Below, in pieces: positions 1 through 43,785 of a stretch of DNA of 43,785 nucleotides. Every line of letters starts with the position of its first letter. Position 1 is the stretch's first letter. The stretch comes from Desulfovibrionaceae bacterium (GTDB taxonomy: Bacteria > Desulfobacterota > Desulfovibrionia > Desulfovibrionales > Desulfovibrionaceae), in assembly GCA_015709205.1 (NCBI GenBank), contig JACCQO010000027.1:1-43785 (forward strand), written 5' to 3'. Below the pieces are notes generated by a model. The model was not told the DNA's origin and did no database searches. It saw only the letters and a list, made by a program, of their open reading frames with translations. A program made the position numbers and the translations under genes.

Positions 1-175
1 CCCCCCTCCACCCCACCTCTCCCCCAAAAACTGCTGGTTGGATGAGGAAGGGGGTAATTTTTGAGTGCCCGTGGATGCCGGACGGGTGGGTACGGGCGCG
101 GGCGCTCGGGAAAGATGGGGAGCGGAGCGAGCTTGCCGGGCTGCCGCCGCCTTTGGCGGCGGATGCGCCCTGGGG
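1..175 (+). repeat. Left copy of a ~175-bp inverted repeat
   Basis: This stretch is a diverged inverted copy of 43548-43721. Both copies share the core ctgctggttggatgagg, a run around tttttgagtg, and the block gccgggctgccgccgc followed by ggcggcggatgcgccctggg. By eye identity is roughly 80-85 percent, with small indels. The block at 141-162 forms a GC-rich hairpin (ccgccgcc, ttt, ggcggcgg). Overlapping open frames run across it, but they differ between the two copies and resemble no protein, so I read it as non-coding intergenic repeat DNA. It lies at the very edge of the window, so the true outer limit is unknown. Confidence 0.75.
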
Positions 176-270
176 CGTGCGGGAAAGAGGGGGAGGATAC
201 GACGTTACGGGGGTCGAGCGCGGGCGGGGGAAAGCCGTCACGGACGTCGCAACACCGACGACCGCGAAAA

Positions 271-316
271 GGGTGCAGCGGCACGCTGCCGAAAGGGGTG
301 AAGCGGCACGCTGCCC
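271..316. repeat. Two tandem 25-bp units with hairpin potential
   Basis: The 13-mer gcggcacgctgcc occurs at 278-290 and again at 303-315, a period of 25. The first unit is part of a perfect inverted repeat (gcagcg, gca, cgctgc). The pair lies about 85 bp upstream of the thioesterase start. Its function is unknown; it could be an operator or part of the adjoining repeat element. The rest of 176-397 shows no gene. Confidence 0.5.
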
Positions 317-397
317 GTTGCGGTCGGGAGAAAAATACGGAAGGATGCATGGCGCGGAGGGTATTTCGCCCCCGCCGACGCCAACCCCACGCCAGCC

Positions 398-823
398 ATG
401 CCCATCGACGATCTCAACGACTTCCGCGACCTGGTGGAGCACCGCATTCCCTTCAACGCCTTCCTGGGCGTACGCGTGCATTCCGTGGAGCCCGGCGTCT
501 GCCGCCTGCTCATGCCCTTCCGCGACGAACTGCTCGGCGACACGCGCCGGGGGGCCATCCACGGCGGCGTCATCTCCATGCTCGTGGACACCGCGGGCGG
601 CTGCGCCGTCTGGTCCATGTGCAACATGGACGACCGCATCGCCACCATCGACCTGCGCGTGGACTACCTCAAGCCCGCGCAGAACTGCGACCTCATCGCC
701 GACGCCTCGGTCAAGCTGCTCGGCAACCGCGTGGGCAACGTGCACATCCAGCTCTACGCCGACGGCAAACCCCACCGCATCCTCGCCGAAGGCCGCGCAG
801 TCTACAACATCCGCCGCGGCTGA
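398..823 (+). CDS. PaaI-type hotdog-fold acyl-CoA thioesterase
   Basis: A 141-residue protein of the usual size for the PaaI/YdiI branch of the hotdog thioesterases, which hydrolyse acyl- or aroyl-CoA thioesters in the cytoplasm. The family signature is visible: HGG at residues 55-57 followed by an aspartate at 64 on the central helix, then the strand DLRVDYLKPA at 85-94 that lines the neighbouring subunit. The substrate cannot be read from the sequence; a role in clearing stalled or aromatic acyl-CoA is an inference from the family. The start is the first ATG that keeps the fold complete; no good Shine-Dalgarno sequence precedes it, so the start is less certain than the function. It is a single-gene unit, with the AT-rich island beginning right after its stop. 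Confidence 0.85.
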   Translation: MPIDDLNDFRDLVEHRIPFNAFLGVRVHSVEPGVCRLLMPFRDELLGDTRRGAIHGGVISMLVDTAGGCAVWSMCNMDDRIATIDLRVDYLKPAQNCDLIADASVKLLGNRVGNVHIQLYADGKPHRILAEGRAVYNIRRG

Positions 824-982
824 CCGCGCCCGGACCAATCCAATCAGACTCTATCGGTCAATACGCCTTTTATGAAACAAGTTAAGGCAACACACCTATC
901 AATGACTTATCGCAAACCCCAATACAAGAACTTATCAAGAAATAAAAAACGCACTCCGTCAGTCGCAAATTTATTTCCTTTA
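824..982. other. Intergenic, left edge of the AT-rich island
   Basis: Base composition changes abruptly from GC-rich to AT-rich at about 830-870. I see no terminator with a T tract and no convincing gene; a short plus-strand frame starting at 872 runs into the opposing membrane-protein gene and has no ribosome binding site. Confidence 0.5.
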
Positions 983-1510
983 CTACAACCTATCAAATTT
1001 GCTTCTATAAAATACAATATCACGCATCAATACAGATGTGTCTGCAGTCTGCCATAACGAATACAAGACACAGCCTATGCTCACTCCTAACGCTATTTTT
1101 ATATAGAATTCATCACTAAAATTTATCACAATAATTGCAGAAATAATTAGAACAATTAAAGAGAATACACCTACAACCTGAAAATACTGAATAAAAAAAA
1201 GATAATACTTGAGGACATTATTGTCAGCCAAAAATTTGGAAAATCCTGGTGAAGAAATATTTTGAATGACATGCTGAATAGCATTTGTAGACATCCCAAG
1301 CATAATGCCTTGGGCAGTAACTAACCCGGTAATCAGGATAATATATTTATCGGCTTTATCTATGGTAATATGAAAAAAGGAAGTTACAGAAATTCCAGCA
1401 ACAATACACGCCAAAATTTTCCATGGAAAAAGAGAAAAATACCTCTTTTCCTTAAAGTCCGCGACAAGGCACTGCCGCAATAGCCCTAAAAAACTAAGGC
1501 GTTTTTCCAT
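983..1510 (-). CDS. Predicted four-helix membrane protein of the AT-rich island
   Basis: A 175-residue protein that I do not recognise. Four hydrophobic segments are visible at about residues 28-48, 54-74, 103-130 and 135-156, separated by short polar loops; the second loop (about 76-100) is the longest. A basic, polar N-terminus (MEKRLSF, then DFKEKR) and a charged C-terminus (YRSKFDRL) flank them. There is no signal peptide and no known catalytic motif. The ATG lies 17 bp inside the 3' end of the upstream gene, with tagaga just before it, which suggests translational coupling and joint function. Composition and codon use are AT-rich, unlike every surrounding gene, which indicates horizontal transfer. 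A pore-forming or membrane-anchoring partner is possible but not demonstrated. Confidence 0.75.
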   Translation of the reverse strand: MEKRLSFLGLLRQCLVADFKEKRYFSLFPWKILACIVAGISVTSFFHITIDKADKYIILITGLVTAQGIMLGMSTNAIQHVIQNISSPGFSKFLADNNVLKYYLFFIQYFQVVGVFSLIVLIISAIIVINFSDEFYIKIALGVSIGCVLYSLWQTADTSVLMRDIVFYRSKFDRL

Positions 1511-2378
1511 AAATCTCTAAAAGCGTTTTGGCAACGGCTTGGACATGTGCTTCTTTAGAAGACATTGGAGGAACAAACACTTTAATCCTCGGCGGCTTCC
1601 TACTCTCTGGAGCCGTTTTCTCGATTCTCGCATGATACCCATCGACCGTTGTGCCGACAGTACCATATTCGCCATAGCCTCTGTCGGCGAGCCCTGTCAC
1701 CTCATTCATTAATCCTTCTTCAGAAAATGTAAGGTGGTCACCTTTATTTGGCTTTTCTTTACCCATCACTTTTGCATTATCAGGGCTAAGCAAACTATGC
1801 AGCTTGTCCCCAGGAGTTTTAACAGAGGGGTTAAAGGGACGCACTGTAAAAGAAAATTCATCGAGTTGCCAATTTTTTAAAGCCTCTCGCAAATATTCAT
1901 AGCTTGCAGCAGACTCTATGCTTATAGAGTGAAGAGGGATTTCCCTCACAATGGCTCTAAACCTATTTGTTGATGATTTAGCATTCATATCTTCTTGTGA
2001 TGATCTATCAGAGGCTGCCAGAAGTCCTAACAGTGGGATCATTACAATATTACCGACAAGATATTCATCTGCCGCGACGCTTTCCCTACTCAATATATCA
2101 GCTGATTTATCATATTTAATTGCTTTTCTTGAATCAATATGCTTTGCAATAGAAAAATAAAGAACGTCAACAACTTCACCATTGCTATCATTTAAAATGG
2201 TTGTCTTATCGGGTGTAATTATACACGTATCTCTATCTTGCTCTGTAGGACTCGTTTTTCTGTATGCTATCTCTCTGCCCAAATTATCCAAAAGCAAATC
2301 CCACTGCTCAGACGTTGTAAGTAAAACGTCGACGCATGAAAGTGAATAAGAGTAGAAAATATAAGGAGTATTGTTCAT
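1494..2378 (-). CDS. Unrecognised soluble protein, first gene of the AT-rich island
   Basis: A 294-residue predicted cytoplasmic protein starting MNNTPYIFYSYSL. I chose the ATG at 2378 because gagaggg lies just upstream; a further in-frame start exists at 2408. There is no signal peptide and no membrane helix apart from a short hydrophobic patch (IVMIPLLGLLAA, about residues 117-128). Motifs that could anchor a search are NAKSSTNRFRAIVRE (about 138-152), FTVRPFNPSVKTPGDKL (about 183-199) and GYGEYGTVGTTVDGY (about 237-251). I cannot assign a family. It overlaps the membrane-protein gene by 17 bp. The AT-rich composition is foreign to the window. Accessory, possibly anti-phage, function is an inference from layout and composition only. 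Confidence 0.8.
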   Translation of the reverse strand: MNNTPYIFYSYSLSCVDVLLTTSEQWDLLLDNLGREIAYRKTSPTEQDRDTCIITPDKTTILNDSNGEVVDVLYFSIAKHIDSRKAIKYDKSADILSRESVAADEYLVGNIVMIPLLGLLAASDRSSQEDMNAKSSTNRFRAIVREIPLHSISIESAASYEYLREALKNWQLDEFSFTVRPFNPSVKTPGDKLHSLLSPDNAKVMGKEKPNKGDHLTFSEEGLMNEVTGLADRGYGEYGTVGTTVDGYHARIEKTAPESRKPPRIKVFVPPMSSKEAHVQAVAKTLLEIYGKTP

Positions 2379-2598
2379 TTTCCCTCTCAGAAGTTTTTTG
2401 CCGCGCAAGCGCTAGGCCTATCCAATCTATTTGTTATTAAATATATACGGGGCATCCATTTGTCAATCAAAACTCTAGCATCAGCTATCTACCCAACTCT
2501 GTGAGTAAATTATGTATTATCTCTGGCCCTTGCCTTACTAGCAAGCCTCTACCCTATTATAAATTGTAACTTGCTTTTTATACAGCACTTATTCATCC
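2379..2598. other. AT-rich intergenic between dgt and the island genes
   Basis: About 220 bp without a gene. It holds the candidate promoter listed separately. On the minus strand it also holds a perfect TATAAT at 2556-2561 with only a poor -35 (tgtata) at 17-bp spacing, which could give a longer leader. I see no clear terminator for dgt. Confidence 0.5.
2438..2466 (-). promoter_or_regulatory. Sigma-70-type promoter of the island genes
   Basis: On the minus strand a consensus -35 TTGACA (2461-2466) is followed after 17 bp by TATTTA (2438-2443). Transcription would start about 50 nt before the ATG at 2378. The island therefore appears to carry its own promoter. Confidence 0.6.
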
Positions 2599-3945
2599 CT
2601 AGAACCCCAGCCCGAGCAGTTCGCGGCACAGGTTCGTGGCGTACTGGTCCGTCATGCCCGCCACGTAGTCCAGCGCCGTCAGGAGCACGTTGTAGGGGCA
2701 GCGCGTCTCGTCGCGCAAGGCCTTGTCCACCAGTTCCTTGCCCAGCAACACGCGCACGTGGCCGCGGGTCTGCGACGGCGAGTCCGTGCAGAACCGGCCC
2801 ACCTCCGCGATGATCCGGTCGAGCAGCGCGCGCACGGCGTTCTGCGCGCCGAGCTCCAGAATGGCCTTGCGCCGCGACAGGAACAACTGCTCCCCGATGC
2901 CCTTATAGACATCGACGATGGCGCGGCAGATGTCGCTGTCCGCCGCCTCCAGCAGGCTGCGCGGCGCGCCGTCCTCCCGGACCATCGTCCCGGTCATGAT
3001 GGCCTCGTGGTTCGCCCGGAAGGCCTCGGAGCAGCCGAGGATCGCCCCGTGCACCAGCTTGGCCCGCAGGATGCTGTTGCGCTGCCGGAAATGCTGGTCC
3101 TTGTACCGGGCGTAGCGCTCGGCGTCGGCCGCCGTGATCCCCAGCACCTCGCCGAACCGGGCGAGCATGAAGTCGGCATCGAGCAAATGCAGTTCCGTGG
3201 CGTCCTCGATATCTATTATACGATAGCAGATGTCGTCGGCCGCCTCGGTCAGGTAGGCGAGCGGGTGGCGGGCGAAGCCACGGCCGCGCCCGGGCAGGCC
3301 CAACGCGGCCGCCGTCGCCTCCACGGCCTCGCGTTCCGCCTCGAAATAGCTGAACTTGTCCTTGCGGGCCGCGCCGGATGGCCAGGGGTACTTGAGCAGC
3401 GCGCCCAGCACGGAGCGCGTGGGGCTCATGCCTTCGCCGTAGAATCCCGTGCTCAGCAGGATGCGCACGGACATGGCGTTGCCGTCGAAGCGCGTGAAAT
3501 CCGTGCGCCATTCGTGGCGCACGCCCGCCAGCGCCTCGGGGTTGGCCTCGAACCAGTTCTTGATGGCCGTCTCGCCGCTGTGGCCGAAGGGCGGGTTGCC
3601 GATGTCGTGCGCCAGGCAGGCGGCCTGCACGATCTCCCCGAGGTGGTGGGGCCCGAACCCTTCCGGCAGCTCGCCCCGCCCGTCCAGAAAGCACCCGGCG
3701 GCCTCGCCCAGGCTGCGGCCCACGCTGGCCGTCTCCAGGCTGTGCGTGAGCCGCGAGTGGATGTGGTCGTTCTCGTTCAGCGGGTGCACCTGCGTCTTGC
3801 GCGCCAGCCGCCGGAACGGGTCGCAGAAGAGAATCCGGTCGATGTCCCGCTGGAAGGCGCTACGCGGGTCGCCGGAAGAAGTCGGCCTGCCGACGCGCTC
3901 CGCCGAGATCAGCCGCTCCCATTGCATTCGTTCGCTCGTCGCCAT
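2599..3945 (-). CDS. dgt: Deoxyguanosinetriphosphate triphosphohydrolase-like HD-domain protein
   Basis: A 448-residue cytoplasmic enzyme of the dGTPase family, which splits dNTPs into deoxynucleoside and triphosphate. HD-superfamily metal ligands are visible: histidine 68 in RLTHSLE and the HD pair at 113-114 in CLAHDIGNPPFGHSGE. The preceding CDPFRRLARKTQV segment is also typical. The frame is open further upstream, but the ATG at 3945 is preceded by aaggacgg at proper spacing and begins where family homology begins. It is transcribed away from the cupin gene and stops just before the AT-rich island. dGTPases regulate dNTP pools and some restrict phage; whether this one cooperates with the neighbouring island is speculation, since the composition of dgt matches the chromosome. 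Confidence 0.93.
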   Translation of the reverse strand: MATSERMQWERLISAERVGRPTSSGDPRSAFQRDIDRILFCDPFRRLARKTQVHPLNENDHIHSRLTHSLETASVGRSLGEAAGCFLDGRGELPEGFGPHHLGEIVQAACLAHDIGNPPFGHSGETAIKNWFEANPEALAGVRHEWRTDFTRFDGNAMSVRILLSTGFYGEGMSPTRSVLGALLKYPWPSGAARKDKFSYFEAEREAVEATAAALGLPGRGRGFARHPLAYLTEAADDICYRIIDIEDATELHLLDADFMLARFGEVLGITAADAERYARYKDQHFRQRNSILRAKLVHGAILGCSEAFRANHEAIMTGTMVREDGAPRSLLEAADSDICRAIVDVYKGIGEQLFLSRRKAILELGAQNAVRALLDRIIAEVGRFCTDSPSQTRGHVRVLLGKELVDKALRDETRCPYNVLLTALDYVAGMTDQYATNLCRELLGLGF

Positions 3946-4109
3946 CGTCCGTCCTTGCCGTCTTCTTCGTGTTCGAACCGTTGCGCGCCGCGCACTCCCG
4001 CATGGTACCCCCCCGTACGCAAAGAGTACAGGCGGACGCCGCCCCGGACCGCGCCGCCCTCTCCCCGGCCGCCAATCGGCCTGTCGCTCGCGCGTTATAT
4101 TTTTTCCGG

Positions 4110-4137
4110 TTGCCATCGCTCCCGCGCGCCCTATCCT
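4110..4137 (+). promoter_or_regulatory. Candidate promoter of the cupin-flavodiiron operon
   Basis: TTGCCA (4110-4115) is followed after 16 bp by TATCCT (4132-4137), about 65 bp before the cupin start. It is a reasonable sigma-70 match in the divergent dgt/cupin spacer (3946-4202), which shows nothing else clear. Confidence 0.4.
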
Positions 4138-4202
4138 GATAATGAACAGCCCGCGCCGCAGCCCGACGCACCCGGCGCGGCCTCAACAAAAGGAGATAAG
4201 CC

Positions 4203-4517
4203 ATGAAGCGCATCGACCTCATCGAACAGGGCGCCTTCAAGGACTCGGACTTCGCAAGCCTGCTGGTGCACGAATCGCCGTACATGAAGGTGCTCAACTT
4301 CAACTTCGAGCCCGGCCAGACCCTGCCCCTGCATTCCCACGACATCGAGGGCGAGGTAGCCATCGGCGTGCTCGAGGGCAGCGGCGCGTTCCTCTCTGCC
4401 GACGGCGAAGTCCCGGCCACGCCCGGCTCAGTGCTCGTCGCGGACATCGCCGATCCCCACGGCATCCGCGCGGACACGCGCATGCGCGTGCTCGTGACCA
4501 TCGCCCCGCCCATCTAG
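4203..4517 (+). CDS. Small single-domain cupin protein
   Basis: A 104-residue protein consisting of one cupin barrel. Motif 1 is complete (GQTLPLHSHDIEGEVAIG, residues 39-56) with two histidines and a glutamate as metal ligands; motif 2 contains PGSVLVADIADPHG with its histidine. Such small cupins bind a metal and act as sensors, isomerases or dioxygenases; the substrate cannot be told here. A strong Shine-Dalgarno (aaggagat) precedes the ATG. It is followed 81 nt later by the flavodiiron protein gene in the same direction, so the two are probably cotranscribed; a link to oxygen or redox defence is an inference from this neighbourhood. Confidence 0.85.
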   Translation: MKRIDLIEQGAFKDSDFASLLVHESPYMKVLNFNFEPGQTLPLHSHDIEGEVAIGVLEGSGAFLSADGEVPATPGSVLVADIADPHGIRADTRMRVLVTIAPPI

Positions 4518-4539
4518 GCATCCGTTCCCCAGGCCCGGC

Positions 4540-4578
4540 CGGGAGCCGCAACCGTCCCGGCCCGCGATCCGGCTCCCG
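4540..4578 (+). other. Intercistronic inverted repeat before the flavodiiron gene
   Basis: Nine-base arms cgggagccg (4540-4548) and cggctcccg (4570-4578) are perfect complements enclosing 21 nt. They sit just before the Shine-Dalgarno (aaggagg) of the next gene. No T tract follows, so this is more likely a stability or processing hairpin than a terminator. Confidence 0.4.
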
Positions 4579-4598
4579 CAACCCGGAAGGAGGCCCGC

Positions 4599-5786
4599 AT
4601 GGCCGTGAAGATCACCGACAACGTCACCTGGGTCGGAAAAATCGACTGGGACCTGAACAAGTTCCACGGCGAGGAGTACTCGACCTTCAAGGGCTCCTCG
4701 TACAACGCCTATCTCGTGCGCGGCGAAAAGACCGCGCTCGTGGACACGGTCTACCGCCCCTTTGCGCGCGAGTTCGTGGACGGCCTGGCCCGCGAAATCG
4801 ACCTGTCCAGGATCGACTTCGTGGTCGCCAACCACGCCGAGGTGGACCACAGCGGCGCGCTGCCCGAACTGCTGCGCCGCATCCCGGACGTGCCCGTGTA
4901 CTGCACGGCCAACGCCGTGAAGTCGCTCCGGGGCCACTACCACGCGGACTGGAACTTCCGCACCGTGGGCGCGGGCGACACTCTCGACCTGGGCGGACGG
5001 TCCCTGACCTTCATCCCCGCGCCCATGCTGCATTGGCCCGACTCCATGTTCTGCTACCTGGATACCGACGCCATCCTCTTCAGCAACGACGCCTTCGGCC
5101 ACCACTACGCCTCCGAGGCCATGTTCGCCGACCTGGTGGACCAGGCCGGGCTGGAGCACGAGTGCCTCAAGTACTACGCCAACATCCTCACGCCCTTCAG
5201 CCGGATGGTGACCAAGAAGATCGAGGAGTTCGCCGCCCTGAAGCTGCCCCTGACGGCCATCTGCCCCAGCCACGGCCTGGTCTGGCGCAAGGACCCCATG
5301 TGGATCGTGGGCAAGTACCTGGAATGGGCCGCGGACTACCAGGAGAACCAGGTCACGGTGATCTACGACACCATGTGGGACGCCACGCGCGAGATGGCCG
5401 ACGCCATCGCCAAAGGCGTGCGCGCCGGCGCGCCCGGGACCACGGTCAAGGTGCTGCACGTGGGGCACAGGGACAAGAACGAGATCGTCACCGAAATCTT
5501 CAAGTCCCGGCTGGTGGCCGCGGGCTGCTCGACCATCAACCGCGGCCTGCTCTCGGCCATGACCGGCATCTTGGAGATGGTCAAGGGCTTGTCCTTCAGG
5601 AACAAGCTCGGCGCGGCCTTCGGCTCCTACGGCTGGAGCGGCGAGAGCGTCGGACTCATCGAGAAGTGGCTCGCCGAGTCCGGCCTGACCCTGGCGGCCG
5701 AGGGGCTGAAGATCAACTGGCGCGCCGATGCCGAGGGGCTGGCGCGCTGCGAGGAATTCGGCCGCACCCTGGCCGCGCGACTCTAG
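4599..5786 (+). CDS. roo: Flavodiiron protein, rubredoxin:oxygen oxidoreductase type
   Basis: A 395-residue A-type flavoprotein that reduces oxygen to water (and in some members NO to N2O) with electrons from rubredoxin, protecting anaerobes from oxygen. The N-terminal metallo-beta-lactamase-like domain carries the diiron ligands H79, E81, D83 (with H84) in NHAEVDHSG, H145 in MLHWPDSM, D164 in FSNDAFGHH and H225 in CPSHG, matching the Desulfovibrio gigas ROO pattern. The flavodoxin domain begins near residue 252 (VTVIYDTMWDATREMADAI) and binds FMN. There is no fused rubredoxin or flavin reductase domain. The start is fixed by aaggagg. It is probably cotranscribed with the upstream cupin; no rubredoxin gene lies in this window. 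Confidence 0.95.
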   Translation: MAVKITDNVTWVGKIDWDLNKFHGEEYSTFKGSSYNAYLVRGEKTALVDTVYRPFAREFVDGLAREIDLSRIDFVVANHAEVDHSGALPELLRRIPDVPVYCTANAVKSLRGHYHADWNFRTVGAGDTLDLGGRSLTFIPAPMLHWPDSMFCYLDTDAILFSNDAFGHHYASEAMFADLVDQAGLEHECLKYYANILTPFSRMVTKKIEEFAALKLPLTAICPSHGLVWRKDPMWIVGKYLEWAADYQENQVTVIYDTMWDATREMADAIAKGVRAGAPGTTVKVLHVGHRDKNEIVTEIFKSRLVAAGCSTINRGLLSAMTGILEMVKGLSFRNKLGAAFGSYGWSGESVGLIEKWLAESGLTLAAEGLKINWRADAEGLARCEEFGRTLAARL

Positions 5787-5856
5787 CCGCGCGTCCGAGG
5801 CCGGGAGCCCCGCCCGGAGCCCGTCGCCTTGCCCGTTCGCGCGCCGTCGCGCGCGC

Positions 5857-5891
5857 AAAAAAAAAGCCCGGCCCCCTCGCGGGGGCCGGGC
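5857..5891 (-). terminator. Rho-independent terminator of groESL
   Basis: A perfect 11-bp stem (gcccggccccc / gggggccgggc, loop tcgc, 5866-5891) is followed on the minus strand by nine T (plus-strand A run 5857-5865). It lies about 35 nt after the groEL stop codon. It shows no T tract for plus-strand readers coming from the flavodiiron gene. Confidence 0.92.
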
Positions 5892-5925
5892 CGTAAACCC
5901 TATGTGTCGGTGGCTGCCGAGCGGC

Positions 5926-7566
<1,641 letters not shown>

Positions 7567-7623
7567 GAGGATTCCTCCTTCAAATTCGGAATGCTGTAGG
7601 GAAAGTTCGTCAGCGGACGCTGC

Positions 7624-7911
7624 TTACTTGATGATCGCGAGGATGTCGTCCTCGCGCATGACCAGGTGCTCCACGCCGTCCAGCTTGATCTCGGTGCCGG
7701 CGTACTTGTTGAACAGCACGACGTCGCCCTTCTTGACGGACATCTTGACGGTCTTGCCGTCGTCGCCGGTCTTGCCCGGGCCCGCGGCCACCACTTCGCC
7801 GCGCATGGGCTTCTCCTTGGCGGAGTCGGGGATGATGATGCCGCCGGCAGTCATCTCCTCCTGCTCGAGGCGCTTGACCAGAACACGATCATGCAAGGGT
7901 TTCAGTTCCAT
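7624..7911 (-). CDS. groS: Co-chaperonin GroES
   Basis: A 95-residue GroES of typical length, the heptameric lid of the GroEL chamber. It begins [16 protein letters not shown] and contains the mobile loop [18 protein letters not shown] followed by the GEVVAAGPG turn. I chose the ATG at 7911 because aggag precedes it at proper spacing; the longer open frame would run back into the CIRCE operator. It is the first gene of the operon. Confidence 0.97.
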
Positions 7912-7958
7912 TGTTCTCCTCCATAAGGTATTGATGCATAAAGGATTTACCGGATCTG

Positions 7959-7985
7959 TTAGCACTCATATCCCACGAGTGCCAA
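7959..7985 (-). promoter_or_regulatory. CIRCE operator (HrcA site) of groESL
   Basis: The inverted repeat TTAGCACTC (7959-7967), nine bases, GAGTGCCAA (7977-7985) matches the CIRCE consensus TTAGCACTC-N9-GAGTGCTAA at 17 of 18 arm positions. It lies between the groES start and the -10 box. CIRCE is bound by the heat-shock repressor HrcA, whose gene is not in this window. Confidence 0.95.
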
Positions 7986-8001
7986 AAACTGACGCGTCCG
8001 G

Positions 8002-8029
8002 AATATAAACACCTCTCCCTCCTTGGCAA
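8002..8029 (-). promoter_or_regulatory. Sigma-70-type promoter of groESL
   Basis: On the minus strand TTGCCA (8024-8029) is followed after 16 bp by TATATT (8002-8007), and the CIRCE element lies just downstream, where a bound repressor would block initiation. Confidence 0.75.
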
Positions 8030-8287
8030 GGGGGGCGGGAAAATTTTTTTCGACCGCCTCCGGGGGCCCCTGCGCCGCCGACGGCGAAGCGGGCCGCGGG
8101 GCCGCCCGGCCCTTGTCGGCGCGGCCCCGAAAGCCCGTCCGCCCACAGCGCCCCTGCGCTGCCGGGCGGTACCCCTTGCGCCCGCGGCTGTGGCGCGGAG
8201 AAGGCCGCGCGGCAGCCCCGCCCGCGCAAAACGCGCCCGGGGCGGGCGCAAACCGGACGCAAACCGGGCCGCAACCCTTCGTTGGCT
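8030..8287. other. Intergenic between groESL and alaC promoters
   Basis: About 260 bp of very GC-rich DNA without a gene. The only order I see is at the right end: the direct repeat cgcaaaccgg at 8247-8256 and 8258-8267 (period 11) and a partial third copy (cgcaacc, 8270-8276), just upstream of the alaC -35 box, possibly a regulator binding site. Confidence 0.5.
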
Positions 8288-8317
8288 TTGACAGGCGGGC
8301 CGCCGGTCACATACATT
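8288..8317 (+). promoter_or_regulatory. Promoter of the alaC-hom-apgM operon
   Basis: A consensus -35 TTGACA (8288-8293) is separated by 18 bp from TACATT (8312-8317), 43 bp before the alaC start. Direct repeats abut it upstream. Confidence 0.65.
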
Positions 8318-8360
8318 GTCCCCTTATCCACCAACTTTTTACGGACAAGGAGCCTGGGCC

Positions 8361-9551
8361 ATGCCCGACGAAAAATTCTCGCGCATGCAACGGCTGCCTC
8401 CCTACGTCTTCGCGGTGGTCAACCAGTTGAAGATGCAGATGAGGCGGCAGAACACCGACGTTATCGACCTTGGCATGGGCAATCCCGACCTGCCCACGCC
8501 GCAGCATATAGTGGACAAGCTCGTCGAGGCATCCCAGAAGGCAGTGAACCACCGCTACTCGGCATCGCGCGGCATCCCGAACCTGCGCAAGGCTATCTGC
8601 GACTGGTACATGCGCCGCTACGACGTGTACGTGGACCCGGAGAACGAGGCCGTGGTGACCATGGGCGCCAAGGAAGGGTTGTCGCACCTGGCCCTGGCCA
8701 TGCTCCAGCCCAGCGATGTGGTTTTCGCGCCGGACCCGGCCTACCCCATCCATCCCTACGCCTCGATCATCGCGGGCGCGGACGTGCGCCGCATTCCCAT
8801 CGGCAAGGGCCGCGACTTCATCGAGGACCTGACCCTGGCCACCAAGCAGACCTGGCCGCAGCCCAAGCTTTTGATCATCAACTACCCGCACAACCCCACC
8901 ACGGAGTGCGTGGAGTTGGAATTCTTCCAGAAGATCGTGGACTTCGCCAAGGAACACAAGATGTATGTGATCCACGACTTCGCCTACGCGGACCTGGTCT
9001 TCGACGGCTACAAGCCGCCCAGCTTCCTGCAGGCCGACGGGGCCAAGGACGTGGGCGTGGAGTTCTTCTCCCTGACCAAGAGCTATTCCATGGCCGGCTG
9101 GCGCGTGGGCTTCTGCTGCGGCAACCGCGACATGGTCCATGCGCTCACGCGCATCAAGAGCTACCTGGACTACGGCATCTTCCAGCCCATCCAGATCGCG
9201 GCCATCGTGGCCCTGAACGGCGACCAGCAGTGCCTGACCGACATGGCCCAGGTCTACAAGGAGCGCCGCGACGTGCTCATCGAGGGGCTCGGCCGCATCG
9301 GCTGGAACGTGCCCTCGCCCAAGGCCACCATGTTCGTCTGGGCCGAAATTCCCGACGAATTCAAGCACCTGGGGTCCGTGGAGTTCGCCAAGCTGCTGCT
9401 CAAGGAGGGCCAGGTGGCCGTGTCGCCGGGCCTCGGCTTCGGCCACTACGGCGACGACCACGTGCGTTTCGCGCTGATCGAGAACCCGCATCGCATCAAG
9501 CAGGCCGTCAAGGGCATCAAGAAGGTCCTGTCCGGAGGGACGTGTGGCTAA
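8361..9551 (+). CDS. alaC: PLP-dependent class I/II aminotransferase, AlaC-like
   Basis: A 396-residue fold-type I aminotransferase. The Schiff-base lysine is K240 in [15 protein letters not shown]; the PLP-contacting NYPHNPT (174-180) and HDFAYADL (205-212) segments are present, as is the C-terminal arginine in VRFALIEN. The closest family I recognise is AlaC, which makes alanine from pyruvate and glutamate; related enzymes act on other amino acids, so the substrate is not proven. The ATG at 8361 is preceded by aaggag; the open frame extends 15 codons further without support. The stop codon overlaps the GTG start of hom by 8 bp, so the two are translationally coupled, which hints at a shared role in aspartate-family or alanine synthesis. 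Confidence 0.9.
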
Positions 9552-10830
9552 ACGGGAACTGGTGCTGGGCCTGGCCGGGCTGGGAACGGTCGGGTCGGGC
9601 CTGGCGCGCATTCTGCACGACAGGGCGGCCGCCATCGAGGCGCGCACGGGCCGAGCGGTGCGCATCAAGACCATCCTGGTACGCGACCCGGCCAAGCCGC
9701 GCCCGGTGGAGATTCCCGGCGCGAGCATCGTCACGGACGCGTCCGCGCTGATCGACGATCCCGAGATCGACGTGGTCGTGGAGCTCATCGGCGGCACGAC
9801 CGCGGCCTACGACCTGGTGCACGCCGCGCTCTCGGCGGGCAAGCACGTGGTCACGGCCAACAAGGCCCTGCTCGCCGAGCGCGGCGTCCCGCTCTTCCGC
9901 CTGGCCGGGGAAAAGGGGCTGCACCTGGCCCACGAGGCCAGCGTGGCCGGAGGCATCCCGATCATCGAGACGCTCAAGGAGTCCCTGGCGGCCAACCGCA
10001 TCGAAAAAATCATGGGCATCCTCAACGGCACGGCCAACTACATCCTCACGCGCATGACCGAGGCGGGGCTGGGCTTCGACGCCGCCCTGGCCGAGGCCCA
10101 GGCGCGCGGCTACGCCGAGGCGGACCCGACCCTGGACGTGGAGGGCGGCGACACGGCGCACAAGCTGGTCCTGCTCATCCGCCTGGCCTTCGGCCGCTCC
10201 TACCCCATGGCCCGGCTCCCGGTCTGGGGCGTGTCCCAGGTCTCGCCCATGGACATCGCCCACGCCGCCGAATTCGGCTACACCATCAAGCTCATCGCCC
10301 AGGCCCGCGAGGTGGGCGGCAAGATCGAGGCCGGGGTCTACCCGGCCCTGATTCCGGCCCACTACCTGCTGGCCTCGGTCAACGGCTCGTTCAACGCCGT
10401 GCGCATCGAGGGCGACGCCGTGGGCCAAGTCATGCTCTACGGCCGGGGCGCGGGCGACATGCCCACGGGCAGCGCCGTGGCCGCGGACGTCATGGCCATC
10501 GCGCGCGGCCGCGCGGCCAACAACACGGGCTTCGTGACCCAGGACCTGCCCGAGGCGGACATCCTGGACCTGGACGAGGCCGTGAGCTGCCACTACCTGC
10601 GCTTCCTCGTGCCGGACCGCACCGGCGTGCTGCGCGACCTGAGCGGCGTGATGGCCGACCACGGCATCAGCCTGGAGCAGGTGGTCCAGAAAAAGTGGGA
10701 CGGCCCGGGCGTGCAGCTCGTGTTCTTCACCCACGAGTGCCCGGCGGGCGCGGTCCACGCGGCCATGCGCGCCATCGAGGCCCAGCGCGACCTGACCCTC
10801 GCGCCGATCATGCACTACCGCATCCTGTAA
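9544..10830 (+). CDS. hom: Homoserine dehydrogenase
   Basis: A 428-residue enzyme that reduces aspartate semialdehyde to homoserine with NAD(P)H, a branch point to threonine and methionine. The Rossmann motif GLGTVGSG lies at residues 12-19. The catalytic domain contains [14 protein letters not shown] and the conserved [13 protein letters not shown]. The C-terminal 80 residues form an ACT domain ([19 protein letters not shown] onward), the usual site of feedback control by threonine. The start is GTG at 9544, inside the end of alaC, with ggaggg just upstream. It is followed after 33 nt by the phosphoglycerate-mutase-like gene. Confidence 0.96.
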
Positions 10831-10863
10831 CGGACGCGCGACTTTTCAGGGGCGCACGCTTTC

Positions 10864-12078
10864 ATGACCCAACCGATCCTCTTCCTCGTGGCCGACGGCA
10901 TGGGCGACTGGCCCGTGGACGCCCTGGGCGGCAAGACCCCGCTCATGGCCGCCCGCACCCCGGCCATGGACGCCCTGGCCCGGCGCGGCGTGCTCGGGCA
11001 GTGCCGCACCGTGCCCCAGGGCATGCCCCCGGGCTCGGACATCGCCAACATGGCCCTGGCGGGCTTCGACCCGGCCCGGCACCACACCGGGCGCGGGCCC
11101 ATCGAGGCCGCGGCCCAGGGCCTGGAGCTGGACCCGGACGACCTGGTCTGGCGCATGAACCTGGTCACGGTCACCGGCCTTTCCGACGGCGCGCTGATGC
11201 GCGACTACTCCTCGGGCCACATCGAAAGCGCGGTCTCGCGGCCGCTGATCGAGCGGCTCCAGGCCGAGCTGGGCGACGACGTCTTCACCTTCCACCCCGG
11301 TATCCAGTACCGCCACCTGCTGGTCCAGAAGGGCGGGGCCACGGCGCCGGAGGCGAAGCTGGCCATCAACCCGCCCCACGACATCACGGACAGGCCCATC
11401 GCCGCGGACCTGGCGGCCTTTGCCGGCAGCCCGCGCCTGGACGCCCTGCTGCGCGGCGCTGCCGGGGTCCTGGCGCGCGCGGGCGACGGCCAGCGGGCCA
11501 ACTCCATCTGGCCCTGGGGCCAGGGGCGCCCGCTGCTGCTGCCGCCCTTTGCCGAAACCTACGGCCTGCGCGGCGCGGTGATCAGCGCCGTGGACCTGGT
11601 CATGGGGCTGGGCCGGGCCGCGCGCATGGACGTGCTGGAGGTCCCGGGCGTCACCGGACTCATCGACACCAACTACGCGGGCAAGGTGGCGGCGGCCGTG
11701 CGCTTCCTGGAGGCGGGCGGCGAGTTCGTGTACCTGCACGTGGAGGCCCCGGACGAATGCGGCCATGCCGGGGACCCGGAGCTGAAGAAGCGCTCGGTGG
11801 AACTCTTCGACGAACGCATCGTGGCCCCGCTGGTCGAACGCTTCCCGGACGCGGCCTTCTGCGTCACCTGCGACCACCTCACGCCCATCGCCCTGCGCAC
11901 CCACGCCTCGGACCCGGTGCCCTTCCTCTACGCCGGACCGGGCGCGCCCGCGGCCGGAGACCCGACCCCGGCCGAGCGGTTCGACGAAGCCACGGCCCAC
12001 ACCGGGCTCTTCGTGGCGGCCGGGCAGGACCTGCTGCCCTGGGTGCTGCGCCGCGCGCGGAACGGGAGCGGCCGGTGA
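10864..12078 (+). CDS. apgM: Archaeal-type cofactor-independent phosphoglycerate mutase, candidate homoserine kinase analogue
   Basis: A 404-residue protein of the ApgM branch of the alkaline phosphatase superfamily. The metal site is visible: aspartate in VADGMGDWP (residues 9-17), a serine nucleophile in PPGSDIANMALAG, then HVEAPDECGHAGD and CVTCDHLTP with their Asp/His ligands. Members either interconvert 2- and 3-phosphoglycerate or, in bacteria where the gene sits beside hom and no thrB is known, have been annotated as a functional analogue of homoserine kinase. The direct position after hom here favours the threonine-pathway reading, but this is inference. Its stop overlaps the next start by 4 bp (gtga). 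Confidence 0.9.
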   Translation: MTQPILFLVADGMGDWPVDALGGKTPLMAARTPAMDALARRGVLGQCRTVPQGMPPGSDIANMALAGFDPARHHTGRGPIEAAAQGLELDPDDLVWRMNLVTVTGLSDGALMRDYSSGHIESAVSRPLIERLQAELGDDVFTFHPGIQYRHLLVQKGGATAPEAKLAINPPHDITDRPIAADLAAFAGSPRLDALLRGAAGVLARAGDGQRANSIWPWGQGRPLLLPPFAETYGLRGAVISAVDLVMGLGRAARMDVLEVPGVTGLIDTNYAGKVAAAVRFLEAGGEFVYLHVEAPDECGHAGDPELKKRSVELFDERIVAPLVERFPDAAFCVTCDHLTPIALRTHASDPVPFLYAGPGAPAAGDPTPAERFDEATAHTGLFVAAGQDLLPWVLRRARNGSGR

Positions 12079-12563
12079 GCGGGCCGGACGCCGGAAGCGC
12101 GGACGGCGCGGGCGTCGCGGCGGGCGGCGCGGGCGGCGCGGCAGGCGGCGCGGCCTTCGTGACGGGCGCCGCCTGGTACGCCCACCGCGTGTCCTACGGC
12201 GAGACCGACCAGATGGGCTACGCCTACTACGGCGAATACCTGCACTTCTTCGAGCGCGCGCGCAGCTTTTTCATCCGCGAGGCGGGCATGAGCTACGCCG
12301 AGGTGGAGCGCCGCGGGCTGCTCCTGCCCGTGCGCGAGGCCGCCTGCCGCTACCGCGCGCCCGCGCACTACGACGACCTGATCTGGGTGTGCACGGGCGT
12401 GCGCGAATGGGGCCGCGCCTCGGTCACCTTCGGCTACGAGGTCTGGGACGAGTCCCGCGCGACGCTCCTGGCCACGGGGCATACCCAACACGCCTGCGTG
12501 GACGCCGCCCGGCGGCGGCCGATGAAGACGCCCGACTGGCTGCGCGGGCTCTGGCCCGCGTAG
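12075..12563 (+). CDS. YbgC/FadM-type acyl-CoA thioesterase (4HBT)
   Basis: A 162-residue hotdog thioesterase of the 4-hydroxybenzoyl-CoA thioesterase branch. The signature is YGETDQMGYAYYGEYLHFFE, with the catalytic aspartate in ETD. Roughly 30 N-terminal residues before the hotdog domain are Gly/Ala-rich and poorly conserved in type. The likely start is the GTG at 12075 that overlaps the stop of apgM, with ggag nearby; a shorter start cannot be excluded. It is the last gene of the alaC operon. In other bacteria YbgC acts with the Tol-Pal envelope system, but no tol genes are here, so the physiological substrate is open. Confidence 0.85.
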   Translation: MSGPDAGSADGAGVAAGGAGGAAGGAAFVTGAAWYAHRVSYGETDQMGYAYYGEYLHFFERARSFFIREAGMSYAEVERRGLLLPVREAACRYRAPAHYDDLIWVCTGVREWGRASVTFGYEVWDESRATLLATGHTQHACVDAARRRPMKTPDWLRGLWPA

Positions 12564-12824
12564 GCGCGCCGTCCCGACCGTCCCCGTCCGGTACGTCCGG
12601 AGCCGCCTGCGGCCCCGCGTTCGAGCCGTCCCCACCTCCCGGCGGCCCTTCCGGACGGCGCAGCGCGCACCGCCTTCGCACGCCGAGTCCGGGCGGCCAA
12701 AAGCGAACGAGCGTTTTTTTCTGGACCCGCCGGAATCCATCCGCTACCTTCTCCCCCCTCGGGCAGGTTCTACGGAAAACGCAACCTATTGCCGTCGTTG
12801 TTTTTTATTTCGCCCGACCGCACC
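12564..12824. other. Intergenic before the amidohydrolase gene
   Basis: About 260 bp without a gene. It contains T runs (gtttttttc near 12714 and ttttttattt at 12801-12810), but I find no stem before them that would make a convincing terminator, and no clear promoter. Confidence 0.4.
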
Positions 12825-13607
12825 ATGAAATTCGACGTCCACACCCACATCTTTCATCCCAAGATCGCCCACAAGGCCGTGGAGCAGCTCGCGGACCACT
12901 ACGGCATCTCCGTGGCGGGCAACGGCATGGCCGACGACCTCATCGCCCGGCTGGACCGCGTCGGCATCGAGCGCATGGTCACCCTGGTGGCGGCCACCTC
13001 GCCGAGCCAGGTCATCCCGGCCAACAACTGGGCCCTGGAGATCGCCCGCACCCAGCCCCGGGCCGTGGCCTTCGGCACCCTGCACCCGGAATACGCGGAC
13101 TGGGAGGCCGAGCTGGAGCGGCTCAAGCTCGCGGGCATCCGCGGGCTCAAGTTCCATGCCGACTTCCAGGGCTTCCGCATGGACGACCCGCGCCTTTTGC
13201 CGATCATCGAGGCCGCCGCGCCGGACTTCGTGATGCTCTTCCACGTCGGCGACCGGCTGCCGCCGGACCAGAACCCCTCCTGCCCCTTCAAGATGGCCCG
13301 GCTGGTGCGCCTGTTCCCGCGCGCGCGGTTCATCGCCGCGCACCTGGGCGGCTACCTGCACTGGCAGTGGGCCCTGGAGGTGCTCGCGGGCAAGCGGCTC
13401 TGGCTGGACACCTCGTCCTCCCTGCCCTTCATCGACGCCACCCTGCTGCGCGCAATCTTCCAGAAGCACCCGCGCGAAAAATTCCTCTACGGGTCGGATT
13501 ATCCCATCAGCGACCCGGGCGACGACGTGCCCCTGCTGCAGCGCCGCCTGGGCTTCGGCGACGCCGAGATCGAGGAGCTGATGGAAAACGCCGGGGCCCT
13601 GTTCTAG
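12825..13607 (+). CDS. Amidohydrolase-family metal-dependent hydrolase
   Basis: A 260-residue TIM-barrel hydrolase of the amidohydrolase_2 (COG2159-like) type. Metal-site motifs appear in order: FDVHTHIFHP (residues 3-12), GLKFHADFQGF, MLFHVGDR, FIAAHLGG and LYGSDYPISDP with its aspartate. Such proteins hydrolyse or decarboxylate small cyclic or aromatic substrates; none can be named here. The ATG at 12825 fits the barrel's first strand; there is no good Shine-Dalgarno, and a TTG lies 36 nt upstream in frame. It stands alone between two intergenic stretches. Confidence 0.85.
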   Translation: MKFDVHTHIFHPKIAHKAVEQLADHYGISVAGNGMADDLIARLDRVGIERMVTLVAATSPSQVIPANNWALEIARTQPRAVAFGTLHPEYADWEAELERLKLAGIRGLKFHADFQGFRMDDPRLLPIIEAAAPDFVMLFHVGDRLPPDQNPSCPFKMARLVRLFPRARFIAAHLGGYLHWQWALEVLAGKRLWLDTSSSLPFIDATLLRAIFQKHPREKFLYGSDYPISDPGDDVPLLQRRLGFGDAEIEELMENAGALF

Positions 13608-13665
13608 ATCCTTTGTGCGCCGGGCCCGCAGGCGCGTTCCGCGAACGGCATCCGCGCCGTGGCGA

Positions 13666-13694
13666 TTGACGCGAAGCCGCCGGGGGCCTATCGT
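13666..13694 (+). promoter_or_regulatory. Promoter of the DUF2059 gene
   Basis: TTGACG (13666-13671), a 17-bp spacer and TATCGT (13689-13694), 40 bp before the ATG. Confidence 0.55.
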
Positions 13695-13733
13695 CGCTTC
13701 CCCCTTTGCACCTTCAACCCCCAAGGATTTCCC

Positions 13734-14462
13734 ATGACCCGACTCCACGGCCTGCTCGCCGTCCTGCTGCTCGCGGCCCTTTGCGCCGCCCCCGCGCACG
13801 CCGCGGACACCACCCCGGCCCAGGCCGACGCGGCCAAGGCCGCCCCGGCCGACCAGGCTCCCGGCCAGAGCGCCGGCAAGGACGCCGCGGCCAAGAAACC
13901 CGCGCCCAAGATATCTCCGGAATTCCGCACCGACATCCTCACCTTCATGCACATGACCGGCAGCGACCGGGTCGGCCGGATGATGGGCGCGGAGATGGCC
14001 AACCGGCTCCTGGGCCTCTTCTACCAGCGCAACCCGAACCTCGCGCCCGAGGCCGTCAAGGTCATCCAGGAAGAACTCATGGCCACCATCGAAGACGAGT
14101 GCAAGGACGACGCCCCGCTGATGAACCTGCTCGTGCCCGTCTACGCCACGCACTTCACCCAGGAGGACATCCAGGGTCTGATCGCCTTCTACAAGACGCC
14201 CCTGGGCGCCAAGGCCCTCAAGGTCATGCCCAAGGTGCTCGGCGACGCCATGGAGGCGGGCCAGCAGTACGCCCCGACCATGGCCAAGACCATGTACGCC
14301 CGTCTGGAGAAGCGACTGGAGGCCGAGGGCATCGAAACCGAACCGGCCCCGAAGGACGGCGCCAAGGCCGACGCGGACAAGACCGGCGGCAAGGAGGCGG
14401 CCCCGTCAGATTCCAAGGCCGCGCCCGAGGAGCCCAACAAGGACGCGGACGCCAAGAAGTAG
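13734..14462 (+). CDS. Exported DUF2059-domain protein
   Basis: A 242-residue protein with a clear Sec signal peptide (hydrophobic LLAVLLLAALCAAPAHA, predicted cleavage after residue 23). An Ala/Pro/Lys-rich linker follows, then a DUF2059-like domain at about residues 60-190 with the characteristic FTQEDIQGLIAFYKTPLGAKAL segment. The C-terminal 50 residues are a charged, low-complexity Lys/Asp/Ala tail. It is expected in the periplasm; the function of DUF2059 is not known. The ATG at 13734 is preceded by aagga; an upstream in-frame start would place residues before the signal peptide and is unlikely. A shared terminator separates it from the convergent operon. Confidence 0.85.
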   Translation: MTRLHGLLAVLLLAALCAAPAHAADTTPAQADAAKAAPADQAPGQSAGKDAAAKKPAPKISPEFRTDILTFMHMTGSDRVGRMMGAEMANRLLGLFYQRNPNLAPEAVKVIQEELMATIEDECKDDAPLMNLLVPVYATHFTQEDIQGLIAFYKTPLGAKALKVMPKVLGDAMEAGQQYAPTMAKTMYARLEKRLEAEGIETEPAPKDGAKADADKTGGKEAAPSDSKAAPEEPNKDADAKK

Positions 14463-14496
14463 CTCCGATCCGTTCGGCCCTTCCGGCCGATCCCGC

Positions 14497-14530
14497 AAAA
14501 AACGCCCGGACCATCTGGTCCGGGCGTTTT
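14497..14530. terminator. Bidirectional terminator between DUF2059 gene and FTR operon
   Basis: A 13-bp perfect stem (aacgcccggacca / tggtccgggcgtt) is flanked by an A run on the left and a T run on the right, so it can end transcription from both convergent units. Confidence 0.9.
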
Positions 14531-14566
14531 GCGTTCCACGAATCGCGCTACGCGCGCCGCGCGCGG

Positions 14567-14896
14567 CTACAGCAGGATCTTCCCCACGGGCCGCCGCTCG
14601 GGCACGTACTCGTGCTCCTCGGACTCGTTCCACTCCTTGGACACGTACAGCCCGCAGAAGCACGCGCCGTACTCGGCCACATCCGCCTCCCGGTACTCGC
14701 AGGGGCAGACGATGTCGCGGTCGGCCTCGAAGGTGCCGTTGGCCAGGCGGCACGGGCAGGCCATGTAGCCCAGCCGTTCCTTGTTCGTCAGCAGGCTCTC
14801 CAGCAGGGGCATGGTCATCTCCATGTCCTTGTTGAAGTAGTAGCCCTTGGGCTCCTGCAGCTTCTTGAGCTGCTCGTACAGCCGTCCGGCGTCCAT
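14567..14896 (-). CDS. Ferredoxin-thioredoxin reductase catalytic (beta) chain
   Basis: A 109-residue protein of the FTR catalytic-chain family, which passes electrons from ferredoxin through a [4Fe-4S] cluster to a disulfide of thioredoxin- or glutaredoxin-like partners. Six of the family cysteines are present as CPC (47-49), CPC (64-66) and CFC (79-81). The plant form has CHC as the third motif and spacings of 16 and 8; here the histidine is phenylalanine and the spacings are 14 and 12. No variable (alpha) chain is present, as is usual outside phototrophs. The ATG at 14896 lies 4 nt after the glutaredoxin stop with ggggg upstream. It is the last gene of a four-gene minus-strand operon. Confidence 0.92.
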   Translation of the reverse strand: MDAGRLYEQLKKLQEPKGYYFNKDMEMTMPLLESLLTNKERLGYMACPCRLANGTFEADRDIVCPCEYREADVAEYGACFCGLYVSKEWNESEEHEYVPERRPVGKILL

Positions 14897-14900
14897 GGCG

Positions 14901-15164
14901 CTACCCCCCGAAGCCGATGGCATCGGCCAGGTCCTTCTTGTGGAACCCGATGACCACGCGCTCTCCGCCGCGGATGACCACGGTGGGGAACGAGCAGCCC
15001 GAGTTGAACTTCTTGATCTCTTCGACGACCCTCTTCTTCTCTTCGCCCTCCAGCTTGTCCACGTACACGTAATCGTACTCCACGCCGTTGGCGTCGAGGT
15101 ATTCCTTGGTGTTGCGGCAGTGGATGCAGGTGGAAAGGGCGTAGAGCATGACGTCCTTGCTCAT
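14901..15164 (-). CDS. Glutaredoxin-family protein (NrdH/Grx-like)
   Basis: An 87-residue thioredoxin-fold protein. The active-site motif is CIHC at residues 13-16, in place of the common CPYC, and the cis-proline segment SFPTVVIRGG follows at about 58-67. The strong Shine-Dalgarno aaggag fixes the ATG. With the FTR catalytic chain directly behind it (4 nt), it is most likely the FTR's protein substrate, receiving electrons from ferredoxin instead of glutathione; this pairing is inferred from adjacency. It lies 20 nt after the permease gene. Confidence 0.9.
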   Translation of the reverse strand: MSKDVMLYALSTCIHCRNTKEYLDANGVEYDYVYVDKLEGEEKKRVVEEIKKFNSGCSFPTVVIRGGERVVIGFHKKDLADAIGFGG

Positions 15165-15184
15165 CGGCGAACTCCTTCGGTTTC

Positions 15185-16000
15185 TCACCCCCGGCGCGCA
15201 AGGCTCTGGGCGGCCTCGTCGCCTGCCGGACGGTCCTGTTTTATCCGCTTCTCCAGACGGAATGTCAACGCGGACAGGGGATAGGTAAGCAGCAGATAGA
15301 AGACCGCAAGGGGCAGATAGGCCTCGAAGGTCTTGTAGGTGGTGGCGTTGATCACCTCGCTGGCCTTGGTCAGCTCGCGCACGGAAATGACCGAAAGGAG
15401 CGAGGAATCCTTGATCAGCGAGACGAACTGGCCGGTGACCGGGGGGATGATGCGCCGCACGGCCTGGGGAAAGACGACCCCGAACATGGCCTGGCGGTAG
15501 GTCAGCCCGGTGGCGCGCGCCGCCTCCCACTGGCCCCGGCCGATGGATTCGATGCCCGCGCGGACCATCTCGCTGATGTAGGCCCCGGAGAAGAAGGCCA
15601 GGGCGATGGTCCCGATGATCAGCGGGTTGTCGAAATGCACCACCGTGGCCACGCAGAAGTAGAAGATGTAGATCTGCACGAGCAGCGGCGTGCCGCGAAA
15701 GAGCTCCACGTAGAGGGTGGCGATCTCCTGGGCCCAGACGTTGGGCCAGACCCGCGCCAGCCCGCCGACCACGCCCAGGACCACGCCGAGCGCGATGGCC
15801 CCCACGCTCACGGCCATGGTCCGGTAGAACCCCTCGATGAACAGCTCGCGGTAGTCGTACACCACGCGCCAGTTCCAGTGGTACTCCACGTTGCGCAACA
15901 GAAGCCAGAGCCCGGCCACGGCCGCGGCCAGGACGAACGCGCGCACGGCGTAGCGCCGCCGCGGCCCGATCACGCCGATGGAGCTGTCCCTGGGGCGCAT
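15185..16000 (-). CDS. Polar amino-acid ABC transporter permease
   Basis: A 271-residue inner-membrane permease of the HisM/GlnP family. Hydrophobic segments are visible at about residues 20-36, 61-82, 107-122, 127-143 and 224-244. The cytoplasmic EAA loop that docks the ATPase is present (EAARATGLTYRQAMFGVVFPQ). The N-terminal part before the domain is basic. The gene starts 4 nt after the binding-protein stop and is followed 20 nt later by the glutaredoxin. No ATP-binding subunit is encoded nearby, so one must be shared from elsewhere in the genome. Confidence 0.95.
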   Translation of the reverse strand: MRPRDSSIGVIGPRRRYAVRAFVLAAAVAGLWLLLRNVEYHWNWRVVYDYRELFIEGFYRTMAVSVGAIALGVVLGVVGGLARVWPNVWAQEIATLYVELFRGTPLLVQIYIFYFCVATVVHFDNPLIIGTIALAFFSGAYISEMVRAGIESIGRGQWEAARATGLTYRQAMFGVVFPQAVRRIIPPVTGQFVSLIKDSSLLSVISVRELTKASEVINATTYKTFEAYLPLAVFYLLLTYPLSALTFRLEKRIKQDRPAGDEAAQSLARRG

Positions 16001-16004
16001 GGGC

Positions 16005-16877
16005 TTACGGCCTGGGCAGGTCCTTGAAGTAGGTGTCGCGCAGCGCGTCGTAGCGGCCGTCGGCCCGGATCGTCTCCAGGTAGCGGTTCAGCCAGTTCCA
16101 CCATTCGAAGTCGCCCTTGCGGATGGCGATGGAATAGGGCTCGTAGGTGAAGGGGTTGAGCAGCGCGCGCGTGGACTCGGGGTTCTGCTTCTGGTGCTTG
16201 TTGATCGAGATCTGGTCGTAGAAGAAGGCGTCGGCGCGGCCGGTGACCACCTCGCGCACGCAGGCGGTTTCGTCCTTGAAGCGCTTGATCTCGGCCTTGG
16301 GAAAGCGCTTCTGGGCCACGAGGTCGGAGGTGGTGCCGGTCTTCACGGCCAACACGCGGCCCGGCGCGTCGAGCTGGGCCACGTCGGTCACGTCCGGGGC
16401 GCGCTTGTTGGAAAGCAGCGCGCACAGGCCGGTGACGAAGTAGGGATCGGTGAAGGTGATGGTCTTGGCGCGCTCCAGGGTGCCGGTCATGCCGGAGATG
16501 ACCATGTCCACCTTCTCGGACTGCAGGGCCGGGATCAGCCCGGTCCACTCGATGTCCTTGACGACCAGCTCCACGCCCAGCTCCTGGGCCGCCAGGCGCG
16601 CGACGTCCACGTCGAAGCCCATGGGCTTGCCTTCCTTGTCCGCGAACTCGAAAGGCCAGAACTCCACCTCCATGCCCACGAGAAGCTGGCCGCGCTGCTG
16701 GATCTTGTAGAGCGCGGACTGCTCGAAAATCCTGAACGGCGTGGGCGCGTCGGCGGCAAGGGCGGCCGGGGCCGCGCAGCACAGGGCCAAGACGAACGCG
16801 AGCGCGGCGCAAAGGCCGCGAGCGCGGGTCTGGAGACGTTTTCCGGGGCAGGACGGGCACGAAGGGATGCGGGACAT
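16005..16877 (-). CDS. Periplasmic amino-acid-binding protein of an ABC transporter
   Basis: A 290-residue family-3 solute-binding protein. The signal peptide is long but clear (hydrophobic core ALAFVLALCCAAPAALA, cleavage near residue 41). The mature part shows WPFEF and GFDVDVARLAAQELG, GMTGTLERAKTITFTDPY with the carboxylate-binding arginine, and ADAFFYDQ with the aspartate that usually holds the amino group. The ligand cannot be read by eye; cystine or another polar amino acid is possible. The ATG at 16877 has gaggag upstream; further upstream codons would only extend the basic n-region. It is the first gene of the operon with permease, glutaredoxin and FTR. Confidence 0.93.
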   Translation of the reverse strand: MSRIPSCPSCPGKRLQTRARGLCAALAFVLALCCAAPAALAADAPTPFRIFEQSALYKIQQRGQLLVGMEVEFWPFEFADKEGKPMGFDVDVARLAAQELGVELVVKDIEWTGLIPALQSEKVDMVISGMTGTLERAKTITFTDPYFVTGLCALLSNKRAPDVTDVAQLDAPGRVLAVKTGTTSDLVAQKRFPKAEIKRFKDETACVREVVTGRADAFFYDQISINKHQKQNPESTRALLNPFTYEPYSIAIRKGDFEWWNWLNRYLETIRADGRYDALRDTYFKDLPRP

Positions 16878-17025
16878 GGCGACTCTCCTCGGGCTGGCGG
16901 TTCGCGCGCTCCTGGCGCGCCACTCTGCCCTGTCTACCCCCATCCGGCCCGATACGCAACCATTGTGGGCGGAAATTGGTCAATCATGGCGGGCACAAAT
17001 GCCCGAACTCCCGGGCCGGGCGCAC

Positions 17026-17051
17026 AAAAAAAGCCCGGGGAAACCCCGGGC
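17026..17051 (-). terminator. Terminator of fliM
   Basis: An 8-bp perfect stem (gcccgggg, aaa, ccccgggc, 17033-17051) is followed on the minus strand by seven T (A run 17026-17032), 24 nt after the fliM stop. It separates fliM from the transporter operon downstream. Confidence 0.9.
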
Positions 17052-17074
17052 CGAAGGAACGATGCGCGCCGCGC

Positions 17075-18055
17075 CTAGTTGTAGTGCGGCTCCACTTCCT
17101 TGATGACCTGGAAGGCCTGGTTGCCCTTGACCGTGCCGCAGATGCCGTGGAACTTGGGCACGCCCTCGATCTTGGCCTCCAGCAGGTCGTCGGTGTCCGT
17201 GTCCAGGAGCAGGATGTCGCCGAGCTCCAGGTTCAGGAGTTGGCGGCCGGTGATCTTGGTCTTGCCGAAGCCGACCACGATCTCCACCGGGGTTTCCAGG
17301 AGGCGCTCCTTGAGGCGCGAGACCCAGGCGTGGTCGATCTCCAGCCGCTCGGTCTGGAAGCTGGCGTGCAGCTTGGAGCGGATCGGCTCGATGGTCGCGT
17401 AGGGCAGGCAGACGATGAGCGAGCCGATGGCGTTCTCCAGCTCGACCTCGAAGGTGATGACCACGACCACGTCCGAGGGCGGCACGATGGCCGCGAACTG
17501 GGGGTTGATCTCCGAGCGCACGAGCTCCAGGTTGACGTCGTGCACGGGCCGCCAGGACTCCTCCATATTGTCCAGGGCCACCTTGATGACCCGGTCCACG
17601 ATGGCCTGCTCGATGCGCGTGAACTCGCGGCCCTCGATCTTGGGCTGGGTGCCCGCGCCGCCGAAGAAGTTCTCCACCAGGGCGAAGACCAGCCTCGAGT
17701 CCACCACGATGATGGCGTTGCCGCGCAGGGGGTCCATCTTGAAGATGTTGATGGAGGTGGGCACGGGCAGCGAGCGCATGAAGTCGCCGAACTTGGTCAT
17801 GTCGATGGAGATGGGGTTCAGCTCCACGCGCTTGCGCACGGCGTTGGACAGGGCGTTGGTGCACAGCCGGGCGAAGCGGTCGTTGACGATCTCCAGGACC
17901 GGCATGCGGCCGCGGATGATGCGGTCCTGGTTGGCCAGGTCGAAGGGCACGATCCCCGAGTCGTCCTCGGGAATGTCCGTCTCGGCCTCCAGTTCGCCGC
18001 CGGAAAGGCCCCTCAACAGGGCATCCACTTCATCCTGTGCGAGAATCTTGCTCAT
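17075..18055 (-). CDS. fliM: Flagellar motor switch protein FliM
   Basis: A 326-residue component of the flagellar C-ring, which binds phosphorylated CheY and switches rotation. The N-terminal CheY-binding peptide is visible (LAQDEVDALLRG, residues 5-16). The middle domain contains the GGAGT turn (FFGGAGTQP), and the C-terminal SpoA domain (LGDILLLDTD) pairs with FliN. Length is normal. An acggag lies upstream of the ATG. No other flagellar gene is in the window, so fliM is a detached single-gene unit with its own terminator. A sigma-54-like promoter element lies about 190 nt upstream. Confidence 0.97.
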   Translation of the reverse strand: MSKILAQDEVDALLRGLSGGELEAETDIPEDDSGIVPFDLANQDRIIRGRMPVLEIVNDRFARLCTNALSNAVRKRVELNPISIDMTKFGDFMRSLPVPTSINIFKMDPLRGNAIIVVDSRLVFALVENFFGGAGTQPKIEGREFTRIEQAIVDRVIKVALDNMEESWRPVHDVNLELVRSEINPQFAAIVPPSDVVVVITFEVELENAIGSLIVCLPYATIEPIRSKLHASFQTERLEIDHAWVSRLKERLLETPVEIVVGFGKTKITGRQLLNLELGDILLLDTDTDDLLEAKIEGVPKFHGICGTVKGNQAFQVIKEVEPHYN

Positions 18056-18241
18056 GCGTTTGGCTCCGTTTTCCCGCCGTCGCGGAAATCGCTCCGTTTC
18101 CCCGGAGCGTACGGCCCGCCGGGATCGCGGTCAAGGGGCCGGGGCTCAAGAGTCGGTGAAGGGACCGTGAAGGCTCTGCAAGGAACCCTGAAGGCGGGCC
18201 GGCCGTTCCCGGCCGCGGGCCACCCCGGCTTTCTCATGCGA

Positions 18242-18257
18242 AGCACGTTTCGTGCCA
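18242..18257 (-). promoter_or_regulatory. Sigma-54-like -24/-12 element upstream of fliM
   Basis: On the minus strand TGGCACG, four bases, GTGCT places GG and GC exactly ten bases apart, close to the consensus TGGCACG-N4-TTGCW (one mismatch). It is oriented towards fliM. The element is also a small palindrome (gcacg, aaa, cgtgc), so a different role just behind znuB is possible. The rest of the 18056-18296 spacer shows no gene. Confidence 0.45.
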
Positions 18258-18296
18258 GCCGGAAGCGGCAGATTTTTCCGCTGCGGCCCGCGGGCC

Positions 18297-19112
18297 TTAC
18301 GAATGTTCGAGGCGGGCCCTGCGGCGCACGGGCAGGGTCAGGAAGAAGCTCAGGGAGGCCACGGCGATGATCGCCGCGCCCGCGGAGAGGTCCAGGGAGT
18401 AGGACAGGGCCAGGCCGACCACGCAGAAGACCATGGCCAGCGCGCTGGCCAGGACCATCATCCGCGCCAGGCTCCGGGAAAAGGGCTCGGCCATGAAGGG
18501 CGGGATGGTGATCAGGGCCATGACCAGCACCAGCCCGACCACGCGGATGACCATGACCACGGACACGGCCGTGAGCGCGAGCAGCAGGAAGTGCAGCGCC
18601 TGCACCGGCACCCCGCGCGCCTCGGCGAACTCCGCGTCCAGGGACATGGCCAGGAACGGCCGGTAGAAGCGCACCACGGCCAGGAGCACCAGCACGTCCA
18701 GCGCGGCCATGATCCACACGTCCGAGCGCGGCACGGCCAGGATGGAGCCGAAGAGGTAGCTCATCAGGTCCGCGGCGTAGCCGGGGGTCAGGTCGATGAG
18801 CAGGATGCCCATGGCCATGCCCGCGGCCCAGAGCGCGCCGATGACCGCGTCGGCCCGGTGGCGCGAACGCAGGGTCACGCGGGCCATGGTCGCGGAGGCG
18901 GCCAGGGTCACGCCGATGGTGCAGGGCAGCACGGGCAGCCCGGTGGCGAAGGCCAGGCCCACGCCGCCGTAGGCCGTGTGCGCCACGCCGCCGGCCAGGA
19001 AGACCAGCCGGTTGACCACCACCAGCGAGCCGATGACCCCGCAGGCCACCGAGGCCAGCAGGGCCGCGGCCAGCGCGTTCTGCATAAAGTCGTAGGACAG
19101 GGCGTCAAGCAT
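18297..19112 (-). CDS. znuB: Zinc/manganese ABC transporter permease
   Basis: A 271-residue ABC-3 family permease with many hydrophobic helices, including ACGVIGSLVVVNRLVFLAGG near the N-terminus and the conserved FLAGGVAHTAYGGVGLA segment that is typical of ZnuB/MntB. The ATG at 19112 is preceded by ggaggg and overlaps the end of znuC by 8 bp. The C-terminus is basic (LPVRRRARLEHS). Together with ZnuC it would import zinc (or manganese) across the inner membrane. No binding protein (znuA) gene is adjacent. Confidence 0.93.
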   Translation of the reverse strand: MLDALSYDFMQNALAAALLASVACGVIGSLVVVNRLVFLAGGVAHTAYGGVGLAFATGLPVLPCTIGVTLAASATMARVTLRSRHRADAVIGALWAAGMAMGILLIDLTPGYAADLMSYLFGSILAVPRSDVWIMAALDVLVLLAVVRFYRPFLAMSLDAEFAEARGVPVQALHFLLLALTAVSVVMVIRVVGLVLVMALITIPPFMAEPFSRSLARMMVLASALAMVFCVVGLALSYSLDLSAGAAIIAVASLSFFLTLPVRRRARLEHS

Positions 19113-19962
19113 CGCCACCCTCCGTGGAAGCGGACGCCGCGGCCGGCACGTCGGCAGCATTCCTGCGCGCGGCCTCGGCCTCCTTGTGCCAGTACTCCTC
19201 GGAGGCCAGCACGCGGTGCGGCAGCCCGTGGGCGATGAGGTCCACCGGGCACTCGCCGTCCTCGCAGCCGTAGAGGAGCTTGGCCATCTCGTAGGTGATC
19301 TCCGGGCTCGGGTGGTGGTGCAGGGTGCGGTTGACGCAGGCCACGCTGGTGACCCGGCGCGAGACCACGCTGATGTCGTGGCTGACCATGACGATGGTCA
19401 TGCCCCGCTCGTGCAGTTCGGCCATGAAGTCGAAGAGCGTGTTGCGGCCCTCCTGGTCGATGCTCGCGGCGGGCTCGTCCAGGAGCAGGAGATCGGGGCC
19501 GGAAGCCAGGGCCCGGGCGATGAACACGCGCTGGCGCTGGCCGCCGGAGAGCGCGCCGATGCGCCGCGCGGCGAAGTCGCGCATGCCCACGCGCGACAGG
19601 CTTTCCAGGGCCAGGGCATGGTCCGCCGCGGTGGGCCGCCAGCGGCCCGAGCCGATGCAGCCCATGAGCACGGTGTCCAGCACGGAGATGGGAAAGGCGC
19701 TCGGGCCGTGGGCATCCTGCTGCAGGTAGCCGATGCGCGGCCGCGCGCGCCGGGGGTCGTCGCCGAGCACGCGCACCGTGCCCGAGGAGGGCTGCTCCAG
19801 GCCGAGGATCAGGCGCAGCAGCGTGGTCTTGCCGCCGCCGTTGGGCCCGAGCACGGCCAGGTAGTCGCCGCGCGGCAAGCGCAGATTCACGTCCTGCACG
19901 GCCGGGGCGCCGTTGTACGAAAAGGTGACCGAAGTCAGTTCCAGAGCCGGGGTGTCGTTCAT
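19105..19962 (-). CDS. znuC: Zinc/manganese ABC transporter ATP-binding protein
   Basis: A 285-residue ABC ATPase. Walker A is GPNGGGKT (39-46), the signature LSGGQ (138-142) and Walker B LLLLDEP (158-164), followed by the switch histidine in MVSHDISVV. The C-terminal region is rich in histidine, cysteine and acidic residues (TLHHHP, YGCEDGECPVD), which may sense or bind the metal. I chose the ATG at 19962; a GTG three codons upstream is an alternative. It is coupled to znuB by an 8-bp overlap. A good promoter lies 70 nt upstream, but I could not see a convincing Zur box. Confidence 0.93.
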   Translation of the reverse strand: MNDTPALELTSVTFSYNGAPAVQDVNLRLPRGDYLAVLGPNGGGKTTLLRLILGLEQPSSGTVRVLGDDPRRARPRIGYLQQDAHGPSAFPISVLDTVLMGCIGSGRWRPTAADHALALESLSRVGMRDFAARRIGALSGGQRQRVFIARALASGPDLLLLDEPAASIDQEGRNTLFDFMAELHERGMTIVMVSHDISVVSRRVTSVACVNRTLHHHPSPEITYEMAKLLYGCEDGECPVDLIAHGLPHRVLASEEYWHKEAEAARRNAADVPAAASASTEGGDA

Positions 19963-20031
19963 GATTTCCACCGGACGGGGGCGCGGCCGGGGTCGGTCCC
20001 CGACGCCGCGCTCCGTGCGTCGCGAAGTGCA

Positions 20032-20060
20032 TCTATAAGCATGTGCCGTTGCCCGGTCAA
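20032..20060 (-). promoter_or_regulatory. Promoter of znuCB
   Basis: On the minus strand TTGACC (20055-20060) is followed after 17 bp by TATAGA (20032-20037). It overlaps the last codons of the upstream rhomboid gene, so znuCB is a separate unit. Confidence 0.65.
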
Positions 20061-21220
20061 TGCGCGGGCGCGGAAAAAGCCAGGATCCAGGCGGCCACGG
20101 GCAGCCCGGCGGCCAGCGCGCCGCAGAACAGGCCCACGGGGCGCGGGGGCAGCCCCCAGCGGTTCACGGCCAGTCCCGCGCCGCAGCCGATGGCCGCGCC
20201 CGCGACGAAACCGAAGAGGTGCGCGCCCAGGTCCGTGCGCTCGCCGCCCGCGCCGAGCATGGCCAGAAAGGCCAGCCCAGCGGCCACGGGCACGAGCACC
20301 TTGCGGATGCCCACGCCCTCGCCGCGCAGGCCGCGCAGCGCGCCCAGCGCGCCCACGGCGCCGAAGACCGCGGTGGAGGCCCCCAGGCTGAGGTGGCCGG
20401 GACCGTGGAAGAGCGCGTTGAGCAGATTGCCGCCCACGCCCGAGGCCAGGGCCGCGAGCAGCCCCACCCCGGCGCCCAGCTCCCGGGCCAGGGCCACGAA
20501 GAAGACCGCGCCGATGCAGACGTTGGACCAGAGGTGCGCGCCGTCGGCGTGCAGGGTCAGGGCCGTGACCGCGCGCCACCACTGCCCGGCGAGGATGGCC
20601 GTGGAGTCGGCCATGCCCAGGCCGTCCCAGTCCAGGAGGTACAGGCCGCCGATGCGCAGCTCGCCCAGGGTCAGGGCGTGCAGGAGCACCAGGGCGAGCA
20701 TGGCCCAGAGCACGGGCTGCACCCCGCCCCGGACCACGGGCAGGGGCGCGGGTTCGGCCTGGGGCGGGTTCTCGCGCTCGTAGGCCGCGATCTCGTCCGC
20801 GGCGCGCGGGGCGAAGCGGCCGGGCACCAGCAACCGCGCGGCGTGGCCCGAGAGATCCAGCCGGTGCGGCACGTGGCGCGCGGCGAGCACCAGATCCCAG
20901 ACGCGCAGCCGCGCCGCGTCCGGCAGGACGCCCGTGCGCGTGCACGCCTCGGGCAACACGTCGTACCAGAACAGGCGCGGCGGCGGCAGATACGCGAAAG
21001 GAGGAAAACCGGCCCCCGGGGTGGCGGCGGAGGCGGGGCCGGAAGCGGGGTCCGGCGGCGGAGCGGAGGAAGCCGGGTCGTCCGGCGCGGCGTCGGCCGC
21101 CGGGTCCGGCGGTCGTAGTCCGGCAGGCGCGCCGGTGCGCGGATCGCCGCTGGCGGCGCGGCCGGACGCGCCGCGACGACGAAACGGTCGCAACGGCCGT
21201 GCGGGGCGGATCGGGCCCAC
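20057..21220 (-). CDS. Rhomboid-family intramembrane serine protease
   Basis: A 387-residue membrane protein whose C-terminal 220 residues are a rhomboid core. The catalytic serine is S282 in GASTAVFG and the histidine H334 in GAHLFGFVAG; the conserved LTLHADGAHLWSNV (221-234) supplies the oxyanion-side H and N. Hydrophobic segments cover about 168-186, 212-246, 250-270, 278-296, 308-324 and 333-352, with one more at 364-384. The first 160 residues are soluble: about 70 are Pro/Ala/Asp low complexity, followed by a segment of unknown fold. The GTG start at 21220 is uncertain. The gene follows fxsA by 15 nt and is probably cotranscribed with it. Confidence 0.88.
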   Translation of the reverse strand: MGPIRPARPLRPFRRRGASGRAASGDPRTGAPAGLRPPDPAADAAPDDPASSAPPPDPASGPASAATPGAGFPPFAYLPPPRLFWYDVLPEACTRTGVLPDAARLRVWDLVLAARHVPHRLDLSGHAARLLVPGRFAPRAADEIAAYERENPPQAEPAPLPVVRGGVQPVLWAMLALVLLHALTLGELRIGGLYLLDWDGLGMADSTAILAGQWWRAVTALTLHADGAHLWSNVCIGAVFFVALARELGAGVGLLAALASGVGGNLLNALFHGPGHLSLGASTAVFGAVGALGALRGLRGEGVGIRKVLVPVAAGLAFLAMLGAGGERTDLGAHLFGFVAGAAIGCGAGLAVNRWGLPPRPVGLFCGALAAGLPVAAWILAFSAPAH

Positions 21221-21235
21221 GGCGCAGGCCCCGGG

Positions 21236-21874
21236 CTAGCCGTCGTCCCGACCGCAGCCGGGATCGCGGCCCGGATCGCGCCCGTTCAGGGAGCGCCCGC
21301 CGGAACCGTTGGGAGCACCATGGCCAGACGAATCCGGCCCGGTCTCGCGGAACTCGACGTCGTACACGTCGCCGTCCTGCTCGCGGGAACGGAATCCGTT
21401 CCCGCCCTGGCCGCCGAAGCTCCGCCCGCCGAAATACATGCCGCCGCCCGAACCGCCGCCCATGCCGCCGCCCGGCCCCATGCCGAAGCCCGTGACGATG
21501 ACGCGCCGCTCGGCCGCGGCGCGGCGCAGCCACCCGGCCAGCCAGCGGCGCACCAGGGCGCGCGTGGCGGGCACGAGCAGGAGCACGCCCAGCGCGTCCG
21601 TGAGGAAGCCCGGCGTGAGCAGCAGCAGTCCGGCCACCAGGATGAAGACCGCGTCGATCATCTCGTCGGCGGGCATCTCGCCGCGCGCCGTGGCCTCCTG
21701 GATGCGGCGCATGGCTCCGAGTCCCTGGGCGCGGGCCAGGGCGGCCCCCACCACACCCGTGAGGATGACGATGGCGATGGTGGCGAGAGCGCCGATGCGC
21801 GAGCCGACCTTGATGAACAGGTACAGCTCGGCCACTGGAATCAACGTGAAGAGGAGCAGGAGTCTCAGGAACAT
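21236..21874 (-). CDS. fxsA: FxsA-family membrane protein
   Basis: A 212-residue inner-membrane protein of the FxsA family, named for suppression of phage T7 exclusion by the F plasmid when overproduced; its normal role is unclear. It begins MFLRLLLLFTLIPVAELYLF, followed by hydrophobic segments at about residues 30-48 and 75-103, the second including LLLLTPGFLTDALGV, which is highly characteristic. The C-terminal 80 residues are a Gly/Met-rich tail (GMGPGGGMGGG) and a polar end rich in Arg, Asp and Gly, longer than in most homologues I know. The ATG at 21874 has gggag upstream. Confidence 0.88.
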   Translation of the reverse strand: MFLRLLLLFTLIPVAELYLFIKVGSRIGALATIAIVILTGVVGAALARAQGLGAMRRIQEATARGEMPADEMIDAVFILVAGLLLLTPGFLTDALGVLLLVPATRALVRRWLAGWLRRAAAERRVIVTGFGMGPGGGMGGGSGGGMYFGGRSFGGQGGNGFRSREQDGDVYDVEFRETGPDSSGHGAPNGSGGRSLNGRDPGRDPGCGRDDG

Positions 21875-22010
21875 GGCTCCCTGATAAGGCCCGTGGCGCG
21901 CTTTGGCAATGTCGCGCGGAAGTGCCCGGGGCGCCGGGAAGGGGCCCGCGCCTTGCGGGCCGCGGCTTTGCGCCGGTGCGCGCGGCGAAAAAAAATGCGC
22001 GCCGCGCAAT

Positions 22011-22041
22011 AAAAAAACGGCCCCGGCGAACGCCGGGGCCG
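22011..22041 (-). terminator. Terminator of rpmB
   Basis: An 11-bp stem (cggccccggcg / cgccggggccg) is followed on the minus strand by seven T (A run 22011-22017), 22 nt after the rpmB stop. A second, looser hairpin with an A-rich loop follows at about 21980-22007. Confidence 0.9.
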
Positions 22042-22063
22042 CGAAAAGCGGAAGGCCAGAAAG

Positions 22064-22270
22064 CTACTCGGCCTTGGCCTCGGGCTTGACGACCTTGCCG
22101 GAACGCAGGCAGCGGGTGCACACGGAGATGCGCTTGACCTCGCCGGAAGGCAGCACGGCCTTGACGTTCTGCAGGTTGGGCATGAAACGGCGCTTGGTCT
22201 TGTTGTGGGCGTGGCTGACGTTGTTGCCCACCTGGGGTTTCTTGCCGCAGATCGCACATTCTTTCGACAT
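22064..22270 (-). CDS. rpmB: Ribosomal protein bL28, zinc-binding form
   Basis: A 68-residue bL28 of the large ribosomal subunit. Four cysteines (C5, C8, C51, C54) form the two CxxC pairs of the zinc-binding (C+) form. The sequence [20 protein letters not shown] is typical. An aggagg precedes the ATG. It is a single-gene unit with a strong terminator. In many bacteria zinc-free paralogues replace C+ ribosomal proteins in zinc shortage; none is seen here. Confidence 0.97.
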
Positions 22271-22462
22271 GACGTCCTCCTGAATCGGCTGTAAAATATT
22301 CGGCGGATTCGGACGCCAGTCGCGTCCCGCGCCGTAAAGGTTCTGCTGCTGCGCCTCCCGCCGGCGGCCCGGCCGCGAACAGGGGGAAGCGGTCCGGCCC
22401 GGGCCTTGCCCGCGCCGAAGAAGGGGTGTCTAGCCTTTCGCAGAGAAAAACGCAAGCCCTTT

Positions 22463-22477
22463 TTTCTTGACAAGAAA
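22463..22477. promoter_or_regulatory. 15-bp palindrome overlapping the lipid-cluster -35 box
   Basis: TTTCTTG, one base, CAAGAAA is a perfect inverted repeat centred at 22470; after one mismatch it continues for two more pairs. It covers the TTGACA -35 box, the usual position for a repressor operator. The regulator is unknown. Confidence 0.5.
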
Positions 22478-22496
22478 GAATGAAGGCATGTAGGAA
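22467..22496 (+). promoter_or_regulatory. Candidate promoter of the yceD-rpmF-plsX-fabH genes
   Basis: A consensus TTGACA (22467-22472) is followed after 18 bp by TAGGAA (22491-22496), a weak -10, about 30 bp before the yceD start. Confidence 0.45.
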
Positions 22497-22524
22497 TCCC
22501 CTCCTGCGACAGAGGAGGCGAACC

Positions 22525-23055
22525 ATGGCCGAACAGTGGGTGCCACTCAGGGACCTCCCGGCCGAGGGCCGGGAATTTTCATTTTCGGACCCGGCGTTCT
22601 GGGACCAGGCCTGGCGGGAATACCGCCTGCACTGCTCCATGGGCAAGGAGCCCCTCGCGGCCGTGCTGCGCGTGCTGCCCCAGGACGACGGCGTCTACCT
22701 GGAAGGCAGGCTGACCGGAACGGTGATCATGCCCTGCGACCGGTGCGCCCGGCCCACGGAGATCGTGCTGGACGCCCCGTTCCAGGAGTTCGAGCCCTAC
22801 CCGGACGACGAAGGGACCGACGAGGACGGCGACGAGCCGCGCATCCGCGAAAAGCACGGCCGGTTCGAGCTGGACGCGGGCACCCTGGTCTGGGAGCAGT
22901 TCGTGCTTGCCCTGCCCTTCAAGCCGCTGTGCAGCGAGACGTGCAAGGGGTTGTGCCCCACGTGCGGGGCGGACCTGAACGAGGGTCCCTGCGGCTGCGA
23001 CGAGGGCGGGCTGGACCCGCGCCTGGCCGCGTTGCGCACTCTGAAGCTTTCCTGA
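22525..23055 (+). CDS. yceD: DUF177 (YceD) family protein
   Basis: A 176-residue protein of the DUF177/YceD family, whose gene almost always precedes rpmF and whose members have been tied to 23S rRNA accumulation or ribosome assembly. The paired cysteines PCDRCARP (about residues 70-77) and CKGLCPTCGADLN (about 144-156) suggest metal binding, and an acidic linker (DDEGTDEDGDE) lies between. An aggagg before the ATG at 22525 settles the start over an in-frame ATG 15 codons upstream. It leads the ribosomal/phospholipid cluster. Confidence 0.9.
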   Translation: MAEQWVPLRDLPAEGREFSFSDPAFWDQAWREYRLHCSMGKEPLAAVLRVLPQDDGVYLEGRLTGTVIMPCDRCARPTEIVLDAPFQEFEPYPDDEGTDEDGDEPRIREKHGRFELDAGTLVWEQFVLALPFKPLCSETCKGLCPTCGADLNEGPCGCDEGGLDPRLAALRTLKLS

Positions 23056-23189
23056 GGCCCGGCCCCGCCGGGTCCGCACGGCGGAGCGGACCGCGCCCGC
23101 CAAGCCCCGGCGCCGCGCGCGACGCGGCGAGCAAAACGCAGGCCGGGGCCTATTTATAAGGATACCATCCAGATCAAGGAGACAAGGAA

Positions 23190-23372
23190 ATGGCTGTTCC
23201 TCAAAATCGCAAGTCCAAGTCCCGCAAGAACATGCGGCGCTCCCACGACCATGTGTCCACGCCCAATGTGATCTACTGCGAGTGCGGCGAGCCCACCCTG
23301 CCCCACCGTGCCTGCCCCAGCTGCGGCGCCTACAAGGGCCGTCAGGTGCTCGGCGGCGAGGACAATGCCTAA
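23190..23372 (+). CDS. rpmF: Ribosomal protein bL32
   Basis: A 60-residue bL32 of normal size. It begins MAVPQNRKSKSRKNMRRSH, the family hallmark. The zinc-ribbon cysteines are C30, C32, C42 and C45: the first pair is CxC (YCECGE) where many bacteria have CxxC, the second a normal CPSC. The ATG follows aaggagacaagg at suitable distance. Its stop overlaps the plsX start by 8 bp, the classical rpmF-plsX coupling between ribosome and phospholipid synthesis. Confidence 0.97.
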   Translation: MAVPQNRKSKSRKNMRRSHDHVSTPNVIYCECGEPTLPHRACPSCGAYKGRQVLGGEDNA

Positions 23373-24432
23373 CGACACGCCCGTCGCACAGCCTCACGTA
23401 CCGCCCGTCATCGCCGTGGACGCCATGGGCGGGGACATCGGTCCCTCCGTGGTCGTCCCCGGCGCGCTGGACGCTGCCCGGGGCACGGGCTGCGCCCTCA
23501 TCTTCGTGGGCGACGAGGCTGCCATCAACGCGGAGTTGGCCACGGCCAACTCCGAGGGCATCGACGTCGCGGTGCGCCACTGCACCCAGGTGGCGGAGAT
23601 GCGCGAAAAGCCCTCGGACATCCTGCGCCGCAAGAAGGACTCGTCCATCCAGGTGGCCTGCCGCCTGGTCAAGGACGGCGAGGCCGACGGCGTGGTCAGC
23701 GCGGGCAACTCCGGGGCCACCGTGGCCTGCGGCATGTTCATCATGGGCCGTATCAAGGGCGTGGAGCGGCCGGCCCTGGCCTCGATCATGCCCACGGTCA
23801 AGCAGCCCATGGTGCTCATCGACGTGGGCGCCAACGTGGACTGCAAGCCCCACCACCTCTTCCAGTTCGGCGTCATGGCCGAGGTGCTCGCCAGCGACAT
23901 CCTCGGCCGGGTCCGGCCCAAGGTAGGGCTGCTGTCCATCGGCGAGGAGGAGGGCAAGGGCAACTCCCTGGTCAAGGAGGCCTTCGAGCTCTTCAAGATG
24001 GCCTCGCTGAATTTCGTGGGCAACGTGGAGGGCCGCGACGTGTTCACGGGAGACGTGGACGTGGTCGTGTGCGACGGCTTCGTGGGCAACGTGGCCCTGA
24101 AGCTCTCCGAGGGCCTCGGCGCGTCCCTGGGCCGCCTGCTGCGCAACGAACTCACGCGCGGCATCCGCGCCCGCCTCGGCACCATGCTGGCCATGAGCGC
24201 GCTCAAGCGCTTCGCCCGCCTGGTGGACTACGCCGAATACGGCGGCGCGCCGCTCCTGGGCCTGCGCGGCATCGCCATCGTCTGCCACGGGGCCTCCAAC
24301 GCCAAGGCCATCACCAGCGCCGTGCACATGGCCGCCACCTTTGTGGAAAAGCGCACCAACGAACACCTGATCGAAAAGCTCTCAGCCAACGAGGAGCTCA
24401 CCCGCTACGCAAGCGCCGCCGCCGACCGCTGA
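23365..24432 (+). CDS. plsX: Phosphate acyltransferase PlsX
   Basis: A 355-residue enzyme that makes acyl-phosphate from acyl-ACP, the first step of phosphatidic acid synthesis by the PlsX/PlsY route. Conserved segments are AVDAMGGDIGPSVVVPGAL (residues 16-34), VSAGNSGATVACG, and DVVVCDGFVGNVALKLSEG. It is peripheral to the cytoplasmic membrane. The ATG at 23365 lies within the end of rpmF (8-bp overlap); the open frame extends upstream but only inside rpmF. It is followed after 43 nt by fabH. Confidence 0.97.
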   Translation: MPNDTPVAQPHVPPVIAVDAMGGDIGPSVVVPGALDAARGTGCALIFVGDEAAINAELATANSEGIDVAVRHCTQVAEMREKPSDILRRKKDSSIQVACRLVKDGEADGVVSAGNSGATVACGMFIMGRIKGVERPALASIMPTVKQPMVLIDVGANVDCKPHHLFQFGVMAEVLASDILGRVRPKVGLLSIGEEEGKGNSLVKEAFELFKMASLNFVGNVEGRDVFTGDVDVVVCDGFVGNVALKLSEGLGASLGRLLRNELTRGIRARLGTMLAMSALKRFARLVDYAEYGGAPLLGLRGIAIVCHGASNAKAITSAVHMAATFVEKRTNEHLIEKLSANEELTRYASAAADR

Positions 24433-24475
24433 CGCGCGCCTGCCGGGTCGCCCCCAGCAACCCGCACCGAGACTC

Positions 24476-25468
24476 ATGACCGTAAAGACCGCCATCCGTG
24501 GGATGGGCGCCTGCGTCCCTCCCAGGGTCCTGACCAACGCCGACCTGGAAAAGATGGTCGATACCAGCGACGAGTGGATCACCACGCGCACCGGCATCAA
24601 GGAGCGCCACGTCGTGGAGCCCGGCGAGCCGGTTTCCGACCTGGCCGCCGCGGCCGCGCGCGCGGCCCTGACCGATGCCGGCATGGCCCCGGAGGAGCTC
24701 ACGCACATCCTCGTGGCCACCATCACCCCGGACGCCTACTGCCCCAGCGCGGCCTGCATCGTCGAGGAAAAACTCGGCCTGCGCGGGCTGCCGGCCTTCG
24801 ACATCAGCGCGGCCTGCTCCGGGTTCCTCTACGCCCTGCAGATGGGCCGCGCGATCCTGTGCATGGAGCCCGAGGCCAAGGTGCTCGTCGTCGCCGCCGA
24901 GGTGCTCAGCAGCCGCACCAACTGGTCCGACCGCGCCACCTGCGTGCTCTTCGGCGACGGCGCCGGGGCCGTGGTGCTCACGACCGAGGCCGAGCGCGCC
25001 TTGGCCACCGTGGAGGAGGTGCAACTGGCCTCGGACGGCTCCCTGGGCGACCTGCTGACCATCCGCGGCGGCGGGTCCGCGCGGCCCTACGCCCTGGGCG
25101 AGCCCGTGGCCGACGACTTCTTCATCCAGATGGGCGGACGCGAGGTCTTCAGGCACGCGGTACGCAACATGGAGGCCATCTCCCGCAGCACCCTGGCCGC
25201 CGCCGGGCTGGCCACCACGGACGTGGACCTGTTCATCCCCCACCAGGCCAACCTGCGGATCATCGACGCCGTGGGCAAGAAGCTGGATTTCGGCGCGGAC
25301 ACGGTCTACGTCAGCATCCACAAGTACGGCAACACTTCGGGCTCCTCGATCCCCCTGGCCATGGTCGACGCGCGCGCCGACGGACGCATCGCGCCCGGGA
25401 CCAACGTGCTGCTCACGGCCTTCGGCGGCGGGTTCACCTGGGGATCGGCGTTGTTGAAATTCAAATAA
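24476..25468 (+). CDS. fabH: 3-oxoacyl-ACP synthase III
   Basis: A 330-residue condensing enzyme that starts fatty-acid synthesis by joining acetyl-CoA and malonyl-ACP. The catalytic triad is visible: C114 in SAACSGF, H256 in PHQAN and N286 in KYGNTS. Length and N-terminus (IRGMGACVPPRVLTN) are typical. The Shine-Dalgarno is weak. The last codons run into an AT-rich stretch that carries candidate promoters for fabG. Confidence 0.98.
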   Translation: MTVKTAIRGMGACVPPRVLTNADLEKMVDTSDEWITTRTGIKERHVVEPGEPVSDLAAAAARAALTDAGMAPEELTHILVATITPDAYCPSAACIVEEKLGLRGLPAFDISAACSGFLYALQMGRAILCMEPEAKVLVVAAEVLSSRTNWSDRATCVLFGDGAGAVVLTTEAERALATVEEVQLASDGSLGDLLTIRGGGSARPYALGEPVADDFFIQMGGREVFRHAVRNMEAISRSTLAAAGLATTDVDLFIPHQANLRIIDAVGKKLDFGADTVYVSIHKYGNTSGSSIPLAMVDARADGRIAPGTNVLLTAFGGGFTWGSALLKFK

Positions 25469-25517
25469 TTTCGTACAATTGCTCAAAATTGAACTCCGAT
25501 TCCTTTTGTTGTATGAA
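25451..25517 (+). promoter_or_regulatory. AT-rich tandem promoter region of fabG-acpP
   Basis: Two overlapping candidates lie in this AT-rich patch: TTGTTG (25451-25456)-17-TACAAT (25474-25479), and TTGAAC (25489-25494)-17-TATGAA (25512-25517). Short inverted repeats are also present: ttgaaattcaa (25454-25464) and caatt, six bases, aattg. They could be operator sites. Confidence 0.5.
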
Positions 25518-25556
25518 GCGTAGTTCCCAACGCCACCGCAAACCCAGCGAGGACCA

Positions 25557-26288
25557 ATGAGCGATCTCGTCTCCACCGCGCTCGTCACGGGCGGCTCCAG
25601 GGGCATCGGCAAGGCCGTGGCCCTGGCCCTGGGCCAGGCCGGCCATCAGGTCTACCTGACCTACGTCTCCCGGCCCGAAGAGGCCGAGGCCGTGGCCGCG
25701 TCCATCGGCAAGGCGCGCGCCTTCCGCCTGGACGTGGGCGACCCCGAGGCCGTGGCCGCCTTCTTCCGCGACGAGATCAAGGACAAGGTCTCCCTGGACG
25801 TGCTGGTGAACAACGCGGGCATCACCAAGGACGGGCTGCTCATCCGCATGAAGGACGAGGACTTCGCCCGGGTCATCGACGTGAACCTGCAGGGCCCCTT
25901 CATCTGCCTGCGCGAGGCGGCCAAGATCATGGCCAAGCAGAGGGCTGGGCGGATCATCAACATGGCCTCGGTGGTGGGCATCACGGGGAACGCGGGCCAG
26001 GCCAACTACTCCGCGGCCAAGGCCGGGCTCATCGGCCTGACCAAGACCGCGGCCAAGGAGCTGGGCGGGCGCGGCGTCACGGTCAATGCCGTGGCCCCGG
26101 GCTTCATCGCTACGGACATGACCGCCTCCCTGCCGGAAAAGGTGCTGGAAGGCTTCATCGAGCAGATCCCGCTCAGGCGCGCGGGAACGCCCGAGGACGT
26201 GGCGCGGGTCGTGGCCTTCCTGGCCTCGGACGCGGCGTCCTACATAACCGGACAGGTGCTTTCGGTGGACGGCGGCATGCACATGTAG
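25557..26288 (+). CDS. fabG: 3-oxoacyl-ACP reductase
   Basis: A 243-residue short-chain dehydrogenase that reduces 3-oxoacyl-ACP with NADPH in each elongation cycle. The cofactor motif TGGSRGIG is at 11-18, NNAG at 85-88 and the catalytic S138, Y151 and K155 in the spacing YxxxK. The C-terminus ends [10 protein letters not shown], as usual. A gagg precedes the ATG. It is followed by acpP after 71 nt and preceded by an AT-rich promoter region. Confidence 0.97.
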
Positions 26289-26359
26289 CTGCACGCCGAC
26301 GTCCTATCGCAAACATTCGGCCAACAAACCAAAAACAACACTACTCTCTGGAGGGGACT

Positions 26360-26590
26360 ATGTCCGTTGAGGAAAAAGTCAAAAAGATCATCATGGACCA
26401 GCTGGGCGTTTCCGCCGACGAAGTTGTCGCCGACGCGGCCTTCGTGGACGACCTCGGCGCCGATTCCCTGGACCTGACCGAGCTGATCATGGCCATGGAA
26501 GAGGAATTCGGCATCGAGATCGACGACGACGACGCCCAGAAGATTCTCAAGGTCAAGGACGCGGTCTCCTACATCGAAGCCAACTCCTAG
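26360..26590 (+). CDS. acpP: Acyl carrier protein
   Basis: A 76-residue acidic carrier protein. The phosphopantetheine attachment serine is S36 in [10 protein letters not shown]. The helices are rich in Asp/Glu ([16 protein letters not shown]). A strong ggagggg Shine-Dalgarno precedes the ATG, in keeping with the high expression expected. A strong terminator follows, so acpP probably ends a fabG-acpP transcript and only part of transcription reads on to fabF. Confidence 0.98.
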
Positions 26591-26619
26591 CCTGGTTTCA
26601 GGCGCTGGTGTCAATAGAG

Positions 26620-26661
26620 CTTGGGCGTCTTATGAAACCCTCATAAGGCGCTCAAGTTTTT
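26620..26661 (+). terminator. Terminator behind acpP
   Basis: A 16-bp stem with two G-U pairs (cttgggcgtcttatga at 26620-26635, tcataaggcgctcaag at 26641-26656, loop aaccc) is followed by five T. It lies 29 nt after the acpP stop, inside the fab gene run. Confidence 0.88.
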
Positions 26662-26744
26662 CCCCGGGACCCGCCCGACGGCTGCGGGGCTTCGCGCAGA
26701 AACGCCCCGGGAAACGCCCAAGCCGCACGCCCAACGAGGTGAAC

Positions 26745-27992
26745 ATGAGTCTGAACAGGGTCGTCGTGACCGGTCTTTCGGCCATCACGCCCATCGGCAG
26801 GGACCTGGAATCGAGCTGGACCAACCTGGTGGCCGGTGTCAGCGGCATCGGGCCCATCACCCAGTTCGACACCACCGAACACGCCACGAGCATCGCGGGC
26901 GAGGTCAAGGACTTCGACCCCGATGCCTACGGCGTGCCCTTCAAGGCCGCCAAGCGCATGGACCGCTTCTGCCAGTTGGCCGTGGCCGCGGGCAACCTGC
27001 TCTTCGAGCATACGGGCTGGACCATCCCCGAGGACGAGGAAGAACGCGTGGGCTGCATCCTGGGCTGCGGCCTGGGCGGCCTGCAGACCATCGAGACCTA
27101 CCACGCCAAGCTCCTGGAGCAGGGCCCCAAGCGCGTCTCGCCGTTCATGATCCCGGTGCTCATCTCCAACATGGCCCCGGGCCAGATCGCGATCTTCTCC
27201 AAGGCGCGCGGCCCGAACCTGGTGACCACCTCGGCCTGCGCCTCGGGCACCCACGGCATCGGCACGGCCTACAGCGAGATCCGCCTGGGCCGCGCCGACG
27301 CGATGATCACCGGCGGCGTGGAGGCCACGATCACGCCCCTGGCCGTGGCCGGGTTCAACGCGCTCAAGGCCCTGTCCACGCGCAACGACGACCCCGCGCA
27401 CGCCTCGCGGCCCTTTGACCGCGACCGCGACGGCTTCGTCATCGGCGAAGGCTGCGGCCTGCTGCTGCTGGAGTCCCTGGACCACGCCAAGGCGCGCGGC
27501 GCCACGATCCTGGCCGAGGTCGTGGGCTACGGCGCCTCCTCGGACGCCTACCACATGACCGCGCCGCCCGAGGACGGGCGCGGCATGGCCCTGGCCATGC
27601 GCGCGGCCCTGCGCGAGGCGGGTGTGGCCCCGGAGGCCGTGGAGCACATCAACGCCCACGCCACCTCCACCGAGCTCAACGACAGCTGCGAGACCAAGGC
27701 CATCAAGGCCGTGTTCGGCGACCACGCCAGGAAGCTGGCCATCACGGCCAACAAGTCCATGATCGGCCACCTGCTCGGCGCGGCCGGGGGCGTGGAGGCG
27801 GTCTTCAGCGTGCTCAGCCTTTCCCGCGGCGTGCTGCCCGGGACCATCAACCTGGACAATCCCGGCGAGGGGTGCGATCTCGACTACATGGCCGACGGCA
27901 GCCGCGAGCGGCAGGTGGAATACGTGCTCTCCAACTCCTTCGGCTTCGGCGGCACCAACGGGTGCCTGCTCTTCAAGCGCTACCAGGACTAG
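26745..27992 (+). CDS. fabF: 3-oxoacyl-ACP synthase II
   Basis: A 415-residue condensing enzyme for chain elongation. The catalytic cysteine is C165 in [10 protein letters not shown], and the two histidines lie in NAHATST and [12 protein letters not shown]. The C-terminus carries [10 protein letters not shown]. The ATG at 26745 is preceded by gaggtg; a GTG two codons upstream is a weaker alternative. It is separated from acpP by a terminator and followed by glyA after 38 nt. Confidence 0.98.
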
Positions 27993-28030
27993 CAAACCAC
28001 CCGACGACGGGCGGCACAAGGACATTCACA

Positions 28031-29272
28031 ATGGACGAACTCCTCATCCAGGATCCGCAGATCGGGGCGGCCGTGGTCCAGGAGATCGAGCGCCAGACCT
28101 CGGGCCTGGAGCTGATCGCCTCCGAGAACTTCACCTCCACGGCCGTGCGCCAGGCCTGCGGCAGCGTGCTCACGCACAAGTACGCCGAAGGCTACTCCGG
28201 CAAGCGCTACTACGGCGGCTGCCACTTCATCGACATCGCCGAGGACCTGGCCAACGAGCGCGCCAGGAAGCTCTTCGGCTGCGCCTACTCCAACGTGCAG
28301 CCCCACTCCGGGTCCCAGGCCAACATGGGCGTGTACTTCGCCGCGCTCAAGCCCGGCGACACCATCCTGGGCATGGACCTCTCCCACGGCGGCCACCTGA
28401 CACACGGCTCGCCCGTGAACTTCTCCGGCAAGCTGTACAACATCGTCTTCTACGGCGTGAAGAAGGAGACCGGGACCATCGACTACGACCAGGTCGAGGC
28501 CCTGGCCAAGGAGCACAAGCCGCAGATGATCGTGGCCGGCGCCAGCGCCTATCCGCGGACCATCGACTTCGCCCGCTTCCGCGCCATCGCCGACGAGGTC
28601 GGGGCCAAGCTCATGGTCGACATGGCCCACATCGCCGGGCTCGTGGCCGTGGGGCTGCATCCCACGCCCATCGGCCACGCCCATTACACGACCACGACCA
28701 CGCACAAGACCCTGCGCGGCCCGCGCGGCGGCATGATCCTGTCCGACGAGGAGTTCGGCAAGTCGATCAACTCGAACATCTTCCCCGGCATCCAGGGCGG
28801 CCCGCTGATGCACATCATCGCGGCCAAGGCCGTGGCCTTCGGCGAGGCCCTGCGCCCCGAGTTCGCCGTCTACCAGAAGCAGATCATCGCCAACGCCCAG
28901 GCCCTGGCCAAGGCGCTCACGGACGAGGGCTTCGACCTCGTCTCCGGCGGCACGGACAACCACCTCATGCTCGTGGACCTGACCAACAAGTCCATCACCG
29001 GCAAGGACGCCCAGCTGGCCCTGGACCGCGCGGGCATCACGGTGAACAAGAACACCGTGCCCTTCGAGACCCTCTCGCCCTTCGTGACCTCGGGCATCCG
29101 CATCGGCACCCCGGCCCTGACCACGCGCGGCATGAAGGAGCCCGAGATGCAGCGCATCGGCGGGTGGATCGTGGACGCCCTGGCGAACATCGACAACACC
29201 GGCCGCCTCGACGCCATCCGCGACGAGGTCCAGTCCTTTGCCCGGGACTACCCGCTCTTCACCTGGTCCTAG
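28031..29272 (+). CDS. glyA: Serine hydroxymethyltransferase
   Basis: A 413-residue PLP enzyme that converts serine and tetrahydrofolate to glycine and 5,10-methylene-tetrahydrofolate. The PLP lysine is K226 in [14 protein letters not shown]. Other landmarks are [10 protein letters not shown] (27-36), [14 protein letters not shown] (51-64) and [11 protein letters not shown]. Aagga precedes the ATG. A terminator follows directly, ending the fabF-glyA unit. Its product feeds dTMP and purine synthesis, which fits the next gene, a dCMP deaminase. Confidence 0.98.
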
Positions 29273-29288
29273 ACCGCAGACCGTTTCG

Positions 29289-29320
29289 CGCGGCGGGAGG
29301 CCCTCCTCCCGCCGCGTTTT
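29289..29320 (+). terminator. Terminator of glyA
   Basis: A perfect 12-bp stem (cgcggcgggagg / cctcccgccgcg, loop ccct) is followed by four T, 16 nt after the glyA stop. Confidence 0.88.
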
Positions 29321-29322
29321 GA

Positions 29323-29354
29323 CAACCGCGCCCCAGGGCGCTTCGGAGCGCAGC
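29323..29354 (+). promoter_or_regulatory. 32-nt leader matched in front of ribE
   Basis: The 32 nt before the deaminase start begin with caaccgcgccccagg, which recurs at exactly the same distance (32 nt) before the ribE start at 30971-31002; both then share cgc, two bases, cggag. Function is unknown; it could be a shared translational or regulatory element. Confidence 0.35.
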
Positions 29355-29810
29355 ATGGAACAACGCATTCCCTGGCCGGACTACTTCATGCGCATCGCCT
29401 TCATGGTCGCCGAGCGCTCCACCTGCCTGCGCCGCAAGGTCGGCGCCGTGGCCGTCAAGGACAAGCGCATCCTGGCCACGGGCTACAACGGCGCGCCCTC
29501 GGACCTGGCCCACTGCCTGCAGACCGGCTGCCTGCGCGAGAAGCTCGGCGTGCCCTCGGGCCAGCGCCACGAGATCTGCCGCGGCCTGCACGCCGAGCAG
29601 AACGTCATCATCCAGGCTGCGGTGCACGGCATCCCCATCGGGGGCGCGACCATCTACTGCACCACCCAGCCCTGCCTGATCTGCACCAAGATGCTCATCA
29701 ACTGCGGCGTGGAGGCCATCTACTACGCCGAGAGCTACCCGGACGAACTGTCCGAAGGCATGCTCCAGGAAGCCGGAATCGTTCATGAAGTCCTCCCCTG
29801 CCAGGGGTAA
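29355..29810 (+). CDS. Deoxycytidylate (dCMP) deaminase family protein
   Basis: A 151-residue zinc deaminase that probably converts dCMP to dUMP for dTMP synthesis (ComEB type). The zinc site is H79-A-E81 in LHAEQNVI with C107 and C110 in PCLIC. The family segment [12 protein letters not shown] (43-54) supports dCMP rather than cytidine. ggag lies upstream of the ATG. The 3' end overlaps ribD by 26 bp, so the gene is coupled to the riboflavin run; RibD itself has a related deaminase fold. Confidence 0.92.
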
Positions 29811-30921
29811 GCCGAACCCCGAGTTCATGCGCCGGGCCGCGCACCTGGCCGAGCGCGCCCGCGGCTACACGGCCCCCAACCCCTGCGTGGGCGCGGTGGC
29901 CGTGCAGGACGGGCACGTGGTGGCCGAGGGCCGGCACACGGCCTGCGGCAAGCCGCACGCCGAGGTGGAGTGCATCGCCGACGCGCGCGACAAGGGCGTG
30001 GACCTGGCGGCCTGCGACCTCTACGTGACCCTGGAGCCCTGCAACCACCACGGCAGGACCCCGCCCTGCACCGAGGCCATCCTGGCCGCGGGTATCCCGC
30101 GCGTGATCGTGGGCGCTGCGGACCCCAACCCGGACGTGGCCGGGGGCGGCATGGCCCGGCTGCGCGAGGCCGGGGTGGAGGTGGTCGAGGGCGTGGAGCG
30201 CGAGCTCTGCGAGGACCTCATCGCAGATTTCCTGGCCTGGAAGACGTCGGAGCAGCCTTACGTCTACCTCAAGCTGGCCTGCACCCTGGACGGCAAGATC
30301 GCCACGCGCACCGGGCATTCGCGCTGGGTCACGGGGCCGGAGTCGCGCGCCGCGGTGCACGACCTGCGCGGCCGCGTCCAGGCCGTGCTGGTCGGCGGCA
30401 ACACGCTCTACGCCGACGACCCGCTGCTGACCTGCCGCTTCGGCGACGCGGACCGCCGCACGCAGCCCCTGGCCGTGGTCGCGACCTCGCGTCTGCCCGA
30501 GGCGGACGCGCCGCTGGCCCTGGTGACGCGGCGCGCGCAGGAGACCGTGTTCCTCACCAGCGAGGAGGCCGCGGCCTCGCCCGCGGCCGAGGCCCTGCGC
30601 CGTTCCGGCTGCCGCGTGTGGGGGCTGCCGGGCCATCCCGGGGACCTGAACCTGCGCGCGGGCCTGGCCCGGCTGCGCGCCGAGGCGGGCTGCTGGTCCG
30701 TGCTCTGCGAGGGCGGCAGCTCCCTGGGGCTGGCCATGCTCCTGCACGGCCTGGTGCACGAACTGCACCTTTACCTGGCCCCGACCATCCTCGGCGACGC
30801 CGAGGCCAAGGGCCTGTTCACGGGCCGCGCGCCGGAGCTGATGGACGAGGCCCTGCGCTTTTCCCTGCGCCGCACGGACCGTTTCGGCGAGGACGTGCGG
30901 CTGGTGCTCCGGCCCCACTAA
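29785..30921 (+). CDS. ribD: Bifunctional riboflavin deaminase/reductase RibD
   Basis: A 378-residue fusion that deaminates and then reduces the pyrimidine intermediate in riboflavin synthesis. The N-terminal deaminase has zinc ligands in HAE (58-60), C86 and C95 ([13 protein letters not shown]). The C-terminal reductase starts near 158 ([19 protein letters not shown]) and contains VTGPESR and CEGGSSLG. The ATG at 29785 lies inside the deaminase gene; a later start at 29827 is possible. It opens the rib genes in the order ribD-ribE-ribBA-ribH. I looked for an FMN riboswitch upstream and did not see one. Confidence 0.96.
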
Positions 30922-30970
30922 CCGGGCCGCCGTTCAGCGCGCAAGGCCGACGGACGGCCCCGGCAGGCGG

Positions 30971-31002
30971 CAACCGCGCCCCAGGCGCAACGGAGGCAAG
31001 CG
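30971..31002 (+). promoter_or_regulatory. 32-nt leader of ribE matching that of the dCMP deaminase
   Basis: Second copy of the element at 29323-29354: caaccgcgccccagg at the identical distance of 32 nt from the ATG, followed by a similar Shine-Dalgarno region (cggagg). Confidence 0.35.
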
Positions 31003-31686
31003 ATGTTCACCGGACTGATTCAGGCCATGGGCCGCGTGGCGAGCCTGGAGGCGCGCGGCGGCCAGACCCGGCTGCGCGTGGGACTGCTCGCGCCCCTGGC
31101 CGGGGAGCGCGCCCTTGTCGGCGGCGAATCCATCGCCGTGAACGGGGCCTGCCTCACGGTGGAGACCTTCGGCCCTGACTGGTTCTCGGCCTACGCCTCG
31201 AGCGAAACCATGTCGCGCACCAACCTGGGCGCACTCTCGGCCGGGGCCGTGGTCAACCTGGAGCGCGCCCTGGCCCTGGGCGAGCGCCTCGGCGGGCACC
31301 TGGTCAGCGGCCACGTGGACTGCGCGGCCCAGGTCGCGCTGTGCGAGAAGGCGGGCGAATCCACGCGGTTCCGCTTCACCTTCCCGGCCGAGTACGGCCC
31401 GCAGGTCATCGCCAAGGGCTCCGTGGCTCTTGACGGCGTGAGCCTGACGGTTAACAATTGCGGGTCGGACTTCCTGGAGGTCAACGTGATCCCGGCCACG
31501 CAGCGGGAGACGACCATCGGGGGGTGGCAGCCCGGCTACCGGGCCAACATGGAGACCGACATGATCGGCAAGTACGTGCAGCGCATGCTCGCGCCCTGGA
31601 CGGGGAGCACTTCCGGGGAGGGCCGCGCCGCCGCCGAGCCCGCCTCGCCCATCACCGAGGATTTTTTGCGCAGGCACGGCTTCTAG
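31003..31686 (+). CDS. ribE: Riboflavin synthase alpha chain
   Basis: A 227-residue enzyme that dismutates two 6,7-dimethyl-8-ribityllumazine molecules to riboflavin. It has the internal duplication of the family: [15 protein letters not shown] at the start, and the second lumazine-binding repeat beginning near residue 97 ([16 protein letters not shown]). [11 protein letters not shown] and [12 protein letters not shown] are the paired core motifs of the two repeats. acggagg precedes the ATG. The C-terminus is about 10-15 residues longer than average and Ala/Glu-rich. Confidence 0.96.
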
Positions 31687-31744
31687 CCCAGGCCCGCGAC
31701 ATCACAGCGCCGTTCCCCCGGGGGCGGCGGAAGGATACGACGCA

Positions 31745-32980
31745 ATGCCGCTTTGCCCGGCCGACAAGGCCATCGAGGAAATCCGCCAGGGCCGCATGAT
31801 CATCCTGGTGGACGACGAGGACAGGGAAAACGAGGGCGATCTGACCATCGCCGCCGAGATGGTGACCCCGGAGGTCATCAACTTCATGGCCAAGTACGGC
31901 CGCGGCCTGATCTGCCTGGCCATGGCCCCGGAATGGATCGACAAGCTCGAACTGCCGATGATGACGCGGCGCAACGAGTCGCAGTTCGGCACGGCCTTCA
32001 CCGTGTCCGTGGAGGCGCGCAAGGGCGTGACCACGGGCATCAGCGCGGCCGACCGCGCGCACACCATCCTCACGGCCGTGGCCGACGACGTGCGCCCGCA
32101 CGACCTGGTCACCCCCGGGCACGTCTTTCCCCTGCGCGCCCGCCACGGCGGCGTGCTCGTGCGCGCCGGACAGACCGAGGGCGGCGTGGACCTCTCCAAG
32201 CTCGCCGGGCTCAAGCCCGCGTCCGTGATCTGCGAGATCATGAAGGACGACGGGACCATGGCGCGCATGCCCGACCTCATGGAATTCGCCGACGAGCACG
32301 GGCTGAAGATCGCCACGGTCAAGGACCTCATCCGCTACCGCATGCAGCACGGCCAGATCTCGGTCAAGCGCGTGGCCGAGGCCAAGCTGCCCACCTGCTA
32401 CGGCGGCGACTTCACGATCATCGCCTACAGCAACGAGCTGGACGACAACACCCACGTGGCCCTGGTCAAGGGCGACATCTCCCCGGACAAGCCCACCCTG
32501 GTGCGCGTGCACTCGGAATGCCTCACCGGCGACGTCATGGGCTCCATGCGCTGCGACTGCGGCGGCCAGCTCCAGGCGGCCATGCGCCAGATCGGCGACG
32601 AGGGCGAGGGCGTGGTGCTCTACATGCGCCAAGAGGGCCGGGGCATCGGCCTGGCCAACAAGATCAAGGCCTACGCCCTGCAGGACCAGGGGATGGACAC
32701 CGTGGAGGCCAACCGCAAGCTGGGCTTCAAGCCCGACCTGCGCGACTACGGCGTGGGCGCGCAGATCCTCGTGGACCTGGGCGTGCGCGAGATGCGCCTG
32801 ATGACCAACAACCCCAAGAAGATCGTGGGACTGGAAGGCTACGGGCTCAAGGTCGTGGACCGCGTGCCCCTGGAGATCGTGTCCTGCGTGACCAACGAAT
32901 ACTACCTGCGCACCAAGAAAGAGAAAATGGGCCACATGCTGCACCTGGACCCCGAAGACAACCAGGAAGCCGCGGGCTAG
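31745..32980 (+). CDS. ribBA: Bifunctional DHBP synthase / GTP cyclohydrolase II
   Basis: A 411-residue fusion supplying both precursors of lumazine. The N-terminal 3,4-dihydroxy-2-butanone 4-phosphate synthase shows [16 protein letters not shown] (residues 19-34) and [21 protein letters not shown]. The C-terminal GTP cyclohydrolase II has the zinc cysteines in [16 protein letters not shown] and the [20 protein letters not shown] segment. Both halves keep their catalytic residues. aagga lies upstream. It is followed by ribH after 31 nt. Confidence 0.97.
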
Positions 32981-33011
32981 GCCGCGCGCCCCAAACCGCA
33001 TGGAGACAGCA

Positions 33012-33482
<471 letters not shown>

Positions 33483-33953
33483 TTGCACGACGATACGCCG
33501 AACAAAAAGCCCTCGCGCCGCGAGGCGCGCGAGCGCGCCTTTCAGGTGCTCTACGGGCTGACCCTGGTGCCGCCCGACGACGAGGCCGGGCTGGAGGCCG
33601 CCTTCGTCCAGGCCCCGGACCCGGAGGTGGAGGGCGCCACGGGCGCCCTGGCCGCCGGGTTCGCCTGGCAGCTGGTCCACGGGGTCTGGACGCGCCGCGA
33701 GGAGCTCGACGAGATCATCGCGCGCTTTTCCAAGCACTGGAAGGTCGCGCGCATCGCGCGCATCGAGCTGACCATCCTGCGGCTGGCGGTCTACGAGATG
33801 CTCTACGTGGACGACGTGCCGACCAAGGTGGCCATGAACGAGGCCATCGAGCTGGCCAAGCGGTTCGGCGACGACAATTCCCGCAGTTTCGTCAACGGCA
33901 TTCTGGACGCGGCGGGCAGGGCGCGCGAACATGGTGAGATTGGGACTCGTTAA
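33483..33953 (+). CDS. nusB: Transcription antitermination factor NusB
   Basis: A 156-residue all-helical RNA-binding protein that with NusE forms the rRNA antitermination complex. The N-terminus SRREARERAFQVLYGL and the C-terminal VPTKVAMNEAIELAKRFGDDNSRSFVNGILD are the family signatures. The start is a TTG immediately after the ribH stop, with ggag inside ribH, so the two are coupled. ribH-nusB linkage is widespread. The 3' end overlaps the next gene by 23 bp. Confidence 0.95.
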   Translation: MHDDTPNKKPSRREARERAFQVLYGLTLVPPDDEAGLEAAFVQAPDPEVEGATGALAAGFAWQLVHGVWTRREELDEIIARFSKHWKVARIARIELTILRLAVYEMLYVDDVPTKVAMNEAIELAKRFGDDNSRSFVNGILDAAGRAREHGEIGTR

Positions 33954-34464
33954 GGACCTGACGGCCCTGCCCGCGGAGTACCGCTATCTGGCCATGCGCC
34001 AGGCCCACGGCCTCAACGGGCTGCACACCGAGGCGCGCTCCTGGCCCGTGGGCGGCGGCGAGCAGCGCTTCGAACTGGTGGCCCGCGTGGGCTTCACGCG
34101 CGGCTGCAAATGGGCCGCGGAGCTGGCGGGCGTGCTCGCGGGCATGGGCTGGCGGCAGTGGGCCATGGATCCCCTGGAGCTCTCCGGGGTCCTGGGCCTT
34201 GCGCCCGAAGAGGCCATGGCCCTGTGGGGCGGCCGCTTCTTCGCCGCCTACGCCGCGGACGCCGACGTGGTGCTGCGCGCCGGGGCCCAGCGCGAAACCA
34301 TCCGCCGCGGCCTGGCCGCGTGGGAGGCCAGCCACCCCGGGGTGGCCTTTGCCGAGGAGCTGGATTTCGACGGCGCGGAGCGTGCGCGCATGGCCAAGCG
34401 GCTGGACCGCAAGTCCGCCCTGCGCGCGCTGCTGCGGCCCCGCCCCACGGGCCACCAGGGCTGA
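33931..34464 (+). CDS. Uncharacterised protein between nusB and leuS
   Basis: A 177-residue protein that I do not recognise. It has no signal peptide or membrane helix. It is basic at the N-terminus (MVRLGLVKDLTALP) and at the C-terminus (RKSALRALLRPRP), and tryptophan-containing in the middle (GCKWAAELAGVLAGMGWRQW). Third codon positions are almost all G or C, as in the neighbouring genuine genes, and the ATG overlaps nusB by 23 bp, which supports a real coupled gene. Its position suggests a role in translation or RNA work, but that is only neighbourhood. Confidence 0.75.
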   Translation: MVRLGLVKDLTALPAEYRYLAMRQAHGLNGLHTEARSWPVGGGEQRFELVARVGFTRGCKWAAELAGVLAGMGWRQWAMDPLELSGVLGLAPEEAMALWGGRFFAAYAADADVVLRAGAQRETIRRGLAAWEASHPGVAFAEELDFDGAERARMAKRLDRKSALRALLRPRPTGHQG

Positions 34465-34581
34465 CGGACGGGACCGGAATCGAGGTTGCGACCGCACCCG
34501 CGACAAGAAACCGGAGAGGCCGAAACCGGCCGATACGTCACCAACCGGGCCCGCCGGGCCCACAGCAAGGACTCGAGCACG

Positions 34582-37077
34582 ATGCAGAAGTACGACCCGC
34601 AGGCCATTGAAACAAAATGGCAGCGCAGGTGGGAGGAATCCGGCCTCTTCGCCTGCGAACTCGACGATGCGCGCGACAAATACTACGTGCTGGAAATGTT
34701 CCCCTACCCCTCGGGGCGCATCCACATGGGCCACGTGCGCAACTACTCCATCGGCGACGCCCTGGCGCGCTCCAAGCGCATGCAGGGGTTCAACGTCCTG
34801 CACCCCATGGGCTGGGACGCCTTCGGCATGCCCGCGGAAAACGCGGCCATCAAGCACGGCACCCACCCGGCCACCTGGACCTACGAGAACATCGCCAACA
34901 TGCGCACCCAGCTCAAGCGCATGGGCTACTCCTACGACTGGCGGCGCGAGATCGCGACCTGCAATCCCAAGTACTACCGTTGGGAACAGCTCTTCTTCCT
35001 GAAATTCTACGAAAAGGGACTGCTCTACCGCAAGAACGCGCCCCAGAACTGGTGCGAGACCTGCCACACGGTGCTGGCCAACGAGCAGGTCATCGACGGC
35101 TGCTGCTGGCGCTGCGACCAGCCCGTGGTCCAGAAGGAACTGACCCAGTGGTTCCTGCGCATCACGGACTACGCCGAGGAACTGCTGGAGTGCCTGGACA
35201 CGAAGATGGCCGGCTGGCCCGAACGCGTGGTCACCATGCAGCGCAACTGGATCGGCAAGTCCATCGGCGCGGAACTGGAGTTCGCCGTGGAGGGCGGCGG
35301 GGCCATCAAGGTCTTCACCACCCGGCCGGACACCCTGTTCGGCGCGACCTTCATGAGCCTGGCCGCCGAGCACCCCATGGTCGAAACGCTCATCGCCGGG
35401 CGGCCCGAGGCCGCCGCGGTGCGCGCTTTTGTCGAGAAGGTCCGCAACATGGACCGCATCGTGCGCCAGGCCGAGGACCTGGAGAAGGAAGGCGTGTTCA
35501 CCGGGGCCTACGCCGTGAACCCGGTCACCGGGGCGCGCATCCCCGTGTACGTGGCCAACTTCGTGCTCATGGGCTACGGCACCGGCGCGGTCATGGCCGT
35601 GCCCGCGCACGACCAGCGCGACTTCGAGTTCGCCCGCAAGTACGAGCTGCCCATGACCGTGGTCATCCAGCCCGAGGGCGAGCCCGCGCTGGACCCGGCG
35701 ACCATGGACGCGGCCTACACCGAGCCCGGCGTGCTCGTGCATTCCGGCAAGTTCGACGGCATGGCCAACGAGGCGGCCAAGAAGGCCATCGTGGACTTTC
35801 TGGGCGCAAAGGGGCTGGGCACGCCCACGGTCAACTACCGGCTGCGCGACTGGAACATCTCGCGCCAGCGCTACTGGGGCGCGCCGATTCCCATGGTGCA
35901 CTGCGAAAAGTGCGGCGTGGTGCCGGAGAAGGAGGAGAACCTGCCGGTGCTCCTGCCCCTGGACGCGGCCATGCGGCCCGACGGCCGCTCGCCCCTGCCC
36001 GACATCGAGGCCTTCGTCAACTGCACGTGCCCCAAGTGCGGCGGCCCGGCCCGGCGCGAGACCGACACCATGGACACCTTCGTGGAGAGTTCCTGGTACT
36101 ACATCCGCTACGCCTGCGCCCGGCACGAGGACGCGCCCTTCGATGCCGCGGCGGTGAAGCACTTCCTGCCCGTGGACCAGTACATCGGCGGCATCGAGCA
36201 CGCCATCCTGCACCTGCTCTACTCTCGCTTCTTCGTGAAGGTCCTGCGCGACCTGGGCTACCTGGAGATGGACGAGCCCTTCCACAACCTGCTGACCCAG
36301 GGCATGGTGCTCATGGACGGGGCCAAGATGTCCAAGTCCAAGGGCAACGTGGTCGATCCGGACGAGATGATCGCGCGCTACGGCGCGGATACGGTGCGGC
36401 TGTTCTGTCTCTTCGCCGCCCCGCCCGAGCGCGACTTCGACTGGTCCGAAAAGGGCATCGAGGGCGCGCACCGCTTCGTCAACCGCGTCTGGCGGCTGGC
36501 CGAGGAGCTGGAGGGCAGGCTTGCGCCCGTGGCCCCGTGCTCCTACGCGCCTTCGGACGACGCGCCCGAGGCCGCGCGCCGGCTGCGCCACAAGGAGCAC
36601 CTCACCGCCCAGAAGATCCGCGACGACATCGCGGACAAATTCCAGTTCAACACGGCCATCGCCGCAGCCATGGAACTGGTCAACCTGCTTTACCTGGTCA
36701 AGGACGAGCTGGCCGCCACGGACGAGGGGCTGGCCGCCCTGTCCTCGGCCATGAACACCACCCTGGCCGTGCTCGCGCCCATCACCCCGCACCTGAGCGA
36801 GGAACTGTGGGAGAGCCTGGGGCACGAGCGGCCCGTGATCCTGGAGCCCTGGCCCGTGGTCGATGCCGCGGCCCTGACGCTCGACGTGGTCACGGTCATC
36901 GTCCAGGTCAACGGCAAGCTGCGCGCCAAGATGGACGTCCCGGCCGATGCCTCCAGGGAGGAGATCGAGAAGCTCGCCCTGGCCGAAAAGAACGTCATCC
37001 GCCACATCGAGGGCAAGACCGTGCGCAAGGTGCTGGTCATTCCGGGGAAGCTGGTCAATGTGGTCGTGGGGGGCTAG
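34582..37077 (+). CDS. leuS: Leucyl-tRNA synthetase
   Basis: An 831-residue class I synthetase charging tRNA-Leu. The HIGH-type motif is [11 protein letters not shown] (41-51) and KMSKS lies at 582-586. Cysteine pairs WCETCH and CCWRCDQ (about residues 155-175) form a zinc knuckle, with another pair at CEKCG and CTCPKCGG. The CP1 editing domain lies between ([16 protein letters not shown]). The ATG at 34582 follows aagga at a slightly long distance. The C-terminal domain is complete ([17 protein letters not shown]-type segment). Confidence 0.98.
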
Positions 37078-37756
37078 GGCCGCGCGCCGTTCGTTCTTCG
37101 CGCACCTTCCGTCCCCCGCGCGCCTTCTTTCGGGCCGTGGCCCGTGGTTTCGACGCAAGCGCCGCGGCCCGCAGGCCGCGGCGTCCTTTTGTCCGCCGTC
37201 CCTTTGTCCGGCGTCCGGCGCGCGGCCGACGGAGGCGGAGCCGGGCCGCCGCGCGTTCCTGGGCGCATGCCTGCGGTGCGTTCCGTTCGCGCTCCTGGCC
37301 GCCGGGCTCGGCGGGTGCGCGGGCTACAAGCTGGGCTCCGGGCCCGGCGTGCTGCCCGAACGGTTCAAGACCCTGGCCATCAAGCGCGTGGACAACCCGA
37401 CCATGGAGACGTGGATCGAGGACGAACTGCGCGCCGCGGTGCGCGACGAGATCACGCGCCGCCGCTTCGCCTCCTGGGCCCATGCCGAGGACGCCGACGC
37501 CCTGCTCTTCCTGGAGATAGAGAGCTATACCGTGCCCGGCACGGTGCGCAATTACCTGGACACGTCCCTCAAGTACGCCATCGAGATGGTCTTCCGGGCG
37601 CGCGTGGACGCGCGCGAGACGCACGAGCACGTCTGGGACTCCGGCACCATCACCGTGTACGAGACCTTCCACCCCGGCGAGGAATCGGCCGCGCGGCTGC
37701 GCGTCATGGAGCGCGCCGCGCGCGTGCTGGCCGACGCCATGGGCCAGGCCTACTAG
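37058..37756 (+). CDS. lptE: LptE-like LPS-assembly lipoprotein, start uncertain
   Basis: The mature part resembles LptE, the outer-membrane lipoprotein plug of the LptD pore: [20 protein letters not shown] then [17 protein letters not shown]. The lipobox is LGGC with the lipidated cysteine encoded at 37316, preceded by [12 protein letters not shown], which looks Tat-like. The puzzle is the start: between the leuS stop and the lipobox this frame has no ATG, GTG or TTG. The only in-frame ATG is at 37058, within the end of leuS, giving 86 residues before the cysteine, far too many for a normal signal. A non-canonical start or a sequence error is likely. The leuS-lptE-holA order, known from E. 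coli, supports the identity. Confidence 0.7.
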
Positions 37757-37906
37757 TCCGGCCCACCGCGCCGCCCGCACCGTCTGAAAAACGGGGCGCT
37801 TTCGTTCGGCGCGCTCTTCGGCTACACTGCCGACGGCCCGCCGGGTCCGTAACGCCCCCGCAACGAGCGCGCGGCCCCCGCGCCCGGAAAGGTCCAGGGA
37901 GACCCC

Positions 37907-38902
37907 ATGCCCCGTCCCGGATTCAACTTTCTCGTCTGCCCCGACGCCGAACTCGTCAAGCGCCGCGAGGCCGCGCTCATGGCCGAACACCCCCCGGCCG
38001 ACGGCGCGTGGGAGCGGCACGTGTTCTGGGCCGACGAAGGACTCGGCGCGCGCTTCTGGGAAACCCTGACCCTGCAGAGCCTCATGGGCGCGTCCCGCGC
38101 CCTGGTGGTCCGCAACGCCCAGTCCCTGAACCCCTCGGACTGGGACAAGCTCTCCGCGCCTCTGGCGCGCTCCAACGGACAGGCCTGGCCCTTCTTCTGC
38201 CTGGAGGGGCCCTTCGAGCGGCGCGGGCCCAAGCTGCCCAAGGCCCTGACCAAGCAGAAATTCTGGGAATTCGCGCAGAAGCGCGGCTGGGTCTGGCAGT
38301 CCGCCGGGCTCACGGAGCAGGGCATCCTGGAGATGGTCCGCGCCTGGGCGTCGGCCCGCTCCCTGGCCATGGCCCCGGGTGCGCCCGAGGCCCTGGCCGC
38401 CGTGCTGCCGGCGGACGCCTCGGCCATCGCGCGCGAGCTGGACAAGGTCGCCCTGGCGGTGGAACCGGGCGCCGAGCTTCTGCCGGACCACGCGGCCCTG
38501 GTCTCCTTCACCCCGGACATGGACATCTTCGCCTTTCTCGGGGCCCTGGAAAAGGGCGCCGCGCCCGTGGACGTGTGGCGCAAGGTGCTCGATTCGCAGC
38601 TCTCCAGCGACGACATGATCTTTCCCTTCCTGGCCAACCTGGCGCGCGAAACGCGGATCATGTGGCGGCTGTTGGCCGGGGACGCCTCGGACGTCCGGCT
38701 GCCGCCCTTCGTGATCCAGGCCAAGACGGCCACGGCGCGGCGGTTGGGCTGGGCCGGGCTGGCGCGCATGTGGGAACTCATGCTCGCCGCGGACCTGGGC
38801 ATCAAGTCCGGCGAGCGCACGCCGGAGCAGTCCCTGGAACTGCTCGTCGGCGGGCTGGCCGGGATCTTCGGCCACGGTGCGGGCGCGCCGGGCCGCCGCT
38901 AG
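37907..38902 (+). CDS. holA: DNA polymerase III delta subunit
   Basis: A 331-residue clamp-loader subunit that opens the beta sliding clamp. Sequence similarity to the family is low, as is typical, but the three-domain pattern fits: an N-terminal AAA-like part starting FNFLVCPDAELVKRREAAL, a middle region with ASAIARELDKVALAV, and the C-terminal collar with DMIFPFLANLARETRIMWRLLAG. There is no Walker A, as expected for delta. A ggtccaggga Shine-Dalgarno precedes the ATG. Its place after leuS and lptE supports the call. Confidence 0.88.
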   Translation: MPRPGFNFLVCPDAELVKRREAALMAEHPPADGAWERHVFWADEGLGARFWETLTLQSLMGASRALVVRNAQSLNPSDWDKLSAPLARSNGQAWPFFCLEGPFERRGPKLPKALTKQKFWEFAQKRGWVWQSAGLTEQGILEMVRAWASARSLAMAPGAPEALAAVLPADASAIARELDKVALAVEPGAELLPDHAALVSFTPDMDIFAFLGALEKGAAPVDVWRKVLDSQLSSDDMIFPFLANLARETRIMWRLLAGDASDVRLPPFVIQAKTATARRLGWAGLARMWELMLAADLGIKSGERTPEQSLELLVGGLAGIFGHGAGAPGRR

Positions 38903-38998
38903 CCGCGCGGAGCGCTCCGGAAACGTTCGCGCCGGGTCGCGACGGGCGGTTGTTTTTCGATCATCCCCTTGCGCCGACAGAGGATTGTGCTTACCGTT

Positions 38999-39676
38999 AT
39001 GTCCGAGAAACCGCACTACCACGGCCACCGCGAGCGGCTGCGCGCGCGGCTCGCCCGGGACCCCAGGGCCCTGGCCGACTACGAGGTCGTGGAGCTGCTT
39101 CTGGGCCTGGTCCTGCGCCGCCAAGACACCAAGCCGCTGGCCAAGGATCTGCTGGCCCGTTTCGGCACGGTGCGCGGCGTGCTCACGGCCGACGCGGCCC
39201 GGCTGCGGGAGGTGGACGGTTTCGGCCCGGCCCTGGAGGCGCTCTGGACCCTGCTGGGCGAAACCCGGGCGCGCTTCGACGAGGCCGCGCTGACCCGGCG
39301 GGCGGTGCTCGATTCGCCCCAGGCCGTGGCGGCCATGGCCATGAGCAGACTGGATAACCGCTCCGAGGAGGAGTTCTGGGTGGCCCTGGTGGACAACGCC
39401 AACCGGCTCACGGGCTGGGAGCGGCTCTCCCGGGGCACGGTGGACCAGACGGAGGTCTACCCGCGCGAGATCTTTCGCCTGGCCCTGGAGCGCAAGGCGG
39501 CGGCCGTGGTCCTGGTGCACAACCACCCGGGCGGGGCGGCGACGCCCAGCCAGGCGGACAAGGAGCTCACCTGGCGGGTGCAGCGCGCGGGCAGGGACAT
39601 GGGAATTTCGGTGCTGGATCATGTCATCGTGGCGGAGGGCGAGCATTACAGCTTCAAGACCAACGGACTGATGTAG
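38999..39676 (+). CDS. radC: RadC-family JAB/MPN-domain protein
   Basis: A 225-residue protein of the RadC (COG2003) family. The N-terminal half has helix-hairpin-helix elements (LLARFGTVRGVL and VDGFGPA). The C-terminal JAB/MPN domain carries the metalloprotease-like motif VHNHPGGAATPSQAD (HxHP...SxxD). The biochemical role is unsettled despite its naming for DNA repair. The ATG at 38999 starts MSEKPHYHGHRERLR, the usual N-terminus; a GTG at 38987 is an alternative. It is followed by acyP after 16 nt. Confidence 0.95.
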   Translation: MSEKPHYHGHRERLRARLARDPRALADYEVVELLLGLVLRRQDTKPLAKDLLARFGTVRGVLTADAARLREVDGFGPALEALWTLLGETRARFDEAALTRRAVLDSPQAVAAMAMSRLDNRSEEEFWVALVDNANRLTGWERLSRGTVDQTEVYPREIFRLALERKAAAVVLVHNHPGGAATPSQADKELTWRVQRAGRDMGISVLDHVIVAEGEHYSFKTNGLM

Positions 39677-39692
39677 CGCAGAGGAGGGCGAC

Positions 39693-39965
39693 ATGACCAA
39701 GAGCATGCAGTACCTCATTTCCGGCAAGGTCCAGGGCGTGTTTCTGCGCGCCTGGATCCAGGAGCGCGCCACCCAGCTCGGCCTGGTGGGATGGGTGCGC
39801 AACGTGGCCGACGGCAAGCTGGAGGTCCTGGCCCAGGGGGCCGACGAAGCGCTGGAGAAGTTCAAGCACCAGCTGCGCGGCGGCACGGAGCTGAGCCGCG
39901 TGGAGAACGTCGAGGCCAAGTGGCTGGACTACGACAAGGACTACGACAGCTTCCAGCTCCGGTAA
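39693..39965 (+). CDS. acyP: Acylphosphatase
   Basis: A 90-residue enzyme that hydrolyses acyl phosphates such as acetyl or carbamoyl phosphate. The phosphate-binding arginine is R19 in GKVQGVFLRAW and the catalytic asparagine N37 in GWVRNVADG. Leucine replaces the usual tyrosine or phenylalanine before the arginine. A strong agaggaggg precedes the ATG. It is probably cotranscribed with radC. Confidence 0.95.
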   Translation: MTKSMQYLISGKVQGVFLRAWIQERATQLGLVGWVRNVADGKLEVLAQGADEALEKFKHQLRGGTELSRVENVEAKWLDYDKDYDSFQLR

Positions 39966-40226
39966 CGGACGGACGGCGCTGACGCTCGATCGAGGTTCCG
40001 GTCGCGCCCGGCCCGGGGCCGGACGGCGCGCCGGTTCCGAACGGACACGGGCAGCGCAGACGGCCGCCCGCGCGCCGAACGGCGCGCGCGAGCACCCGGC
40101 CTCCGGGCCGGGGAGGACGCTTTTTTCTCGAAACACACCGGGGCCACACGCCCCGGACGACGATCGGCAACACCGGCTGCACCGCCGGCCGCACACCATT
40201 CCGCATACTATCTGCAAGGACGGTTC
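39966..40226. other. Intergenic upstream of lon
   Basis: About 260 bp of GC-rich DNA without a gene. A possible terminator (cccggcc, tcc, gggccggg, then six T some eight bases later, about 40096-40128) and a hairpin (ccggggc, cacac, gccccgg near 40138-40156) are visible. TACTAT at 40206-40211 could be a lon -10 box, but no matching -35 or heat-shock element is evident. Confidence 0.4.
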
Positions 40227-42632
<2,406 letters not shown>

Positions 42633-42654
42633 GCCCGCGCGTACCGCAAACAAC

Positions 42655-42690
42655 GGCGGCCGGGAAGCTCGCTCCCCGGCCGCCTCTTTT
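42655..42690 (+). terminator. Terminator of lon
   Basis: A 10-bp perfect stem (ggcggccggg / cccggccgcc, loop of ten) is followed by tctttt. It ends only four bases before the ATG of the next gene. Confidence 0.85.
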
Positions 42691-42694
42691 CCCC

Positions 42695-43192
42695 ATGCTC
42701 GACAAGCAGGAACTCATCGCCCGCCACCCGCTCTTCTCCAAGCTCAGCGGGCAGGTCATCTGGCTGCTCTTCGAGGAGCACGACGCGGATCCCGCCGACA
42801 TCGGCGCGTTCATGGACCACTTCATGCCCCACTTCACCGGCCAGCTCGACGTGCTCCGCAGGCTCCTGGAACACCCCGACGGCTGGCTGCGCATCCGCGT
42901 GAGCGCGCCCCCGGGCGCGGAGTCCGACGCCGCCCGCGCCGCCTGCCCGGCCTGCGCGGCTCTGGACGGCTCGTTCCTGGCCGCCTCGGACCCGCGCCTC
43001 GCCGCCTTCCTGCCGCCCTACTCCCTGGGCTGCCGCGCCCGCGCCGAATTCGTGGACGCCGCCGCCTTCGCAGCGCTGGACGCGCCGCGCCTGCTGCCGC
43101 CGGACGCGCCAACGCCGCCGCGCGAACTCCACTGCCCGTCGGAATGGCTCTTCGGCCATCCCTGGGCCAAAACGCCGCGCCCGGGCGACTGA
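42695..43192 (+). CDS. Uncharacterised cysteine-containing protein behind lon
   Basis: A 165-residue protein without signal peptide. Residues 1-70 look helical (ELIARHPLFSKLSGQVIWLLFEE). Then CPACAALDG (84-92) is followed by LPPYSLGCRA (106-115), and a last cysteine is C147. The order CxxCxxLDG, PP, GC resembles the cysteine/histidine knuckle at the end of Mu gpF-like phage head-morphogenesis proteins (CxxC..LDG..PP.H..CRC), but the histidine is missing and the rest is unlike them, so I do not assign a family. There is no Shine-Dalgarno, and the ATG directly follows the lon terminator, so its expression is puzzling. Codon use matches the host. Confidence 0.7.
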   Translation: MLDKQELIARHPLFSKLSGQVIWLLFEEHDADPADIGAFMDHFMPHFTGQLDVLRRLLEHPDGWLRIRVSAPPGAESDAARAACPACAALDGSFLAASDPRLAAFLPPYSLGCRARAEFVDAAAFAALDAPRLLPPDAPTPPRELHCPSEWLFGHPWAKTPRPGD

Positions 43193-43230
43193 CCTTTTCC
43201 GGCCCGGCGGCCGCCGCGGCGCACCCGCGC

Positions 43231-43413
43231 CTACATGGCCCCGGCCGGGCGACCGGACAGCCCGCAGTAGCCCAGGTCTCCCTCCCCGGTCTTCTCCGGG
43301 TTCTTGTAGCGCCACATCATGCACATGGACCCCAGGCAGAACCGGTACTTGTCCTCCTTGGTCGTCAGCAGCGGACAGTGCTTGAACTTCGCCTGCTTTT
43401 CCTGCAGCAACAT
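43231..43413 (-). CDS. Small four-cysteine protein of unknown function
   Basis: A 60-residue protein starting MLLQEKQAKFKHCPLL. Cysteines lie at 13, 26, 31 and 50 in the pattern C-x12-C-x4-C-x18-C (HCP, CLGSMCMMW, GYCG), which could bind zinc or an iron-sulfur centre. The ATG at 43413 is preceded by an excellent ggagg at seven bases, which makes this a convincing gene despite its size; an open frame upstream has no such support. It is convergent with the preceding gene. I do not know its function. Confidence 0.75.
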   Translation of the reverse strand: MLLQEKQAKFKHCPLLTTKEDKYRFCLGSMCMMWRYKNPEKTGEGDLGYCGLSGRPAGAM

Positions 43414-43547
43414 ATCCCTTCCTCCCTGCATCAGGTTGATTTCCATTCCGTCCGCGCCATCCCAGGACGGCGCGACACCAGCATTGCACCCTAACGCGCC
43501 CGCCCGCGCCCCGCAACGCCCTTCCCACCCACGCCCTCTCCCTTTCT

Positions 43548-43721
43548 CCCCAGGGCGCATCCGCCGCCAAGCGGCGGCAGCCCGGCAAGCCCGCTCCGCC
43601 CTCCATCTTTCCCCCTCGTCCCGCGCCAACACCACCCCGTCCGACATCCACGCGCACTCAAAAATCACCCCCGTCCTCATCCAACCAGCAGTTTTTGGGG
43701 GAGAGGTGGGGTGGAGGGGAG
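43548..43721 (-). repeat. Right copy of the ~175-bp inverted repeat
   Basis: Inverted partner of 1-175, about 43.4 kb away. Position 43712 corresponds to 10 and 43553 to 170. The hairpin core (ccgccgcc, a, agcggcgg) is conserved with a small indel relative to the left copy. It lies beyond the promoter side of the small four-cysteine gene; no coding capacity is credible. Confidence 0.75.
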
Positions 43722-43761
43722 CCCGGGGGAAGGCGAGGTGGGGGGCTACGCGGAGGGGAGG

Positions 43762-43785
43762 ACCCTTTTTTCGCCGAAAAAGGGT
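43762..43785. other. Hairpin at the window's right end
   Basis: acccttttt (43762-43770) and aaaaagggt (43777-43785) are perfect complements around tcgccg, ending on the last base. With its T and A runs it could be part of a terminator whose remainder lies outside the window. Confidence 0.5.

What the first reader, a model, noticed from the sequence alone, without database searches (positions are those of the whole stretch)
824..2598. AT-rich two-gene island: soluble protein plus four-helix membrane protein
The composition changes sharply inside an otherwise very GC-rich chromosome. The island holds two genes that overlap by 17 bp and carry their own TTGACA promoter. One is a 294-residue soluble protein with distinctive motifs (RPFNPS, GYGEYG), the other a 175-residue protein with four predicted helices. 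A sensor or effector coupled to a membrane partner is a common plan in phage-defence pairs. No transposase, integrase or att-like repeats are visible, so it may be an isolated cargo pair. Neither protein is recognised, so a new defence or accessory system is possible but unproven.
Basis: partly seen in the sequence, partly recalled or inferred. Interest (0 to 1): 0.7.

Follow-up and report, generated by a model that had tools for sequence, protein, structure and literature searches.

The report
Foreign two-gene island, possibly Rex-like
A small piece of foreign, AT-rich DNA carrying one soluble-protein gene and one membrane-protein gene sits between two ordinary genes of a GC-rich bacterium; its layout matches two-gene phage-exclusion systems such as RexA-RexB, but sequence alone does not prove the link.

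Summary
Bases ~824-2598 are the only stretch under 50% GC in the 43.8-kb contig and hold two intact overlapping minus-strand genes: A (2378-1494, 294 aa, soluble) and B (1510-983, 175 aa, four hydrophobic helices). GC3 is 0.34 and 0.32 against 0.93-0.94 in the flanking genes. In searches of 289 family and 395 phylum genomes A found only itself, and nothing in plasmids, phages, viral or GTDB contigs. The flanking genes look like ordinary core genes; no tRNA or end repeats.

The plan, a ~290-aa soluble gene directly upstream of a ~175-200-aa four-helix membrane gene, is that of DUF4747/RexAB exclusion pairs: 15 of 16 DUF4747 loci fetched here have a membrane gene immediately downstream. B weakly resembles those partners end to end (0 of 234 membrane decoys and 1 of 300 shuffles score as high). 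A passes no DUF4747 or RexA test (30 of 588 decoys score as high), though lambda RexA hardly does better (17 of 588).

Best reading: a horizontally acquired, very divergent RexAB-type abortive-infection pair, probability ~0.4. It may work like one; it is not filed as a member. No function was tested.

The parts
824..2598 (.). AT-rich island between two convergent GC-rich host genes
   Evidence: only stretch below 50% GC (300-base windows) in the window
1494..2378 (-). gene A: 294-aa soluble protein, no recognised family; candidate sensor
   Evidence: single-sequence AlphaFold2 model useless (mean pLDDT 37.5)
983..1510 (-). gene B: 175-aa protein with four hydrophobic helices; candidate membrane effector
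   Evidence: (helical, pLDDT 69.7); weak full-length resemblance to the membrane partner of DUF4747 proteins
1494..1510 (-). 17-bp overlap of the end of A with the start of B (translational coupling inferred)
2382..2388 (-). SD-like GAGAGGG, 3 bases before the ATG of A
   Evidence: read
2461..2466 (-). TTGACA, candidate -35 element upstream of A; no good -10 at standard spacing

Best explanation
A horizontally acquired, very divergent two-gene phage-exclusion (abortive infection) module that works like RexA-RexB and the DUF4747 pairs: A is a cytoplasmic sensor that is activated by an infecting phage (DNA, a DNA-protein complex or a phage protein) and then opens B, a four-helix membrane channel, so that the membrane depolarises, ATP falls and the infection aborts. 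Shown here: foreign DNA, two intact coupled genes, soluble-then-membrane order, four hydrophobic helices in B, and a weak full-length similarity of B to the DUF4747 partner family. Inferred: everything about sensing, channel function and defence.
For: Same plan, size and order as DUF4747 pairs: L044 (298 + 173 aa), L045 (287 + 205), L047 (287 + 201), L048, L049 and 10 of 11 viral loci have a membrane gene directly downstream, i.e. 15 of 16 fetched loci; the exception, L058, ends about 0.5 kb after the DUF4747 gene. DUF4747/4TM pairs defend in mycobacteriophage Sbash, Gordonia phage CarolAnn and phage Butters (passages). B against the profile of 14 DUF4747 partners: end-to-end alignment, 0 of 234 membrane decoys and 1 of 300 shuffles as high; its possible relative in L032: 0 of 234 and 0 of 300; KwaA 182 of 234, lambda RexB 12 of 234. 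Foreign, accessory, isolated. Precedent: P. putida RexABpp was not recognisable by BLAST either (passages).
Against: A gives no significant match to any Pfam, PADLOC, NCBIfam or PHROG model; HHalign of A with RexA, DUF4747 and Toast/Butters profiles is no better than decoys; global alignment of A with DUF4747: 30 of 588 decoys and 52 of 300 shuffles as high. B's similarity is weak: 1 of 92 decoys in the second set and 6 of 1000 shuffles as high; HHalign gives nothing, apart from a short non-collinear B-RexB match (score 23.9, 0 of only 14 decoys as high) that I do not count. In the same tests lambda RexA/RexB and CarolAnn/Toast proteins do not recognise the DUF4747 profiles either, so these tests have little power. 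The possible relative of B in L032 stands alone, without an A-like partner. A fold test of A was not possible.
Confidence: 0.4

Rival explanations
1. A different, so far undescribed two-gene sensor/membrane-effector system of foreign origin (defence or other accessory role) with no common ancestry with Rex or DUF4747.
For: A is an orphan in every search made and no known family matches it; the four-helix plan is common among unrelated effectors; Kiwa and Rex proteins do not align with A or B.
Against: B's full-length resemblance to DUF4747 partners is better than all but at most 1 of the membrane decoys in each set.
Confidence: 0.3
2. Fragment of a decayed prophage or plasmid, two accessory genes left behind without function.
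For: AT-rich, isolated, no mobility genes or repeats at the ends; no relatives in 50,697 phage records or in IMG/VR by the scans made.
Against: Both frames are intact, with an SD-like site and an exact 17-bp coupling overlap; no other AT-rich DNA remains beside them.
Confidence: 0.15
3. A toxin with its membrane immunity protein, or a regulator with its membrane partner.
For: Two overlapping genes, the second a small multi-helix membrane protein, a plan also known for bacteriocin immunity proteins (recalled).
Against: No toxin or bacteriocin model matches A; A has no long hydrophobic hairpin.
Confidence: 0.12
4. A Kiwa (KwaA-KwaB) system.
For: Four-helix protein plus a ~300-aa soluble protein; G331 holds a true pair of 187 + 312 aa.
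Against: Gene order is the reverse; no PF16162 match in this genome; KwaA against B and KwaB against A find nothing.
Confidence: 0.02

Closest known systems
DUF4747 (PF15931) protein + 4TM partner pairs, such as L044, L045 and Acinetobacter plasmids (CarolAnn/Sbash-type systems in print)
   Same: Soluble protein of about 290 aa directly upstream of a four-helix membrane protein of about 175-215 aa, short gap or overlap, accessory distribution; B aligns end to end with the partner family.
   Different: A does not match DUF4747 by HMM or by my alignment test; the partner's conserved YGG, SPYLH, LPNLLGF and NAxFxHF motifs are not kept in B.
Phage lambda RexA-RexB
   Same: 279-aa soluble protein then 144-aa four-helix membrane protein on one transcript (RexB topology from passages).
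   Different: No significant sequence match of A with RexA or of B with RexB; not in a prophage immunity region.
Pseudomonas putida RexABpp (PP_5643-5644)
   Same: Soluble plus 4TM pair not recognisable by BLAST (passages).
   Different: There HHpred found RexA at 98% probability; no such match was obtained for A with the tools here.
Kiwa KwaA-KwaB
   Same: One four-helix protein and one soluble protein of about 300 aa.
   Different: Order reversed; no sequence match.

Membership tests
DUF4747/RexAB-type exclusion pair | Two adjacent genes, soluble protein first, four-helix membrane protein second | tested here: met
DUF4747/RexAB-type exclusion pair | Soluble protein matches PF15931 (DUF4747) or PF15969 (RexA) | tested here: not met
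   0 Pfam families at E <= 1; the RexA model does find lambda RexA; PADLOC none; profile comparisons 80, 105, 121; global test 127
DUF4747/RexAB-type exclusion pair | Membrane protein related to the DUF4747 partner or to RexB | tested here: inconclusive
   B vs DUF4747 partners: 0 of 234 decoys, 1 of 300 shuffles; 0 of 142, 1 of 92, 6 of 1000; HHalign nothing; RexB nothing usable
DUF4747/RexAB-type exclusion pair | RexA/RdgC-type fold of the soluble protein | tested here: inconclusive
   Single-sequence model of A has mean pLDDT 37.5 and was not searched
DUF4747/RexAB-type exclusion pair | DNA binding, membrane depolarisation, phage exclusion | not testable with these tools
   needs experiment
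Kiwa | KwaB (PF16162) downstream of KwaA | tested here: not met
Thoeris ThsA2 (TM + macro domain) | Macro domain behind the membrane segment | tested here: not met
   B has only a weak hit (E 0.0079, 13.6 bits) to the TM part and no Pfam macro domain; L032 relative has no hit

The most novel reading that the evidence does not exclude
A and B found a new family of two-gene sensor/membrane-effector immune modules, unrelated by descent to Rex, Kiwa or any catalogued system, spread as tiny AT-rich islands without mobility genes; the solitary B-like gene beside a tRNA-Pro gene in L032/L037 would be a second, single-gene form.
Probability: 0.22. Interest if true: 0.6.

Novelty: new variant of a known kind. 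Interest (0 to 1): 0.4.

Why it matters
If the pair is RexAB-like, this plan extends well beyond what RexA, RexB and DUF4747 models detect, and RexAB-type exclusion is undercounted in genomes outside prophages. If it is not, it is an untested two-gene accessory module small enough to clone and challenge with phages in one experiment.

Tried and rejected

RexA/RexB: BLASTP and HHalign no match. My first full-length scoring test seemed to show A matching DUF4747 (0 of 120 decoys). With more decoys (3 of 407, 2 of 181; 30 of 1000 shuffles) and a traceback it proved to be an end overlap of the profile's tail with A's head, and a global test gave 30 of 588. I dropped that claim. The by-eye match of A's DEFSFTVRPFNPS with the DUF4747 KxEIxIxKPNP segment is a lead only: the same collinear region (A 145-187) came out of HHalign, but 67 of 209 decoys scored as high. 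The second decoy set, called ATset, is mixed: only L104 is AT-rich (0.31), five loci are 0.45-0.48 and the other twelve are 0.60-0.67.

Empty site: none found. In the relatives' loci held, 24 had a thioesterase or dGTPase match and none had both. Dropped before counting: L046 (DUF4747 hit below cut-off with 3 stops), L050 (same contig as L051). L059 and L060 look like copies of one another; both are counted among the 11 viral loci, only L059 in the profile.

Full report
What is there. The window is a whole contig, G000:C14, of a 4.25-Mb, 120-contig genome. Near its left end two convergent GC-rich genes, a 4HBT thioesterase (398-823 plus) and an HD-domain dGTPase (2599 onwards, minus), frame an AT-rich island. 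The island is the only stretch below 50% GC in 300-base windows. It holds gene A (2378-1494 minus, 294 aa) and gene B (1510-983 minus, 175 aa), overlapping by 17 bp. GC3 is 0.34 and 0.32 against 0.94 and 0.93 in the flanking genes, and codon choice is foreign too. A has an SD-like GAGAGGG just before its ATG. A TTGACA lies upstream but without a good -10 at usual spacing. The ends share no exact word longer than 6 bases, and there is no tRNA in the window.

Surroundings. Of the 41 ORFs listed, I put ten to PADLOC and seven to Pfam. The rest I named by eye from recalled sequence features (GroEL/GroES, fatty-acid synthesis, riboflavin synthesis, LeuS, Lon and others). They look like core genes, so this does not look like a defence island. 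The one neighbour with a strong PADLOC hit is the dGTPase (E 2.7e-61). It has host composition, and that model cannot separate a housekeeping dGTPase from a defence dGTPase. It has matches in 6 of 39 other relatives.

Distribution. A: 1 of 289 family genomes, itself; 1 of 395 phylum genomes, itself (the sample overlaps the family); no relative in GTDB contigs or IMG/VR by peptide-pattern scans that find close relatives only; no tblastn match in 72,556 plasmid or 50,697 phage records at E <= 0.1. B: itself plus G648 (E 6e-4) and G447 (E 0.008) among 395 phylum genomes. These E-values are per genome, so about 0.24 matches as good as the first are expected by chance over 395, and a plain BLASTP of the G648 protein with B gives E 0.52. 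The G648 protein (L032) is 22% identical and shares GL-x-x-AQGI and FQVV. It is itself an AT-rich gene (GC 0.41, GC3 0.39) in a 0.68-GC locus, lies beside a tRNA-Pro gene, has no A-like neighbour and is missing from the 20 other genomes of its order. The alignment of both found nothing more in 287 family genomes except a short hit broken by a stop, nothing in IMG/VR; the two proteins found nothing in phages or plasmids.

What it looks like. Passages of papers describe RexA-RexB, Sbash gp30/gp31, CarolAnn gp44/gp43 and Butters gp30/gp31 as a cytoplasmic protein with a (weak) DUF4747 match plus a four-TM membrane protein; a 2026 paper describes a P. putida RexAB-type pair; another lists DUF4747/CarolAnn systems as immune operons in 17 of 443 capK loci. 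I therefore fetched DUF4747 loci: 2 of 198 phylum genomes over the cut-off, 3 plasmids and 11 viral loci. 15 of these 16 have a membrane gene directly downstream (for the five non-viral loci the helices were judged by eye and from alignment A7). Sizes match the window pair: 298 + 173, 287 + 205, 287 + 201 aa.

Tests of kinship. HHalign of A with RexA, DUF4747 and Toast/Butters profiles is no better than 209 decoys; lambda RexA against the DUF4747 profile is no better either (135 of 209), so that test has little power. A global profile test (profile of 15 DUF4747 proteins; decoys are fragments of ORFs from six other genomes and one plasmid) gave A 30 of 588 decoys and 52 of 300 shuffles as high; lambda RexA 17 of 588 and 38 of 300; KwaB 32 of 588; a held-out DUF4747 protein 0 of 588. 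So A is not shown to be related; it is about as far from DUF4747 as lambda RexA, and no nearer than KwaB. For the membrane partner (14 sequences): B 0 of 234 (tied at 28.7, to one decimal, with the best decoy) and 1 of 300 shuffles; the L032 protein 0 of 234 and 0 of 300; lambda RexB 12, Toast41 37, CarolAnn43 138 and KwaA 182 of 234. With free ends B was 0 of 142, 1 of 92 and 6 of 1000 shuffles; the L032 protein 0, 0 and 1 of 1000. The B alignment runs end to end (profile 1-180, B 12-175). This is suggestive, not proof: four-helix membrane proteins share composition.

Structure. The single-sequence model of B is a helical bundle (pLDDT 69.7) whose PDB and BFVD matches are unspecific. The model of A is useless (pLDDT 37.5).

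Conclusion. The best reading is a horizontally acquired, very divergent RexAB-type pair: A would sense infection and B would depolarise the membrane. The steps from anatomy to function are inference. Because the defining DUF4747/RexA match was tested and not met, I do not file it as a member of that family; 'works like' is kept at about 0.4.

Noticed in passing
window 3-226 and 43497-43719: The two contig ends carry an inverted copy of the same ~225-bp non-coding GC-rich repeat (83.7% identical); such dispersed repeats may be why the assembly breaks here.
   Followed up: partly
window 2599-3927: The neighbouring dGTPase gene matches the PADLOC dGTPase model (E 2.7e-61) and has matches in only 6 of 39 other relatives; host-like composition, role not decided.
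   Followed up: partly
L032 1456-1983 (L037 around 6402-7004): A solitary AT-rich (GC 0.41) four-helix gene, possibly related to B, lies beside a tRNA-Pro gene in a 0.68-GC locus of another family in the phylum.
   Followed up: partly
L044 876-2301, L045 1459-2945, L047 1486-2951, L048 1471-3015, L049 1483-3202: DUF4747 genes in bacterial genomes and plasmids each have a 4TM gene directly downstream; [quoted passage not shown]
   Followed up: partly
L039 603-2094: A KwaA-KwaB (Kiwa) pair in G331, the only PF16162 match in 247 phylum genomes.
   Followed up: no
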